From NCBI RefSeq assembly GCF_014191425.1, contig NZ_JACHWP010000003.1:1-64000 (forward strand): a stretch of 64,000 nt of DNA. Reading direction: 5' to 3'. Under the pieces are notes generated by a model. It was given only the letters and a program-made list of their open reading frames with translations. It had not been told where the DNA came from and made no database searches. How positions within the stretch are numbered: position 1 is the first letter of the stretch; each line of letters begins with the position of its first letter. The translations under genes were made by a program, and so were the position numbers. Origin of the DNA: Helcobacillus massiliensis. Lineage in GTDB: Bacteria; Actinomycetota; Actinomycetes; Actinomycetales; Dermabacteraceae. Positions 1 to 64,000 of the stretch are shown piece after piece.

Positions 1-84
1 CGGGGCGGCGCCGACGGCCGCCGCGGCGGGGCCCACCAGCAGGACCGCAGTGAACAGGACCATCAGGTGGAGCAGGCGGCGCAT
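1..84 (-). CDS. N-terminus of an exported protein (partial, runs off window)
   Basis: The 28 codons visible begin MRRLLHLMVLF and continue with a hydrophobic stretch and an Ala-rich end (GPAAAAVGAAP), which is a classical Sec signal peptide with a plausible signal peptidase I site. The mature protein lies outside the window, so its function cannot be named. The ATG at 84 is supported by a TACCAT -10 box six bases upstream on the same strand, which implies a leaderless transcript diverging from pheA. Confidence 0.6.
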   Translation of the reverse strand, partial: MRRLLHLMVLFTAVLLVGPAAAAVGAAP

Positions 85-90
85 GCCCCG

Positions 91-96
91 ATGGTA
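91..96 (-). promoter_or_regulatory. -10 box of a leaderless promoter for the exported protein
   Basis: TACCAT (TANNNT consensus) is separated from the ATG at 84 by six bases. No Shine-Dalgarno sequence lies between them. A -35 element is not obvious. Confidence 0.4.
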
Positions 97-101
97 GGGC
101 A

Positions 102-107
102 TAGGGT
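102..107 (+). promoter_or_regulatory. -10 box of a leaderless promoter for pheA
   Basis: TAGGGT is followed by six bases and then the pheA ATG. It lies back to back with the divergent -10 box at 91-96, so the two promoters share about 20 bp. Confidence 0.45.
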
Positions 108-113
108 TGCGCC

Positions 114-1082
114 ATGCGCTTTGGATTCCTCGGTCCCGAACGGACCTTCACACATCAGGCACTTCTTCAGGTCCTGAAGCAGCCGCTGCTGCAGGACGCG
201 CTGAGGACCACCGGGCAGGAGCTGATCGCCTACCCGAACGTGGCCGGTGCCGCCGGCGACCTCGTGGCCGGTGACATCGACGCTCTCATGGCACCGATCG
301 AGAACTCCGTGGAGGGCGGCGTCTCCGGCACCCTGGACGTCCTCGCCGCCACCACCGGCCTCACCATCATCGCCGAGGAGATCGTCCCCATCACGTTCGT
401 CCTCGCCGCCCGCGAAGCCGTGGAGCTCTCCGAGATCCGCACGGTCGCCTCCCACACGCACGCGCAGGCGCAGTGCGCCGACTTCGTCCGCATCAACCTG
501 CCCGGCGCCGCCCCCATCCCCGCGCTGTCCACCGCGGAAGCGGCCCGCACCATCGCGGAGATGGACCCGTCGGACCCGGCCGCCCGCACCAGCGCGGCGC
601 TCTGCTCCCCGCTCGCGGCGGAGAGCTTCGGCCTGCACGTGCTGGCCGACGGGGTCGAGGACAACATCGGCGCCCAGACCCGCTTCGTGCTCGTGGCCCG
701 CGACGGGAAGATCCCTCCCCGCACCGGCACCGACAAGACCACCATCGTGGCCCACCTGGCGCACAACCGGTCCGGGTCGCTGCTGGAGATCCTGGAGATC
801 TTCTCCGCCTACGGCGTGGACCTCTCCCGCATCGAATCGCGGCCCCTCGGGGACGCGCTCGGCCGCTACTCCTTCTCCATCGACATGGAGGGGCACCTGG
901 AGGACCGGCGCGTGGAGGCAGCGCTGCAGAGTCTGCACCGCATCTGCTCCCGCCTGGTGTTCCTCGGCTCCTACCAGCGGGCCGACGGGGCCGAACCGAC
1001 CGTGGACGACGCCGTCTCCGACACCACGTTCGATGAGGCGCAGGAGTTCACCGCCCACCTGCGCGCACAGATCGCCGACTGA
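114..1082 (+). CDS. pheA: Prephenate dehydratase
   Basis: This 322-residue monofunctional enzyme decarboxylates and dehydrates prephenate to phenylpyruvate in cytoplasmic phenylalanine synthesis. The N-terminal PDT domain (about residues 2-195) opens with FGFLGPERTFTHQAL and carries PIENSVEG (61-68) and the catalytic TRF triplet (189-191). A C-terminal ACT domain (about 208-285) contains the ESRP phenylalanine-binding motif, so feedback inhibition by phenylalanine is expected. Length fits the actinobacterial family. The gene converges on the lipid kinase, with only about 38 bp between the two stop codons. The start is set by a -10 box at 102-107 and the absence of a ribosome binding site. Confidence 0.95.
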   Translation: MRFGFLGPERTFTHQALLQVLKQPLLQDALRTTGQELIAYPNVAGAAGDLVAGDIDALMAPIENSVEGGVSGTLDVLAATTGLTIIAEEIVPITFVLAAREAVELSEIRTVASHTHAQAQCADFVRINLPGAAPIPALSTAEAARTIAEMDPSDPAARTSAALCSPLAAESFGLHVLADGVEDNIGAQTRFVLVARDGKIPPRTGTDKTTIVAHLAHNRSGSLLEILEIFSAYGVDLSRIESRPLGDALGRYSFSIDMEGHLEDRRVEAALQSLHRICSRLVFLGSYQRADGAEPTVDDAVSDTTFDEAQEFTAHLRAQIAD

Positions 1083-1086
1083 CGCC

Positions 1087-1125
1087 GGTCAGGCGCCCGG
1101 CAGGTCAGGTACCCGGCGGGTCAGG
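1087..1125. repeat. Degenerate 16-bp tandem triplet in a convergent gap
   Basis: GGTCAGG recurs at 1087, 1103 and 1119 with exact 16-bp spacing; the intervening bases (CGCCCGGCA, TACCCGGCG) are similar. The last copy overlaps the stop codon of the lipid kinase gene. Confidence 0.5.
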
Positions 1126-2089
1126 CCTGATCGCGGGGGATCCGCACGGCGAGCGCCCGCGGCTGCACCCGCGCGGACACCGCGGTGGCGCGGCCGAGGG
1201 TGTCGCCGTCCACCTGCACCGGCATCGACTTGCGGCTGCTGACGGTGACGCGGCGCGCCTGGAAGGTGCGCGAGGACGAGATCTGGGCGAGCTCCGGCGC
1301 GTCCGGCAGCACCAGCTCCGTGGCGATCTGCGCGAACCCGGCCGGTCCGCGCCAGTTCAGCGCGAGGATCTCCAGCGACCCGTTGGTGGCGTCCGCACCG
1401 GGCATCAGCGTGACGCCGCCGGGCAGGCGGCCCACGTTGCCGATCATGACGGTGCGTGCCCGCATCGACATCTCCCGGCGGCCGTCCAGGGTGAGGGACA
1501 CCCGCATCGCCTTGCCGAGCACGCGCGTTGCGCCCGCCAGCACGTAGGCGGCCACGCCCACCACCTTCTTCAGGCGGGACTTGGTGTCCGCCATGACTTC
1601 GGCATCGAACCCGACACCGGAGATGACGAGGAACGGATGCTCCTCGTCGGTGTCTGCGGGCTCGTCCTCCTCGGTGCGGCCGCGGTCGATGCTCAGCCAG
1701 CCCAGGTCAATGGTCTCCCGGGCGCCGTCGGCCAGCACCGCCACGGCCCCGTCGAGATCATCCACGGGGATCTCGAGGTTGCGGGCCATGAGGTTGCCGG
1801 TGCCCACGGGGATGATGCCGAATTCGGTGGAGGTTCCGGCGAGTGCGCCGGCGACCATGCGGACGGTGCCGTCACCGCCGGCGGCGACCACCATGTCCGC
1901 CCCGTCGGCCAGCGCCCGCTCCGCCTGCCCGGTGCCGGCGTCCTCCACCGTCGTCTCGATGAAGACCGGCTTCGGCAGTCCGTGCTCGGCGAACAGCTCT
2001 GCGACCTCCTCGGTGAACTCCGAGGGGTCATCGAACTTCGACGGGTTGACGACCACGGCGATGCTCGTGGGCTTTGATACGTGGTTCAC
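1121..2089 (-). CDS. Diacylglycerol kinase-family lipid kinase
   Basis: The 322-residue protein has the DAGK catalytic signature: NPSK at residues 15-18, GGDGTV at 71-76 and GTGNL at 96-100, followed by the usual C-terminal beta-rich lobe. Relatives (YegS, DgkB, mycobacterial Rv2252) phosphorylate diacylglycerol or related lipids with ATP at the membrane; the exact substrate cannot be read from sequence. I place the start at the GTG at 2089, because a TATGTT -10 box sits six bases upstream and because the longer in-frame extension runs antisense through serS. An ATG at 2113 is possible but would overlap serS. Confidence 0.85.
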
Positions 2090-2095
2090 AGGGCC

Positions 2096-2101
2096 AACAT
2101 A
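2096..2101 (-). promoter_or_regulatory. -10 box of a leaderless promoter for the lipid kinase
   Basis: TATGTT lies six bases before the GTG at 2089 and shares two bases with the divergent serS -10 box. Confidence 0.4.
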
Positions 2102-2105
2102 CAAT
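2100..2105 (+). promoter_or_regulatory. -10 box of a leaderless promoter for serS
   Basis: TACAAT is followed by six bases and then the serS ATG at 2112. A TTGATA at 2074-2079 could be a -35 but the 20-base spacing is long. No ribosome binding site fits before the ATG. Confidence 0.5.
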
Positions 2106-2111
2106 GAGCGC

Positions 2112-3371
2112 ATGATTGATCTTCGCCAGCTCCGTGAGAACCCCGACATCGTCCGTGAGGCACAGAAGGCGCGCCGCCGCGACCCCGCCACGGTGGACGC
2201 CGTGCTGGAGGCGGACGCCGCCTGGCGCGAGAAGACCCGCGCCTTCGAGGACCTGCGCGCCGAGCAGAAGTCCTTCTCCAAGCAGATCGGGAAGGCCTCC
2301 GCTGAGGAGAAGCCGGCGCTGCTGGAGAAGGGCAAGCAGATGTCGGCTGATGTCAAGCGCCTGGACGCTGAAGCCGACGAGGCGCTCGCCGCCCGCAACA
2401 GCGCCCTGCGCGCCATTCCCAACATCGCGGAGGGCGCACCGGAGGGACTGGAGGAGGACTTCGAGACCCTCGAGGAGAACGGCACCATCCCCACCTTCGA
2501 CTTCGAGGTGCGCGACCACCTGGAGATCGGCGAGAAGCTGCAGGCGATCGATATGCAGCGCGGCGCGAAGGTGTCCGGTGCACGGTTCTACTTCCTGCGC
2601 GGTGTGGGCGCCCAGCTGGAGATGGCGATCCTCAATGCAGCGCTGGACCAGGCAACGAAGGCCGGCTTCACCCCGATGATCACCCCGACCCTCGTGCTGC
2701 CGGAGACCATGGAGGGCACCGGCTTCCTCGGTGAGCACGCCGACGAGGTCTACCACCTCGACAAGGGCGACGACCTGTACCTCGTCGGCACCTCGGAGGC
2801 GGCCCTCGCCGGCTACCACCGCGACGAGGTGCTCGACCTGGACGGCGGCCCGATCCGCTACGCCGGCTGGTCCGCCTGCTACCGCCGCGAAGCCGGCTCG
2901 TACGGCAAGGACACCCGCGGCATCATCCGCGTCCACCAGTTCCACAAGGTGGAGATGTTCTCGTACTGCAAGGTGGAGGAGTCCTACGAGGAGCACCAGC
3001 GCCTGCTGCAGTGGGAGCGAGAGATGATGGAGCGGATCGATGTCCCCTACCGCGTCATCGACACCGCCGCCGGCGACCTCGGCACCTCCGCCGCCCGCAA
3101 GTTCGACTGCGAGGCGTGGATCCCCAGCCAGAACACGTACCGCGAACTGACCTCCACCTCGAACTGCACCCAGTTCCAGGCGCGCCGCCTCAACATCCGG
3201 GAGCGCCACGACGGTCAGCTGCGCCCCGCCGCCACCCTCAACGGCACGCTCGGCACCACCCGCTTCATCGTGGCGGTGTTGGAGAACCACCAGCAGGCCG
3301 ACGGGTCCGTGGTGGTGCCCGAGGGTCTGCGTCCGTACCTCGGGGGCCGCGAGATCTTCGAGGTGAAGTGA
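2112..3371 (+). CDS. serS: Seryl-tRNA synthetase
   Basis: This 419-residue class II aminoacyl-tRNA synthetase charges tRNA-Ser. The start [17 protein letters not shown] leads into the long antiparallel coiled-coil arm (about residues 25-105) that grips the tRNA-Ser variable arm. The catalytic domain follows with the TSEAALAG segment, motif 2 ([14 protein letters not shown]) and motif 3 ([18 protein letters not shown]). Length matches the family. The start is the ATG at 2112, directly after the -10 box; an upstream in-frame extension is only antisense to the lipid kinase. Two serine tRNAs lie within 8 kb. The stop abuts the next gene (TGAGTG). Confidence 0.96.
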
Positions 3372-4274
3372 GTGCAGGGCGCCCTGCATGAGCCCGCCGG
3401 GATGCCGCGCGGCCTGATGGACCTGCTGCGGTCCGAGCCCGCCGTGGTGGGCCTGGATGTGGACGGCACCCTGCTGGATCACCGGATGCGGATGTCGCCC
3501 GCGATCGCGGACGTCCTCGCCCGCCTGTCCCGCTCGCAGCACCACACCGTGATCGCGACCGGCCGCGGCCTGTCGAAGACCCTGCCGGTGGTGCGCGCAG
3601 CCCAGGTGGCCGACGGGTACGCCGTCGCCGCAAACGGCGCCATCACCGCCCGGATCCAGGGCGGCGACGCGGAGATCATCGACACCCGCACCTTCGACCC
3701 CGATGAGGCGCTGCGCCGCATGCGCGAGGTGGTGCCGGAGGGCCGGTACGCGGTGGAGACCGCTGCGGGTGACTTCTTCGCCACGGAGTCGTTCGAGGAT
3801 GCGGAGTTCGGCATCCATGCCGAGGTGGTGTCCTTCGAGGAGCTGTGCGACCACGAGGACGTGATCCGCGTGGTCGTCACGAAGCCGGACATGCCGCGGG
3901 AGGAGTTCCGCCGGATCGTCCAGAAGGCCGGGCTGCACGGTGTGGAGTACGCGGTCGGGTATTCGTCCTGGCTGGACATGTCCGCGCCGGGCGTCACGAA
4001 GGCGACTGCGCTGGCCCGCACCATCGACCTGCTCGGTGCCCGGAACGTCCTCGCGATCGGGGACGGCTCCAACGACATCGACATGCTCCGCTGGGCGAAC
4101 CTCGGTGTGGCGATGGGGCAGGCGAACCGGAACGTGAATGACGCCGCGGATGCGGTCACCGGCACGATCGAGGAGGACGGCGCCGCCGCGGTCCTCAACG
4201 AGCTGCTGGCAGGAACCGAGTTCGCGCAGGACCCGTCGGCCGGCAGCGTGGGGGAGTGGGTCTACGTTGGCTGA
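3372..4274 (+). CDS. Cof-type HAD phosphatase
   Basis: A 300-residue cytoplasmic HAD-superfamily hydrolase of the Cof/YidA type. Motif I is DVDGTLLD (nucleophile Asp29, acid/base Asp31), followed by the large C2B cap region and the C-terminal metal-binding motif IGDGSNDIDML. Family members dephosphorylate sugar phosphates or nucleotide-type substrates; the substrate here is unknown. The GTG at 3372 immediately follows the serS stop, which suggests translational coupling; ATGs at 3402 and 3417 are alternative starts. The reading frame ends inside the start region of ybaK (8-base overlap). Confidence 0.85.
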   Translation: MQGALHEPAGMPRGLMDLLRSEPAVVGLDVDGTLLDHRMRMSPAIADVLARLSRSQHHTVIATGRGLSKTLPVVRAAQVADGYAVAANGAITARIQGGDAEIIDTRTFDPDEALRRMREVVPEGRYAVETAAGDFFATESFEDAEFGIHAEVVSFEELCDHEDVIRVVVTKPDMPREEFRRIVQKAGLHGVEYAVGYSSWLDMSAPGVTKATALARTIDLLGARNVLAIGDGSNDIDMLRWANLGVAMGQANRNVNDAADAVTGTIEEDGAAAVLNELLAGTEFAQDPSAGSVGEWVYVG

Positions 4275-4791
4275 GCAGGCCGGGCAGCCCGCTTCTGCTT
4301 CCGGGGCCGACGGCAACCGCGCGCTCGCGGCGCTCGCCGCCTCCGGCATCGACTACGACGTCACTGAGACGCAGCGCGCTTCGTCCCTCGAGGAGGCGGC
4401 GCACCTGCGCGGCATCGACCCGCATGACCTGGTGAAGTCGATGGTGGTGCGCTACCGGTACCCGCAGGCAGCGCCCGGCACCGACGAGCACCGGTACGTG
4501 ATCGTGCTGGTGCCCGGTGACCGCGCCATCTCGTGGAAGAAGTTGCGCGCACACCTGGGGACGAACCGGGCGGCGATGCCGAGCGCTGAAGAGGCGTTCG
4601 AGGTGACCGGGTTCGAGCGCGGCACCATCACCCCGTTCGGTGCGGGGCTGCCCGTGGTGGCGGATGAGACCGTCGGCCGGGGCCGCATCTCGATGGGTGC
4701 GGGGGAGCACGGCCGCGCCGTGTTCGTCAACGGCGCGCAGATGCTCGAGTTCGTCAGCGCCGATATCGCTGACGTCACCGACCCCACCTGA
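4267..4791 (+). CDS. ybaK: YbaK/EbsC-type aminoacyl-tRNA deacylase
   Basis: The 174-residue protein matches the YbaK fold, which hydrolyses mischarged Cys-tRNA(Pro). Visible landmarks are the conserved Lys in LVKSMVVRY, the RGTITPFGAGLPVVADE core and the C-terminal ISMGAGEHGRAVFVNG. I choose the TTG at 4267 because a GGGGGA ribosome-binding site precedes it; it overlaps the upstream HAD stop by 8 bases, so serS, the phosphatase and ybaK probably form one operon with a translation-fidelity theme (serine charging, mischarged tRNA clearance). A free-standing editing role is inferred from the family. Confidence 0.82.
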   Translation: MAEQAGQPASASGADGNRALAALAASGIDYDVTETQRASSLEEAAHLRGIDPHDLVKSMVVRYRYPQAAPGTDEHRYVIVLVPGDRAISWKKLRAHLGTNRAAMPSAEEAFEVTGFERGTITPFGAGLPVVADETVGRGRISMGAGEHGRAVFVNGAQMLEFVSADIADVTDPT

Positions 4792-4812
4792 ACCACGACG
4801 TTCGGGCGCTCC

Positions 4813-5865
4813 TCACCGGACGCGCAGCACGACCTTCCCGAGGTGCCCGCCGGCGCGCAGGATCTGGTGCGCTGCGGCAGCGTCCTCGAACGGCACCTCC
4901 GCCTGGATCGGGACGCGGATCTGCCCGCTCTGGATCAGCGGCCACATCTGGGAGCGCACCGCCTCCATCACTTGGGCCTTCGCCTCGCCGCGGCGGAACC
5001 GCAGGGTGGTGCCGATGATGTGCGCCTTCTTCAGCATCACCTGCATCACCGGCAGAGTGCCTGTCGCGCCGGCGAGCACGGCGATGATGACGAGCCGGCC
5101 GTATTCGCTGAGGGCGCTGACGTTCTTCTCGAGCGCGTCACCGCCGCCGAGGACGTCCAGAATGACGTCGAAGCTGCGCGGCCCGTCGCCGGCGGCGATC
5201 TGCTCGAGCACGTCGCCGTCGTGCCGGTTGAGGGCCACGTCCGCACCGATGCGGCGGAGGAGAGCCGCGTTGGTGTCGCTGCCGGCGATCGCGGTGACGT
5301 GGGCGCCGCGCGCCTTCGCGAACTGGACTGCGGTGAGGCCGACGGATCCCGTCGCCCCATGGATCAGGACCCGTTCGCCGGCGCGGACCTGCGTCTCGAG
5401 GTGCAGGTTCGAGACGACCGTGGCGGCGGCTTCGAGCACGGACGCCGCGAACGCGAAGCGGTCGGACGCGGTGCCCGTCGCCTCAGGGTTCCCGTCGGCC
5501 GGCCTGTCGCCGTCTGCGATCCCGTCGGCCGGGGTGGTGGGCTGCTGGGGGAGGGGCAGCAGCGCCGACTCCTCCACTGCGACCACCTCGGCGTACCCGT
5601 TGCCGGCCACCAGGGCGACGACCTCCTCGCCGGTGTCGCGCCGGGTGCCGGCGATCTCCACGCCGGGCGCGCAGAACTCGGCGCCGTCGGCGGTCCTCAG
5701 CGGGGTGAGGAACGGCGGGGGCGGGTAGGCGCCGGCGACTTCGGCGACGTCGGCGCGGTTCACACCGATGGTGTGGACGTCCACGAGGACTTCGCCTGTG
5801 GCCGGGGTCGGTTCGGGGGCGTCGATCAGATGGAGGGAGCGGTCGGAGATTCCGAAGGTGCGCAT
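4813..5865 (-). CDS. Zinc-free NAD(P)H:quinone oxidoreductase (MDR superfamily)
   Basis: 350 residues in the medium-chain dehydrogenase/reductase fold. The N-terminal GroES-like domain (GVNRADVAEVAG) lacks zinc ligands, and the Rossmann domain carries LIHGATGSVGLTAVQFAKARGA, the NADPH motif of the quinone reductase/PIG3 branch. Between the domains there is an unusual linker of about 30 residues rich in Asp, Pro and Gly (PADGIADGDRPADG) that homologues normally lack; it is encoded by two copies of the overrepresented word GCCGACGGG. Transcribed alone, converging on ybaK. Confidence 0.85.
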   Translation of the reverse strand: MRTFGISDRSLHLIDAPEPTPATGEVLVDVHTIGVNRADVAEVAGAYPPPPFLTPLRTADGAEFCAPGVEIAGTRRDTGEEVVALVAGNGYAEVVAVEESALLPLPQQPTTPADGIADGDRPADGNPEATGTASDRFAFAASVLEAAATVVSNLHLETQVRAGERVLIHGATGSVGLTAVQFAKARGAHVTAIAGSDTNAALLRRIGADVALNRHDGDVLEQIAAGDGPRSFDVILDVLGGGDALEKNVSALSEYGRLVIIAVLAGATGTLPVMQVMLKKAHIIGTTLRFRRGEAKAQVMEAVRSQMWPLIQSGQIRVPIQAEVPFEDAAAAHQILRAGGHLGKVVLRVR

Positions 5866-5914
5866 GCCACCAGCGTAGGGGCGCCGGCTCCGCCACCTGG
5901 GTGCCCGGCGCTGA

Positions 5915-5956
5915 CGCTCTGGCCCGGTCGCCCGTGCCGCTCTGGCCCGGTCGCCC
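5915..5956. repeat. 19-bp direct repeat pair
   Basis: A 19-bp unit starting CGCTCTGGCCCGG occurs at 5915-5933 and 5938-5956 with no mismatch (period 23). It is one of three small repeat pairs in the roughly 290-bp non-coding stretch before tRNA-Ser. Confidence 0.7.
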
Positions 5957-6025
5957 CTGACGCGAGCACGCGTCGGCGTATGCAGGCAGCCCGATCGCCC
6001 TGGGGCACTGGTATGCCGCTATGCG

Positions 6026-6076
6026 CCAACGGATGCTGGCGGCCAACGGATGCTGGCGGCCGACGGAAGCTGACAG
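6026..6076. repeat. 17-bp tandem repeat upstream of tRNA-Ser
   Basis: CCAACGGATGCTGGCGG is repeated perfectly at 6026-6042 and 6043-6059 and then degenerately (CCGACGGAAGCTGACAG) at 6060-6076. Confidence 0.75.
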
Positions 6077-6099
6077 TCCGCCGGCATCGCGCCCGCTGG

Positions 6100-6105
6100 T
6101 AGACT
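6100..6105 (+). promoter_or_regulatory. Probable -10 box for tRNA-Ser(UGA)
   Basis: TAGACT lies 53 bases before the tRNA. The matching -35 is weak. A 12-bp repeat (GGCACCGCTGAC at 6120-6131 and 6141-6152) lies between it and the tRNA. Confidence 0.35.
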
Positions 6106-6119
6106 GTTGCGGCGCCGTT

Positions 6120-6152
6120 GGCACCGCTGACATTCATGTCGGCACCGCTGAC
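6120..6152. repeat. 12-bp direct repeat pair in the tRNA-Ser leader
   Basis: GGCACCGCTGAC occurs at 6120-6131 and 6141-6152 (period 21), between the presumed tRNA promoter and the mature tRNA. Confidence 0.6.
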
Positions 6153-6158
6153 GTGCAA

Positions 6159-6246
6159 GGAGAGTTGACCGAGCGGCCGAAGGTGGCGGTCTTGAAAACC
6201 GCTGTGCGGTAACCCCGTACCAAGGGTTCAAATCCCTTACTCTCCG
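6159..6246 (+). tRNA. tRNA-Ser (anticodon UGA)
   Basis: The acceptor stem GGAGAGT pairs with ACTCTCC at 6239-6245, discriminator G6246. The anticodon loop CTTGAAA gives UGA, the long variable arm is typical of serine tRNAs, and the T-loop is GGTTCAAATCC. CCA is not encoded. Confidence 0.95.
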
Positions 6247-6262
6247 CCGACGAGAGCATGAC

Positions 6263-6295
6263 GGACGACCGGTCCCGAGAGGGGGCCGGTCGTCC
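6263..6295 (+). terminator. Hairpin downstream of tRNA-Ser(UGA)
   Basis: A perfect 10-bp stem (GGACGACCGG at 6263-6272 with CCGGTCGTCC at 6286-6295) with a 13-base loop follows the tRNA. There is no strong T tract, so this is a probable rather than classical terminator. Confidence 0.55.
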
Positions 6296-6344
6296 GCTGT
6301 TCTATGGGCTGGTCTGCTCTCTGTTCGCGCCCTGTCGTTGAGAC

Positions 6345-6860
6345 TCAGGAACCATCTCGAGTGATGATGATGTCGAGCCCGTAGTTCTCGCCGTAGGACC
6401 ACTGGTACGTGAGGCCGTTCGCGGATTCTGTTTGCCGACCATCGATCATCCGCGTCGTATCCATGGCTCGGACGATGCTCTCAGGCGTATCGAGGTAGCT
6501 GAGTGCACAGGCGAGTGCGTCGATGTCGATCGTGTCCTCCGCCTTGTCCGCCGTTCCCTTGTGGTCGAGGACCAGCCCCTCGCCATTGTCGATCACCGCA
6601 GAAGCGGGGAGCTCACAGAACTCCTGCGTCCATTCGAATTCGGTTTTCCGTGGCGGTTCAGAGGTCGTGGGGGTCGCAGCCGGCGCAGCGGACGGCTGCG
6701 GTGGCGTCGTCGCAGGCGCAGGTTCCGTCGTGGTGCCGGAGACGTCTTCTGCAGATGCTTCCACGGGGTCATCGGAGGATTCGTCAACGCCGAAACCACT
6801 GATCGAGCCGCAGCCGGTCAGCGCGATCGTGGAGAGAATGACGACGAGCTTCTTCTTCAT
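6345..6860 (-). CDS. Putative lipoprotein, unknown function
   Basis: 171 residues. A short signal peptide MKKKLVVILSTIALTGCG contains the lipobox LTGC, so the mature protein is predicted to be lipid-anchored on the outer face of the membrane. Residues about 25-75 are a Thr/Pro/Ala-rich linker, followed by a small globular part with two cysteines (EFCELP and LACALSYL) that could form a disulfide. I recognise no named family. GAAGGAT lies before the start as a ribosome binding site. The coding sequence is less GC-rich than its neighbours, so lineage-specific acquisition is possible. Confidence 0.75.
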   Translation of the reverse strand: MKKKLVVILSTIALTGCGSISGFGVDESSDDPVEASAEDVSGTTTEPAPATTPPQPSAAPAATPTTSEPPRKTEFEWTQEFCELPASAVIDNGEGLVLDHKGTADKAEDTIDIDALACALSYLDTPESIVRAMDTTRMIDGRQTESANGLTYQWSYGENYGLDIIITRDGS

Positions 6861-7165
6861 CGGGGACGATCCTTCAAAGCGGAACGAAAGGGGGGAACAG
6901 CCCTATTCTATTGGTGGTTGAGCAGTGGAACCGACCAGAGGTCCCGGGGGTTCTGGGGCGGCATGAGGTGTGGTTCAGTGAGCGACTGGGACCATGGTCA
7001 TCGGCGGGCCCCAGACCGAACGCGGCGCCGGCCGCGGCCTCGTCAGCGCCGGAGTGACGACCAGGCGATTCGTCCACTTTCGTCGAATGGAGCGCCTGGT
7101 CACCGCGCCGATACAGTGGTGAGCTCGCGCGCCGCCCACAACCGCCCTGAATGAAGGAGACAGTG
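6861..7165. other. Intergenic region upstream of the peroxiredoxin gene
   Basis: About 300 bp without a gene. It holds an imperfect inverted repeat (CCAGGCG-ATTCG at 7061-7072 against CGAAT at 7084-7088 and CGCCTGG at 7093-7099) and a TACAGT -10-like box at 7112-7117, about 50 bases before the peroxiredoxin start. The hairpin just upstream of the -10 could be a regulator site. Confidence 0.35.
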
Positions 7166-7642
7166 ATGTCCGCGCAGAATGTGAAGCTGGAAGTGGGCCA
7201 GATGGCCCCCGACTTCGACCTGCCCGCTGCGGGCGGTGGTCGCATCTCGCTGGCCGACCTCGCCGGCGCCCCCGCCCTGATCTGGTTCTACCCGGCGGCG
7301 AACACGCCCCTGTGCACCACGCAGGCGTGCGACCTGCGCGACAACTACGACATGTTCACCGACGCCGGGTACCGCATCGTCGGCATCTCCCCGGACCCGA
7401 TCGAGGACATCGAGACGTTCGTTGAGAAGCAGAACCTGCCGTTCACCATGGCGGGCGACGAGTCCCACGAGGTGATGGCCGCGTACGGCGCGTGGGGCAT
7501 GAAGAACATGTACGGCCGCCAGGTGGAGGGCACTATCCGCTCCACCTTCGCGATCGACGCCGAAGGCCGCCTCACGTTCGTGAAGTACCGTGTCGGCACC
7601 CCGAAGCACATCGCTGTCCTGCGCGAGAAGCTCGCCCTCTGA
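7166..7642 (+). CDS. bcp: Peroxiredoxin, BCP/PrxQ type
   Basis: 158-residue thiol peroxidase that reduces hydrogen peroxide and organic hydroperoxides. The peroxidatic cysteine is in NTPLCTTQACDLRD (TPxC motif) with a second Cys five residues later, the spacing of atypical two-cysteine PrxQ enzymes that are recycled by thioredoxin. The N-terminus VGQMAPDFDLP and the C-terminal FAIDAEGRL are family-typical. The ATG at 7166 is chosen because AAGGAG sits six bases before it; an ATG at 7151 lies upstream of that site. Three bases separate its stop from the next gene. Confidence 0.92.
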   Translation: MSAQNVKLEVGQMAPDFDLPAAGGGRISLADLAGAPALIWFYPAANTPLCTTQACDLRDNYDMFTDAGYRIVGISPDPIEDIETFVEKQNLPFTMAGDESHEVMAAYGAWGMKNMYGRQVEGTIRSTFAIDAEGRLTFVKYRVGTPKHIAVLREKLAL

Positions 7643-7645
7643 CGC

Positions 7646-8653
7646 ATGGGGTCGATCGCGGACATCCCCCTCCTGCGCGACGCCGCGGTGGACCCGTCGG
7701 CCGTGCGGGAAGCCGCTGGCGTACCCATGCTGCTGTCGCTGGACACCCGCACAGTCCGCGAGGAGCCGCTCGCCGGCGCGATCCCGGCCGTGCTGGCCGG
7801 CGCCGACTCCGCAGGGGCCGACGTCGGCAGTGCGGGCACCGCGGGGGCCGACGGGGGCGAGCCCCACACGCTCACCGCTCTCGGCAGCGCCCTGCGTGTC
7901 GCGCTGGCCGACGGGGTCCTGCTGTGGGTCACCGCCCTCACCCCTGAGGAGCACGCAGCGTGGCAGGCATCGGACCTCGCGCCGCTGATGCGCGACCTCA
8001 CCGACCACTCCTCCGCCGACAGCGCGCTGGTCGTCGGCATGGCGCCCACCGCGATCGTCCGCCACCTCCTCAGCGCCGGTGAGGAGCAGCGCGCCCTGCT
8101 GCGCGGATGGCTGGACGGCATCGACACCCTGAAAGTGCCGGTGGGCCTCTCCCGCGACCTCGCCGACTCGGGTGTGCGGGTCCGTCACCGCAGCCGGTGG
8201 GAGCGCTGGTCCCGCTCCGCCACCGTCATCGCGTACACGATCGTGTTCGTCTACTCAGCGCTGCGCGCCCTGCCGGTGTCCCTGGTGAAGGAGTTCCACG
8301 GCTCCCTCCTCACTCTGTGGGCGATCGACCTGATCACCGCGTTCCCCTACACGTGGGGCGTGATCACGGCCGTGTCCGGCACGAGCCGCCGCCAGCGCAT
8401 CGCGGGCCTCGCCGTCACGGTGGGGACGTTCGTGGCGCCGTACGTATACTTCTGGTTCCACGGCAGGCAGTATCCGCCCACGGTGATCGTCGTGGTGGTG
8501 CTGCTGATCGCGTCCGGGGTGGCGCTGGAGGTCACCAAGTATGTGCGGACAGCGCGGCTCAGTCGGCGGCTGCGGGAGCCGTCGGCGCCGCTGGGGCGGA
8601 CCCGCCCTGCACCGTCCGCAGTGCGCTCACCAGCAGGAACCACGACCCGCTGA
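7646..8653 (+). CDS. Four-helix membrane protein of unknown function
   Basis: 335 residues. The first 190 are soluble and contain an Ala/Gly/Asp-rich loop encoded partly by two GCCGACGGG words; the C-terminal part has four predicted transmembrane helices (about residues 193-215, 222-245, 252-272, 277-300) and a basic tail. I do not recognise the family. It starts three bases after the peroxiredoxin stop, so the two are very likely co-transcribed. Its last 95 bases overlap the 3' end of the convergent phosphatidylcholine synthase gene, which is unusual. Confidence 0.7.
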   Translation: MGSIADIPLLRDAAVDPSAVREAAGVPMLLSLDTRTVREEPLAGAIPAVLAGADSAGADVGSAGTAGADGGEPHTLTALGSALRVALADGVLLWVTALTPEEHAAWQASDLAPLMRDLTDHSSADSALVVGMAPTAIVRHLLSAGEEQRALLRGWLDGIDTLKVPVGLSRDLADSGVRVRHRSRWERWSRSATVIAYTIVFVYSALRALPVSLVKEFHGSLLTLWAIDLITAFPYTWGVITAVSGTSRRQRIAGLAVTVGTFVAPYVYFWFHGRQYPPTVIVVVVLLIASGVALEVTKYVRTARLSRRLREPSAPLGRTRPAPSAVRSPAGTTTR

Positions 8654-9329
8654 TCCACCACAGGGCCAGCAGGCCTGCCGGGCGGTGCGGGTGGTCCGCC
8701 ACGAGGATGCCGGTGGTGGCGATCCAGATGGTGACCGCGACGATGTTGAACGGCATGAGGCGGCGCACCCGGAACGGGTGCAGGTACGTCCACGGGACGA
8801 GGGTGAGCGCCGCGAGGATGACGATGGCGGCGCCGGCGCCCCAGGCGGGCAGCTGCAGGATCCACAGGGCCACGCCGACCACGTTCCATGCCGCGGGGAA
8901 CCCGACGAAGAAGAAGTCGAAGGACTTCACCCCCGTGTTGCAGTAGCAGAACATAGAGGAGATGCAGATCAGGGCGGCCGCCGCCCACGCCCAGGTGTCA
9001 CTGCCGAGGTCGATGTGGGTGGCGATGAACAGCGCCGGGATGAACGTCCAGGTCAGGTAGTCCACGAGGTTGTCGAGGGTGGTGCCGTCGAACCAGGGGA
9101 TGACCTCCCGGACGCGGGCGCGGCGCGCGAGGGAGCCGTCGAGCCCGTCGACGATGAGCGCGACGCCGAGCCATCCCCACATCGCGGCGATGTTCCCATC
9201 GGACAGCGACTTCAGCGCCAGCAGCGCCCACAGCAGCCCCGACAGGGTCAGTGCATGGACGGCCCACGCGCCGGTGATGGCGCGTCGGGTCGGCGGGACG
9301 GGGCTGGTGGCGGCACTGCTGGACGACAT
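8559..9329 (-). CDS. pcs: Phosphatidylcholine synthase (CDP-diacylglycerol:choline phosphatidyltransferase)
   Basis: 256-residue integral membrane protein of the CDP-alcohol phosphatidyltransferase superfamily. The active-site motif reads DGSLAR, then 12 residues, G, three residues, D, three residues, D. That 12-residue spacing (instead of 8) is the signature of Pcs, which joins choline to CDP-diacylglycerol in one step; the later FVGFPAAWNVV also fits Pcs. About eight transmembrane helices are predicted. Start: ATG at 9329, seven bases after a CATAAT -10-like box; an ATG at 9338 is the alternative. The protein overlaps the convergent neighbour by 95 bp. Choline dependence is inferred from the family. 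Confidence 0.8.
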   Translation of the reverse strand: MSSSSAATSPVPPTRRAITGAWAVHALTLSGLLWALLALKSLSDGNIAAMWGWLGVALIVDGLDGSLARRARVREVIPWFDGTTLDNLVDYLTWTFIPALFIATHIDLGSDTWAWAAAALICISSMFCYCNTGVKSFDFFFVGFPAAWNVVGVALWILQLPAWGAGAAIVILAALTLVPWTYLHPFRVRRLMPFNIVAVTIWIATTGILVADHPHRPAGLLALWWISGSWFLLVSALRTVQGGSAPAAPTAPAAAD

Positions 9330-9336
9330 GCGCTCC

Positions 9337-9342
9337 ATTATG
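9337..9342 (-). promoter_or_regulatory. -10-like box before pcs
   Basis: CATAAT seven bases upstream of the ATG at 9329 suggests a leaderless transcript and argues against the ATG at 9338. Confidence 0.35.
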
Positions 9343-9478
9343 CGGTGGGGGCGGCCCGGGCGAATCAGACCATTGACCAGATCATGCGTGAGCCCCGGCA
9401 CAGCACCTCCGGAATCCCTCCGGGATGACGGCACGCGAGGGGCCGACGGGTGAATGGTGTGACAGCGGTCCGCCTGCT

Positions 9479-9508
9479 TTGTGCGCAGGGCCCGACGTCC
9501 GATAAGGT
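9479..9508 (+). promoter_or_regulatory. Promoter of tRNA-Ser(GCU)
   Basis: TTGTGC (9479-9484) and TAAGGT (9503-9508) are 18 bases apart, giving a start near 9515 and a short precursor before the tRNA at 9564. Confidence 0.45.
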
Positions 9509-9563
9509 GACTCGGTACGGACAGCGCTTGCGGCGGACACCGCCCACAGTGCAGACCGTGCAA

Positions 9564-9653
9564 GGAGACGTGGCAGAGCGGCCGAATGCGCTCCCCTGCT
9601 AAGGGAGTAGGTGGTGTTGATCCGCCTCGGAGGTTCAAATCCTCTCGTCTCCG
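9564..9653 (+). tRNA. tRNA-Ser (anticodon GCU)
   Basis: Acceptor GGAGACG pairs with CGTCTCC at 9646-9652, discriminator G9653. The anticodon loop CTGCTAA gives GCU. A long variable arm and GGTTCAAATCC T-loop are present. CCA is not encoded. Confidence 0.95.
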
Positions 9654-9661
9654 CCGCGAAG

Positions 9662-9705
9662 AAGTGCCGCTGACCAGCAGAACCGCTGGATCAGCGGCAC
9701 TTTTT
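9662..9705 (+). terminator. Strong intrinsic terminator after tRNA-Ser(GCU)
   Basis: An 11-bp stem (AGTGCCGCTGA / TCAGCGGCACT) is followed directly by five T residues at 9701-9705; the loop contains a small CAGC/GCTG pairing. Confidence 0.85.
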
Positions 9706-9960
9706 CGCATCCTGCGTGATCGCCGTCCAGATCCTCCGCTGAAGGAGCTGCCGGTGCAGGAGCTGCCCCGCGCGAACCGGGCAGGCTCATGATGTGAACC
9801 GCGACCCCCAACTGGTGGACGACCGGCTACAGTGGGGACCGTCCGTTCGGAGCTGAGCCGGCCGCTTCGCCGCCCCCGCTGTGGGAATCCGAACGCACCC
9901 GGCACGGCCCCGGCAGCCCGCTAGAGCGCGCACCCCGTCGGCGCGCACCGAGGAGACCGG

Positions 9961-12807
<2,847 letters not shown>

Positions 12808-12811
12808 CCGT

Positions 12812-12844
12812 CGCCCCTCCTCTGCGCGGCGCCGCGGAGGGGCG
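12812..12844. terminator. Bidirectional hairpin between ppc and the regulator gene
   Basis: CGCCCCTCC (12812-12820) pairs with GGAGGGGCG (12836-12844), with further pairing possible in the GC-rich loop. It lies between two convergent genes. No T tract. Confidence 0.5.
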
Positions 12845-12883
12845 GCCGTTGGGGCCCAGGAAGCCGACGGGGGCCCGGGTCGG

Positions 12884-13531
12884 CTAGAGCCAGCCGTTGT
12901 CGGTGGCGATCCGCACCGCCTCGTAGCGGTTCGACGCCCCCGTCTTGCGGATCGCGCTGGAGAGATGGTTGCGGACCGTGCCGTCCGAGAGGTGCAGCGC
13001 CGCAGCGATCGCAGCGGGCCCCGAGCCGTCCGCGGCGGCGCGGCACACCTCGACCTCCCGCTCCGACAGCGGATTGTCCGGCGCCATAAGGGAATCCGCC
13101 GCGAGTGTCGGATCGATGACCCTGAGGCCGGCGTGCACTCGGCGGATCGCGTCGCTCAGCTGCTCCGGCGGCGTGTCCTTCACAACGAAGCCGCTGGCAC
13201 CCGCCGCGATCGCGCGCTTCACGTAGCCGGGCCGGCCGAACGTCGTCACGATCAGCACCCGCGTGCCCGGCGCCTCGGCCCGCACCGCGGCCGCCGCATC
13301 CAGGCCGTTCATGCCGGGCATCTCGATGTCCAGCAGCAGCACGTCCGGGCGCAGGTCGCGGACAGCCGCGAGCACCTCGTCGCCGCGGCCCACCCCGCCG
13401 ATCACCTCCACCCCGGCCTGCAGGTTCAGCAGGGCGGTCAGCGCCGCCCGCACCAGGTCCTGGTCCTCCGCGATGACCACCCGGATCGGGGCTGCGCCCG
13501 CACCCGCGCCCGCGGTCGTGGTGGCGCTCAT
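12884..13531 (-). CDS. NarL/LuxR-family response regulator
   Basis: 215 residues. The receiver domain (about 16-132) has the acidic pair in AEDQD, phosphoacceptor Asp68 in LLLDIEMPG and Lys in FVVKD; a LuxR-type helix-turn-helix (NPLSEREVEVCRAAADG through VRNHLSSAIRKTGASNRYEAV) fills the C-terminus. Its start overlaps the stop of the kinase gene by four bases (ATGA), so the two are a cognate pair. Together with the upstream ABC-2 exporter genes this resembles operons in which the regulator controls its own exporter. The stimulus is unknown. Confidence 0.93.
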   Translation of the reverse strand: MSATTTAGAGAGAAPIRVVIAEDQDLVRAALTALLNLQAGVEVIGGVGRGDEVLAAVRDLRPDVLLLDIEMPGMNGLDAAAAVRAEAPGTRVLIVTTFGRPGYVKRAIAAGASGFVVKDTPPEQLSDAIRRVHAGLRVIDPTLAADSLMAPDNPLSEREVEVCRAAADGSGPAAIAAALHLSDGTVRNHLSSAIRKTGASNRYEAVRIATDNGWL

Positions 13532-14679
13532 CGCATCCTCACCGTCACTGCCGTCCCCTCACCAGGCGCTGACTCCACCGTCACCCGGCCGCCGGCCTCG
13601 GTGACGCGGCGGCGCAGACCGCGCAGCCCGTTCCCGTCGGCCGCCTCCCCGCGGCCCCGGCCATCATCGACGACCTGCAGCCGTCCCGGTGCCACGGTGA
13701 TCGTGCACCGGGACGCCTCCGCGTGCCGCACAGTGTTCGTCACCGCCTCCCGGAGCACCGCGGCGAACAGGTCCGCGTCACGCCCCGCCGCAGGCTCAGC
13801 GGCCGACGGGTCCGGTGCATCCACCGCGACACCCGCCGCCGTCAGCGCCCGCTGCGCCGCCGCCAGCTCCTCGGACAGGCTCGACTCGCGGCCCCGCATC
13901 ACCGTGGTGCGCGCCTGCGCCAGCGCCTCCCGGGACAGCTCCGCCACCTGCTGCATCTCCGCCTGCGCGGCCGACGGGTCCGCCGCCACCAGACGCGAGG
14001 CCAGCTCCGCCTTCAGGTTGATCACCGTGAGGGAATGGCCGAGGACATCGTGCACGTCTCGGGCGATCCGCTCCCTGTCCTGCGCGGTCGCCAGTTGGTG
14101 CCGCAGCTCCGCCTCCGCCTCCATCCGTGCCGTCATCGCCGCCGTGATCAGGACGAAAGCCGACCCGGCGAGGGTGAAGCCCAGCACCGCCGGCTTCGGC
14201 ATCTCCGGCGCCAGCAGCAGCGCAGCCGCCGTCCCGACCAGCGCCACTGCACCGCCCACTGGCAGGGCGATCCGCGGCGGGTGTGGGAAGGCGATCGACG
14301 CCACCACGAACGTCAGCAGGGAAAACGCGATCGCGAACAGCAGCGGATACAGCGCGATCATCAGCGCGGTCAGCAGGGCGGTCCACAGCCACAGGAGATC
14401 CCGTCGGTTGCCCTCCGCCCAGTGAGGGGAACGGCCGAAACCGAGAAGGTACACCACCGCGAACACAGTGAGAATGGCGAGGCCGATGCCGCGCCGCGCC
14501 GGGTCGGGGTAGGTGGTGAAGAGCGCGATCAGCGGGAACGCGACATACAGCAGCCAGATCCCGGCCATCCCCATCACAGGCAGGTGCAGCGGGCCGCGGA
14601 TCCCCGGCCGAGCGGCGCTGGCCGAAGCCGTGCCGGGCCGGTCCGCGTCAGCCGCCGGGGCGGTGCGCTCTCCTGTCAT
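13528..14679 (-). CDS. Sensor histidine kinase, HisKA_3 type
   Basis: 383 residues. Six predicted transmembrane helices fill roughly residues 33-190, with no large extracellular domain, so the sensing is probably intramembrane. The phosphoacceptor is His210 in RIARDVHDVLGHSL, and the ATPase domain has VLREAVTNTVRHAEA and DDGRGRG boxes. The start ATG at 14679 overlaps the permease stop (ATGA), and the stop overlaps the regulator start, so exporter, kinase and regulator are translationally coupled. Architecture is that of DesK-like kinases. Confidence 0.92.
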   Translation of the reverse strand: MTGERTAPAADADRPGTASASAARPGIRGPLHLPVMGMAGIWLLYVAFPLIALFTTYPDPARRGIGLAILTVFAVVYLLGFGRSPHWAEGNRRDLLWLWTALLTALMIALYPLLFAIAFSLLTFVVASIAFPHPPRIALPVGGAVALVGTAAALLLAPEMPKPAVLGFTLAGSAFVLITAAMTARMEAEAELRHQLATAQDRERIARDVHDVLGHSLTVINLKAELASRLVAADPSAAQAEMQQVAELSREALAQARTTVMRGRESSLSEELAAAQRALTAAGVAVDAPDPSAAEPAAGRDADLFAAVLREAVTNTVRHAEASRCTITVAPGRLQVVDDGRGRGEAADGNGLRGLRRRVTEAGGRVTVESAPGEGTAVTVRMR

Positions 14680-15437
14680 GCGCGTCCCTTCTGCCGGTGC
14701 TCCAGCGCCCAGCATATGCCGGCGAACACCCCGAACCACACGAGCGTCATCACCAGCGCGAACCCGAGCGACTCCTCGTGCAGGGCGCCCCCGTTGGTCG
14801 GCTGCACCCCCTCCGACAGCGGGAAGTGCGCAAGCACGCTCGGGCCGTACAGCGGGGTGAAGCGTGCGAACGCGAGCAGATCCTCGCTCAGCGGCATGAA
14901 CATGTTGGAGGCGAACGCGAGGATCACCAGCGATGTCGCCGCCACCGACACCGCCGAATCCGACCGGAACAGCAGACCGAAGATCATCCCGAAGAATCCG
15001 AACGGGATCGCCGCCGCTGCGCACAAAACGGCAGCGGCGAGCCAGCGATCCAGCGGCATGTCCGCGTTGGTCACCAGGCCCGCGATGTTCACCGCGATGA
15101 CCGGCAGCAGCACCCGCACCAGGATGTCCGCGCCGCGCGCCAGCAGAAGGTCACCACCGCTGAGCGGCGTGAGGGCCAGCTGGCGGCCCCACCCGGAGCT
15201 GCGCTCCACCACGGTCATTCCGGCGGCAGCGACAGCGGCTGTCGCGCCGCCGTACAGCGCCATCGACACCATCGTGTGCGCGGAGACGTTTCCGTGCCCC
15301 GCCTGCATCTCCCCGTAGGGCTGCAGGGCCCCGAACATGATGAACATGCCCACGGGCAGAACGATCGTGAAGAACAGCCCGACCCAGTCGGCGGTGAGGC
15401 GCTTCAGGGTGAGGGCGATGAAGGTCAGGCGGTTCAT
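14676..15437 (-). CDS. ABC-2 type transporter permease
   Basis: 253 residues with six predicted transmembrane helices and the ABC-2 layout: an N-terminal helix near residue 20, the conserved ERSSGWGRQLALTPLSGGDLL segment after the second helix, and a C-terminal helix ending in a basic tail. It overlaps the ATPase gene by four bases upstream and the kinase by four bases downstream. The pair is expected to export a lipid-like molecule, peptide or antibiotic; the substrate cannot be inferred. Confidence 0.88.
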   Translation of the reverse strand: MNRLTFIALTLKRLTADWVGLFFTIVLPVGMFIMFGALQPYGEMQAGHGNVSAHTMVSMALYGGATAAVAAAGMTVVERSSGWGRQLALTPLSGGDLLLARGADILVRVLLPVIAVNIAGLVTNADMPLDRWLAAAVLCAAAAIPFGFFGMIFGLLFRSDSAVSVAATSLVILAFASNMFMPLSEDLLAFARFTPLYGPSVLAHFPLSEGVQPTNGGALHEESLGFALVMTLVWFGVFAGICWALEHRQKGRA

Positions 15438-16402
15438 GCGGCTGCGCTCCTGGACTCGGTGGTGGAGGATGAGGGGCCGACGGGTTCCGCGGCCGAATCG
15501 GTGAGGGCGGCGAACGCGTCATCGAGCGACGCCTGCCGGATCTGCAGATCGTGCACACCGTCGTGCGCGAGGAGCACCCGCGCTGTCTCATCGGAGTGGG
15601 CGGTGGCGAGGGAGAGCCGGCCTGTGTCCACGTGCACCTCCCGGGCTTCGGGGAGGGCCTCGACGAGACAGCGGGCCCCGTCGGCCCCCATCCCCGCCGG
15701 GAGGCGGCAGGAGACGTGTGCGAACTGCGCGAGGGAGCGCACCTCGTCGACCGGCCCGTCCGCGAGGATCCGGCCGGCGCCCATCATGATGATCCGCTCG
15801 GCGAAGCTCTCCGCCTCCTCGAGGTAGTGCGTGGCGAACAGGATGGTGCGCCCGCGTTCGGCCTGCGACGCCATCGCGTTCCAGAAGCGCCTGCGGGCCG
15901 ACGGGTCCATCCCCGTTGTGGGCTCATCCAGAACCAGCAGGTCCGGCTGCGGCAGGATCGCGAGCGCGAACCGGATCCGCTGCTGCTCACCGCCGGAGCA
16001 GGCCTTCACTCGGCGGTTCGCGATCTCCGTGAGCTGCGCGTCTTCGAGGACCTGGCCGACGGGCGCCGGGTCCCGGTAGGCCGCGGCGATCATTCGGATG
16101 GTGTCGCGGACGGTGAGGTCCGGCAGGAGGCCGCCGGTCTGCAGCTCCGCGCCGACGCGCCCCGCTCTCACCGCGGCCCGGGGCGTCTGCCCGAGCACGC
16201 TGACGCGGCCCTGAGCGGGACGGGTGAGGCCGAGGACCATGTCCATGAGGGTGGTCTTGCCGGCACCGTTGGGGCCGAGAAGGGCGACGATCTCACCGGG
16301 GCGGATCGTGGCGGAGACGCCGCGGACGGCGTGGACGCGGCCGCCGGGGCCGACTCTCTGATGCACCTCGTCGAGGCTGATGGCGGGTGTGTTCTCGTTC
16401 AT
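15434..16402 (-). CDS. ABC transporter ATP-binding protein
   Basis: 322 residues. Walker A GPNGAGKT (43-50), signature CSGGEQQRIRFAL (Cys replaces the usual Leu before SGG), Walker B LLVLDEPTTGMD and the switch His in FATHYLEEAE are all present. A C-terminal extension of about 90 residues after the nucleotide-binding domain is common in this drug-exporter (DrrA/NatA-like) branch. It is the first gene of a four-gene exporter/two-component operon; a perfect 18-bp palindrome lies 57 bases upstream of the start. Confidence 0.92.
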   Translation of the reverse strand: MNENTPAISLDEVHQRVGPGGRVHAVRGVSATIRPGEIVALLGPNGAGKTTLMDMVLGLTRPAQGRVSVLGQTPRAAVRAGRVGAELQTGGLLPDLTVRDTIRMIAAAYRDPAPVGQVLEDAQLTEIANRRVKACSGGEQQRIRFALAILPQPDLLVLDEPTTGMDPSARRRFWNAMASQAERGRTILFATHYLEEAESFAERIIMMGAGRILADGPVDEVRSLAQFAHVSCRLPAGMGADGARCLVEALPEAREVHVDTGRLSLATAHSDETARVLLAHDGVHDLQIRQASLDDAFAALTDSAAEPVGPSSSTTESRSAAA

Positions 16403-16458
16403 GACACCAGAATCCCGCCGGGGGAGGGGCGGTGCGCAGGGACGGTGTCACTGATCCG

Positions 16459-16476
16459 CCATGACAGCTGTCATGG
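16459..16476. promoter_or_regulatory. Perfect 18-bp palindrome, candidate operator
   Basis: CCATGACAGCTGTCATGG is fully self-complementary and is located 57-74 bases upstream of the exporter operon start. The dimeric LuxR-type regulator encoded in the operon is the obvious candidate ligand. Confidence 0.5.
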
Positions 16477-16508
16477 TTCCCGGCAGCCCCGCCGGCCCCG
16501 GCACAGCG

Positions 16509-16539
16509 GAGCGCCGACCCCGTGGAGGGGCCGGCGCTC
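16509..16539 (-). terminator. Hairpin downstream of the formate/nitrite channel gene
   Basis: GAGCGCCG-A-CCCC pairs with GGGG-C-CGGCGCTC, a 12-bp stem with one mismatch and a five-base loop, 40 bases after the focA-like stop codon. No T tract. Confidence 0.5.
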
Positions 16540-16578
16540 GGTGCGGATATGGTTCCGCGTGACGCGGAGGGGTGCGGC

Positions 16579-17481
16579 TCAGCGTGCGGAGTGGGAACCG
16601 CCGTCGGTGCGGTCGACTCCGTCGGCCTTCTCCGCCGGAGCGGCAGCGGCCTGAGCGGCAGCGCGCTCCTCGGCGAGCGCCTTCCGCCGGTAGGCGACCC
16701 AGAAGTACCCGCCCACGAACAGGGCACCGCCGATGATGTTGCCGATCGTCACCGGCAGCAGGTTGTGCAGCACGATGTTGCTGATCGTGACGGAGGAGAA
16801 GTCCGCCTGGGTCACGCCCGCGGCCTGCACGGCGTCACTGCCCCAGAATTCGGCACCGAACACGTGGGTGATCACCCAGCCCATCGGCAGCATGAACATG
16901 TTCGCCACGGAGTGCTCGAACCCGGTGGCGACGAAGAATGCGATCGGGCCGGCGATGCCCAGCATCTTGTCCGTGGCGGAGCGGCCGGCGAACGCCATCC
17001 ACACAGCGAGGCACACGGCGAGGTTCGCCATCACGCCCAGGGCGATCGCCTGGACGAAGCCGAGGCTCAGCTTGCCCTGGGTCGTGTTCACCACGACGAG
17101 GCCCCAGGCGCCGCCGTTGCTCAGCGGAGTCTTCGCCAGTGCGATGATCGCCACCACGATGAGGGCGCCCACCAGGTTGCCGATGTAGGACACGGCCCAG
17201 TGGCGGGCCATCATCCCCCAGCTGAGGCGCTTCGACAGCGTCGGCATGAGGGACATGGTGGTGCCGGTGAACAGGTCCGAACCGGACATCACCACGAGCA
17301 TCAGGCCGGTGGAGAACACCAGGCCGCCGATGAGCTTCGTGACGCCGATCGGCAGGCCGGACGTGGGGCCGACCCCCTGCTGGGTGGTGACGAAGAAGAT
17401 GAAGCCGAGGGCGATGTAGGCGCCGCCGGTCAGCGCGAGCCAGAACAGCTCGCCGATCGGCTTGGTGGCTTTGGCGTACAT
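16579..17481 (-). CDS. Formate/nitrite transporter (FocA/NirC family)
   Basis: About 300 residues with six transmembrane helices in the aquaporin-like FNT fold. Diagnostic segments are SGSDLFTGTT (omega-loop region with the gating Thr), MANLAVCLAVWMA and GFEHSVANMFMLPMG, which carries the conserved pore histidine. The channel passes monovalent anions such as formate, nitrite or lactate; no neighbouring enzyme tells which. I prefer the ATG at 17481 because GGAGG sits five bases before it; ATGs at 17490 and 17505 are in frame. The last 30 residues are an Ala/Glu-rich tail. Confidence 0.9.
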   Translation of the reverse strand: MYAKATKPIGELFWLALTGGAYIALGFIFFVTTQQGVGPTSGLPIGVTKLIGGLVFSTGLMLVVMSGSDLFTGTTMSLMPTLSKRLSWGMMARHWAVSYIGNLVGALIVVAIIALAKTPLSNGGAWGLVVVNTTQGKLSLGFVQAIALGVMANLAVCLAVWMAFAGRSATDKMLGIAGPIAFFVATGFEHSVANMFMLPMGWVITHVFGAEFWGSDAVQAAGVTQADFSSVTISNIVLHNLLPVTIGNIIGGALFVGGYFWVAYRRKALAEERAAAQAAAAPAEKADGVDRTDGGSHSAR

Positions 17482-17693
17482 GCCGTCCTCCATGGCCTTC
17501 GCCATGGCAGGAGGCGTGGGAATGACGAGTTTGGGGACGATGGAGGGTCCACGATCGGTCCTTCCTGGGACGCTGTCCGGGGGGGTGATGGGGCGTCCCC
17601 GAGCGGAACGCCCTTTCCTACACTACGCCCCGTTCGGCGGTGTCCCCGGGACCCTTGTCGGGCAGCGACCGTCGACCCCTCAGCGCGGGACCG

Positions 17694-19916
17694 TCACTTC
17701 CAGTCGAGCACCTGCCAGCGCTGCTTCTTCGCCTCCGCGTACAGTCCCAGGTCGGGGGAGATGGCCGACGGGTGCCCCAGCAGCCGCAGCCACGACGCAT
17801 CAGCGACGGAGTCGCCGTAGCCGTAGGACTTCGCGAGGTCGAGGCCGTGCTCGTCGGCGTACTTCCGCAGCCAGTTCGCGCGTGCCTCGTCCACCACCGG
17901 CGGGGTGGCGAGGTAGCCGGTGAGACGGCCGTCCTCACCCAGATGCATGCGGGTGGCGACCACGTCATCGAACAGGTCCGCGATCGGCTCCACGAGCAGA
18001 TCGAGCGCACCGGTCACGAGCACGGTGCGGTGACCGGCCTTCCGGTGCTCCTCGATACGGGCGCGGGCCTCGTCGCGGATGGAGGCGCGGATCTTCTCCC
18101 CGAGCTCCCCGGACAGCACACCGCGCAGCTCCGCGGGGGTGTACCCCCGGTAGCGGCGGTTCACGGACCGGATGAACTCCGAGCGGTCCCGGGACTCCGC
18201 CAGCAGGTACTGCGGCAGCGCGGACGCCAGCTTCGCGCTTTCGGCTGCCCAGGCGCGGCGAGGGCGAGTGGCGCGCATGATCGACAGGTACTGCTGCACG
18301 ATGTTCTGCGCGATGACGGTGCCGTCGAGGTCGAACACGGCGAGGACGTCCGAGCCCTCCTTCAGAGCGGCGGGGCCTCGGGCCTCGCGGCGGCGCTGGG
18401 CGGACTTCGCCCGCTTGTACGCCTTCGTCAGCTCGGTGAGGGCCGGCAGGTGCTGCTTCTGGAAGAAGTCCTTCCAGTTGATGACGGTGACGTCGAAGTC
18501 GTTGGTGGCGAGGAAGTCCGCCGGCAGCTCCTCCCGGAGAGCGCGGGTGTTCGCGTCGTCGAACACCATTTCGGTCTTCGTGTAGTGGCGGTACAGGTCG
18601 GTGAACTTCCGCAGGGTCTCCAGGCCGCTCACGGTCCTATGCAGCTGGCCGGCCCACTGGCGGGTGCGCTTCGTGCCCGGCAGCTGGCTGGTGATGAGCT
18701 GCGCGGTCTTCGCGGCCTTCTGAGTCGCCCAGAAGCGCGCCTCGATGAGCTGCACGGACGGGAACGACCACGTGGGGACCTCGATGGGGCTGCCGTCATC
18801 GTCGGTGAGGGGGTGCTCCTGGAAGTAGCCCTGCACCGCGGACACCATCTCGTGGAACGGCAGCGGGTTGGAGGAGCCGGAGACGACCTGGAAGTAGGCG
18901 TCATCGCCGCGGCGGGACACGTCCTGCGTGGCGAGCGCGGTGATGACGTTGACGATGAAGTCGACCGGGATGATGTCGAGGATGGAGTCGGCGAGGCCGG
19001 GGAATTCCGGCAGGCGGCCGTTGCCGTACGCCATGATCAGCGGGTCGGCGACCTTGTAGCCGTCCAGCCAGCCCGGGTAGGGGCGGCGCAGTGCCGACTC
19101 GATGATGGAGGGGCGCACCACGGACAGGCGGTGGCCCTTCTGGGCCCACAGCTCCTCGGCGACGCGCTCCGCCATCGCCTTGGTGAAGGTGTAGATGTCG
19201 GTCCAGCCGAGGGAGTTGGCGCGCTGCAGGCCGTAGTCCTGGAGGCGCTCGTGGACCCAGTCCTGGCGGGCGCGCTCAGCGACCTCCGCGCTGGCCTTCG
19301 GACCCATCTTGCCGGCCTCGAACGCGGCGCGGCGCATCAGCCGGCGCAGCACCTCCGGAGTGCGGGACTGCGCTTCGACCCGGTCCTTCGCGGCGAGCGC
19401 CATGTCGTATTCGGCGCGCCAGTCCGCGGTGTGGGTGAGGCGGCCTTCGCGGCGCAGGCCCTTGGCGAGGCCGGACACGTACGCGGTGGAGACGTGGATG
19501 ACGTGCGGGTCCTGATCGGACTCCAGCAACGCCTCGTACAGGTTCTTCGCGCCGCCCACGTTGGTGGCGAACGCTTCGTTGATCGGCGGGTCGAAGGACA
19601 CCGAGGAGGCGGAGTGGATGACCACGTCGAGCTTCTGCGTCAGCGGCGGCATCGCGGTGAGATCGCCTTCGAGGACGTCGACCCGGTCGGCGAGGGCCGA
19701 CGCGACCTCCTCCTTGCTGGTGCGCTCAGCCCAGGAGGTGAACACGGGCTTGCGCAGCAGACCTTCGAGGCGCTTGCGCCCGGTCTGGGAGCCCTTGGGT
19801 CGGATCACCGCGGTGACGCGGACATCGGGGTGGTTCTCCAGCAGGTCCTGGAGGACGGCCTGTCCCAGGAATCCGGTGACGCCGGTGAGCAGGATCTGCG
19901 AGTGAGCATTCGCCAT
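17694..19916 (-). CDS. Fatty acyl-CoA reductase fused to a HAD-IB phosphatase
   Basis: 740 residues. The N-terminal part (about 1-420) is an extended SDR of the fatty acyl reductase/thioester reductase type: [16 protein letters not shown] for NADP binding, HSASSVSFD, and the catalytic YTFTK. The C-terminal part (about 522-740) is a SerB-like HAD-IB domain with FDLDGTV (nucleophile at 529), VTGALDLL and [10 protein letters not shown]. Reductases of this type convert acyl thioesters to aldehyde or fatty alcohol. Divergent from the SDR-acyltransferase-AGPS operon, it is the likely source of fatty alcohol for ether lipids. Substrate and role of the HAD domain are inferred. Confidence 0.85.
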
Positions 19917-20008
19917 GACGAGGTCGTTCTCCCAGGTGGAATCGGGTGATGTGGGCCGTCGTGACCCCTCCCGCGAGGCGCCTGGAGGGGCTGAGGGCAG
20001 TGCGGCCT

Positions 20009-20018
20009 AGTGTATCGT
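20009..20018. promoter_or_regulatory. Overlapping divergent -10 boxes of the ether-lipid gene cluster
   Basis: On the plus strand TATCGT (20013-20018) is seven bases before the SDR ATG, implying a leaderless message. On the minus strand TACACT (20014-20009) faces the reductase-HAD gene with an untranslated leader of roughly 85 bases. The two cannot be bound by polymerase at once. Confidence 0.45.
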
Positions 20019-20025
20019 AGGGCGC

Positions 20026-20799
20026 ATGCACAGGGCCCTCATCACCGGCGGAACGTCAGGTATCGGGGCGGCCTTCGCCAGGGCCTTCGCACAGCGCGGC
20101 GCTGACCTGGTGATCGTGGCCCGCAACCCCGAACGACTCGACGCCTTCGCCTCGGACATCCGTTCCCGATACGGCGTGGACGTGGAGACCATCGAGGCTG
20201 ATCTGGTCCACCGCGATGACCAGCAGCGGATCGTGGAGCGCCTCGAAGCGGACCCGCCGATCGACATCCTCGTCAACAACGCCGGCTTCTCCGTCCGGTC
20301 AGACGTCCTCGGCGAGGACCTCTCCCTGCACGACGACGGGCTCGAAGTGATGGTCCGCGCCGTCTACCACCTGTCCGGCGCCGCCGGCCGCACCATGGCG
20401 GCGCGCGGCGAGGGCACCATCATCAACGTCACCTCCACCTCCGGATACGTGCCGCAGAACAACTACTCCGCCATCAAGGCGTGGGCGCAGATCTACACGG
20501 AGGCCCTGTCGGTCCGCCTCGCCGGCACGGGTGTGCGGGTGGTGGCGCTCGCCCCCGGTTGGGTGCGCACCGAGTTCCACGAGCGCGCCGGCATCAACGG
20601 GACCTCGATCCCGGGCTTCCTGTGGCTGGACCCGGACCGCCTCGTGGAGGAGTGCCTGCGTGACGCCGCCGCCGGCCGCGTCATCTCCATCCCTTCGAAG
20701 AGGTTCAAGCTGATCGTGGCGCTCTCCCGCCTCGCGCCGCGCTCCATCATCCACCGAATGAGCGCCTGGCTGACGGCGCGGAGGAACAAAGAGAAGTGA
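20026..20799 (+). CDS. Short-chain dehydrogenase/reductase (candidate alkyl/acyl-DHAP reductase)
   Basis: 257 residues, classical SDR. The cofactor motif is TGGTSGIG (7-14), NNAG at 84-87, and the catalytic set is Ser in TSTSGYV with Tyr147 and Lys151 (NYSAIKAW). The basic C-terminus (LAPRSIIHRMSAWLTARRNK) could be membrane-associated. It is the first gene of an operon with an acyltransferase and an alkyl-DHAP synthase, joined by GTGA and ATGA overlaps; in the eukaryotic pathway an SDR reduces 1-alkyl-DHAP at this point. That assignment is inferred from context; the family motifs themselves are certain. Confidence 0.85.
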   Translation: MHRALITGGTSGIGAAFARAFAQRGADLVIVARNPERLDAFASDIRSRYGVDVETIEADLVHRDDQQRIVERLEADPPIDILVNNAGFSVRSDVLGEDLSLHDDGLEVMVRAVYHLSGAAGRTMAARGEGTIINVTSTSGYVPQNNYSAIKAWAQIYTEALSVRLAGTGVRVVALAPGWVRTEFHERAGINGTSIPGFLWLDPDRLVEECLRDAAAGRVISIPSKRFKLIVALSRLAPRSIIHRMSAWLTARRNKEK

Positions 20800-21494
20800 A
20801 TCAGTACCACGACCCGGCCCTCTACCGGTCCCGCTGGCGGTCGCGGATCCGTCGGCTGCTCCAGCGCGGCGTCTTCCGCAGCATCGTCGGGTCGGTGGTG
20901 ACCCAGACGATCAGCGTGCACCCGTCGGTTCACAAGGTCCGCGGCGCGTTCGTCCTGGTCGCGAACCACTCCTCGCACCTGGATGCGCCGATGCTGATGC
21001 AGGGCCTGCCGATCAAGCAGGCGCGCTACCTGTCCACGGGCGTGGCACGCGAGTACTTCTTCGAGGTGTGGTACCGCCGCATCTTCGTGCGCTGGATGTT
21101 CAACGCGTTCCCGATCGACCGCGACGGCTCGAAGAAGAACTCGGGTCTCAGCCGCCGTCTGCTGAAGGCTGGGGTGCCGATCCTGGTGTTCCCGGAGGCG
21201 ACCCGCTCCACGACCGGCCGCATGGCCGAGTTCAAACCGGGCGCGGCTGCGCTCGCCACCGGCGTGGGCACCCCTGTGATCCCGGCGGCGCTGATCGGCG
21301 GGCATGAGGCGATGCCGAAGGGCCGCAATTGGCCGAAGCCGGGCAGGCCGCCCGTCGGGGTCGTGTTCGGTGAGCCGATGCGCCCGTTCGAAGGGGAGGT
21401 CGTCACCGACTTCTCCGCGCGCGTGCAGGCCACCGTTGCTGAACTGTACGAATCGAATTACCGCACTGTGATGGGGGAGGAGCTGAGCGAATGA
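20796..21494 (+). CDS. 1-acyl-glycerol-phosphate/DHAP acyltransferase family protein (PlsC-like)
   Basis: 232 residues in the LPLAT fold. The catalytic HX4D motif is NHSSHLD (His58, Asp63), followed by FPEATRS (family motif EGTRS, here with Ala for Gly) and IPAALIGG. It starts at a GTG overlapping the SDR stop (GTGA) and ends in an ATGA overlap with the alkyl-DHAP synthase. By context it could acylate dihydroxyacetone phosphate, the step that precedes alkyl exchange, or re-acylate the alkyl product; PlsC activity on lysophosphatidate is the conservative alternative. Confidence 0.87.
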   Translation: MNQYHDPALYRSRWRSRIRRLLQRGVFRSIVGSVVTQTISVHPSVHKVRGAFVLVANHSSHLDAPMLMQGLPIKQARYLSTGVAREYFFEVWYRRIFVRWMFNAFPIDRDGSKKNSGLSRRLLKAGVPILVFPEATRSTTGRMAEFKPGAAALATGVGTPVIPAALIGGHEAMPKGRNWPKPGRPPVGVVFGEPMRPFEGEVVTDFSARVQATVAELYESNYRTVMGEELSE

Positions 21495-23188
21495 TCTCGG
21501 CAGCTGATGTGAAGCGCCACAAGTGGTGGGGCTGGGGACTGGACGATGTCACGTTCCGCTTCGACAACAAGCCGCTGTTCGCGCCGCTGGTGAAGGAGAA
21601 GGTCGGTCTCGACCTCGACGCCATCACGCCGCGCCCCGAACCGCAGCTGTCCGACTATGAGGTGCCGGCGAGCGTGCTGTCCTCGGAGGACGCCGCCGCG
21701 CTGACCGCGATCGTCGGCTCGGAGAACGTCCGCACGGACGACGAGTACCGCGTGGTGCACTCCTTCGGCCGCTCCGTCACAGACCTGTTCCGCGCCCGCA
21801 TCGGCGACTTCCGCCGCATCGTGGATGCTGTCGTGTATCCGGCGAGCGACGAGGAGGTGCAGTCGATCCTCCGCCTCGTGGTGGAGCGCGACCTCGTGGT
21901 CATCCCGTTCGGCGGCGGCTCCTCCATCTCCGGCTCCGTCACCCCCGATGTGGACGAGAAGCGGGCGATCATCACCCTGAACCTGGGCCGGATGCGCCGC
22001 GTCCTCGACATCGACGACACCGCTGGCCTCGCCCGCGTCCAGGCCGGCGTGTACGGCCCGGACCTCGAGGAGCAGCTGCAGGAGCGCGGCTGGACGATGG
22101 GCCACTTCCCGGACTCGTTCGCGTACTCTACGCTCGGCGGCTGGGCCGCGACCCGCTCCTCCGGTATGCAGTCGGACAAGTACGGCGACATCGAGGGCAT
22201 CGTGCGCGGGCTGCGCCTCGTGCAGGCCGACGGGGTCATCGACACCAAGCCGATTCCGGGCCGCGATTCCGGGTCCTCCGTGCACGAGATGGTGCTGGGT
22301 TCGGAGGGCCGCCTCGGTGTGATCACGGAGTGCACGGTGCGGGTGCACCGGGTCGCCCCGGTGCGCGAGGTCATCGCGTACATGTTCCCGGATTGGGAGA
22401 GCGGTGTGCGGGGTATGCACGCGATTGCCCGCTCGGAGGTGCATCCGGTGTTCACGCGCCTGTCGGACGGCCCGGAGACCCGCTTCTCACTGGCGATGGT
22501 GAAGGAGCCGGAGTCGCGGAAGTCGAAGGCGATGGCGAAGGTCCAGGAGGGCCTGTTCGCGTACCTGCGCTCGAAGGGCTGGGACACCCGTGAGGAGATG
22601 TGCATCTCCTACGTGTGCTTCGAGGGGACGAAGCAGCATGTGGAGCGGGAGAAGTCCGCGGTGAAGCGGATCGTGAAGTCCGTCGGCGGCATCACGCTCG
22701 GCGCCGGCCCCGGCAAGATCTATGACCAGAAGAAGTTCGACACCCCGTACCTGCGGGACTTCCTGCTGGGGATGAACGTGTACGGCGATGTCTCGGACAC
22801 CGGCACCACGTGGTCGCGCCTGAACGAGATGCACTCCTCGGTGTACGACGCCTTCTACCGGAAGCTCGACGAGATGGGGCTGCGCGGCTTCATGTTCTGC
22901 CACATGAGCCACAGCTACCACCAGGGCGCGTGCCTGTACTTCACGTTCGCTGTTCCGTACGAGTCGGATGAGCGAATGCTCGAGGAGTACACGGCGCTGA
23001 AGCACGCGATCCAGCAGGAGTTCATGCACCACCTGGGCACCGTGAGCCACCACCACGCGGTGGGGACGGAGCATCAGCCGTGGATCGCAGAGGACATCAC
23101 CGAGGGCGGCGTGCGGATGCTGAAGGATCTGTACGCGGCGCAGGACCCGGGCGGCAACTTCAACCCGGGCAAGATCGTCACGCCGTAG
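21491..23188 (+). CDS. agpS: Alkyldihydroxyacetonephosphate synthase-like FAD enzyme
   Basis: 565 residues of the VAO/FAD_binding_4 family with AGPS-specific features along its whole length: RHKWWGWG near the N-terminus, IPFGGGSSISG (FAD pyrophosphate), FPDSFAYSTLGGWAATRSSG, GSEGRLGVIT, SHSYHQGACLYFTFAV with the active-site Tyr region, and LGTVSHHHAVG with the conserved His triplet. AGPS swaps the acyl chain of acyl-DHAP for a fatty alcohol, creating the ether bond. Mycobacterial agpS genes are relatives. Last gene of the operon. Some FAD-linked oxidases in this family have other substrates, but the neighbours favour ether-lipid synthesis. Confidence 0.85.
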   Translation: MISAADVKRHKWWGWGLDDVTFRFDNKPLFAPLVKEKVGLDLDAITPRPEPQLSDYEVPASVLSSEDAAALTAIVGSENVRTDDEYRVVHSFGRSVTDLFRARIGDFRRIVDAVVYPASDEEVQSILRLVVERDLVVIPFGGGSSISGSVTPDVDEKRAIITLNLGRMRRVLDIDDTAGLARVQAGVYGPDLEEQLQERGWTMGHFPDSFAYSTLGGWAATRSSGMQSDKYGDIEGIVRGLRLVQADGVIDTKPIPGRDSGSSVHEMVLGSEGRLGVITECTVRVHRVAPVREVIAYMFPDWESGVRGMHAIARSEVHPVFTRLSDGPETRFSLAMVKEPESRKSKAMAKVQEGLFAYLRSKGWDTREEMCISYVCFEGTKQHVEREKSAVKRIVKSVGGITLGAGPGKIYDQKKFDTPYLRDFLLGMNVYGDVSDTGTTWSRLNEMHSSVYDAFYRKLDEMGLRGFMFCHMSHSYHQGACLYFTFAVPYESDERMLEEYTALKHAIQQEFMHHLGTVSHHHAVGTEHQPWIAEDITEGGVRMLKDLYAAQDPGGNFNPGKIVTP

Positions 23189-23257
23189 CCCCGGCGGCGC
23201 CCCTGCCCCACGGCCGAATCCCCGGCCTCCCCCGCAGTCGGCCCCGGTCGTCTCAAT

Positions 23258-23314
23258 CGAAAGCGACTTTTTTGCGGTAAGCGCCCTGCCGATCCGCAAA
23301 AAAAGTCGCTTTCG
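23258..23314. repeat. Long inverted repeat with internal T/A tracts
   Basis: The 20-base arm CGAAAGCGACTTTTTTGCGG (23258-23277) is the reverse complement of 23294-23314 except for one extra A; the loop is 16 bases. It lies just past agpS, in a convergent gap. The six T residues sit inside the stem, so it is not a standard terminator. Confidence 0.8.
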
Positions 23315-23614
23315 TTTCTGGCCCCGTCGGGTCTCTGGCCCTGGGTTTCTGACACCGCCGGGTCCCCCGGCTCGCCGCCGCGCTGCCCAGATCTTCGATG
23401 CGCTGGCTGCAGAGTTCGCTGGATGTGCCGAATTCGGGCTCGATAGCGAACATCCGTCGAATTCTGCGGCTGGGCGGGGCCGTCGAACTGCGCAGCCGAT
23501 CCTCCTCGGCCGTTGCGGCGAAGATTCGGACTGCGTTGCGGCGAGCCTTCGGGCCCCTGCGGCGAGCGCCCTCCGAGCACTGCGAAGCAACGGACGGGGC
23601 CCCGGGCAACGAGA

Positions 23615-23645
23615 AAGCCCCGAGATCATGGTGATCTCGGGGCTT
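23615..23645. terminator. Bidirectional terminator between agpS and tRNA-Arg
   Basis: A perfect 14-bp stem (AAGCCCCGAGATCA at 23615-23628 with its complement at 23632-23645) around a three-base loop. Read on the minus strand it follows the tRNA-Arg by ten bases and ends in TTTCTCGTT. Confidence 0.8.
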
Positions 23646-23655
23646 CTCAGCACTG

Positions 23656-23728
23656 CGCGCCCGGAGGGATTCGAACCCCCAACCTCCTGATCCGTAGTCA
23701 GGTGCTCTATCCGTTAAGCTACGGGCGC
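23656..23728 (-). tRNA. tRNA-Arg (anticodon ACG)
   Basis: Acceptor GCGCCCG pairs with CGGGCGC, discriminator G. The anticodon loop CTACGGA gives ACG; the D-arm and the T-loop GGTTCGAATCC are canonical. CCA is not encoded. Confidence 0.95.
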
Positions 23729-23749
23729 TTGCCGTTTCCGACCTTCTCA

Positions 23750-23779
23750 ACATTACTCGAGTTGGTGAGTCGATGCCAA
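23750..23779 (-). promoter_or_regulatory. Promoter of tRNA-Arg
   Basis: TTGGCA (23779-23774) and TAATGT (23755-23750) on the minus strand are 18 bases apart; the start would fall about 15 bases before the tRNA. Confidence 0.5.
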
Positions 23780-23822
23780 TCGAAGGCCGGGCGGCGGGTC
23801 CTACATCACAAAGTGCGTCGTC

Positions 23823-25019
23823 TCATCGGCGCGGGCGCTGCGGGGTCGGCGGAGACTGCAGGTCGCCCGGGCGGTGCGGCTGCTGCGGGGGCATCGCGGT
23901 GTTCGGCGCGAGCGGCTGCTGGCCCGTGGGAGCCTGCGGTGCCGACGGGGCCTGAGAGGCGGACGGTGCCTGTGCCGCCGACGGGGCCTGCGGTGCCTGC
24001 GGCTGGCCCGGCATCATCGGCTGCTGGGGTGCAGCGGAGGGCTGGCCGGTCGCGTACTGCTGGCCCGGCGCCTGCGGTGCCGGAGCGGCCGACGGGGCCT
24101 GCGGTGCCGACTGAGCCTGCGGGGGCGACTGAACCTGCGGAGCTGACGGAGCTTGCGGGTGTGCCTGCGCCTGCGGCTGGCCCGGTGCCTGCGGGTGCTG
24201 AGGGTGCTGCGGTGCAGCGACCGCGGCTGCACCTGCTCCAGCCTGGTGCGGCGCATGCGCACCGCCCTGGCCCGGAGCTGCGGGGGAACCCGTCGGCTGC
24301 TTCCCCTGACCCCCGCGGCGCCTGCGGAGGAAGAAGAACGCCGCCGCGGCCAGTGCTGCCAGCAGCAGAAGAACGAGCAGGGTGGTGACGATCGCACCCC
24401 ATGGGAAGCCGCTCTTCACCTCGGACTTGATGTTGACGCCCTGGGTGAGGAGATCGTGCAGATTGGTGATGCGGACGGTGTCGCCGTCGATCTCGCCGCT
24501 GACGCTGGAGAGCACCTTCCCCGGCATGGTGATCTCAACATCGACCTTCGCATCGTCGAGGTCGATGCCGTGCTCCCGTGCATTCTTGACGAGGTCGTTC
24601 CATTCGTCCTCGCTGATCCGCTGACCCTCATCCGTGACGAGGCGCAGAGCCTTGCCGTTCTCCTCCTCGGTCAGCATCTCCTTGATCATGTCGTGCTTGC
24701 CCTCATATTCGATGCGGCAACCGGAGCCGCCACCCGACGTGACGGGGGTGACCCTCAATCCGGGTGTGTTCGGTTCTTCGGCTTTGGTGTCCTCGCAGAA
24801 CTCCGCGACGGAATCTCTGTTGAACGCCATCGCGGCAGCGGTCTTCTGGTCGACCTTCAGAGTGAGGTCGATGGAGACCGTGGACTCGTCCTCGAAATCG
24901 ACTTCTCCCTTCAGCTCACCGCACGCGGCGAGGGTGAGGAGCAGCAGCGGTGCCAGGAGCACAGCGAGGAGACGACGCCAGGCGGCGCGGGGTGGGTGCG
25001 CGGGGGAGGAGAGGTGCAT
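23823..25019 (-). CDS. LppM-domain lipoprotein with C-terminal TM and Pro/Gln-rich tail
   Basis: 398 residues. An N-terminal signal ends in the lipobox LLTLAACGE; residues about 36-225 form the LppM domain seen in mycobacterial LppM, a protein linked to envelope and phagosome biology. A transmembrane helix (GAIVTTLLVLLLLAALAAA) is followed by RRRR and a tail of about 150 residues built from Pro, Gln and Ala (repeats such as APQAPS). The protein would be tethered at both ends, with the tail in the cytoplasm. The start at 25019 is chosen for the signal peptide. A paralogue lies directly upstream. Confidence 0.82.
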   Translation of the reverse strand: MHLSSPAHPPRAAWRRLLAVLLAPLLLLTLAACGELKGEVDFEDESTVSIDLTLKVDQKTAAAMAFNRDSVAEFCEDTKAEEPNTPGLRVTPVTSGGGSGCRIEYEGKHDMIKEMLTEEENGKALRLVTDEGQRISEDEWNDLVKNAREHGIDLDDAKVDVEITMPGKVLSSVSGEIDGDTVRITNLHDLLTQGVNIKSEVKSGFPWGAIVTTLLVLLLLAALAAAAFFFLRRRRGGQGKQPTGSPAAPGQGGAHAPHQAGAGAAAVAAPQHPQHPQAPGQPQAQAHPQAPSAPQVQSPPQAQSAPQAPSAAPAPQAPGQQYATGQPSAAPQQPMMPGQPQAPQAPSAAQAPSASQAPSAPQAPTGQQPLAPNTAMPPQQPHRPGDLQSPPTPQRPRR

Positions 25020-25147
25020 GAGCGCGGGCCTTCTTGACAGGGACGAGCGGGGCCCGTGAGCGCGGGCCGACGGATGCCGGCTTCCCGACCAACCGGGAGC
25101 CTCACGATTGTCCATTATAGGCCGATTTCACCGGAGCGGGAACGGCC

Positions 25148-25189
25148 AGGGCGCCGCCCCGTCGACCGAAGTCGACGAAGCGGCGCCCT
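25148..25189. terminator. Hairpin between the two LppM genes (proximal)
   Basis: AGGGCGCCGC (25148-25157) pairs with GCGGCGCCCT (25180-25189); the loop itself contains a GTCGAC/GTCGAC pairing. No T tract. Confidence 0.5.
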
Positions 25190-25208
25190 GTGCGCGGAAC
25201 TCACGGCA

Positions 25209-25242
25209 GCGGCCCGCCCCCGATGGAACGGAGGCGGGCCGC
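25209..25242 (-). terminator. Hairpin after the second LppM gene
   Basis: GCGGCCCGCC (25209-25218) pairs with GGCGGGCCGC (25233-25242), 30 bases after the stop codon at 25272. Two hairpins in a row separate the LppM paralogues, so they are probably separate transcripts. Confidence 0.55.
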
Positions 25243-25271
25243 GTCAGGTGAGCGGGATGACCGCTGTCTGA

Positions 25272-26336
25272 TCAGTTGGTGCCGGGGCCCTGCCACTGCG
25301 GGCCGGGGTTCTGGGATCCGGAGCCGGGCTGGCCGGGCTGGTTGCCGAAGCCGTCCTGGCCGCCGAAGCCCTGCTGGCCAGGCTGACCCGGCTGACCGGG
25401 CTGCGAGCCGAAGCCCTGCTGCTGGCCGCCGAAGTTCGGCTGACCCGGCTGGTTGCCGAAGTTCGGCTGGCTGGGCTGGTTGTTGGCGCTGGGCTGGCCC
25501 TGCTGACCGAAGCCCTGCTGGTTGAAGCCCTGCTGGCTGTTCTGGTTGCCGAACGGACCGGAGGAGCCGCCGGCGGCGTGGGTGCCGAACGGTGCCGGAG
25601 CAGAGGGCTTGTTCTTCTTCTTGCGGGACAGGAAGAAGAAGATCAGCGCGGCGATCGCCAGAAGAGCGAGGAGCGCGAGCACGGCGAGCACGATGATCAC
25701 GATCATCCACGGGAAGCTGCTCGTCTCTGCCTTCACATCAATGCCCTTGGTCATCAGTTCCTTGGGATCGGTGATGCGGACCTTGTTGCCCTCCGCCTTG
25801 CCGCTGGCGGTCTCCACGACCTTGCCCGGCATGGTGATAGTGATGTCGGTGGTGAAGCCGGAGGCGTCCAGGCCCATCATCTTCATGCCCTCCATCGCCT
25901 GGTCCCACTCCTGTTCGGAGACGGTGGAGTTGCCGATCTTGAAGCGGAGGTACTTGCCGTCCTCTTCCTCGGTCAGGGCGGAGTTGTTGGCTTCGGCTTC
26001 GCCGTCGCCCTTGAAGTTGCAGCCGATGCGGTCACCCTGGTCCTTCGGGGACACCTTGACGTTGTCAGCGGAGGTGACGCCCATCTGGGACTTCAGCGAG
26101 GTGCACAGTGCATCGGACGAATTGCCGACGCCGAGGGTGGAGGCGGCTTCCTTGTCGAGGGAGATCGTCATATCGATCGACGCCTGCTTGGCCGACTTGA
26201 TCTCGATGTCGCCCTTGACCTCACCGCAGGCCGCGAGGGCGACCAGCAGGAACGGGGCGATCAGGATGGAGAGGAGTCGGCGCCAGGTGAGGCGCGGGCG
26301 GGTGCGCCGCGCGGGCGCAGGGGATGCTGTGGTCAT
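25272..26336 (-). CDS. LppM-domain lipoprotein with C-terminal TM and Gly/Gln/Asn/Phe-rich tail
   Basis: 354 residues, paralogue of the downstream gene: lipobox ALAACGE, LppM domain with the shared segments LTEEEDGKYLR and DITITMPGKV, a transmembrane helix (about 227-250) and a KKKNK stop-transfer. The last 105 residues are a low-complexity tail of Gly, Gln, Asn, Pro and Phe with repeats like QQGFGQQG and NQPGQPNFGG, which resembles prion-like or phase-separating sequences. I take the ATG at 26336; a GTG at 26369 is in frame. The tail differs completely in composition from that of its paralogue, though the folded domains are alike. Confidence 0.82.
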   Translation of the reverse strand: MTTASPAPARRTRPRLTWRRLLSILIAPFLLVALAACGEVKGDIEIKSAKQASIDMTISLDKEAASTLGVGNSSDALCTSLKSQMGVTSADNVKVSPKDQGDRIGCNFKGDGEAEANNSALTEEEDGKYLRFKIGNSTVSEQEWDQAMEGMKMMGLDASGFTTDITITMPGKVVETASGKAEGNKVRITDPKELMTKGIDVKAETSSFPWMIVIIVLAVLALLALLAIAALIFFFLSRKKKNKPSAPAPFGTHAAGGSSGPFGNQNSQQGFNQQGFGQQGQPSANNQPSQPNFGNQPGQPNFGGQQQGFGSQPGQPGQPGQQGFGGQDGFGNQPGQPGSGSQNPGPQWQGPGTN

Positions 26337-26504
26337 GAGGATGGCTTTCTCTTTCGGGGAGAGGGTCACGATCGTGGGACGGTGCCCAAGCTCGAGCGCT
26401 GGCAGATCTCATCGCAGCTGGGAACACTATAAACACGATGTGGTGTCCATCGCGGTGGGGACTGTGGGTCCTTCGCCCCGCCGGCGGGAGCGGGGCCGAC
26501 GGGT

Positions 26505-27350
26505 TCAGTCCTCGCCCGGCACCTGATCCAGCTCGCCGGTGTCCGCGCCGGGGGCCATCGGTGCACCGAACACGGGCTTCGCGGTGGGGCGCTTCGGCGT
26601 CATCCCGTCACCGGAGGACTGCCGACGGATGCGCCGCAGAACCCACGGGCCGAAGAACTCCTTGGCCCACACGAGGTCCTCGCGACGCGCCTCGCGCCAC
26701 TCCTTCCGCGGCGCCGCCTCCGGCATCTCGCTCGTGAGGTCGTTGTCCACGCCCAGCACGTTCAGCACCTCGCGGGCGATGGTGTGGTGCCCGAGCGGGG
26801 AGAAGTGCAGACGGTCCGGCGCCCACATGTCCTCGCGGGTCAGTTCGCGCAGGGACCACAGGTCCACCACGAACGTGCTGTACCGCTTCGCGATGGCGCG
26901 GATGTTCTCGTTGTAGATGGCGGTGCGGCCGCGGATCATGCGGAACACGGGGGTGCTGCCCACGTCCGGGCCCGTCCACAGGATGATGTCCGCACCGGTG
27001 GTGGCGAGGCGGCCGACGGCTTCGTCGATGTGACCGGCGATCTCATCCGGGTCGCCGCGGCGGATCACGTCATTGCCGCCGGCGAAGAAGCTCACCAGGT
27101 TCGGGGACAGGTCGATCGCGGGCTCGATCTGCTCGTCGATGATCTGCCGGTACAGGCGGCCGCGGATCGCGAGGTTCGCGTAGGAGAAGTCGTCGGTGCC
27201 GGCGGTGAGCTGCTCGGCGACCCGGTCCGCCCAGCCGCGCACACCGCCGACGACGGTCTCGTCGGCATCCCCGATCCCTTCGGTGAAGGAGTCGCCGATC
27301 GCGACGAACCGCGTCCACGGGTGGGAGGATTCGGCGGGGCTCATCGTCAT
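26505..27350 (-). CDS. SGNH/GDSL-family hydrolase
   Basis: 281 residues. The four SGNH blocks are present: GDSFTEG with the nucleophile Ser (around residue 21), the Gly in NLAIRGR, the Asn in FFAGGND, and DRLHFSPLGH with the catalytic Asp and His. No signal peptide is visible, so it probably acts in the cytoplasm as an esterase or lipase. The C-terminal 60 residues are an extension with a WAKEFFGPWVLRRIRR segment. Its start overlaps the crgA stop by four bases. Confidence 0.87.
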   Translation of the reverse strand: MTMSPAESSHPWTRFVAIGDSFTEGIGDADETVVGGVRGWADRVAEQLTAGTDDFSYANLAIRGRLYRQIIDEQIEPAIDLSPNLVSFFAGGNDVIRRGDPDEIAGHIDEAVGRLATTGADIILWTGPDVGSTPVFRMIRGRTAIYNENIRAIAKRYSTFVVDLWSLRELTREDMWAPDRLHFSPLGHHTIAREVLNVLGVDNDLTSEMPEAAPRKEWREARREDLVWAKEFFGPWVLRRIRRQSSGDGMTPKRPTAKPVFGAPMAPGADTGELDQVPGED

Positions 27351-27622
27351 CGCCAGTTCGTCAGCAGTGCGCCGCCGAGCATGATCAGGCCGAGGCCCAC
27401 CGCCAGGTTCCAGTCACCGATCGGCAGCGGGTACTGGGCGGCCGACACGTAGTACACCACCATGTACAGAAGACCGAGCACCAGCAACGTCATCGCCACC
27501 GGCACCAGCCAGCGCGGCGACGGCTTCGGTCCGAGTTCGCGGGCGCCCCTCTGAGCGGCGGCTTCATCGCGCGCGCGGGCTGCGCGGCGCCCCGCCGACG
27601 GCGCGGACGTGTCCTTGGCCAT
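27347..27622 (-). CDS. crgA: Cell division protein CrgA
   Basis: 91 residues. A charged N-terminus is followed by two transmembrane helices (VAMTLLVLGLLYMVVYYVS and LAVGLGLIMLGGALLTNWR); the PIGDWN loop and the closing NWR are diagnostic. CrgA is an actinobacterial divisome protein that links FtsZ, FtsI and other septal factors and usually sits, as here, beside the pknB/pbpA/rodA cluster. Confidence 0.93.
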   Translation of the reverse strand: MAKDTSAPSAGRRAARARDEAAAQRGARELGPKPSPRWLVPVAMTLLVLGLLYMVVYYVSAAQYPLPIGDWNLAVGLGLIMLGGALLTNWR

Positions 27623-27652
27623 GCCTCACCTTCCTGTTGCAGAGACTCCCAC

Positions 27653-27658
27653 TAGAGT
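27653..27658 (+). promoter_or_regulatory. Probable -10 box for the sortase operon
   Basis: TAGAGT, followed by a leader of about 25 bases before the small ORF at 27690. The -35 is not clear. Confidence 0.3.
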
Positions 27659-27689
27659 AGCGAACGCATCCACAGACGAAAGGCACAGC

Positions 27690-27749
27690 ATGCACCCGTT
27701 CCGCACCCGCGCTGAGCGTGCGAGCGCACAGGAAGCGTCACGCCGATGA
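27690..27749 (+). CDS. Small leader ORF overlapping the sortase start
   Basis: Nineteen codons (MHPFRTRAERAS and so on) starting at an ATG with GAAAGG about seven bases upstream and ending in a TGA that forms an ATGA overlap with the sortase ATG. The peptide is basic and has no recognisable domain. The arrangement suggests translational coupling or attenuation of the sortase; it could also be fortuitous. Confidence 0.4.
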   Translation: MHPFRTRAERASAQEASRR

Positions 27750-28447
27750 GGGCGGGGGCATCGCGCGTCGTCGGCATCCTCGGCGAGGTGATGATCACCG
27801 TCGGAGTGCTGCTCGGACTGTTCGTGGTGTGGCAGCTCTGGTGGACCGATGTCATCGCCGACCAGGAGCATTCCGACATCATCGCCGCCTCCGAGGACAT
27901 GTGGGGCCGTCCCCCGCAGAAGATCGCACCCCCGGAGTCCGGCCCGCCGCCGGTGGCGAAGCCCGGCGCTGAGAACCAGGTGTGGGGCACCCTCCACGTC
28001 CCCAAGTTCGACAAGGTGTCATCGCCCATCGCCGAAGGCACCTCCATGACCGAGGTGCTGAACGTCAAGGGCAACGGCCACTACCGCGAGACCGCGGTCC
28101 CCGGTGAGAACGGCAACTTCTCCATTGCGGGTCACCGCTCCACCTACGGCCGTCCCCTCCACGACATCGCCCGCCTCAAGGAGGGCGACCCGGTCATCGT
28201 GGAGACCGCCGAAGCGTTCTACGTCTACCGAGTCACGAGCGACCAGATCACCATGCCGTCCGCGATCGAAGTGATCGCCCCCGTCCCGAACAAGCCGGGG
28301 GAGAAGCCGACGGAGCAGTTCATGACCATGACCGCCTGCCACCCGATGTACTCCGCGCGTGAACGCTACATCGTGCACGCGAAGTTCGATCACTGGGTGG
28401 ACCGCAAGAAGGGCATTCCGCAGGAGCTCGAAGGAAAGGTGTTCTGA
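27746..28447 (+). CDS. srtE: Class E sortase
   Basis: 233 residues. An N-terminal transmembrane anchor (about 8-32) is followed by a Pro-rich linker and the sortase barrel with catalytic His in IAGHRSTYG, Cys in MTACHPMYSARER and the Arg in ERYIVHA. Class E enzymes of high-GC Gram-positives cleave LAxTG-type signals and attach surface proteins to peptidoglycan; no substrate is encoded in the window. Start ATG at 27746 overlaps the small upstream ORF. Confidence 0.92.
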   Translation: MRAGASRVVGILGEVMITVGVLLGLFVVWQLWWTDVIADQEHSDIIAASEDMWGRPPQKIAPPESGPPPVAKPGAENQVWGTLHVPKFDKVSSPIAEGTSMTEVLNVKGNGHYRETAVPGENGNFSIAGHRSTYGRPLHDIARLKEGDPVIVETAEAFYVYRVTSDQITMPSAIEVIAPVPNKPGEKPTEQFMTMTACHPMYSARERYIVHAKFDHWVDRKKGIPQELEGKVF

Positions 28448-28448
28448 C

Positions 28449-28628
28449 ATGTACGGACCGCTCTGGCGTGCCCTGCCCGGCCCGTGGTGGGTGAAGGCCC
28501 TGATCGTGCTCGTCCTCGTGCTGGCGATCGTCGCCGCCCTGTTCATGTGGGTGTTCCCGATCGTGGCGCTGTACATGCCGTTCAACGACAACACCGTGGG
28601 TGCGCCGCTGCCGCTGCCGGTCAGCTGA
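28449..28628 (+). CDS. Small membrane protein downstream of the sortase
   Basis: 59 residues starting MYGPLWRALPGPWWVK, then one transmembrane helix (ALIVLVLVLAIVAALFMWVF) and the motif YMPFNDNTVG. Proteins of this size and motif are a conserved companion in the sortase/pabA/pknB neighbourhood of related actinobacteria, though I know of no assigned function. It starts one base after the sortase stop and is surely co-transcribed. Confidence 0.75.
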   Translation: MYGPLWRALPGPWWVKALIVLVLVLAIVAALFMWVFPIVALYMPFNDNTVGAPLPLPVS

Positions 28629-28659
28629 GGCCGCGCCTGAGGCCGCGGCGCCGGCGGGT

Positions 28660-29388
28660 TCAGCCGATGAGCGGCCGCAGACCCTCCGCGCGCCGCGCAG
28701 CGTCAGCAGTGGGGGCGCCCTCGGCGAGCTGCAGGAACACGGCCAGCATATGGTGGCCGCCCTCCGTCAGCACCGACTCCGGGTGGAACTGCACCGCATG
28801 TAGCGGCAGCTCCCGGTGCGCAATGCCCTGAATGGAGCCGTCTTCCGCGGACGCCGTCACCTCCAGGCAGACCGGCAGCGTCTCCGGCACAACCGCGAGC
28901 GAGTGATACCGGGTCGCAGTCAGCGGTGACGCGAGCCCTTCGAACACGCTCCGTTCCTCGTGCGTGATCGCGCAGGTGCGGCCGTGCATCAGATTCGGCG
29001 CATGCGCGACGGTCGCTCCGAACAGCTGCGCCAGCGCCTGCAGGCCCAGGCACACCCCCAGCATCGGGGTACCGGTGCGGGCACAGGCCTCGATCACCTC
29101 GAGGGAGCGGCCAGCCGTGTCCGGGTTCCCGGGGCCCGGGGAGATGAGGACACCGTCGAACTCGGTGGGGTCCAGATCCGCGTGGTCATGGCGGCGAACG
29201 GTGCAGTCGGCGCCCATCTGCTCCAGGTAGCCGACGATCGTGAACACGAATGAGTCGTAGTTGTCGACCACGAGGATGCGCGGGCCGGCGGGGTCAGCGG
29301 AAGAGTCCGGGCCGGCGACGCCGCGCGGCTCGGCAGCCGCTTCTGGGCCGGCGGCACCGTCAGCAGATCGGGGATCGTCCGTCCGCAT
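28660..29388 (-). CDS. pabA: Glutamine amidotransferase, anthranilate/aminodeoxychorismate synthase component II
   Basis: 242 residues. A class I glutaminase: oxyanion segment SPGPGNPD, nucleophile Cys in LGVCLGLQALA, and the His-Glu pair in QFHPESVLTEGG. VDNYDSFVFTIVGYL is the TrpG/PabA N-terminus. It supplies ammonia from glutamine for p-aminobenzoate (folate) or anthranilate (tryptophan) synthesis; location next to pknB is the usual actinobacterial pabA position, but sequence does not separate the two roles. The first 35 residues form a low-complexity extension. Start overlaps the pknB stop (TGATG). Confidence 0.9.
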   Translation of the reverse strand: MRTDDPRSADGAAGPEAAAEPRGVAGPDSSADPAGPRILVVDNYDSFVFTIVGYLEQMGADCTVRRHDHADLDPTEFDGVLISPGPGNPDTAGRSLEVIEACARTGTPMLGVCLGLQALAQLFGATVAHAPNLMHGRTCAITHEERSVFEGLASPLTATRYHSLAVVPETLPVCLEVTASAEDGSIQGIAHRELPLHAVQFHPESVLTEGGHHMLAVFLQLAEGAPTADAARRAEGLRPLIG

Positions 29389-31631
29389 CAGCCGTTGCCG
29401 TTGCCCTGGCCGAGCCCGGGCTTGTCCGACGGCGGACCGCCCTTGCCGTTGCCATTGCCCTGTCCATTGCCCTTCTTCCCAGATGCGCCGTTGTCAGTGG
29501 TCTGCGTGGGGCTCGGAGAATCCGTCGGCTTCGGAGACGTCTCGGTCGGGCTCGGCGACGGCTCCGGAGTCGGCGACGGGGTCGGAGTCGGCGTTGGCTT
29601 CTCCTCCGGGCCGCTGGAGACGATGATCGTGACCGTCGAGTTCGGCTCCACCTTCTCGTTCGCCTTCGGCTCGGTGCGGATCACCCTGCCCTTCGGCACC
29701 GAATCGCTCGCCTCCTGCTTCACCTCGACACCGAACCCGGCGTCCGAGAGCTTCTTGCGCGCCTCATCCAGGGTCGCGCCCGTGACGTTCGGCAGCGCCT
29801 TCGGGCCCTGCTCCTTCGCCACCACGATGCGCACCGTGGACCCGGAGTCCAGCATCTCGCCGGCTTCCGGCGACTGCTCCAGGACCGTGCCCGGCGTCTG
29901 CTCCGGATCCTCCTTCTCGGACACGTCCACAGTGAACCCTGCATCGGACAGCGCCGACTCCGCCTGGTCGCGGGACAGGCCCACGACGCTCGGCACCTCA
30001 GCCTGACCGGACGCCAGCCACACCTGCACGGTGCCGCCCGTCTCCACGGAGTCACCCGCGGCCGGATCGGACCGGGTCACCGTGTCCTTCTTCGCGTCCT
30101 TGACGTCCTCGGTGCCGGCGACCTTCATCGTCAGCCCGGCGTCCTTCAGCAGCTGTTCCGCTTCGCTCTTCGACTTCCCGGACAGGTCCGGCACCTTCGT
30201 CTCCGACGGGCCCGAACTGACAGTCACGCTCACCGTGGACCCACGATCCACCTGCGTGCCCACATCGGGCGACACCTCGGACACCTGGCCATCGGGCACA
30301 TCGTTCGACGGCTTGTGGTCGAACTTCGGGTTCAGGCCGGCCGCCTGCAGCTCCGTCCGGGCCTCCGCCTCGGACACGCCGATGATCGCCGGCACCTGCA
30401 CCTGTTCAACGGCAGGATCGCCGGACTTGCCGAGCTGCCACCACAGGGCGAGCCCCGCAACAGCCAGCACGGCCAGACCGATCAGCGCCCACAGCAGAAC
30501 CGGGGTCCGGTCCCGACGGCGCTCCTCAACAGCCGCCCCGTCGGCCGTGGCCGGCTCAGCGGCGCTCGAGTGCGCGTGCGCAGCGCCCGCCCCGGCGACC
30601 CCGGCCGCGGCAGTGGAACCGGCGGCGACCGCGGCACCCGGCCCGGTCGTCGGAATCAGCTGGGTGGCCGACAGACGCTCCGTCGGCTGATCAGCGGGCG
30701 CGAGCGCCTGCGTGGGCGCGTCCACGGGAGCGCCACCACCGGCGTAGGCGGCGGGCAGCTCAGCCGACGGCTGCCGGCCCGCGGCCACGGCCGCGATGTC
30801 GCGGGAGAACGCGAGTGCGCTCTGATAGCGCTCATCGCGGTCCTTCGCCAGGCCCTTCAGGATCACGGCGTCCATCGCCGGCGAAATGCTCGGGTTGAAC
30901 GTGGAGGGACGCTCCGGCAGCTCACGTACATGCTGGTACGCGATCGACACCGGCGAATCGCCCTGGAACGGCGGGCGACCGCACAGCAGCTCGTACAGGA
31001 CCACGGCAGCGGAGTACACGTCCGAGCGGGCATCGACCTGCTGGCCGCGCGCCTGCTCCGGCGACAGGTACTGCGCCGTCCCCATCACGGCGGACGTCTG
31101 CGTCATGTTGTTCGTCGCTTCAGCGACAGCACGGGCGATGCCGAAGTCCATCACCTTCACCGCACCGGCCTTGTCGATCATGATGTTGCCGGGCTTGATG
31201 TCGCGGTGCACGATGCCGTGGCGGTGCGAATACTCCAGCGCCGACAGCACCCCGGCCATGATCTCGGACGCCTGATGTACGTCCATCGGGTGCTCCTCGT
31301 TCACGCTGGAGCGCAGGGTCTCACCCTCCACGTACTCCATCACGATGTACGGGATGGTCACCTCGGTGCCGTTGGGCTCGGTCTTCACATCCTCGCCGGT
31401 GTCGTACACGGCGACGATCGCGGGATGGTTCAGGCTCGCAGCGCTCTGCGCTTCACGGCGGAACCGCTCCTGGAAGTGCTCGTCCTGCGCGAACTCGCTG
31501 CGGAGGACCTTGACGGCAACGGTGCGGTGCAGGCGCGTGTCGGTGGCGAGCAGCACTTCAGCCATGCCGCCGCGCCCCAGGAGGCGGCCGATCTCGTAGC
31601 GGCCGTTGAGGAGCATCGTCGACTCAGTCAC
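29388..31631 (-). CDS. pknB: Serine/threonine protein kinase PknB with PASTA domains
   Basis: 747 residues. The cytoplasmic kinase domain (about 11-275) has GRGGMAEV, the Lys in [14 protein letters not shown] and DFGIA; a juxtamembrane linker of about 110 residues leads to a transmembrane helix near 385-405. Outside are four PASTA repeats ([32 protein letters not shown]) that bind muropeptides or lipid II. The C-terminus is an unusual Pro/Thr/Ser linker followed by a Gly-Asn-Gly-Lys-rich end. It controls growth and division through partners such as the FHA proteins encoded here. Overlaps pknA (ATGA). Confidence 0.96.
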
Positions 31632-32902
31632 CGTTCACCCGTCCTTATTCCTTCGCCGGCCAGCACCGATCCGTCCGTCAATCCTACGTGCTCCCAGCCC
31701 AACGACATGCCTCCCTGCGAAACAAGGATTGCCAGCGCCACACCGATGATGATCACGGTCAGCACCACGATCAGCGGCAGCACCAGGGAGGACGACTTCT
31801 GCGACCGCTGCGCCTCCCGCACGGTGCGGACCCCGTCGGGCCGCCGCGCCGAATGATCCGGTGCCGGGTTCGCACTCAGCGCCGAATTCGACGACGCCGC
31901 GCCCGACGCGCTCGGCGCCGCAGCCGACCGCACCGACACCGACCGGGGCTTGCCCAGCAGCGGCATCGCGGCGGTGCGCGTGCCCGTCGGAGAGATCGGG
32001 CTGTCGTCCTTCTGCTTGCGCTCACCCGTCTTCTGCGGGCCCGTCGCCACCGGCCCGGCGGCGAACCGCGGCTGCTCACCGCGTTCGAGCTCGTCGAGGA
32101 TCCGCGCCACGGCCGACGCCGACCGCGGGCGGTTCGCCGGTGCCTTTGCCAGCATCATCATCACCAGAGTGCGCATGTCCTCACTGATCGTGGAGGGCAG
32201 CTCCGGCGGTGGCTGCTTCACCTGCGCCATCGCGATCTCCACCTGGCTGGTGCCGGTGAACGGCCGCTCACCGGTCAGCATCTCGTAGGTGACGATACCG
32301 AGGGCGTACACGTCCGAGAGGCTGGTCGCCTGCTTGCCCATCGCCTGCTCCGGCGCAAGGTACTGGGCCGTTCCCATCACCAGGCCGGTCTTCGTCAGCC
32401 GCGCCTGCTCATTGGAGCGGGCGATGCCGAAGTCCGTCACCTTGATAGCCCAGCCGTTCGCCTCATCCACCAGGATGTTCTCCGGCTTCACGTCACGGTG
32501 CACCACGCCCTTCACGTGCGCGGCGTCCAGGGCTCGGGCGAGCTCGCGGATCACGGTGGTCACGCGGGCCTCATCGATGCCGTTCGGGTTCTCCTCGATG
32601 ATGTCCGACAGCGGGCGCCCGGGCGCCAGCTCCATCACGATGTAGGCGCGGCCGTCGAGCTCGCCGTAGTCGTACAGTGCGGCGATCGAGTCGTGCGCGA
32701 GCGCGGCGGTGTGGCGGGCCTCCGCCCGGAACCGCTTCAGGTAGCCCTCTTCGCCGGCGAACTCCTCGCGCAGCACCTTCACGGCCACGGTGCGGTCCAG
32801 GTCCTTGTCCAGGCCTTCCCACACCTGGCCCATGCCGCCGGTGGCGATGAGGCGGGTGAGCTCGTAGCGTCCTTCGAGGACAAGCCCCTTCTTGGTCTTC
32901 AC
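31628..32902 (-). CDS. pknA: Serine/threonine protein kinase PknA
   Basis: 424 residues. Kinase domain (about 13-275) with [27 protein letters not shown] and DFGIARS; a linker rich in Ser/Ala, then a transmembrane helix ([21 protein letters not shown]) near the C-terminus with only a short external end. It lacks PASTA repeats, as expected of PknA. Couples by ATGA overlaps to pbpA upstream and pknB downstream. Confidence 0.94.
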
Positions 32903-34344
32903 CTCTCGTACCTCGCCTTCATGACGTCACGTGCAATGGGGGCAGCCACGCGGCTGCCGTATCCGCCCTCTTCGACGATGACCGCGATGGCCACCTTCTT
33001 CTCCCCATCGGATGCGTAGCCGACGAACCAGGAGTGCGCCTTCTTCCCGCGCTCCCACTCGGCGGTGCCGGTCTTGCCGCCCACCTCGAGGCCGTCGATC
33101 CGGGCCGCGCCGCCGGTGCCGTCCTCGACGGTCGCCTGCATCATCTCGCGCATCTGGGCGGCGTTAGACGCCGACAGCGGCTGCGACATGCGCTTCGGGG
33201 TCATCGTGGACACCTGGGTCAGCGACGAGGTGCGCACACCCTTGACGACCTGCGGCTCCATCACGACGCCGTCGTTCGCGAACGACGCTGCGACCATCGC
33301 CATCTGCATCGGGGTCACACGGGTCTCGTACTGGCCGATGGACGTCATCGCCAGCTGCGCATCGTCCATGTCAGTGGCGATGTGCGACGGCGCGACCTTC
33401 ATCGGAATGTACTGCTCCTGCCCGAAGCCGTAGTCCTTCAGGGTGGCGGCGAGCTTGTCCTCGCCGAGCTTCACACCCAGCATCGCGAACGACGTGTTGC
33501 AGGACTGCTGCATGGCGGCCTGGAGGGAGGACTCGTTGTTCGGTCCGCAGGCGGTGCGGTCACCGCCGGAGAAGTTCGTCATGGTGGAGTTCGAGTTCGG
33601 CAGCCGGTAGGAACCGGGACCGGGCACCACGGAGTCCTTCGTGTACCCGCCGTCCTGCAGCGCTGAGGCCGCGACCAGCAGTTTGAACGTGGAGCCTGCG
33701 GGATACAGGTTGCCGGAGATGGCGCGGTTGCGCAGCGGACGATCCGGGTCCTCCTGCAGGCGCTTCCAGTTCTCCGCGACCTTCGTGGTGTCATGCCCGG
33801 CGAGGTCGTTCGGGTTGAACGTGGGGGAGGAGACGAGGGCGAGCACCGCACCGGTCTCCGGGTCGAGGGCCACCACGGCGCCCTTGCGCCCGTCCAGCGA
33901 ATCCACGGCCGCCTTCTGCATCGCCGGGTCGATCGTCAGCTCCACGGTGGCGCCGCGGGCAGGCCGACCGGAGATCAGGTCCCGCACGCGCTGGTAGAAG
34001 AGCGCGTCGGCGTCACCGCTGAGCTCCTTCTGCATCGCGGCCTCGATGCCGCTGAAGCCGTACACGACCGAGTAGTATCCGGTGACGGAGGAGTAGGTGC
34101 GGGCCGGGTCGTAGGACCGCTGGTAGCCGTAGTTGTCGTTCACCTGGGTGGAGGTGGCGACCGCTTCGCCGTCCACCACGATGGGGCCGCGGGCGCGGCC
34201 GTACTCGTTGTAGATGGCGCGGGCGTTGCGGGAGTCGGCGCTCAGCTCGTGGGTGCGGATCGCCTGGAAGTACGTGGAGGAGCCGAACAGCAGGAGGAAC
34301 AGCACCGCCAGCACGAGCGACACGTGGCGCAGGGGCTTGTTCAT
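32899..34344 (-). CDS. pbpA: Class B penicillin-binding protein (PbpA)
   Basis: 481 residues. A single N-terminal anchor ([17 protein letters not shown]) is followed by a dimerisation region and the transpeptidase domain with PAGSTFK (catalytic Ser), SCN and GGKTGTAE. It crosslinks peptidoglycan at the outer membrane face and partners with the RodA/FtsW-type glycosyltransferase encoded directly upstream. It is shorter than FtsI, matching the PbpA subgroup. Overlaps of four bases on both sides. Confidence 0.95.
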
Positions 34345-35723
34345 GCGGCGGTCGCCTCCTCAACCTTCTTCGCGGACGCCTTGTCCAGGGTGCGCGCCGC
34401 TGGTCGGCGGGCGGCGTCGGACAGTTTGATCAGCAGCGCGATGATGATCCAGTTCGCCACCAGGGACGAACCACCGGCCGCCATGAACGGGAGCGTGAGG
34501 CCGGTCAGCGGCACCACGCGGGTCACTCCGCCCACCACGATGAAGATCTGCAGGCCGATGGAGAAGGCGAGGCCGGCGGCGAGGAGCTTGCCGAACCCGT
34601 CGGGCATGCCGATAGCGGCGCGCAGGCCGCGCTGCACGAGGATGCCGTACAGCATCAGCAGCGCGAACACTCCGATCAGGCCGAGCTCCTCACCGAGGGA
34701 GGCGAAGATGTAGTCGGACTGGGCGAAGGGGACGAGGTCCTGGCGGCCCTGCCCGAGGCCGGTGCCGATCAGGCCGCCGTTGGCGAGGCCGTAGATGCCG
34801 TTGTTGATCTGGCCGCAGTTCGCGAAGTTCGCAGACGACATCGGGTCGAGCCAGCATTCGAGGCGGCGCTGCACATGCGACAGCTTCGTCACGGACAGCA
34901 GCGCCGGCGGGGTGAACATGGCGGCGCCGATGATCAGCCACGACAGGCGGTCCGTGGCGGTGTACAGCATCACCACGAACAGGCCGAAGAACAGCAGCGA
35001 GGTGCCGAGGTCGTTCTGGAACACGAGCACCGCGGTGGCGCACAGCCAGGCGCCGAGGATCGGGCCGAAGTCCGCCCAGCGGGGCAGGGTGACGCCGAGG
35101 ATGCGCGGCCCCGCGAGGGCGAGGGTGTCGCGGCGGGACACGAGGAACCCGGCGAAGAAGATCGCGAACATGATCTTGGCGATCTCGGCGGGCTGGAACG
35201 AGTAGGAGCCGATGCGGATCCAGATGCGGGCGCCGTAGCTGGCGGAGCCGATGATCGGCATCAGCGGCAGCAGCAGGAAAGCGAGGCCCACAGCGCCGGT
35301 GATCCACGTGTACCGCCGCATGGTGCGGTGGTCCCGCACGATGAAGAACACGAGCAGCGCCAGCGCCATCGCGATCCCCGTCCACATCACTTGGCGGGAG
35401 GAGAAGCCGTGGCCCCAGCGGGTGAACTCCTCGTACACGAGGTCCACGCTGCGGATCTCGGCGAGGCCCACCATGTTCAGCAGGACGGTGACGGGCAGGA
35501 TCAGCGGGTCCGCGAACGGGGCGCGGACAGCGACGACGCCGGCGAGCACCAGGGCGACGGCGCTGACGATGCCGATCTCCCAGAGCGTCTCGGGCTGGAT
35601 CCCGTCCCGTCGGCCGAAGTCGACCATCAGCAGCGCTCCCGCGCCGAGCACGAGGGCGGCGACGGTCAGCGCCGCCAGCAGCAGACGGCGCGTACGGGCC
35701 TGGTAGGTGACGACTGTTGCCAT
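34341..35723 (-). CDS. rodA: RodA/FtsW-type SEDS peptidoglycan glycosyltransferase
   Basis: 460 residues with about twelve transmembrane helices. SEDS landmarks include IRIGSYSFQPAEIAKI, FQNDLGTSLLFFGLF (with the essential Asp), YGLANGG near GLGQGRQ, and the C-terminal FMAAGGSSLVANW. It polymerises lipid II glycan strands together with PbpA. Starts one base into the pstP stop (TGATG) and overlaps pbpA by four bases. Confidence 0.94.
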   Translation of the reverse strand: MATVVTYQARTRRLLLAALTVAALVLGAGALLMVDFGRRDGIQPETLWEIGIVSAVALVLAGVVAVRAPFADPLILPVTVLLNMVGLAEIRSVDLVYEEFTRWGHGFSSRQVMWTGIAMALALLVFFIVRDHRTMRRYTWITGAVGLAFLLLPLMPIIGSASYGARIWIRIGSYSFQPAEIAKIMFAIFFAGFLVSRRDTLALAGPRILGVTLPRWADFGPILGAWLCATAVLVFQNDLGTSLLFFGLFVVMLYTATDRLSWLIIGAAMFTPPALLSVTKLSHVQRRLECWLDPMSSANFANCGQINNGIYGLANGGLIGTGLGQGRQDLVPFAQSDYIFASLGEELGLIGVFALLMLYGILVQRGLRAAIGMPDGFGKLLAAGLAFSIGLQIFIVVGGVTRVVPLTGLTLPFMAAGGSSLVANWIIIALLIKLSDAARRPAARTLDKASAKKVEEATAA

Positions 35724-37087
35724 CAGATCCGGCCCTCAGCGGTCGGGGCGTCGGCGGCGGGGCCCGCAGCCGGCGAGGACTCGCTCGGGCTGGCGGGCGC
35801 GGAGGGGGAAGCCGACGGGGTCGCGCTCGTGGATGGGGTCGGGGAGGCCGACGGGGTCGGGCTCGGCGACGGCTCCGGCGGAGTGGCCTCGGTCTTCAGT
35901 TCGGCGACGATCCGCTCCGCGTCCTTCAGGTCGTTCGCCACGATGGTGGACTTCACCTGGGTCTGCGTGATGGGGCGCAGGTCCTTCACGGGGATGCCGG
36001 TGTCGGTCTCCACGCTGCTGAGACTGATCGGGCCCAGGTCCTGCGGGACGCCGCGGTAGATCTGCACGGTGGTGCCGTCGGTGCCCACGTAGTACTGGTC
36101 CTGCGTCCAGGAGTAGCCGAACCAGGCGGCACCGGTCAGCAGAATCGCGAGCAGCGCCGCGGCGGCGATGGCGGGCCAGGGACCGCGGCGGGGCGGCTCC
36201 TCGGCCTCGAAGTCCTCATCCTCATAGGGCGCGGATTCGCGGGTGAGGGCGGCGGCGCGGGCAGCGGGCCCGGTGGCCTGGGTGGGACGGTTGCGGTCGG
36301 TCGCGGCGGCGCCGACGACCTGCGTCTTCGTCGACGGCAGATCCTCGGTGCGGCGGATCTGGTCGAGGTCGACCACGTCGGCGACGATCGCGGTGATGTT
36401 GTCGGGGCCGCCGGCGCGCAGGGCCAGCTCGATGAGGTGATCGGCGCACTCCTCGACGTCGTCGATCTCGCGCAGACTCGCGTCGATCGTGTCGTGGCTG
36501 ACCACACCGGAGAGGCCGTCGGAGCACAGGAGCCAGCGGTCGCCCACGTTCGCGGGGCGCAGGGAGAGGTCGAGCTCCGGGTCGGTGTCCAGATCGCCGA
36601 GGACCCGCATGATGATGGAGCGCTGCGGGTGGCGCTCCGCCTCCTCGGGGGTGAGACGGCCTTCGTCGATGAGGCGCTGCACGAAGGTGTGGTCCTTCGT
36701 GACCTGGTGCGTTTCGCCGTCGCGCACCACGTAGGCGCGGGAATCGCCGATGTGGGCGAGCGCGAACTTGCCCTCGGCGCGCAGCAGAGCAGTGACGGTG
36801 GTGCCCATGCCGCTGAGCAGCGGCTCTTCACGGGCGCGGCGCACGATGGAGCGGTCCGCTTCCAGGATCGCGGTTTCGAGCCCGGCCACGATGTCGGTCG
36901 CGGGGGCATCGGCCTCCAGCTGAATGAGGCGGGCGATCGCGAGGGACGAAGCGACGTCACCGCCGGCGTGTCCGCCCATGCCGTCGGCCACCACCAGCAG
37001 GTGGGGCCCCGCATAGCCGGAGTCCTGATTGTTCGAGCGCACCAGACCGACATCGGTCCTGGCCGCGTAGTGGAGGGCGACTGTCAT
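35723..37087 (-). CDS. pstP: PP2C-family serine/threonine phosphatase PstP
   Basis: 454 residues. The cytoplasmic PP2C domain (about 1-240) has the metal ligands in NNQDSGY, VADGMGGHAGG, HIGDSRAY and GGPDNITAIV. A transmembrane helix near 310-330 leads to an external region of about 70 residues and a low-complexity Pro/Ser/Ala tail. It reverses phosphorylation by PknA and PknB. The tail-coding DNA contains two GCCGACGGG words on the antisense strand. Four-base overlap with fhaB. Confidence 0.94.
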   Translation of the reverse strand: MTVALHYAARTDVGLVRSNNQDSGYAGPHLLVVADGMGGHAGGDVASSLAIARLIQLEADAPATDIVAGLETAILEADRSIVRRAREEPLLSGMGTTVTALLRAEGKFALAHIGDSRAYVVRDGETHQVTKDHTFVQRLIDEGRLTPEEAERHPQRSIIMRVLGDLDTDPELDLSLRPANVGDRWLLCSDGLSGVVSHDTIDASLREIDDVEECADHLIELALRAGGPDNITAIVADVVDLDQIRRTEDLPSTKTQVVGAAATDRNRPTQATGPAARAAALTRESAPYEDEDFEAEEPPRRGPWPAIAAAALLAILLTGAAWFGYSWTQDQYYVGTDGTTVQIYRGVPQDLGPISLSSVETDTGIPVKDLRPITQTQVKSTIVANDLKDAERIVAELKTEATPPEPSPSPTPSASPTPSTSATPSASPSAPASPSESSPAAGPAADAPTAEGRI

Positions 37088-37587
37088 CGGGGCCCCCGTC
37101 GGAGTTCGATGACAGTGCGGCCGATGCGCACCTGCGCACCCGATTTGAACGGCACCGCCTGCGTGATCTGCTGATCGGAGAGCATGGTGCCGTTGGTGGA
37201 GCCGAGGTCCTCCACGAACCAGTCGTCCCCGTCGGGGAAGATCCGGGCATGGCGGTTCGAGGCGTAGTCATCATTGAGCACGAGCGTGCATTCGGGCGCG
37301 CGGCCGATCAGCACCGGGGACGCACCCAGGCGGATCGTGGTGCCCTTCAGCGGCCCCGCGGTCACCACCAGCGAGGTCGCCACGGCCTCCGGATCGGTGC
37401 GCATCTTCGCCAGCTCTTCGGGACTCGTCACGGTCCGCTGCTCACGGCGCTTGTCCTTCCCGCTGCCGCGCGAGATCACCGTGGTGCCGAACAGGTCGTT
37501 GCGCAGGATGATCAGGGCGGCCACCACGAACACCCACAGGGCGATGATGAACGCCAGGCGCAGGACGACGATCGTCAGTTCGCTCAA
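37084..37587 (-). CDS. fhaB: FHA-domain protein FhaB (FipA)
   Basis: 167 residues. An N-terminal transmembrane helix (VVLRLAFIIALWVFVVAALII) precedes a basic linker and a C-terminal FHA domain with IGRAPEC, NDYASNRHARIF and DLGSTNGTML, which recognises phosphothreonine. In relatives it is a substrate of PknA/PknB and helps recruit division proteins. Overlaps pstP by four bases. Confidence 0.93.
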   Translation of the reverse strand: MSELTIVVLRLAFIIALWVFVVAALIILRNDLFGTTVISRGSGKDKRREQRTVTSPEELAKMRTDPEAVATSLVVTAGPLKGTTIRLGASPVLIGRAPECTLVLNDDYASNRHARIFPDGDDWFVEDLGSTNGTMLSDQQITQAVPFKSGAQVRIGRTVIELRRGPR

Positions 37588-37591
37588 GTCG

Positions 37592-38290
37592 TCACCACTC
37601 CGTTGTGCTCTGCGGCAGGATCACGCTGAGGCGGGTGCGCCCGATGCGGATGGTGGCCCCGTCGGGCAGGGGAGTGGGCGTGGTGACCCGCTCGCCGTTC
37701 ACGTAGGTGCCGTTGGTGGAGCCGAGGTCCGTCGCGGTCATCGTGCCGCGGTCCACGCGCAGCTCGAGGTGGTGACGGGAGACTCCGGTGTCGTCCAGGA
37801 TGATGTCGCTGTCGCCGCCGCGGCCGAGCACGGTGACGGGGCCGGTGAGGAGGTACTGCTGGCCGTCGATCTCCAGGATCGGCTGGAACTGCTGGGCGTC
37901 CCCGGTGGCGGGTGCGAGGGAGGAGCGTTCGGTGCGGGACTCGGTCTCGAAGCGACCGGCGCGCACCTCGTCATCGCGTTCGATGGTGACGCTGACGTTG
38001 CCGACGAAGAGGTAGCGCTGCTTGTCCGCGTGGTCCACGAGGATGTCCTGCAGCTGGTCCTGGAGGGCGTCCTTCCAGGACTCGAACTGGTCGTAGTTCG
38101 AGGAGTGCAGGTACAGGAAGTACGTGTTGGGGGCGAGGGTGCGGGCCCGGTCCAGCACGTGGATCTGGTCATCGCACTCACGCTTCAGACCCTGGGCCAG
38201 GTCGAGCGGCTTGATCGATCCGCTGCCGCGGTTGAAGACGCTGGCGACGCCTCGGTCGAGCCCGCGTTCGATTCTGTCGAGAAAGCTCAC
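37592..38290 (-). CDS. fhaA: FHA-domain protein FhaA
   Basis: 232 residues. An N-terminal DUF3662 domain (about 1-130, starting FLDRIERGLDRGVASVF) and a C-terminal FHA domain (VLGRGGDSDIILDDTGVSRHH, DLGSTNGTYVNG). Known FhaA binds the phosphorylated pseudokinase MviN/CwlM system and tunes peptidoglycan synthesis. The start is a GTG at 38290 with GGAGGT close upstream; a TAGGAT -10 lies about 30 bases before. Heads the cluster fhaA-fhaB-pstP-rodA-pbpA-pknA-pknB-pabA. Confidence 0.92.
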   Translation of the reverse strand: MSFLDRIERGLDRGVASVFNRGSGSIKPLDLAQGLKRECDDQIHVLDRARTLAPNTYFLYLHSSNYDQFESWKDALQDQLQDILVDHADKQRYLFVGNVSVTIERDDEVRAGRFETESRTERSSLAPATGDAQQFQPILEIDGQQYLLTGPVTVLGRGGDSDIILDDTGVSRHHLELRVDRGTMTATDLGSTNGTYVNGERVTTPTPLPDGATIRIGRTRLSVILPQSTTEW

Positions 38291-38318
38291 GTTACCTCCG
38301 CACGGTGTGGACCCTTCG

Positions 38319-38324
38319 ATCCTA
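38319..38324 (-). promoter_or_regulatory. -10 box for the fhaA-pknB operon
   Basis: TAGGAT on the minus strand, giving a leader of roughly 20 bases with a GGAGGT ribosome binding site before the fhaA GTG. No convincing -35. Confidence 0.35.
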
Positions 38325-38451
38325 TCGCGACGCGCGCGGAGGAACTGGTCGCGATGTGTGCGGGTGGAGTGAAGATGCTGTCACGGCGCCGAATGTGATC
38401 CACGGGGCATTCCTGTTGGATGCTCGTCGATGCTCGTTCACCGGGCATTGA

Positions 38452-41192
<2,741 letters not shown>

Positions 41193-41297
41193 CCTACCGC
41201 TGCTGCCCGCCAAGCGATCGCTTACGGGGCTCGCTGCCTCGTCGCTGCAGCGTCGCTCCGAGCCCGCCCAGCCATCGCCCGCGGCGGTTCAACGCAA

Positions 41298-41331
41298 TTC
41301 AGCGCTCATTCCAGGCGGAATGGGCGCTGAA
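41298..41331. repeat. Palindromic element, copy A
   Basis: TTCAGCGCTCATT pairs with AATGGGCGCTGAA (one G-T pair) around an eight-base loop, and is followed by GCGCATGCAACGG. Copy B at 43991-44038 shares CAGCGCT, CGGAATG, GCGCTGAA and CGCATGCAAC in the same order. Confidence 0.65.
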
Positions 41332-41379
41332 GCGCATGCAACGGGGTGTGCGGCCGAGAGTCGCTCTGCGCCCGCCGGG

Positions 41380-41441
41380 TCGCGGTCCCGCGGGGCGCCA
41401 GGTTGCCGGTTCTCGGTCTCGTGGGGCGCCAGGCCGCCGGG
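41380..41441. repeat. 31-bp tandem duplication (imperfect)
   Basis: Two adjacent 31-base units share GGTC-CG-GGGGCGCCAGG and GCCGG; about six positions differ, mostly C/T changes. Confidence 0.6.
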
Positions 41442-41455
41442 TCAGGGCCGCCCTT

Positions 41456-41532
41456 GTGCACAAGATGGAGTGAAACGCCCCAGATCCGGCCATCGGGCCA
41501 CCTGAGGGGCGGTTTCACTCCAACTTCTGCAC
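41456..41532. repeat. Long cruciform-forming inverted repeat
   Basis: Arms GTGCACAAGATGGAGTGAAAC (41456-41476) and 41512-41532 are reverse complements apart from two mismatches, and the pairing continues inward as GCCCC/GGGGC. Total stem about 26 bp, loop about 24. No T tract at either side, so it is not a standard terminator, although its position between convergent genes would suit termination. Confidence 0.8.
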
Positions 41533-41581
41533 GTCCGCGGCGGCCTCGAATGACTCGTGGCCACCGCTGGCATCAGCTGAC

Positions 41582-41704
41582 TCAGCCGGCGCGCCCCTTC
41601 ATGCGCGGGTTCTTCTTGTTGATGACGAACGTGCGGCCGCGTCGGCGCACAACCTGCGCGCCCGGCTGCTTCGCGAGCGACCGGATCGAAGCACGGACCT
41701 TCAT
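41582..41704 (-). CDS. rpmJ: 50S ribosomal protein L36, cysteine-free paralogue
   Basis: 40 residues, [23 protein letters not shown] and so on. It belongs to the C-minus (YkgO-like) type: the zinc-binding Cys/His ribbon of normal L36 is absent. Such paralogues replace the zinc-containing protein when zinc is scarce. ATGA overlap with the L31 gene. Too short to be picked up by length-based calling. Confidence 0.93.
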
Positions 41705-41985
41705 GCTGCTGACTCCTTCTTCTCTGCGCCGGCGGCCTTTCGGCCGTAACGGCGGTTGAACCTCTCCACGCGACCGGCCGTGTCCACGACCCGTGCACTG
41801 CCCGTGTAGAAGGGGTGCGAGGCGGACGAGATCTCCATGTCGATCACGGGATACTCGCGGCCGTCCTCCCAGGTCACGGTGCCGGTGGCGCGGCCGGCGG
41901 CCGTGGATCGGGTGAGGATGGCGAAGTCCGCGGACTTGTCGCGGAACACCACCGGTTCGTAGGTGGGGTGAATGTCCTTCTTCAT
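41701..41985 (-). CDS. rpmE2: 50S ribosomal protein L31 type B (cysteine-free)
   Basis: 94 residues. [28 protein letters not shown] and [10 protein letters not shown] are L31 type B hallmarks; no CxxC zinc motif. The C-terminus RFNRRYGRK is basic as usual, followed by a short Ala/Glu extension. Part of the five-gene zinc-sparing ribosomal operon. Confidence 0.94.
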
Positions 41986-42073
41986 GTGTGCTTCCTTGTC
42001 TGTGCGCGGCTGTGCAGTGCGGCGGCGCGGGCGTGCAGCGCCGGATCGGGGTGCGGAGGAACCCGTCGGCCCC

Positions 42074-42379
42074 TCACCAGCTCGACTTCGTGATCCCGGG
42101 CAGTTCGCCGCGGTGGGCGAGTTCGCGCAGCCGCACCCGCGAGAGACCGAACTTGCGGTACACGCTGCGGGGGCGGCCGTCGATGCGGTCGCGATTGCGC
42201 AGGCGGGTGGCGGAGGCGTCACGGGGCTGGCGCTGCAGTTCGGCCTGGGCGGCGGCGCGCTGCTCGGGTGAGCTGGCCGGATCCTTGATGGTGCGCTTCA
42301 GTTCGGCGCGGCGGTCGGCGAACTTCGCCACGACCTGTTCGCGCTGGCGGTTGCGGGCGATCTTCGAGGTCTTCGCCAT
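42074..42379 (-). CDS. rpsN2: 30S ribosomal protein S14, cysteine-free paralogue
   Basis: 101 residues. [28 protein letters not shown] and the C-terminal [27 protein letters not shown] identify the long, zinc-independent S14. Its start lies in a TGATG overlap with rpmG. About 90 bases separate its stop from the L31 start. Confidence 0.95.
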
Positions 42380-42546
42380 CAGCGGGTCTCCTTGAACTCG
42401 ACGACGCGGCGGGCGATCGGGTCGTACTTGCGCAGCACGAGGCGGTCCGGCGTGTTCCGCCGGTTCTTCGTGGTGACGTAGGTGTAGCCGGTGCCGGCGG
42501 TGGACTGCATGCGGATGATGGGTCGGATGTCGCTGGCCTTCGCCAT
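42379..42546 (-). CDS. rpmG2: 50S ribosomal protein L33, cysteine-free paralogue
   Basis: 55 residues: [31 protein letters not shown] through [15 protein letters not shown]. The two CxxC motifs of zinc-type L33 are missing. I use the ATG at 42546 rather than the longer frame at 42585, since the latter runs into rpmB. Confidence 0.94.
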
Positions 42547-42547
42547 G

Positions 42548-42784
42548 TCAGATCTTCTCCCCTCGGGCGATGAGGTCGCGGGCAACGGAATCGATCCCGC
42601 GGCGGTTGATGGTCTTGAGGCCGACGGCGGAGACCGTCAGCGTGACCCGCCGACCGAGCGACGGGACGTAGAACGTCTTCGTCTGCAGGTTCGGGCGGAA
42701 GGTGCGGGCGGTGCGCTTTCCCGAGTGGGAGACGCGCCTGCCGGATGTGGGGCGCTTGCCGGTGATTTGACAGTAGGTGGTCAT
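42548..42784 (-). CDS. rpmB2: 50S ribosomal protein L28, zinc-independent paralogue
   Basis: 78 residues. [29 protein letters not shown] and [17 protein letters not shown] identify L28; only one cysteine remains, so no CxxC zinc ribbon. First gene of the zinc-sparing ribosomal operon (L28, L33, S14, L31, L36). A TATAGT -10 box eight bases before the ATG and a palindromic box just upstream mark the regulated start. Confidence 0.94.
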
Positions 42785-42792
42785 GGTGAAGC

Positions 42793-42798
42793 ACTATA
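42793..42798 (-). promoter_or_regulatory. -10 box of the ribosomal paralogue operon
   Basis: TATAGT on the minus strand, eight bases before the rpmB2 ATG, implying leaderless transcription. TTGTTG lies 18 bases upstream as a possible -35, and the palindrome at 42804-42818 sits in the spacer. Confidence 0.55.
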
Positions 42799-42803
42799 GC
42801 GGA

Positions 42804-42818
42804 TGAGAACCGTTATCA
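42804..42818. promoter_or_regulatory. Palindromic Zur-like operator
   Basis: TGAGAACCGTTATCA reads TGAnAAC-n-GTTnTCA, a 15-mer with 7-bp half-sites mismatched at one pair. It lies between the -35 and -10 of the L28 operon and 23 bases before mrf, the standard place for zinc repression by Zur in actinobacteria. Zur binding is inferred from the regulon content. Confidence 0.6.
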
Positions 42819-42840
42819 ACAAGAAGGAGGAGGGGACGCC

Positions 42841-43968
42841 ATGACCCACTCCACGCCCATCGCCATCGTCGCCTCGATGGACCCCGTCCTGCGCGACGGC
42901 CTCGCAGCCTCACTCATGCTCGGGGCCCGTCGGACCGTGACCCTCCGTCACGACCTCACCGGGCACACCCTGCGCCGCGTCGTCTCCGACTCCACCGGCA
43001 TCCTCGACGACACCGCGATCCACCTCGAGCATCCCTGCTCCACCTGCGCGATGAGCACCGAAGCGATCCCCACCCTCCGCTCCCTGGTCGACGCCGGGCG
43101 CTGGGAAGCGATCGTCCTCGCCGTCCCCGTCACGGCCGACCCCCACGTCATCGCGCACCTGCTCTCCGCATCCGTCCCCGGCGCGCACCTGGCTCGCGTG
43201 GTGACCGCCGTGGACTCCCGCACCGTGCAGAACGACCTGCTCGGAGACGACACCGTGGCCGAGCGCGGCCTCACTGCATCCGGTGCGGACGAACGCAGCA
43301 TCGGCGAGGTGCTCGCCGCCCAGGTGGAGTACGCGGACATCGTGGCGGTGGACGAGGAGGACCCCGTCGGCCATGACCTGGTGGCGCAGCTCGCCGCCGC
43401 CGACGCGATCCTCACCGGCCACTACGACGTGGACGACGAGGGTGTGTTCGGCCATCGTCACTCCTGCGACTCGGCCCACTCCCGCCTCGTGCGACCTCAC
43501 GCGCACCCGTCCACCGCGCATGCGTGGACGATCGAACTGGAGGACGAGCGGCCCTTCCACCCGGACCGCCTGGTGGAGAACATCGAATGGATCGGTGCGG
43601 GGCGCCTGCGCGCTCGCGGCGAGTTCTGGGTGCCGACCCGACCGCATTCGGTGTGCCGCTGGGAGGGTGCCGGCGGGCAGCTCGCCATCGGTGTGGATGC
43701 GGAGCAGAGCGAAGCGCGCGCCGGCCTCAGCCGGGACGCCGGGGGAGGGGCCGACGGGGCAGCGCCCACCCCGGGGCCCGTGCCCGCAGTGACGGCTCTG
43801 CCGCGCACCCGCCTGGTCATCACCGGAGTGGACCCCGCTGATGCCGCGCGTGTGCGCCAGGCCTTCCAGACCTGCCTGCTGACCGAGGAGGAGTGGGCCG
43901 ACGGGCTCGCCCCCTGGCTCGGGCGCGCTGACGCGCTGGACCCGTGGCTCGGGCAGCGCGCCGCATAA
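42841..43968 (+). CDS. mrf: CobW-like protein, homologue of mycobacterial ribosome hibernation factor Mrf
   Basis: 375 residues. The protein follows the CobW/COG0523 layout but lacks a Walker A motif (the N-terminus reads IAIVASMDPVLRDGLAASL). HPCSTCAMST corresponds to the CxCC/CxxC region, and RPFHPDRLVENIEW with RARGEFWVPTRPHSV form the C-terminal domain. Mycobacterial Mrf has the same missing P-loop, lies with C-minus ribosomal genes and recruits the hibernation factor Mpy under zinc limitation. AAGGAGG lies 10 bases before the ATG. Divergent from the L28 operon across a shared operator. Confidence 0.82.
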   Translation: MTHSTPIAIVASMDPVLRDGLAASLMLGARRTVTLRHDLTGHTLRRVVSDSTGILDDTAIHLEHPCSTCAMSTEAIPTLRSLVDAGRWEAIVLAVPVTADPHVIAHLLSASVPGAHLARVVTAVDSRTVQNDLLGDDTVAERGLTASGADERSIGEVLAAQVEYADIVAVDEEDPVGHDLVAQLAAADAILTGHYDVDDEGVFGHRHSCDSAHSRLVRPHAHPSTAHAWTIELEDERPFHPDRLVENIEWIGAGRLRARGEFWVPTRPHSVCRWEGAGGQLAIGVDAEQSEARAGLSRDAGGGADGAAPTPGPVPAVTALPRTRLVITGVDPADAARVRQAFQTCLLTEEEWADGLAPWLGRADALDPWLGQRAA

Positions 43969-43990
43969 GGTCAGCGCAGATTCCCGGTTC

Positions 43991-44038
43991 CATGCGTTTC
44001 AGCGCTCTCAATCGCCGGAATGAGCGCTGAAACGCATG
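43991..44038. repeat. Palindromic element, copy B
   Basis: CATGCGTTTCAGCGCT (43991-44006) pairs perfectly with AGCGCTGAAACGCATG (44023-44038), loop 16 bases. Related in sequence to copy A at 41298. It lies between convergent mrf and the siderophore gene, so it could end both transcripts. Confidence 0.75.
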
Positions 44039-44148
44039 CAACCGGACCGGTGGGCCCGGGCCAGGCCGGGGCGGGGCCGGACCGGAGCGGAGGGAGCATC
44101 AGGCCCGCTCGAGGGCGGCGATTCGATCTCCGCGGCCCGGCGGCGGGG

Positions 44149-45957
44149 TCAGGACTCCGAACGGCCCACCCGCCAGTAGCCCATGAAGCTCACCTGCGTC
44201 CGGTCGATACCGGCGTCGCGCACCAGGTAGCGGCGCAGCTGCTTGATGACGCCCGCCTCCCCGGCGAGCCACGCGTAGAACGGCAGCGACCCGCCCGAGG
44301 CGGTCTCCCACAGCAGTATCTGGTCCACGTCGATGTCCTCCGGCTCCTCCCCGGCCTCCAGGAACGGCGGCGGCGCCACGCAGCTGCGCACAGCGTCCTC
44401 GAGCAGAGCCCCGGACGGCTGCGACCCGCGCACCAGCCACTGCACGCGCACGGCGCTGCGCGTCATCACGGGCATCTCATCAGCGGAATCCGGCACTTCG
44501 ATCAGGGCGTCACCTGTGAACGATGCGGGCAGCGCCTCCAGGATCGACAGGATCGCCGGCGCCGCCGTCTCGTCGCCGGCCAGCAGCAGGTGCCGCGCGT
44601 CCCCGGGGCGGAACGCGATTCCCGCCCAGTCCGGCCCCACCACGTGCCGATTCGGTCCGAGGATCTCCACCGTGTCGCCCACCTGCACTGACTGGAGGAA
44701 CTCGGAGGCCCGGCCGCCGATGTGCCGCACCACGTCGATCACGATCTCCGGATGCGGACTCGCATTGCCCGGGTGCAGAGCCTGCCGGTGCTCGCGCACG
44801 GTGTAGGTGCGCATGACGCCGCGCACCTCCTCCGGCACCTGCAGCCACTCCTTGTACCAGGCGTCGGCCTCGGCCTCAGTGCAGCTCGCCCCGGGCCGCA
44901 GACGCTCGATCGGGTCGGCATCGCCGCGGGCGCCGGCGGACGGTGCGGCAGCGGAGGCAGCAGCGGTGCCCGCCGGGCGCCCCGGATCGGCCGACGGAGG
45001 CACCAGCACCTTGACCCGCAGATCCTGCGGGTGAGCCCCGCAGCCGAAGTGCTGCAGGTCCGGGCCGGCCAGCGTCAGGCGCAGGAACGTGGGGGAGAGG
45101 TTCTCCACCTGCGCCACGTGCGTGCGCATCAGCAGCGAATGGGCGATCTCCAGCACCGGACGGGGACGATCCGCAGCCGCCGCCCGGCGCGGCACCACCA
45201 TCGGTGTCCGGGTCTGCGGGTCGGTCACCACGTCCGCGTCCAGGCCGAACACCTCGCCCACCAGCTCCGATGTGACGACGTCCCCGGGCGCCCCGGCGGC
45301 GACCACCGCTCCCTGCTTCATCGCCACCAGGGTGTCGGCGTACCGGGCGGCGAGGTTCAGATCGTGCAGGACGATCGCCACCGTGGTTCCGCGCTCCCGG
45401 TTCAGCCGCTGCACCACGTCCAGCACATCGATCTGGTGCGCCACATCCAGGAAGGTGGTCGGCTCGTCCAGCAGCAGCAGGTCGGTCTCCTGCGCGAGCG
45501 CCATGGCGATCCAGGCGCGCTGCCGCTGCCCGCCGGACAGTTCACTGGTGATCCGGTCCGCGTGCTCCTGCATCCCCGTGGCGGCCAGGGCACGGTCCAC
45601 GGCGGCGTGGTCCTCCGCGGTGAGGGAGCGGAACAGACCCTGGTGGGGGAACCGGCCGCGTCCCACGAGGTCGCGCACGGTGATGCCGTCGGGCGCTGTC
45701 GGCGTCTGCGGCAGCAGGCCGAGCTTGCGCGCCACCTGCTTCGGCGACTGCTGCTGGATCGACTTGCCGTCCAGCAGCACCGAGCCGCCCTGCGGGCGCA
45801 GAAGCCGGGACAGGCCCCGCAGCAGAGTCGACTTCCCGGACCCGTTCGCGCCCACGATGATCGTGACCTCGCCGTGGGGCAGCTCAAGGGAGAGGTCGTC
45901 CACGATCAGGGAGCGGTCATAGCCGAGGGACAGGTGGTCGGCGCGCAGACTGGTCAT
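44149..45957 (-). CDS. FepC-type ABC ATPase fused to a siderophore-interacting reductase
   Basis: 602 residues. Residues 1-260 are an iron-siderophore ABC ATPase: GANGSGKST (Walker A), LSGGQRQRAWIAMAL, LLLLDEPTTFLD and LHDLNLAARY. After a short Ala/Arg linker, residues about 280-600 form a siderophore-interacting protein (SIP) with the FAD-binding RTYTVREHR and the NAD(P)H-binding LLAGDETAAPAILSIL; this half would reduce ferric siderophore to release iron. The two functions are normally separate proteins. The reading frame is open throughout with no stop. ATGA overlap with the permease upstream. Ends the operon. Confidence 0.88.
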   Translation of the reverse strand: MTSLRADHLSLGYDRSLIVDDLSLELPHGEVTIIVGANGSGKSTLLRGLSRLLRPQGGSVLLDGKSIQQQSPKQVARKLGLLPQTPTAPDGITVRDLVGRGRFPHQGLFRSLTAEDHAAVDRALAATGMQEHADRITSELSGGQRQRAWIAMALAQETDLLLLDEPTTFLDVAHQIDVLDVVQRLNRERGTTVAIVLHDLNLAARYADTLVAMKQGAVVAAGAPGDVVTSELVGEVFGLDADVVTDPQTRTPMVVPRRAAAADRPRPVLEIAHSLLMRTHVAQVENLSPTFLRLTLAGPDLQHFGCGAHPQDLRVKVLVPPSADPGRPAGTAAASAAAPSAGARGDADPIERLRPGASCTEAEADAWYKEWLQVPEEVRGVMRTYTVREHRQALHPGNASPHPEIVIDVVRHIGGRASEFLQSVQVGDTVEILGPNRHVVGPDWAGIAFRPGDARHLLLAGDETAAPAILSILEALPASFTGDALIEVPDSADEMPVMTRSAVRVQWLVRGSQPSGALLEDAVRSCVAPPPFLEAGEEPEDIDVDQILLWETASGGSLPFYAWLAGEAGVIKQLRRYLVRDAGIDRTQVSFMGYWRVGRSES

Positions 45958-46904
45958 AGGGAGGAGTCCTTTCGGGTCAGCATCCACAGCAGGAACGGAG
46001 CCCCCAGCAGACCGGTGATGACACCGGCGGGCAGAGGAGTGAGGTCCGCTGTCACGGTGAGGGCGGCGCCCACGGCGGCCGCGGCGGCGAGGGTGAGGCC
46101 GAGGGCACGTCGGCCGGGAAGGAGCAGCCGCGCGATCGGCCCGGAGAGGAACGCGACGAAGGCGAGCGGCCCCGTCACCGCGATCGCGACGGCGCTCAGT
46201 GCCACGGCGACCAACACCACCGCGACGCGGGCCGTGCCGACGCGGGTACCGAGGGACGCGGCCGCATCCTCGCCGAGCTCCAGGGAGGACAGCGGCCGGA
46301 TCACCAGCGCCGCCGCCGGCGCGAGGCCCAGCAGGCAGAGTGCGAGAACACCCGCGCGCTCCCACGACGCGGACGCCAATGACCCCACCAGCCAGTGCAG
46401 CAGGTCCTGCGCGGTGCGCGCATCAGACCGGGTCAGCAGGAAGTTCACCACCGCCTGCAGCGCGGCGGCCACCGCGATGCCCACGAGGACGAACTGGGTG
46501 GTCCCGCCGCGCGCCACCCACATCACGAGCAGCGCGGACGCCAGACCGCCCAGCACAGCCACCGCGCTGAGAGCGGGGCCCTGCAGGGCGAACACGCTCA
46601 TCCCCACCACGGCCGCCGCCGACGCTCCATAGCTGACGCCCACCACATCCGGGGCGGCCAGAGGATTGCGCAGCAGAGTCTGGAACAGGGTGCCGGAGGC
46701 ACCCAGTGCCGCACCGGCGAGGACGCCCACCGCGACCGCGGGCAGGCGGGACTCCACGAGGATGAAGCGCACTCCCGGGGCGTCGCCGGTGAGGCCGAGG
46801 ATGATGTCGCCGGCCAGCAGCAGGGGATCGCCCAGCATGAGGCGCAGCAGGCACGCTGCGGCGAGCCACAGCAGCACCGCGGTCAGTCGGAGGGCAGCGC
46901 TCAC
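45954..46904 (-). CDS. Iron-siderophore ABC transporter permease (FecCD family)
   Basis: 316 residues, eight to ten predicted helices. FecCD landmarks are GASGTLFQTLLRNPLAAPDVVGVSYGAS and the C-terminal GPLAFVAFLSGPIARLLLPG, which contacts the ATPase. Pairs with the second permease to import ferric siderophore driven by the ATPase half of the fusion protein. ATGA overlaps both sides. Confidence 0.93.
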   Translation of the reverse strand: MSAALRLTAVLLWLAAACLLRLMLGDPLLLAGDIILGLTGDAPGVRFILVESRLPAVAVGVLAGAALGASGTLFQTLLRNPLAAPDVVGVSYGASAAAVVGMSVFALQGPALSAVAVLGGLASALLVMWVARGGTTQFVLVGIAVAAALQAVVNFLLTRSDARTAQDLLHWLVGSLASASWERAGVLALCLLGLAPAAALVIRPLSSLELGEDAAASLGTRVGTARVAVVLVAVALSAVAIAVTGPLAFVAFLSGPIARLLLPGRRALGLTLAAAAAVGAALTVTADLTPLPAGVITGLLGAPFLLWMLTRKDSSL

Positions 46905-47899
46905 AGTCCCACCTGCCTGCCGGATCGGATCAGTGCGATGAACACCGGGGCGCCGATGACCGCGGTCATCACCCCGACCTGCACCTCCGCCGGCGGAGCG
47001 ATCACCCGGCCGACGGTGTCGGCGACCAGCAGCAGCACCGGCCCCAGCAGCGCGCTCAGCGCAATGATCCGGGCATAGTCACCGCCCACCAGCAGCCGGA
47101 CCGCATGCGGAACCACGAGTCCCACGAACGCGATCGGTCCGGCCAGGGCGGTCGCTGAACCCGCCAGCAGCACCGCACCCGCACCGAGCAGGATCCGGCC
47201 GCGGGCGACGGAGATGCCGAGGCCCGCCGCGGAGTCGTCCCCCAGGGCGAGGGTGTTCAGCAGGCGAGCCGACCCGGCGATGACCGCAGCGCCCGCCAGC
47301 ATCAGCGGCAGGATCAGGAGGACGTCGCGGACGCTGCGGGCGCCGAGCACCCCCACCTGCCAGAAGCGGAACTGCCCGATCGCGGTGTTGTTCGTCAGCA
47401 GGATCGCGGAGGTGGCAGCGCTGAGCGCAGCGGACAGTCCCGCGCCGGCGAGGGCGAGGCGCACCGGGGTGGCGCCGGCGCGGCCGAGGGATGCGATGAC
47501 GTACACGGCGACGGCGGCGACGCCCGCACCGAGGAACGCGGCGGAGGCGAAGCCGAGGACGGAGCCGATGGAGAACAGCTGGATCGCGGCGACCACGGCG
47601 AAGGCGGCGCCGGCGTTCAGGCCGAGGATGCCCGGATCCGCGAGGGGGTTGCGGGTCATGCCCTGCATCGCGGCACCGGCCACGGCGAGGGCTGCACCCA
47701 CCGCGACGGCGAGCACGGTGCGGGGGATCCGGGAGCGGACCACGTCCGCACTGGTGGAGTCCGCCGCGGTGGTCAGCGCCGCCCAGACCTCGCCGACGGG
47801 AACTGCACGCGCGCCGATCGTCAGGGAAGCGACGATCCCACCGGCCAGGGCGAGGGCGCTGACCAGCAGGATCACCGGGACGGGCAGGCGTGTGCTCAC
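46901..47899 (-). CDS. Iron-siderophore ABC transporter permease (FecCD family)
   Basis: 332 residues. GAAMQGMTRNPLADPGILGLNAGAA and GPIAFVGLVVPHAVRLLVGGD are the two conserved FecCD segments. Start is the GTG at 47899, which forms a GTGA overlap with the binding-protein stop; a longer frame upstream is only a shadow within that gene. Second permease of the heterodimer. Confidence 0.92.
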   Translation of the reverse strand: MSTRLPVPVILLVSALALAGGIVASLTIGARAVPVGEVWAALTTAADSTSADVVRSRIPRTVLAVAVGAALAVAGAAMQGMTRNPLADPGILGLNAGAAFAVVAAIQLFSIGSVLGFASAAFLGAGVAAVAVYVIASLGRAGATPVRLALAGAGLSAALSAATSAILLTNNTAIGQFRFWQVGVLGARSVRDVLLILPLMLAGAAVIAGSARLLNTLALGDDSAAGLGISVARGRILLGAGAVLLAGSATALAGPIAFVGLVVPHAVRLLVGGDYARIIALSALLGPVLLLVADTVGRVIAPPAEVQVGVMTAVIGAPVFIALIRSGRQVGL

Positions 47900-48915
47900 G
47901 CCGTGATGGTCTCGATCCAGGCGGGGATCACGTTCTTCACAGCCCAGGGGAGGGACAGCGCGCTGGCCGCCGAGACCGACAGGGTGGCGTGGTCGGAGTC
48001 GGTGACGATCAGCTTGTCGTTCTGGACCGCGGGGATCCGGCCGAACAGGGAGTTCGCCTTGACGGCCTCGGGCTTCGTGCCGGCGGGGATCCACGAGTAG
48101 ATGACGTCGGAGTCCAGTTCATCGGCGCGCTCCGGGGACCATTCGAAGAAGAACTGGTCCTTCGGGGCGTTCTTGCGCACCACCTCCGCCTCCGTCATGC
48201 CGAGGGCGCGCAGCAGGCGGGGGCGGGTGTCGTCCCCGGTGTACAGGGAGATGGTGTTCGCCGCAGTGTCGAGGGTGGAGGCGATGAACGTGGTGCCCTT
48301 CGGGATGTCTTTGCCGGCATCGGTGATCTGCTTCTCCACCGAGGAGATGAGCTCCTTCGGGTCCTTGCGCAGCGCGGCTCCGATGACGGTGGCGGCCTCC
48401 TGCCAGGACGTCAGGTAGTTCGCCTTGATGGGGCCCACGACGCGGGCGATCTTGGAGAGCTTCTCGTACTCGTCCTTGGTGAGTCCCGAGTAGGCGGCGA
48501 GGATGACATCGGGGGTGGCGGCGGCGATGGCGTCGGCGTTGATGCCGTCGGCTTCGGAGAACAGCGTGGGGGCGGGGCCGCCGAGCTCCGCGAGCTTGGC
48601 GTCGATCCAGTCGGTGGACCTGTTGCCGTTGCCGCCCCACTCCATGGCGGGCATGGCCACGGGCACAACACCGAGGGCGAGGGCGGTATCGGCGTTGACC
48701 CAGGAGACGGTGGCGACCCTCGTCGGAGTGGAGGGGATCTCGGTGGTGCCGTAGATGTGCTTGATCGTCACCGGTGCCGCATCGTCACTGCTGGAGTCCG
48801 ATCCGCCGGCGCCCGGGGATGAGGCCGAGGTGGTGCAGGCGGACAGGGCGGTCGCCGCGAAGGCGGCGGTGGCTGCCGCGGATGCGGTCAGCAGGGATCG
48901 ACGAGAAACGTTCAT
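47896..48915 (-). CDS. Iron-siderophore substrate-binding lipoprotein
   Basis: 339 residues. The signal peptide has an N-terminal SRRSLL (possible Tat motif), a hydrophobic core and a lipobox LSACT, so the protein is lipid-anchored outside. It belongs to the FepB/FhuD-like periplasmic-binding family: IPSTPTRVATVSWVNADTALALGV, PDVILAAYSGL and DSDHATLS near the C-terminus. First gene of the siderophore operon; the DtxR-type box overlaps its promoter. Confidence 0.92.
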   Translation of the reverse strand: MNVSRRSLLTASAAATAAFAATALSACTTSASSPGAGGSDSSSDDAAPVTIKHIYGTTEIPSTPTRVATVSWVNADTALALGVVPVAMPAMEWGGNGNRSTDWIDAKLAELGGPAPTLFSEADGINADAIAAATPDVILAAYSGLTKDEYEKLSKIARVVGPIKANYLTSWQEAATVIGAALRKDPKELISSVEKQITDAGKDIPKGTTFIASTLDTAANTISLYTGDDTRPRLLRALGMTEAEVVRKNAPKDQFFFEWSPERADELDSDVIYSWIPAGTKPEAVKANSLFGRIPAVQNDKLIVTDSDHATLSVSAASALSLPWAVKNVIPAWIETITA

Positions 48916-48918
48916 GAG

Positions 48919-48934
48919 GTAAGGCTAGCCTTAC
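48919..48934. promoter_or_regulatory. DtxR/IdeR-type iron box over a leaderless promoter
   Basis: GTAAGGCTAGCCTTAC is a perfect 16-bp palindrome matching the core of the iron box consensus (AGGTWAGSCTWACCT). On the minus strand it contains the -10 TAGCCT (48927-48922), six bases before the ATG at 48915, so repressor binding would block initiation directly. Confidence 0.75.
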
Positions 48935-48959
48935 GGGCTCCGATTCTGCAACGCAGAAG

Positions 48960-48981
48960 TTGCGTAAATCGATTTGCGCAA
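48960..48981. promoter_or_regulatory. 22-bp near-perfect palindrome upstream of the siderophore operon
   Basis: TTGCG-n-AAATCGATTT-n-CGCAA, with one mismatched pair. It is 45-66 bases upstream of the start, in the position of an activator or second repressor site. The ligand is unknown. Confidence 0.5.
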
Positions 48982-49035
48982 GGGTGAGATGAACCACCCG
49001 CCGGCAGCGTCCGCTCACGCAGCCGAGCGCCGGTT

Positions 49036-49572
49036 TCAGTGAACCGCGTGCGAGCCGCCCTCGCTGCTCGGGTGCTCAACGTCGCTGACCGCGGGCGTCG
49101 ACGCCTCCGCGCCGCGGGAGGATCCGTACAGCAGCCAGAGGGTGTGGCGCGTGGAGAGCAGCCAGCCGCCGATCACGGCGATCGCCGCGAGGATCGCGGT
49201 CATCAGCACCCGTCGGACGGAGGAGCCGTCCGCACCGGCGGCCTGCTCGCCGCCGAACAGGTCCGGCAGCGACAGCCCCAACCAGCCGACGAGCACCAGC
49301 ACCGCCAGGGTGATGGTGAACGCGCGGGAGAAGGCGATGAGCCACTGCTCGGGCTCCGCGGGGTAGCCGGGGCCCGAGCGGTGGCGCTTCGCGGCCAGGG
49401 GGCCGACGGCGCCCGCCGCGAGGAACGACAGCACCCACCACAGCAGTGACAGCACAGCGGCAACGGTCGTGTGCCCCGTCAGGATGACGGCCGAGATGAC
49501 GCCGAAGACGACTCCGATGATCAGGAGCCGGATCGCGTACGGCCCCAGTGTGGTCAGCTGCGGTGGGATCAT
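49036..49572 (-). CDS. Membrane protein of unknown function at the end of the haem operon
   Basis: 178 residues with four predicted transmembrane helices (about 12-32, 38-58, 83-103, 126-146) and a charged loop RHRSGPGYPAEPEQW after the second. I do not recognise the family. Four bases separate its ATG from the hemL stop, so it is co-transcribed with the haem genes and could act in transport or membrane attachment related to tetrapyrroles; that is inference from position only. Confidence 0.7.
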   Translation of the reverse strand: MIPPQLTTLGPYAIRLLIIGVVFGVISAVILTGHTTVAAVLSLLWWVLSFLAAGAVGPLAAKRHRSGPGYPAEPEQWLIAFSRAFTITLAVLVLVGWLGLSLPDLFGGEQAAGADGSSVRRVLMTAILAAIAVIGGWLLSTRHTLWLLYGSSRGAEASTPAVSDVEHPSSEGGSHAVH

Positions 49573-49576
49573 GCGT

Positions 49577-50872
49577 TCAGCCTACCTGTGCGGCTGCGCG
49601 AGCCGCCGCAGGAAGCGCCGAGACGACCCGGTCGATGATCGCGTCGTCGTGGGCACGGGACACGAAGTACGCCTCGAACGCCGACGGAGGCATGTACACG
49701 CCCTGGTCCAGCATGGCGTGGAAGAACGCCGCGAACGCCTCCGTGTTCTGCGCCTTCGCCGCCTCGTAGTCGCCGACGGGACCGTCGGTGAAGAACACGG
49801 AGAACAGGGTGCCGGCGGTGTTCACGGTGTGCGGAACTCCCTCCGCGCTCAGCGCCGAGGTCAGTTCGCGCTTCAGCGCGTCACCGGCGGTCGTGATCTG
49901 CTCGTACACCGGCTCCTCCAGCTGGCGCAGCGTCGCCAGACCCGCCGCGGTGGCGAGCGGGTTCCCCGACAGGGTTCCCGCCTGGTACACGGGGCCGAGC
50001 GGGGAGAGGCGCTGCATGATGTCGGCGCGGCCGCCGAACGCGCCCACGGGCATGCCGCCGCCGATGACCTTGCCGAAGGTGACGAGGTCAGCGGCCACAC
50101 CGTCCACCCCGTAGAAGCCTTCGCGGGAGGCGCGGAAGCCGGTGAGGACTTCGTCGATGATGAGCAGGGAGCCGTGCTGGTCGGCGGTGCGGCGCAGGAA
50201 CTCGTTGAAGTTCCCCGGGCTGATGACGCCCATGTTGCAGGGCGCGGCTTCGGTGATGATCGCGGCGATCCGTTCACCGTGCTCCGCGAACGCCGCCTCA
50301 AGGGCCTCCTGGTCTCCGTACGGCAGGACCAGGGTGTCGTGGGCGGTGGCGTCGGTGACGCCGGCGGAGCCGGGCAGCGCGAACGTGGCGACACCCGAGC
50401 CCGCCTCCGCGAGCAGGGAGTCCACGTGGCCGTGGTAGCAGCCGGCGAACTTGATGATCATGTCGCGGCCGGTGAAGCCGCGGGCCAGGCGCAGCGCGCT
50501 CATCGTCGCTTCGGTGCCGGAGTTGACCATGCGGATCTGCTCCACCGGTGCGATCCGTTCGATCACGGTCTCCGCCAGTTCGATCTCGCCCTCGTGCGGG
50601 GCGCCGAATGAGAGGGACTTCGCGGCGGCCTCCTGGACGGCCTGCACCACCTGGTCGTCGGCGTGGCCGAGGATCATGGGGCCCCAGGAGCCGACCATGT
50701 CGACGTATTCGTTGCCGTCGGCGTCCCACAGCAGGGCGCCCTTGCCGCGCACGAGGTACGGCGGGGTGCCGCCGACGGAGCCGAAGGCGCGCACGGGGGA
50801 GTTGACGCCGCCGGGGATGGACGCCTTCGCGCGCTCGAACAGGGTGCTGCTGGTGGTCATCTCAAAGCTCAC
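49577..50872 (-). CDS. hemL: Glutamate-1-semialdehyde 2,1-aminomutase
   Basis: 431 residues, PLP-dependent class III aminotransferase fold. [37 protein letters not shown] and the PLP lysine in TFGKVIGGG are intact. It forms 5-aminolevulinate from glutamate-1-semialdehyde, the step after HemA. The start overlaps the hemB stop (ATGA); an ATG four codons later is an alternative. Confidence 0.96.
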
Positions 50873-51864
50873 AGGTACTCTCCGAATTCGTCGGGGCGCT
50901 CACGCAGCAGGCGTGCCGCATGCGCCGCATAGTAGGTCAGGACGCTGGAGGCGCCGGCGCGCTTGAACGCCAGCAGGGACTCCAGCACGGTGCGGTCGCG
51001 GTCCAGCCAGCCGTTGGCGGAGGCCGCTTCGATCATCGCGTACTCCCCGGACACCTGGTACACGCCCACCGGGACGGGGGAGGCCTCCGCCACCTGGCTG
51101 AGCACATCGAGGTAGGGCAGGCCCGGCTTCACCATCACCAGGTCGGCGCCCTCGGCCACGTCCAGCTCGAGTTCGCGCAGCGCTTCGGCGCTGTTCGCGG
51201 AGTCCTGCTGGTAGGTGCGGCGGTCGCCGGTGAGGGAGGAGTTGACGGCTTCGCGGAACGGGCCGTAGAACGCGGAGGAGTACTTGGCGGTGTAGGCGTA
51301 GATGCCCACGTCGGTGCGGCCGTGCTCGTCGAGGGCGTCGCGGATGACGCGGACCTGGCCGTCCATCATGCCCGACGGCGCCACGATGTGGGCGCCGGCA
51401 TCGGCCTGCTGGCGCGCCATCTCGGCGTACACCTCGAGGGTGGCGTCGTTGTCGACGGTCCCGTCGGCGCCGAGCACGCCGCAGTGGCCGTGGTCGGTGA
51501 ACTCGTCCAGGCACAGGTCGCTCATCACGAGGATGTCGTCGCCGACTTCGCGGCGCACCTCGCGCAGGGCTCGGTTGAGGATCCCGTCGGGGTCCACACC
51601 GCCGGTGCCGGTGGCGTCCTTCTCCTCCGGCACCCCGAACAGCATGATGCCGCCGAGGCCGAGCTCAGCGGCCTCGCGGGCGGCCCCGCGCAGGGAGGAG
51701 AGGTCGTGCTGCACCACGCCGGGCAGCGACGAGATCGGCTGAGGTTCCTCCAGGCCTTCGCGCACGAACATCGGCAGGATGAGGTCGGCGGTGCGCAGGG
51801 TGTGCTCGCGCACCAGGCGGCGGTGGGCGGCGGTGGCGCGCAGGCGCCTCGGTCGGTGGATCAT
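50869..51864 (-). CDS. hemB: Porphobilinogen synthase
   Basis: 331 residues. Condenses two 5-aminolevulinates. Schiff-base lysines are in [11 protein letters not shown] and [11 protein letters not shown]. The metal site reads [14 protein letters not shown]: two cysteines of the zinc-type triad remain and the middle one is Asp, so metal dependence is mixed and cannot be called zinc-only. The start lies in a TGATG overlap with the hemD stop. Confidence 0.95.
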
Positions 51865-52685
51865 CAGTGCTCCTCTCGATGGGGCGGGTCGGTGGCGGTG
51901 AGCGGCGTCGGGCCCGTCGGGCCGGCTGGGTCGCTGCTCAGGGCACGGACGGTGGCGTCGGCGAGGGCGGTGTCGGTCGGGTCGGCGGCGATCGCGTCCG
52001 GGGGGTGGCCGACGGATTCCGCGGCGGCCCGGGTCGGCTCCCCGATCGCGACGACTCGCACCCCGGCGGCGAGGGGATGCTGCAGGACTGCCCGGGCGAT
52101 CATCGGGGAGGTGAGGACCACGGCGCCGACGGCCCCGTCGGCCAGGTCGGCGATCACCGAGTCCGGGAGGGGACGCGGGACGGGCCGGTAGGCGACGATG
52201 CGGTCCACCGCCCAGCCGGCTTCGCGCAGGCCCTCGGCGTGGGCGGGGTCGGCGGCGGATGACGCGGGCAGGGCGAGCCGCGCGCCCGGGGCGGGGGCGG
52301 GCAGCTCCCGGACGAGGGCCTCCCCGCTGCCCGAGGCGACGAGGTCGACCCGCAGGCCGGCTGCGCGGGCGGCGTCGGCGGTGCCGGGGCCGACGGCTGC
52401 CACTGTAAAGTCCTGCCGGCCGGACCGTGCGGGCCAGCCGCCGGTGCAGAGCGCCTCCACGGTGGTGCGCGAGGTCAGGGCGAGCGCATCGTAAGCGCCG
52501 GCATCGAGGGCACGGCGCAGGTCCGTCAGGTCGCTGTGCTCGAACGCGGTGACGGGATGGTGCACCCCCTCCAGGCCGCGGTCCGCGAGGGCCCGCAGCA
52601 GGGCATCAGCGCGGCCGTCCGGCCGGGCCACCAGGACCCGACCGGACGGTGCAGCGGATGCAGACGCGGCGGTGATGGGGCTCAG
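51864..52685 (-). CDS. hemD: Uroporphyrinogen-III synthase
   Basis: About 273 residues. The fold is weakly conserved, but GRVLVARPDGRADALLRALADRG, ALTSRTTVEAL, VAAVGPGTADAARAAG, and VLTSPMIARAV match HemD, which closes the hydroxymethylbilane ring with D-ring inversion. No ATG, GTG or TTG precedes the first beta strand; the frame has only a CTG, at 52685, which forms a CTGA overlap with the hemC stop, exactly like the ATGA overlaps of its neighbours. A GTG at 52631 would delete the first strand. I favour CTG. Confidence 0.8.
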   Translation of the reverse strand: MSPITAASASAAPSGRVLVARPDGRADALLRALADRGLEGVHHPVTAFEHSDLTDLRRALDAGAYDALALTSRTTVEALCTGGWPARSGRQDFTVAAVGPGTADAARAAGLRVDLVASGSGEALVRELPAPAPGARLALPASSAADPAHAEGLREAGWAVDRIVAYRPVPRPLPDSVIADLADGAVGAVVLTSPMIARAVLQHPLAAGVRVVAIGEPTRAAAESVGHPPDAIAADPTDTALADATVRALSSDPAGPTGPTPLTATDPPHREEH

Positions 52686-53584
52686 ATCCCTTCGGACAGG
52701 AGGTCGCGGGCGCCGCGGCCCAGCATCGTCTCCGCCATGCGGCGGCCCAGCTGGCGCGGGTCCTCCATCGGGCCGGCCGCCTCCTCCAGCATGTGCGCGG
52801 TGCTGCCGTACGTGCCGGCCTGCATGCGCAGCTGGGCGCCGTCCACCACCGCGTACGCTGCGACGGGGGCGCTGCATCCCGCCTCCAGGGAGTTCAGCAG
52901 CTGACGCTCCGCCGTCACGGCCGCGCGGGTCACGGGGCAGTCGAGGGCGGCGAGGGCGTCATCGAACCGGTGATCGTCCTCCCGGACCTCCACCGCGAGG
53001 GCGCCCTGCGCGGGAGCGGGCAGGAACACCGTCGGGTCGAACTCGTCGGTGACGCGGTCCGTCAGCCCCAGGCGGTTGAGTCCGGCGGCGGCGAGCACCA
53101 CCGCATCCAAGCGGCCCTCGGTGACGTTCGCGATGCGGGTGTCGATGTTGCCGCGGATCGGCTGCACATCCAGGTCGGGGCGCTGGAGGCGCAGCTGGGC
53201 GGCACGGCGCGGCGAACCCGTGCCGACGCTCGCCCCCGCCGGGAGGGTCTCGAGGGTGAGGCCGTCGCGGGCGATCAGGGCATCACTGGGCGACTCGCGC
53301 GGCGGGACCGCGGCGAGGCGGATCCCGTCGGGCTCGGCGGTGGGGAGGTCCTTGAGGGAGTGCACCACCACGTCGACCTCGCCGGACAGCAGCGCTTCGC
53401 GGACAGCGGAGACGAACACGCCGGTGCCGCCGATCTGCGTGAGCGGGGACGTCTGGTCGCGGTCGCCGTGGGTGGAGACGTGGACGAGCTCGAACTCGAC
53501 CCCGAGGTGGCGGGCAGCCCAGGCGGACTGCGACAGCGCCAGCTTCGAGGCGCGAGTGCCCACGCGCACGGGCGCATCCGTCAT
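52682..53584 (-). CDS. hemC: Hydroxymethylbilane synthase
   Basis: 300 residues. Polymerises four porphobilinogens using a dipyrromethane cofactor bound to Cys in LEAGCSAPVAAY. Other landmarks are RVGTRASKLALSQS, HSLKDLPT and GTGSPRRAAQL. The ATG at 53584 overlaps the hemH stop by four bases; longer frames upstream are shadows within hemH. Confidence 0.96.
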   Translation of the reverse strand: MTDAPVRVGTRASKLALSQSAWAARHLGVEFELVHVSTHGDRDQTSPLTQIGGTGVFVSAVREALLSGEVDVVVHSLKDLPTAEPDGIRLAAVPPRESPSDALIARDGLTLETLPAGASVGTGSPRRAAQLRLQRPDLDVQPIRGNIDTRIANVTEGRLDAVVLAAAGLNRLGLTDRVTDEFDPTVFLPAPAQGALAVEVREDDHRFDDALAALDCPVTRAAVTAERQLLNSLEAGCSAPVAAYAVVDGAQLRMQAGTYGSTAHMLEEAAGPMEDPRQLGRRMAETMLGRGARDLLSEGI

Positions 53585-54744
53585 CGGCCGGCTCCCTCCC
53601 GCTTCGCGCGGATCATCAGCGCGAGCTCGCTCGGCTCCCCGGCCTTCTCCCAGTCCTCCTCGGAGTCCACACCGGAGGTGGTGCGCTGGATCGCGCGGGC
53701 GTTCGGGCAGCACCCGGCGCCGCAGACGTCGCCGCACTGGATGTCGCGGCCCACAGCGATCGTCGGTTCAGCACCGTTGACCCGCTCCTCCACGAGGTCC
53801 ACGAGGGCCTCGACGAAGCGGTCGCTGCTGCCGGAGGTGGGGACGCGGATGAACGCCAGGCCCTTCTCCTCAGCGGTCTCCTTCGCCTCCGTATCGAGGT
53901 CCCACACGACCTCCACGTGGTCGGTGACGAACCCGATCGGCACCACGATGACCGCGGTGCGGCCCTCCAGGCCTTCGATGACGTCGTTGATGTCCGGCTC
54001 CAGCCACGGAATGTGGGCGGGGCCCGACCGCGACTGGTACACCAGCTGGTGCGGCACATCCGATGCGTCGGCCTTCTCGATGACGTAGTCGATCGCAGCC
54101 TGATGCTGCTTCACGTACCAACCGCCGGAGCCCTCCTCCCACGTGTCGCGGGGACCTGAGGTGTCCGCCATCGTGTTCGGGATGGAGTGCGTGGAGAACA
54201 GCACGTCGATCGCGGAGCGCTCGTGGCCGTCGGCTTCGAGATCGGCGATGGCGCCGCGCACCGAGTCCACGACCGGGTCGAGGAACCCGGGATGGTTGAA
54301 GTAGACGCGGGCCTTGGAGATCTCGAACTCGCCCTTGAGGTCGTTCGCCTGCAGGGCGAGGCCGAAGTCCTCCCGGTACTGGCGGCAGGATGAGTAGGAG
54401 GAGTAGGCGCTGGTGACGAGACCGAGGGCGTGGCGGTGCCCGTCGGCGTGCATCTGCTTGACCGTGTCGTTGACGTACGGCTCCCAGTTGCGGTTGCCCC
54501 AGTAGACCGGCAGGTCGATGCCGCGCGCCGCCAGAGCCTTCTCCAGGCGCGCGATCAGGTCCTTGTTCTGGTCGTTGATGGGGGACTTGCCGCCGAGGGC
54601 GCGGTAGTGGTGGCTGACCTCCTCGAGGCGCTCGTCAGGGATGCCGCGACCGCGGGTGACGTTGCGCAGGAACGGCATCACGTCATCGAGAGTCTCCGGC
54701 CCGCCGAAGGAGGCGAAGAGGATCGAGTCGATGGGGGCGCTCAC
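53581..54744 (-). CDS. hemH: Coproporphyrin ferrochelatase
   Basis: 387 residues. Inserts ferrous iron into coproporphyrin III (CpfC). The catalytic His lies in FSTHSIPN, preceded by VTSAYSSYSSCRQYRED, and the conserved Glu in VPIGFVTDHVEVVWDLD. The C-terminal QCGDVCGAGCCPN supplies cysteines for the 2Fe-2S cluster found in many actinobacterial enzymes. ATGA overlaps to hemQ and hemC. Confidence 0.95.
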   Translation of the reverse strand: MSAPIDSILFASFGGPETLDDVMPFLRNVTRGRGIPDERLEEVSHHYRALGGKSPINDQNKDLIARLEKALAARGIDLPVYWGNRNWEPYVNDTVKQMHADGHRHALGLVTSAYSSYSSCRQYREDFGLALQANDLKGEFEISKARVYFNHPGFLDPVVDSVRGAIADLEADGHERSAIDVLFSTHSIPNTMADTSGPRDTWEEGSGGWYVKQHQAAIDYVIEKADASDVPHQLVYQSRSGPAHIPWLEPDINDVIEGLEGRTAVIVVPIGFVTDHVEVVWDLDTEAKETAEEKGLAFIRVPTSGSSDRFVEALVDLVEERVNGAEPTIAVGRDIQCGDVCGAGCCPNARAIQRTTSGVDSEEDWEKAGEPSELALMIRAKREGAGR

Positions 54745-55424
54745 AGGAGGATCTCCGCGACGTCGCTGAGCTCGCCGAGGCGGCGGCCCACGTGGAACGG
54801 CAGCTCTTCGCGCACGTGCAGGCGCGCCTTCGTGTAGCGCAGGTGCCGCATCATGTCGACCAGTTCGTGCAGCTCATCGGCCTCGAAGGAGAGGAGCCAC
54901 TCATAGTCGCCGAGGGCGAACGCGGCGGTGGTGTTGCCCCACACGTTCGGGTAGTCGCGGCCGAACCGGCCGTGCTCGGCCATCTGCTCGCGGCGCTCCT
55001 CCTCCTCCAGCAGGTACCACTCGTAGGAGCGGACGAACGGGTAGATGGTGATCCACTGCTTGCGCGGCTTGTCGTCCTCCATGAACGCGGGGCGGTGGGT
55101 GCGGGTGAACTCGTGCTCGCGGTGCACACCGGAGGCCTGCCACACCTTCTCCAGGTAGGTGCCGGCGATCGACTGCTCGAACAGGCGCAGCGCCTCCTGG
55201 ATCGCCTCCGGCTTCTCCGCGGAGACCCACAGGATGAGGTCGTCCTCCGCGCGGAACGCGGTGGCGTCGTAGAAGCCGAGGACCTCCACACCGAGCGGCG
55301 AGAACGCCTCGGTGGTCTTCTGCAGGTCCTGTTCGACCTGGTCGGCGCTGACGGTGCCTTCGTCGTTGAGGCCGCCGATCTTCTTGTAGACGGTGTAGGT
55401 GGTGAAGCGGATGATCTCGCTCAT
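54741..55424 (-). CDS. hemQ: Coproheme decarboxylase (ChdC/HemQ)
   Basis: 227 residues, chlorite dismutase-like fold. It converts coproheme to haem b with peroxide. YPFVRSYEWYLL holds the catalytic Tyr and MMRHLRYTKARLH the proximal His; HREHEFTRTHRP is also typical. Its presence, with CgoX and ferrochelatase, defines the coproporphyrin-dependent route of Gram-positive bacteria. ATG at 55424 overlaps the cgoX stop. Confidence 0.95.
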   Translation of the reverse strand: MSEIIRFTTYTVYKKIGGLNDEGTVSADQVEQDLQKTTEAFSPLGVEVLGFYDATAFRAEDDLILWVSAEKPEAIQEALRLFEQSIAGTYLEKVWQASGVHREHEFTRTHRPAFMEDDKPRKQWITIYPFVRSYEWYLLEEEERREQMAEHGRFGRDYPNVWGNTTAAFALGDYEWLLSFEADELHELVDMMRHLRYTKARLHVREELPFHVGRRLGELSDVAEILL

Positions 55425-56968
55425 GAGCGGGTGTCCCTTTCTCGAGTGATGGCTTCCAGTCCGGTGCCGTCGATCCAGGCGCCGGACAGTTCGATGGTGG
55501 CCGGCAGCGCCGACCGGAGCGCCGCGACCGCGTCGGAGTGCCCGGCGGCGGCCCTGCGCTGGGTGCGGGTGATGTCGGTGAGGGTCCAGTCCACGAGGCT
55601 GAGGCCGGCGCCCTCCACGCCGAGGATGCGGGCGGCGTCCCGCAGCGCCAGGTCGGGGAATCGGCCGCGGTCGGGGAGGGGCTCGTCGCCGCGGCCGTAG
55701 CTGAGGCGGATCACGTGCCGGTGCGGGTGCTCGTCCGTGCGGGCCGCGTTGCGGACATGGTCCCATTTCGCGCTCGCGTGCGTCATCGCCTTCGCCGTGA
55801 TGGTGGTGGCCGACGGGGCCACGAGCGCCCCGTTGCCGCGCGGATGGCGGCTGAGAGCGGGCGCCTGCAGCACGAGGGTGCACAGCCGCACCGGCACGGG
55901 CCGGGAGGCGGGCACGAGATCGGCGAGGCTCGCCTGGGCGGGGTCGGTGTCGAGGCCGCGCAGGAGGTCGCGGGTGGTGTCCGGATCGGTCGCGATGACA
56001 AGGCGGTCCGCGGTGATGCGCTCCGGCGCGCTCGCGGTGTGCTCGGGTGCGGTGCTGTCGGCGGACTGCTCGGGTGCGCGATCAGCGCCGACGGGGTCGA
56101 GCACCACGGACCAGGCGTCGCCGTCAGCAACGAGGGACACAGCCCTGGTGGAGGTGCGGATCGTGCCGCCGAGCTCACGGATGCGCTCGGCCATCGCCTC
56201 GGGGATCGCCGCCATCGTCGGGGTGACCGCGCGGACCGCGGCGCCCGCCCGCACGGGCGCGCCCGACCTGCCGGCGGCACCCGTCGGCCGGGCGGAGGTG
56301 CGAGGGCCCGCGGAGGCTGCACGGCCCCGCTGCGCGGCATCCCGCTCGGCGAGCATGCCCGCCACCGCCTGCTGCACACTGCCGGCCTGGTCGGCGCGTC
56401 GGCGCAGACCCGGCAGCACAGTCTCGAGTTCCAGCGCCATCGGATCCGCGGAGTGCACCCCGGTGATCAGCGGCGCCACCAGGCGGTCCAGCACCCGTCG
56501 GCCGAAGCGGCGGCGGGTGAGCTCCCCAATGCTGATGCCGTCCCGCCAGCCGTACGACGCCGGAAGGAGGCGCTCCGCCGCGGCGCGCAGGGAGCCGACG
56601 AGGCCGAGTGCGCGACGCGACTCCGCCGACAGCGGCTGCGCCGGCAGCCCCATCACCGCGCGCGACGGCGACGCGAACGCATGGTCGTCCAGGACGATGA
56701 AGCTGCTGGACCCGGCGGGTTCCACCACACGGTCGGCGAGGCCGAGCTCCTCCACGAGGGCCTGGACCCGGCCGCCGCGGGACGCGTACGCCTCCGGCCC
56801 GGCATTGAGGTCGAGACCGTCCACGACGGCGGAGCGGATCACACCGCCGGTGACGGAGTCGGCTTCCACGAGCGTCACCTGCTCGCCCGCCTGGGCGGCG
56901 CGCAGAGCGGCGAGGAGGCCGGCGAACCCTCCGCCGATGACGAGAGTGCGGGTGGCGGTGGCGGTCAC
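55421..56968 (-). CDS. hemY: Coproporphyrinogen III oxidase (CgoX/HemY)
   Basis: 515 residues, FAD-dependent. LVIGGGFAGLLAALRA is the dinucleotide-binding motif, GLDLNAGPEAYASR follows, and the C-terminal LSGAWIDGTGLEAI closes the FAD site. It oxidises coproporphyrinogen III to coproporphyrin III without a membrane quinone. The middle (about 205-245) is an Ala/Arg/Gly-rich insert of low complexity not typical of the family. ATGA overlaps hemE. Confidence 0.92.
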   Translation of the reverse strand: MTATATRTLVIGGGFAGLLAALRAAQAGEQVTLVEADSVTGGVIRSAVVDGLDLNAGPEAYASRGGRVQALVEELGLADRVVEPAGSSSFIVLDDHAFASPSRAVMGLPAQPLSAESRRALGLVGSLRAAAERLLPASYGWRDGISIGELTRRRFGRRVLDRLVAPLITGVHSADPMALELETVLPGLRRRADQAGSVQQAVAGMLAERDAAQRGRAASAGPRTSARPTGAAGRSGAPVRAGAAVRAVTPTMAAIPEAMAERIRELGGTIRTSTRAVSLVADGDAWSVVLDPVGADRAPEQSADSTAPEHTASAPERITADRLVIATDPDTTRDLLRGLDTDPAQASLADLVPASRPVPVRLCTLVLQAPALSRHPRGNGALVAPSATTITAKAMTHASAKWDHVRNAARTDEHPHRHVIRLSYGRGDEPLPDRGRFPDLALRDAARILGVEGAGLSLVDWTLTDITRTQRRAAAGHSDAVAALRSALPATIELSGAWIDGTGLEAITRERDTRS

Positions 56969-58068
56969 AGCGAATGGATGTGGGCGACGAGGTCGGTGAG
57001 GACCTGCGGGTCGGTGGTGGGCGGCACGCCGTGGCCGAGGTTCACTACCTGACCGGCGGCGGCGCGGCCCTGCTCGACGACGCGCTTCGCCTCAGCAAAG
57101 CGGACCTCCTCAGAGGAGAACAGGACCGACGGGTCGATGTTGCCCTGGACCGCGAGATGGCCCGGCAGCAGGTCGATCGCCTCGGACAGTTCGATCCGGT
57201 GGTCCACGCCCACGCACGTGGCGCCGGCGTCCGCGATCGCCGGCAGCATGTGGCCGGTCCCCACCCCGAAATGGGTGCGGGGGACATCGAGGTCCGCGAC
57301 GAAGCCGAGGGTGCGCTCCGAATGCGGCAGGACGTGCTCGCGGTACACCCGCTCGGACAGGGACCCGGCCCACGAGTCGAACAGCTGCACGGCGGAGGCG
57401 CCCGCTTCGACCTGGGCGCGCAGGAACTCGCCGGAGAGGTTCGCCACCCATTCGGCGAGGTGCGCCCACAGTTCGGGTTCGCGCGTCATGAGGGAGCGGG
57501 TGGTGAGGTGGTCGCGGGAGGGGCGGCCCTCCACCATGTACGACGCCACCGTGAACGGGGCGCCGCAGAAGCCGATCAGCGGGGTGGAGCCGAGCTCCTC
57601 GACGGTGATGCGGACGGCCTCGCGGATCGGGTCGAGCGCTGCGCGGATGACGTCATCCACCGGCGGCAGTGCGCGGATGTCCGCTTCGGAGGAGATCGGC
57701 TCCTCGAACACGGGGCCGATGCCCGGCTCGATGTGGACGCCGAGCCCCGCGATCTTCAGCGGGGTCATGATGTCCGAGAAGAAGATGCCCGCATCGACCT
57801 TGTGTCGCCGCACAGGCTGCAGGGTGATCTCCGCCGCCATCTCCGGGATCAGACAGGACTCCAGCATGCCCGTGGTGCCGCGCACCTGCTTGTACTCCGG
57901 GAGGGAGCGGCCGGCCTGCCGCATGAACCACACGCTCGGCGGAGCGTCCGCGACCTCGGCGCCCCGGCCGGCCAGACGCTTGACCAGCGGCGACTCAGCG
58001 GGGGACGGGGAGGGCGCGCCAGAAGGCCCTGAAGAGGGCGCAGAGAAGTCAGTCATGATGCCGCTCAT
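56965..58068 (-). CDS. hemE: Uroporphyrinogen decarboxylase
   Basis: 367 residues. Decarboxylates uroporphyrinogen III to coproporphyrinogen III. VWFMRQAGRSLPEYK, FSDIMTPLKIAG, GFCGAPFTVASYMVEG, FDSWAGSLS and GHGVPPTTDP are the expected motifs. The first 30 residues are a Ser/Pro-rich extension; an ATG at 58056 is an alternative start. First gene of the run hemE-hemY-hemQ-hemH-hemC-hemD-hemB-hemL plus a membrane protein, all joined by 0-4 base gaps or overlaps. Confidence 0.95.
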   Translation of the reverse strand: MSGIMTDFSAPSSGPSGAPSPSPAESPLVKRLAGRGAEVADAPPSVWFMRQAGRSLPEYKQVRGTTGMLESCLIPEMAAEITLQPVRRHKVDAGIFFSDIMTPLKIAGLGVHIEPGIGPVFEEPISSEADIRALPPVDDVIRAALDPIREAVRITVEELGSTPLIGFCGAPFTVASYMVEGRPSRDHLTTRSLMTREPELWAHLAEWVANLSGEFLRAQVEAGASAVQLFDSWAGSLSERVYREHVLPHSERTLGFVADLDVPRTHFGVGTGHMLPAIADAGATCVGVDHRIELSEAIDLLPGHLAVQGNIDPSVLFSSEEVRFAEAKRVVEQGRAAAGQVVNLGHGVPPTTDPQVLTDLVAHIHSL

Positions 58069-58120
58069 TGTGCCCTAGTGAGCTGAACGGCGAACATTCG
58101 CGTCCCGAGCACATCAGCCT

Positions 58121-58126
58121 TAAGGT
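58121..58126 (+). promoter_or_regulatory. -10 box of a leaderless promoter for hemA
   Basis: TAAGGT is followed by seven bases and the hemA ATG at 58134; no ribosome binding site is present. Confidence 0.45.
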
Positions 58127-58133
58127 TGATTCC

Positions 58134-59480
58134 ATGCTCATCGCTCTTCGCGCCACCCATGATCGGCTCGGGCTCGATGGCCTGGACCGCCTCGCACGCG
58201 GCGCTGAACGGCTCGACGCCGTGATCGGCGAGCTCAACGAGGAGCATCCGGACCAGCCCCTGATCGGCTGGGTGGTGATCGCCACCTGCAACCGCCTCGA
58301 GATCTACCTCGACGCCGACCGCTTCCACGACGCAGTCGACCTCGTGGTGCGCGCCGTCTCCCACACCAGCGGGCTCGATGAGACCACCGTCGCCGAATCC
58401 CTCGTCGCTGACGCCGGCCGCTCCAGCGCCCGCCAGCTCTTCTCCGTCGCCTCCGGCCTCGATTCCCAGGTCATCGGCGAAGCCGAGATCACCGGCCAGG
58501 TCCGCACCTCGTTCTCCGAGGCGCTCTCGGAGGGACGCACCACCAGCCTGCTCAACGACCTGTTCCAGGGCGCCATGCGCACCGCGAAGAAGGTCACCAC
58601 CTCCACCCGGGTCGGCGCCGCAGGCCGCTCCTCCGTCGCTGTTGCCCTGGACGCTGCCGAAGGACTTGTGGACTCCCTGCGCAACCGCGACGCCCTCATC
58701 ATCGGCACCGGTGCGATGGCCCGCATCGCGTCGGCCGAACTGCACCGCCGCCGCATCGCCACCCTGCGCGTGTTCTCCCCGTCCGGCCGCGCCCCCGGCT
58801 TCGCCGACACCCACAGCGCCGTCGCCGTCACCGAGGACGAGCTGCCCGCCGCCATCACCCGCTCCTCCGTCATCATCGCCGCGTCCGGCGGCGGCACCAC
58901 CGTGCTCAGCGCCGACAACGTCCGTCCCGAGGGCGAACTGGTGATCCTCGACCTCGCCCTCCACTCGGACGTGGACGACTCCGTTGCGGCCGTGGACCGG
59001 GTGCATCTGCTGGGCCTGGCCGACATCACCGCCGACACCGGAGAGACCGATGAGATGGAGCGCGCCCGCACCCTCGTGGAGGACGGCGTCACCCGCTTCG
59101 AGGAGCGCCAGCGCATCCGCGCCATGGACCCTGCCGTGTCCGCGATGCGCGCCAGCGTCCGCGCGGAGGTCACCGCCGAAGTGGAGGCTGTCCGTGCCGC
59201 CCGCGGTGATGACGCCGCCGAGCAGGTGGAGCGCTCCCTCAACCGCGTGTACAACCGGCTGCTCCATTCGCCGATGGCGCGCGCCCAGGAGCTGGCACGC
59301 ACCGGCAACGGGGCGAAGTTCCTCCACGCCGTGCACACCATCTTCGGCGTGGACGTCTCCGATCAGCTCAGCCTCAGCGCCTCGGACGGCCAGGCCCCGT
59401 CGGACGACCTCCACCAGCCGCCGATGACGGTGGCGCAGATGAACGACGCCATGAAAGAGGTCGACGCCCGTGTTCGATGA
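58134..59480 (+). CDS. hemA: Glutamyl-tRNA reductase
   Basis: 448 residues. Reduces Glu-tRNA to glutamate-1-semialdehyde, the committed step of the C5 haem route. The catalytic Cys is in VVIATCNRLEIYL, followed by SVASGLDSQVIGEAEITGQV and the NADPH fold IIGTGAMARIA. The C-terminal dimerisation helices are present, then a 25-residue tail. It diverges from hemE. The start is the ATG at 58134, since the longer in-frame extension runs through the promoter gap and has no support. Confidence 0.95.
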   Translation: MLIALRATHDRLGLDGLDRLARGAERLDAVIGELNEEHPDQPLIGWVVIATCNRLEIYLDADRFHDAVDLVVRAVSHTSGLDETTVAESLVADAGRSSARQLFSVASGLDSQVIGEAEITGQVRTSFSEALSEGRTTSLLNDLFQGAMRTAKKVTTSTRVGAAGRSSVAVALDAAEGLVDSLRNRDALIIGTGAMARIASAELHRRRIATLRVFSPSGRAPGFADTHSAVAVTEDELPAAITRSSVIIAASGGGTTVLSADNVRPEGELVILDLALHSDVDDSVAAVDRVHLLGLADITADTGETDEMERARTLVEDGVTRFEERQRIRAMDPAVSAMRASVRAEVTAEVEAVRAARGDDAAEQVERSLNRVYNRLLHSPMARAQELARTGNGAKFLHAVHTIFGVDVSDQLSLSASDGQAPSDDLHQPPMTVAQMNDAMKEVDARVR

Positions 59481-59805
59481 CGTCCGCACCCTCCGCGACG
59501 AGGACCGCGCAGCCCTGCGCGCCCTCCTGAGCACCGACGCCCCCGCCTCCAGCGCCGATGCGTTCCGCGCCCTGCCCGCCATCCTGGCCGACGGGGACGA
59601 CACCCCCGCCGCGGTCCGCGCCCGCATCGACCTGACCCTGCTGAGCATCCTCGACGGGTTCGTGGACAGCGCCCTCTACCAGGTGGACGAGCTGACGAAG
59701 GACGCCCGCCGCATCGCCGACCTCAGCGGCGACCAGTCGCTGCCGCCCGCCGCCGACGCGGTGCGCGACGCCGTGGAGACAGCCGCCCAGCACTCCACGA
59801 CCTGA
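59470..59805 (+). CDS. Hypothetical alpha-helical protein downstream of hemA
   Basis: 111 residues, start GTG inside the last codons of hemA (11-base overlap). The sequence is Ala/Asp/Arg-rich, acidic and predicted helical (DEDRAALRALLS, RARIDLTLLSILDGFVDSALYQVDEL). No signal peptide or membrane helix. I do not recognise a family. The overlap and codon pattern favour a real gene co-translated with hemA. Confidence 0.6.
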   Translation: MFDDVRTLRDEDRAALRALLSTDAPASSADAFRALPAILADGDDTPAAVRARIDLTLLSILDGFVDSALYQVDELTKDARRIADLSGDQSLPPAADAVRDAVETAAQHSTT

Positions 59806-59821
59806 CGTGGTCCGGCCCGCA

Positions 59822-61939
59822 TCACCAGCGGAAGCCGGACTCCTTCAGCTGCCGCTCCACCTCCGGTGCTGCGCTGGCCGCGTAGGTCGAGGTCAGGTGG
59901 TAGTGGTCAGTGAAGACAGTGACGTTGCCGCGAGCCGGAGCGCACTCTCCATCGGGACAGACCACGGGCGTGAGATCCACAGGATGGATGTGGTCGGCGC
60001 CGACGAGGTCAGCGTCCGGGCGGGCACGGTCCAGCCCCTGCCCCAGAGGCGAGGTGCAGTCCGCTGACCGCTCCTCACTGCAGGCGTTCGGCTCGGTGCT
60101 CAGCCGCGGAGAATCCCTCAGAGCGATCACCTCGACCCCATCAGCGGCCATCTTCTCCGCCAACCGTGCGGCGCCGGGGAAGGGACGCTCATCGCCGCGA
60201 ATGGGCACATCGGTCGTGATCATCACGACCGCGTCCGGCTTCACCGCCGCGACGTACTGTTCGGCGAGCTCGGTGTACTCCGAGCAGCGCTTCGCATTGC
60301 CGCCCCACGCATCCTTCTCGGCGCCGAAGCCGCAGCCCGGTTCGAACAGCGCGATGGCTCGCCATCCCTTCGCTTCCGCGATCGCGTCAACGCTGGGCGC
60401 CATCTGCTCCATTCGTGAATTGCCGATGTAGACGATGACCTTCTCATCGCCGCGCGTCGGCTCCGCAGGGCTTCGCATCCGGCAGGAGGACAGGCCCTTC
60501 GGCGCGGCGAAGCGGCCCTCACACTTCTCCTTCAGCCCGAACCAGTCCTTCGGGGCGCCGTCCCGGCCCGGAAGCTCCGGGGCCGACGGGTCCCGCTGCG
60601 GGTGGGGCGTGAAACCGGGCTCGAGGGCACGCGCCCCAGGGTTGTTCGCGTACGCCAGCCCCTCCTGCTCCGCGATCTGCCCCGATGCGCCGCGATGGAC
60701 ACCCCAGACCCCGCCGGCGCCCACAGCCAGCACCGCCGCGATCACGACCGCTGCCCGCACTGGGCGCTGCTCAGCCCACCTCAGGCGCCGGAACGGAGTG
60801 TCCACCAGGCGCGTCAGCAGCCACGCCAGCACCAGCGACACCGCCACCACAGCCGCCCCCACCAGCGGGGGGAGGCGCAGCTCATCGCGCTGAATCAGCA
60901 GAACGATCAGCAGAGGCCAATGCACCAGGTACAGGCCGTAGCTGATCGACCCGAGGGACTGGAACGGCCGCGAGGCCAGGAGCCCATTGTGTCCGGCGAG
61001 CATCACCACCGCCGCGGCCGACAGCGGCCACAGTGCGATCAGGCCGGGGAACAGGCCCGCCACATCGACCAGGGCTCCCATGGAGACCAGCGCCGCGACC
61101 GCACCGTAGGACGCCGCAGCGCGAGCAACCGGCCGCTGGGCGAAGACGGCCAGGCCTCGGCCACCGCGATGATGCAGCGCAATCGCCACCAGGCAGCCCA
61201 GGCAGAACTCCCACAGCCGTGCCGCGGTATCGAAGTACGCCACCTCCTGATGACGGCCCGTGGACACGATCGACCACACGAGGGACACCGCGAACAGTGC
61301 CCCCAGCACGAGTGCGGCCGAGCTGAAGCGGGCGCGGGTGCGGCGATGCGCCGGGACGCGGCGCGTGAGCACTGTGACCAGCGCGAACAGCAGCGGCAGC
61401 AGAAGGAACACCTGCGCCTGGATCGACAGCGACCAGAAGTGCTGCAGCATCGGTGCCCGCTGCTGCGCCGCTGCGTAGTAGTCCACGCTCTGGCCGATGA
61501 GGAACCAGTTCTCCACCTGCGCAAGGGACGCCACCGCGTGCGGCAGTTCGGTCATCACAGCCTGCGGCCCCGCCAGAGCCCACACCAGTGCGAGCGACCC
61601 CACGATCACCACAGCGGCCGGCGGCAGGAGTCGTTTGAAGGTGCGGGCCCAGTAGGCGAGGGGCGCCGATGGCTGATCGCGCTCCCATCGCCGCAGGAAC
61701 GTGCCGGTCAGGAAGAAGGCGGAGACGAACAGGAAGACGTCGACGCCGCCGGACACCCGGCCGACGAACACGTGGTAGAGCACCACGAGCAGGACGGCAA
61801 GACCCCGCAGCCCGTGGATGTCGCGGCGGAACACGGGGCGGTCGGAAAGGGGCGCGCGGCGGCGTCCACGGGGTTCCGCGGTGGCGCCGGGGCGGCCGAC
61901 GGGCCCCCGGCGACTCGGCCGGTTCGGGGAACTGCTCAC
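59822..61939 (-). CDS. OafA/YrhL-type acyltransferase with SGNH domain
   Basis: 705 residues. The N-terminal acyltransferase-3 domain (about 40-400) has ten or more membrane helices, the conserved DIHGLRGLAVLLVVLYH (catalytic His region) and the external FLFVSAFFLTG. After a linker, an SGNH-like domain (about 500-700) begins YIGNSRMEQM (GNS in place of GDS) and ends with the Asp-His box FTDHYHLTSTYA. Such fusions O-acetylate cell-surface polysaccharide or peptidoglycan sugars using cytoplasmic acetyl-CoA. The target here is unknown. The first 38 residues are basic and disordered. Confidence 0.9.
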   Translation of the reverse strand: MSSSPNRPSRRGPVGRPGATAEPRGRRRAPLSDRPVFRRDIHGLRGLAVLLVVLYHVFVGRVSGGVDVFLFVSAFFLTGTFLRRWERDQPSAPLAYWARTFKRLLPPAAVVIVGSLALVWALAGPQAVMTELPHAVASLAQVENWFLIGQSVDYYAAAQQRAPMLQHFWSLSIQAQVFLLLPLLFALVTVLTRRVPAHRRTRARFSSAALVLGALFAVSLVWSIVSTGRHQEVAYFDTAARLWEFCLGCLVAIALHHRGGRGLAVFAQRPVARAAASYGAVAALVSMGALVDVAGLFPGLIALWPLSAAAVVMLAGHNGLLASRPFQSLGSISYGLYLVHWPLLIVLLIQRDELRLPPLVGAAVVAVSLVLAWLLTRLVDTPFRRLRWAEQRPVRAAVVIAAVLAVGAGGVWGVHRGASGQIAEQEGLAYANNPGARALEPGFTPHPQRDPSAPELPGRDGAPKDWFGLKEKCEGRFAAPKGLSSCRMRSPAEPTRGDEKVIVYIGNSRMEQMAPSVDAIAEAKGWRAIALFEPGCGFGAEKDAWGGNAKRCSEYTELAEQYVAAVKPDAVVMITTDVPIRGDERPFPGAARLAEKMAADGVEVIALRDSPRLSTEPNACSEERSADCTSPLGQGLDRARPDADLVGADHIHPVDLTPVVCPDGECAPARGNVTVFTDHYHLTSTYAASAAPEVERQLKESGFRW

Positions 61940-61946
61940 GAAGGGC

Positions 61947-63272
61947 TCAGCAGGCGGACCGGATCGCCGTCTCAGTCAGCAGGGACTTCGCCGCCAGGAA
62001 CAGGTCATGCGGGTCCGTCACCGCGGTCATCTCCCGCAGGGAGTGCATCGACAGGATCGGCACACCCACATCCACGGTCAGGAAGCCGAGACGGGTCGCG
62101 GTGATCGGGCCGATCGTCGAACCGCACGGCATCGCATTGTTCGAGACGAACTCCTGCGAGGTGACACCGGCGGCGGCGCACGCGGCAGCCCAGGCGGCGG
62201 CGCCGCGGCCGTCCGTGGCGTAGCGCTGGTTCGCGTTGATCTTCAGGATGGGACCGCCGCCTGCGACCGGCAGGTTCGCGGGGTCGTGCCGCTCCGCGTA
62301 GTTCGGGTGCACACTGTGGCCCACATCCGAGGACACCAGCAGGCTGCTCGCGAACGCACGACGCCGCGTGGCGTCGTCGCCGCCGAGCGCCAGATGCAGG
62401 CGCACCAGCACGTCCTCCAGGAACGGTCCGGCGGCACCGGAGCGGGTCGCGGAGCCCACTTCCTCATGGTCATTGGCGACGAACACGGCGATGCGGTCCG
62501 TGGGCTCCGCTTCGATCATGGCGCGCACGCCCGCATGGGTGGACAGCAGGTTGTCGAGGCGGCCCGAAGCGAACAGCTCCTCGCGGGCACCGATGACGGC
62601 GGGTGTCTGGGTGTCGGCGGTGACGATGTCGTACCCGGCGATGTTCGCGGGGTCCACCGGTGCGGCCTCACCCGTCACCGGGTCCTCGGCGAGTGCTGCC
62701 AGGTCGGCGAGCACATCGTGCTCGTCGGTGGCCAGTCCCGTGATCGGCTGCAGGTGCCGCTGCGGGTCGAGCTTCAGGCCCTCGGAGTTGACCTGGCGGT
62801 CCAGGTGGATCGCCAGCTGCGGAACCCGCAGGTACGCCCCGGTGCGGACGAGGCGCACGGTCCCGCCGGCCAGGACGATCCGTCCCGCCAGTGCCAGGTC
62901 GCGGTCGAGGAACGAGTTCAGCAGCGCCCCGCCGTACACCTCCACCCCGACCTGGGAGAACCCGGCGGCGCTGGTGGAGGGCTTCGGCTTGAGCTTCAGC
63001 GACGGCGAATCCGTGTGCGCGCCGAAGATCGTCAGCGCAGTGGTGGAGTCGGCACCCGTCGGCACCGCGGCGGCGATGATGGAGCCGTCCCGCACCACGA
63101 ACACCCGCGCGCCCGGCTCGACCTGCCAGTCGTCCTCTTCGCGCAGTTCGGAGAAGCCGGCCTCGCGCAGGCGGCGAGCGGATTCGCGCACCGCGTGGTA
63201 GCTGGAGGGGGAGGCGGTCACGAACGCGGCGAGATCATCGACGAACTCGCGGGCGTCGGCGAGGCGGGGCAT
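61947..63272 (-). CDS. apeB: M18-family aspartyl aminopeptidase
   Basis: 441 residues. A dinuclear metallopeptidase removing N-terminal acidic or other residues. Metal ligands are in FGAHTDSPSLK (His and first ligand), ASGRLDNLLS (bridging Asp), VANDHEEVGS (Glu pair), SSDVGHSVHP and the C-terminal PILSMHSLREM. Cytoplasmic, no signal peptide. It is seven bases upstream of the acyltransferase start and may share its transcript. Confidence 0.95.
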   Translation of the reverse strand: MPRLADAREFVDDLAAFVTASPSSYHAVRESARRLREAGFSELREEDDWQVEPGARVFVVRDGSIIAAAVPTGADSTTALTIFGAHTDSPSLKLKPKPSTSAAGFSQVGVEVYGGALLNSFLDRDLALAGRIVLAGGTVRLVRTGAYLRVPQLAIHLDRQVNSEGLKLDPQRHLQPITGLATDEHDVLADLAALAEDPVTGEAAPVDPANIAGYDIVTADTQTPAVIGAREELFASGRLDNLLSTHAGVRAMIEAEPTDRIAVFVANDHEEVGSATRSGAAGPFLEDVLVRLHLALGGDDATRRRAFASSLLVSSDVGHSVHPNYAERHDPANLPVAGGGPILKINANQRYATDGRGAAAWAAACAAAGVTSQEFVSNNAMPCGSTIGPITATRLGFLTVDVGVPILSMHSLREMTAVTDPHDLFLAAKSLLTETAIRSAC

Positions 63273-63306
63273 GGGGTGTCCTTTCGAGGGGGAGAAGGGC
63301 TTCTGC

Positions 63307-64000
63307 TCAGCGTACGTGACCGTCGGTGCCGCGGCAGGGCTTCATGCGAAGAAGCTTCGCCTCGCCCACCTGGTGCACCACCTCCGCTGCGCCGGTGTCG
63401 CTGATCTCGTTGAGCCCCGTGTAGGTGGCGCTGCCCTCGCCGATCTCCTCCGGCCCGAAGTCGAGGGCGTAGTCGACCCCGAGATCGTGCATCGCATCGC
63501 ACACCTTCGGGTTCACCTGCGCGTCGTCAAGCTTCGCGTTCAGCAGGTGCTGCTCACGCGGGGCGGAGAAGCTGATCGTGTAGTTGAGGACCTTCCGATC
63601 GCCGATCGCATACGCGAGCGACGACCCGTTCAGCGCGTTCGTGGCGATGACCGCATCCTCCGGCACATAGTCGGGCAGGGACCGCAGGAGGACCTTCTCG
63701 TCATCGCTGAGCAGGGGGCCCGGGCGCCACTGCTCGTGGGCGAACTCCACGACCCCCTCCGATGCCCACGACATCGAACTGAGGCCGCCCACGGCAACCA
63801 GCCCGACCAGGACGATGCGGGGGCTCGCCCACTTCTCGGTAATGACCTCCGCAGCGAGGCCGATCGCGGGCAGCCCCACCACGAGCGGGATCGCCGCCAT
63901 GCGCCACTGGTCGCTGTAGAACGGGCCGGTGACGTCGTAGCGCAGCGGCTGCTCATTGACCGCAAGTGCCACATAGAACACCCACCCTGACGCCAGGAAC
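63307..64000 (-). CDS. C-terminal part of a large membrane protein (DUF6541-like, partial)
   Basis: About 231 residues are visible and the frame stays open to the window edge. Two predicted transmembrane helices (around MAAIPLVVGLPAIGLAAEV and IVLVGLVAVGGLSSM) are followed by an external domain with LPDYVPEDAVIATNALNGSSLAYAIG. YSDQWRMAAI resembles the closing region of DUF6541 proteins, large multi-spanning actinobacterial membrane proteins. Function unknown; the N-terminal part lies outside the window. Confidence 0.65.
   Translation of the reverse strand, partial: FLASGWVFYVALAVNEQPLRYDVTGPFYSDQWRMAAIPLVVGLPAIGLAAEVITEKWASPRIVLVGLVAVGGLSSMSWASEGVVEFAHEQWRPGPLLSDDEKVLLRSLPDYVPEDAVIATNALNGSSLAYAIGDRKVLNYTISFSAPREQHLLNAKLDDAQVNPKVCDAMHDLGVDYALDFGPEEIGEGSATYTGLNEISDTGAAEVVHQVGEAKLLRMKPCRGTDGHVR

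Follow-up and report, generated by a model that had tools for sequence, protein, structure and literature searches.

In the window, the whole stretch of 64,000 nucleotides of Helcobacillus massiliensis DNA analysed here, five genes for ribosomal proteins free of CxxC motifs and a divergent gene for an Mrf-like protein share one Zur-type palindrome. The probable explanation is a Zur-controlled, zinc-sparing ribosome cassette combined with an Mrf-like adaptor of the hibernation factor HPF, both units of which would be released without zinc. Our confidence in this explanation is good, although held down by several scores that fall under curated cut-offs. With zinc present, Zur bound to the single box between the units would silence both of them, and in the absence of zinc both would be derepressed together. 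The left unit would then supply Cys-poor, CxxC-free L28, L33, S14, L31 and L36, which may replace five zinc-binding copies in the ribosome and free their zinc. The right unit would supply the Mrf-like protein, with its G3E/COG0523 fold, lost P-loop and HxCxxC site, most likely acting as mycobacterial Mrf does, as an adaptor that responds to zinc and assists the long HPF in binding C- ribosomes and parking them.

The C- cassette and its C+ twins

The ribosomal genes lie in the order L28-L33-S14-L31-L36 on the minus strand (window positions 41582-42784). The first is a C- L28 of the rpmB2 type (42548..42784), which matches PF00830 and scores 75.7 bits against NCBIfam TIGR00009, above the cut-off. 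It is followed by C- L33 (42379..42546; NF001860, 82.3 bits) and the 101-aa C- S14 (42074..42379; NF006477, 139.1 bits), both above cut-off, and by a type B C- L31 (41701..41985; NF002462, 122.4 bits against a cut-off of 86). The last gene encodes a type B-like C- L36 (41582..41704), slightly below the cut-off of 70 for the type B model NF002021 (66.7 bits) and above that for PF00444. A motif check of the translations found CxxC in none of the five, in agreement with the preliminary description of this locus, and L33, S14, L31 and L36 contain no Cys at all. The single operon proposed in that description is likewise likely, given the tight spacing of the genes: a 1-nt gap between L28 and L33, a 1-nt overlap of L33 and S14, an 88-nt gap between S14 and L31, and a 4-nt overlap of L31 and L36. 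A hairpin 3' of L36 (41468..41526; fold -31 kcal/mol, z -4.38) is the probable end of the cassette transcript; it has no T run and was not listed by the terminator scan, in which the sites resembling terminators numbered three, on the plus strand (41589-41607 and 42447-42463) and all within genes.

Each of the five families has exactly two matches in the host genome, and every second copy carries CxxC in its translation. These C+ twins are found at G000:C1:477862 (L28), G000:C1:189593 (L33), G000:C2:103337 (S14), G000:C1:407857 (L31) and G000:C2:97164 (L36). The pairing accompanies the Mrf homologue among 20 compared genomes, which are related and thus are not independent tests: all 15 genomes with an Mrf homologue have an additional copy of both S14 and L33, and 14 of these 15 have one in the case of L28, of L31 and of L36, while the five genomes without it have single copies of all five proteins.

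The absence of S18, from which altered stoichiometry had been anticipated, holds for the cassette only. S18 is represented in the genome by a single match, which is free of Cys, so a zinc-free twin is not needed, and the idea that S18 was lost with a consequent change in stoichiometry was rejected. S18 is Cys-free in all 11 of the 20 compared genomes in which it was read. The only L32 of the host is Cys-free as well. Among the 19 of 20 loci at which L32 was read (all except L160), a C- L32 adjoins the cassette in 3/3 cases where the housekeeping L32 is C+ and in 0/16 where it is CxxC-free, a correlation that may represent only one or two events because the three cases fall in two families.

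A common Zur-type operator

The 56-bp gap between L28 and the COG0523-type gene contains one Zur-type box, TGAGAACCGTTATCA (42804..42818), common to both divergent units, which upholds the earlier proposal of a 15-bp palindrome serving as a single operator. The exact pattern given in that proposal has a single occurrence in the genome of 2.6 Mb, and its reversed control has 0. A looser 7-1-7 palindrome, TGANAANNNTTNTCA, matches positions 42804-42818 without mismatch, the sole exact match in the genome; with up to one mismatch it occurs in 11 places in total and its reversed control in 6. The box is kept in relatives: the analysed set comprised 123 spacers (110 distinct), each separating an Mrf homologue from a ribosomal gene in divergent orientation, and a TGANAANNNTTNTCA-type box with 0-1 mismatch was found in 86 of the 110 distinct spacers, compared with 0/110 for the reversed control. 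Permuted palindromes over the same 110 spacers gave a mean of 1.6, one permutation reaching 56. The operator also agrees with the middle 15 bp of the Zur consensus for actinobacteria, taaTGaNAANNNTTNtCANta, as quoted in the available part of PMC5472717, with the outer bases matching partly, and by eye it departs from the S. coelicolor ChIP motif tGaNNatSatNNtCa at 2 of the 11 fixed positions. Zur would be the protein that binds and represses at this box.

The position of the palindrome within a promoter spacer, as claimed initially, is only partly supported: it can be seen by eye, but the promoter scan at its threshold listed no promoter in either direction. The putative cassette promoter (42793..42822, minus strand) consists of TTGTTG (42822-42817) and TATAGT (42798-42793) separated by 18 nt, and the box overlaps the last 2 bases of TTGTTG and 13 of the 18 spacer bases. 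Transcription from this promoter would start at or adjacent to the L28 ATG, giving a leaderless transcript.

A candidate regulator is encoded elsewhere in the genome. The Fur-family protein G000:C1:853186 has its best PDB matches in 3mwm (7.9e-40), which we take to be S. coelicolor Zur, 7vo0 (1.5e-39) and FurB 2o03 (2.1e-38), with other kinds from 1.5e-17. The second Fur-family gene, on C15, has Fur proteins as its top matches and reaches 2o03 at 4.5e-9. By eye, most Cys/His/Asp stretches of the Zur-like protein align with 3mwm and 2o03; its last CxxC reads CPKH, the fourth Cys of the second zinc site being replaced by His. The Zur-like gene is located 3' of genes resembling znuA, znuC and znuB, and the likely znuA start is preceded by a box with one mismatch. 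In NCBIfam every match of the zur- and znu-like proteins scores below its cut-off, and the best row for the Zur-like protein is an iron-regulator model.

The closest known system is MSMEG_6065-6070 of Mycobacterium smegmatis, for which the sources cited here were available in part. The preliminary description contrasted the divergent Mrf gene of the host with an in-operon position in mycobacteria, and a 2026 review (PMC13418864) indeed places Mrf 'within the C- operon' in M. smegmatis. We reject this contrast, against the wording of the review, on the basis of the Zur boxes given in PMC7174638 for MSMEG_6068 (rpmB) and MSMEG_6069 (mrf), at -58 and -57. Once one of them is reverse-complemented, the two have 21 bp in common, which on opposite strands means that rpmB and mrf of M. 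smegmatis are divergent and share one operator. Judging by locus numbers, the two systems have in common the L28-L33-S14 order and an Mrf gene opposite to it across a single 21-bp Zur box; further common features are the C-/C+ switch, which is predicted here, and the HPF (Mpy) partner, both described in PMC13418864. They differ in that S18 adjoins S14 and L31 lies beyond mrf in M. smegmatis, whereas L31 and L36 end the left operon of the host, S18 is not in the cassette, and the sole S18 and L32 are Cys-free. In PMC2823685, Zur regulons were predicted for Actinobacteria, among them Leifsonia xyli, Streptomyces coelicolor and Propionibacterium acnes; this paper, in the part available, labels the COG0523 protein a P-loop GTPase or YciC orthologue, while the neighbour of the host cassette is P-loop-less.

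The Mrf-like protein and its rivals

The divergent gene (42841..43968, plus strand) encodes a 375-aa COG0523 pseudo-GTPase with HPCSTC at residues 64-69. It had been described as a P-loop-less CobW protein like Mrf, and the motif check bears this out, with neither GxxxxGK[ST] nor NKxD found. Residues 5-363 match positions 2-387 of the 402 of the MRF model NF047431 at E 1.1e-29 and 103.6 bits, against a cut-off of 375. Because of this score we call the protein Mrf-like and do not file it under NF047431, and functional orthology to the MRF equivalog is not established with a score so far under the curated cut-off. An AlphaFold2 model (pLDDT 92.2), based on an alignment of 46 sequences (the window protein and 45 of 79 homologues from named loci), has Zn-bound E. 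coli YjiA (4ixm) as its best PDB match, with Z 11.5 over 263 residues. Both domains align in a loose overlay (rmsd 8.9; Foldseek TM 0.35-0.40), and YjiA was the only Foldseek match at E <= 0.001; searching the PDB with the protein by sequence yielded nothing up to E = 1. The fold of the model thus fits the COG0523/G3E P-loop GTPase class, although the intact Walker A and NKxD expected of that class are absent. YjiA, by contrast, is a GTPase, its activity having been verified according to the available part of PMC2770081. A strong hairpin right after the stop codon (43985..44045; fold -40.2 kcal/mol, z -8.03) is a probable terminator; it lacks a T run and was not listed by the scan.

The loss of nucleotide motifs extends to homologues. 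The P-loop is missing from all 50 and all 79 proteins of two sets, NKxD from all 50 of the former and [NT]KxD from all 79 of the latter, for which a reading frame was obtained at 79 of 80 named loci. HxCxxC is present in 47/50 (L097, L098 and L099 have CxxC without His two residues ahead) and in 78/79 (L234 lacks it in the chosen frame). The protein also resembles Rv0106/Mrf as described in the available parts of PMC2770081 and PMC13418864, in COG0523 homology, a lost Walker A, an altered CXCC and Zur control; it adjoins C- ribosomal genes and a Zur box. The likeness is drawn from these published descriptions and from the NCBIfam model, whose cut-off lies far above the score. Mycobacterial Mrf (Rv0106, MSMEG_6069) is described as recruiting the hibernation factor to C- ribosomes, its zinc-bound form being degraded by Clp. 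We predict that the Mrf-like protein, as a pseudo-GTPase, senses zinc and promotes the binding of HPF to C- ribosomes, and its stability may likewise depend on zinc. The HPF partner on which the initial proposal depended is present: the host genome encodes one long HPF with both domains, and its second-best PDB match is 5zep, presumably the M. smegmatis hibernation factor.

A search of plasmids for mycobacterial Mrf matched 870 records, all below 60% identity, with Tsukamurella, Streptomyces and Nonomuraea among the 30 listed. Two of the plasmid records from these three genera have no annotated features in the matched stretch.

The cassette could be zinc-sparing as described while the large protein is not an Mrf but a metallochaperone like ZigA/YciC that delivers scarce zinc to client enzymes. 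The protein does match the ZigA model NF038288 (74.3 bits, cut-off 600), alignment A1 has 15 members, each of which matches the MRF as well as the ZigA model, and among solved structures Zn-bound YjiA is the closest. We nevertheless consider an ordinary CobW/ZigA chaperone unlikely and do not prefer it: the MRF model outscores ZigA, and the absence of nucleotide motifs throughout both homologue sets makes GTP-driven metal transfer unlikely. Moreover, C- ribosomal genes are neighbours in 123/130 loci, and HPCSTC stands in place of CXCC, with a like change, to CXSC, reported for Rv0106, which lacks Walker A (PMC2770081, in the part available).

The control of the Mrf-like gene may also be questioned, as the box might regulate the ribosomal unit only, with mrf expressed constitutively and zinc acting only at the protein level. 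By eye, a fair -10 (TATAGT) is indeed present only towards L28, with no clear promoter hexamers towards mrf. The box ends 22 bp 5' of the mrf-like start, however, so that Zur on the box should overlap or adjoin any promoter there, and one-mismatch boxes also lie 5' of four Mrf-like genes without ribosomal neighbours (L071, L085, L091, L095). In M. smegmatis the genes on both sides of the single box, rpmB and mrf, rise strongly when zinc is scarce as well as when zur is mutated (PMC7174638, available part), and separate control in the host seems to us quite improbable. The notion that the arrangement is a product of chance or a decaying remnant, with C- copies unexpressed or non-functional, has hardly any likelihood. 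Four relatives (G090, G104, G132, G174) have no Mrf match and single copies, indicating that the set is at times absent or lost, but all six reading frames of the locus are uninterrupted and found again throughout the order, and the alignment of 46 Mrf-like sequences has 28 invariant residues.

Conservation and significance

The layout was followed in 130 partly overlapping loci: the one in the window, 49 genome stretches (from 76 genomes matched, where a single genome may give two) and 80 named contigs retained from the 144 encoding a relative. A genome match to the Mrf-like protein meant E <= 0.001, so that weak ones may be other COG0523 proteins. The Mrf homologue and a ribosomal gene are divergent in 123 of these loci, and 71 retain the complete gene order of the host locus, an extra L31 or L32 being allowed. 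Seven have no divergent ribosomal gene (L067 and L175, where the contig ends, L071, L085, L091, L095 and L168). The divergent layout with a common operator is the usual form in relatives, already implied by the published M. smegmatis boxes, and the host cassette is a further instance of a known module, ordinary as a finding alone.

A search of titles and abstract openings in one literature library found no study of such a cassette in the family of the host. Mrf-driven hibernation is described only for mycobacteria in the available parts of the literature examined, and no tests outside mycobacteria were found there. Tentatively, and with somewhat less than even confidence, we suggest that Mrf-driven hibernation may be an ancestral actinobacterial response, present here as one divergent Zur module. 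Seven proteins are known to have C+ and C- versions, and the cassette would be confined to the ones that bind zinc in their housekeeping version; with S18 and L32 fixed in a zinc-free form, none of the seven would contain zinc in a starved ribosome.

The S18 missing from the cassette is explained by the Cys-free housekeeping S18. The analysis extends the module of Mrf and a C- ribosome far beyond mycobacteria, to actinobacterial genera including Brachybacterium, Cellulomonas and Isoptericola. These genera are easily grown and for the most part harmless, and could serve for safe tests of zinc-driven ribosome remodelling and hibernation.

The CxxC-free cassette and its zinc-binding counterparts

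The cassette comprises genes for L28, L33, S14, L31 and L36, read leftwards between 42784 and 41582 (minus strand), and NCBIfam and Pfam name all five products; L31 is of type B and L36 resembles that type, its score lying slightly below the NCBIfam cut-off. The preliminary description held that these paralogues lack CxxC, and a motif scan found the motif in none of the five. For all five families the H. massiliensis genome gives exactly two matches, the cassette copy and one that carries CxxC. The reported absence of S18 is true of the cassette but not of the genome, where S18 and L32 have a single match apiece, each of them free of Cys. Seven ribosomal proteins are known as pairs of zinc-binding (C+) and CxxC-free (C-) forms, according to an excerpt of the review PMC13418864. 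Given the five CxxC-bearing twins and the Cys-free single S18 and L32, the cassette covers those five of the seven also encoded in zinc-binding form in this genome. Among 20 genomes compared, the housekeeping L32 is C+ in G008, G116 and G131, and solely these three encode a second L32, which lacks CxxC and adjoins the cassette.

The junctions (L28/L33 1 nt apart, L33/S14 overlapping by 1 nt, S14/L31 88 nt apart and L31/L36 overlapping by 4 nt) are so tight that the five genes likely form a single transcript. Divergent from them lies the gene of a 375-aa COG0523-type protein (42841–43968, plus strand). Folding places hairpins beyond this gene (43985–44045, −40.2 kcal/mol) and beyond L36 (41468–41526), and these could be the ends of both transcripts; the terminator scan lists none at either position. 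A palindromic element sharing GCGCTGAAACGCATGCAAC occurs once on each side of the cassette, at 41290–41345 (−29.8 kcal/mol) and 43985–44045, and recurs a single time, at L241:16452-16507, in the other stretches read from this genome (180,916 bases). It may be a REP-like element or a terminator present in several copies. The adjoining region, 44149–48094 on the minus strand, contains a 738-aa frame that reads as an ABC ATPase and, after it, a siderophore-interacting protein (a possible fusion), and then two FecCD-like permease frames, all named by eye from translations as iron uptake.

A single box between the two units

The 56-bp gap between the units contains the palindrome TGAGAACCGTTATCA (42804–42818). 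The exact pattern proposed earlier has this one site genome-wide, and its reversed form has none; the looser form TGANAANNNTTNTCA likewise matches exactly only here. With one mismatch allowed, TGANAANNNTTNTCA is found at 11 places in the genome and the reversed control at 6, which makes chance the probable origin of many of these sites. Spacers separating an Mrf homologue from a divergent ribosomal gene were compared across loci: among 110 distinct ones, the closest site had 0, 1, 2, 3 or 4 mismatches in 28, 58, 20, 3 and 1 cases, respectively. The reversed control reached at most one mismatch in none of them and two in 22, while permuted palindromes with up to one mismatch occurred in a mean of 1.6 of the 110, one permutation reaching 56. 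The box had been placed in a promoter spacer; by eye, TTGTTG-N18-TATAGT can be read towards L28, with the box over the end of the first hexamer and most of the spacer, but the promoter scan does not list it. This reading would put the L28 transcript start at or beside the ATG.

Of 198 genomes in the order, 76 (this one included) have a match to the Mrf-like protein (E ≤ 0.001). Ribosomal families were searched in 20 genomes. The five genomes lacking the match have a single copy of each of the five ribosomal proteins, and the 15 possessing it have a second S14 and L33 (15/15 each) and a second L28, L31 and L36 (14/15 each). Ribosomal genes are divergent from the Mrf-like gene at 123 of 130 loci, and the complete gene order of the window, allowing an extra L31 or L32, is kept at 71; at none of the 130 is there an S18 match 4.5 kb or less from the Mrf match start. 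The named loci include Dermabacteraceae and Brachybacterium, which rank at the top, as well as Cellulomonas, Isoptericola, Promicromonospora, Kineosporia and Demequina; this ranking makes an origin of the window in Dermabacteraceae probable. Variants were also seen. Genome G097, which has no Mrf match, holds its only L28, L33 and S14 matches side by side (G097:C70:2695-3395), from gene positions as if a C- cassette stood in place of the C+ genes. At L071, L085, L091 and L095 the Mrf-like gene follows a one-mismatch Zur box, with no ribosomal genes within 4.5 kb. In some genomes of the same family additional Cys-free L31 copies lie near the cassette (L052, L053; partial matches in L054 and L056). 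At L234 (Dermabacteraceae TAE3-ERU27) the chosen Mrf-homologue frame lacks HxCxxC, which could mean a disrupted or divided gene.

An Mrf-like protein, probably of the G3E class

The claim of a P-loop-less CobW-type protein was borne out: the motif scan found neither GxxxxGK[ST] nor NKxD in the window protein, and the P-loop is absent from all homologues in two sets (0/50 and 0/79). HPCSTC occupies the position of CXCC, the motif of COG0523 GTPases (PMC2770081, in part), and HxCxxC is present in 47/50 and 78/79 homologues. In the AlphaFold2 model (46 sequences; pLDDT 92.2, pTM 0.88), the sole Foldseek match in the PDB at E ≤ 0.001 was Zn-bound YjiA (TM 0.35–0.40); VIA-align gave YjiA a Z of 11.5 (263 residues, rmsd 8.9), and the rows at Z 9–10 included UreG, HypB and MeaB, but also SRP GTPases and the dynein-arm protein Shulin. 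Motif loss and these structural matches thus make a G3E-class pseudo-GTPase the most likely identity. The NCBIfam MRF model matches almost the full length at 103.6 bits (cut-off 375), and the MRF and ZigA models are each matched by 15/15 aligned homologues (E ≤ 0.001); by sequence, the protein is called Mrf-like and kept outside the MRF equivalog.

Predicted zinc control and hibernation, and the mycobacterial module

A Fur-family gene at C1:853186 is Zur-like by its PDB matches; its NCBIfam matches are all below cut-off, headed by an iron-regulator model. It is preceded by genes resembling znuA, znuC and znuB, for which even the best NCBIfam match stays below cut-off, and a one-mismatch box (L043:6074-6088) lies inside the longest znuA frame, yet ahead of the likely lipoprotein start. 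Two further boxes were noted. One, TGAGTATGATTCTCA (L136:3886-3900; G000:C14:3886), lies about 70 bp upstream of a nonribosomal peptide synthetase gene and by eye agrees with the Zur motif obtained by ChIP in S. coelicolor (PMC5472717). The genes behind it (L136:3969-10913 and L241:30-12710) continue with another synthetase, a protein resembling thiazolinyl imide reductase (169.4 bits to TIGR01761, whose cut-off is 188.8) and two ABC permease/ATPase proteins, possibly a Zur-controlled zincophore cluster of the coelibactin or yersiniabactin kind. The other, TGATAACCGTTCTTA (L049:6063-6077; G000:C13:16862), lies early in a very long frame, upstream of where a TIGR03773-type surface protein probably starts; a TIGR03772 anchored-repeat ABC substrate-binding protein follows (581.6 bits, above cut-off), suggesting a possible second Zur-controlled metal importer.

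The genome encodes the HPF partner whose absence would have counted against the preliminary description: a single long form with both domains. Its best two PDB matches are the ribosome hibernation promoting factors 9ebb and 5zep, the second presumably from M. smegmatis.

Zinc-loaded Zur on the single box would block both units, and zinc loss would release them; the C- proteins would then displace the C+ ones. If it behaves as in mycobacteria, where Mrf is described as stable only without zinc and as helping HPF to bind (PMC13418864, in part), the Mrf-like protein would do the same. We consider this compound explanation quite probable, with confidence held down because the Zur-, Znu- and Mrf-like proteins all score below NCBIfam cut-offs.

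The contrast drawn with mycobacteria, where Mrf was said to lie in the operon, did not hold. PMC7174638 places Zur boxes at MSMEG_6068 (rpmB, −58) and MSMEG_6069 (mrf, −57), and since these have 21 bp in common after reverse-complementing one, the two genes read as divergent around one box; the phrase "within the C- operon" in the review excerpt (PMC13418864) is a looser description. Zur control of such paralogues was also predicted in Leifsonia xyli and other actinobacteria by PMC2823685, which gave the palindrome too. Because both precede it, the window locus is a further, well-formed example of an already known module, from which it differs in that the cassette includes L31 and L36 and that S18 and L32 exist in Cys-free form only. 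The earlier observation is thus confirmed and its interpretation supported in part. The point of interest is whether Mrf-type hibernation operates outside mycobacteria.
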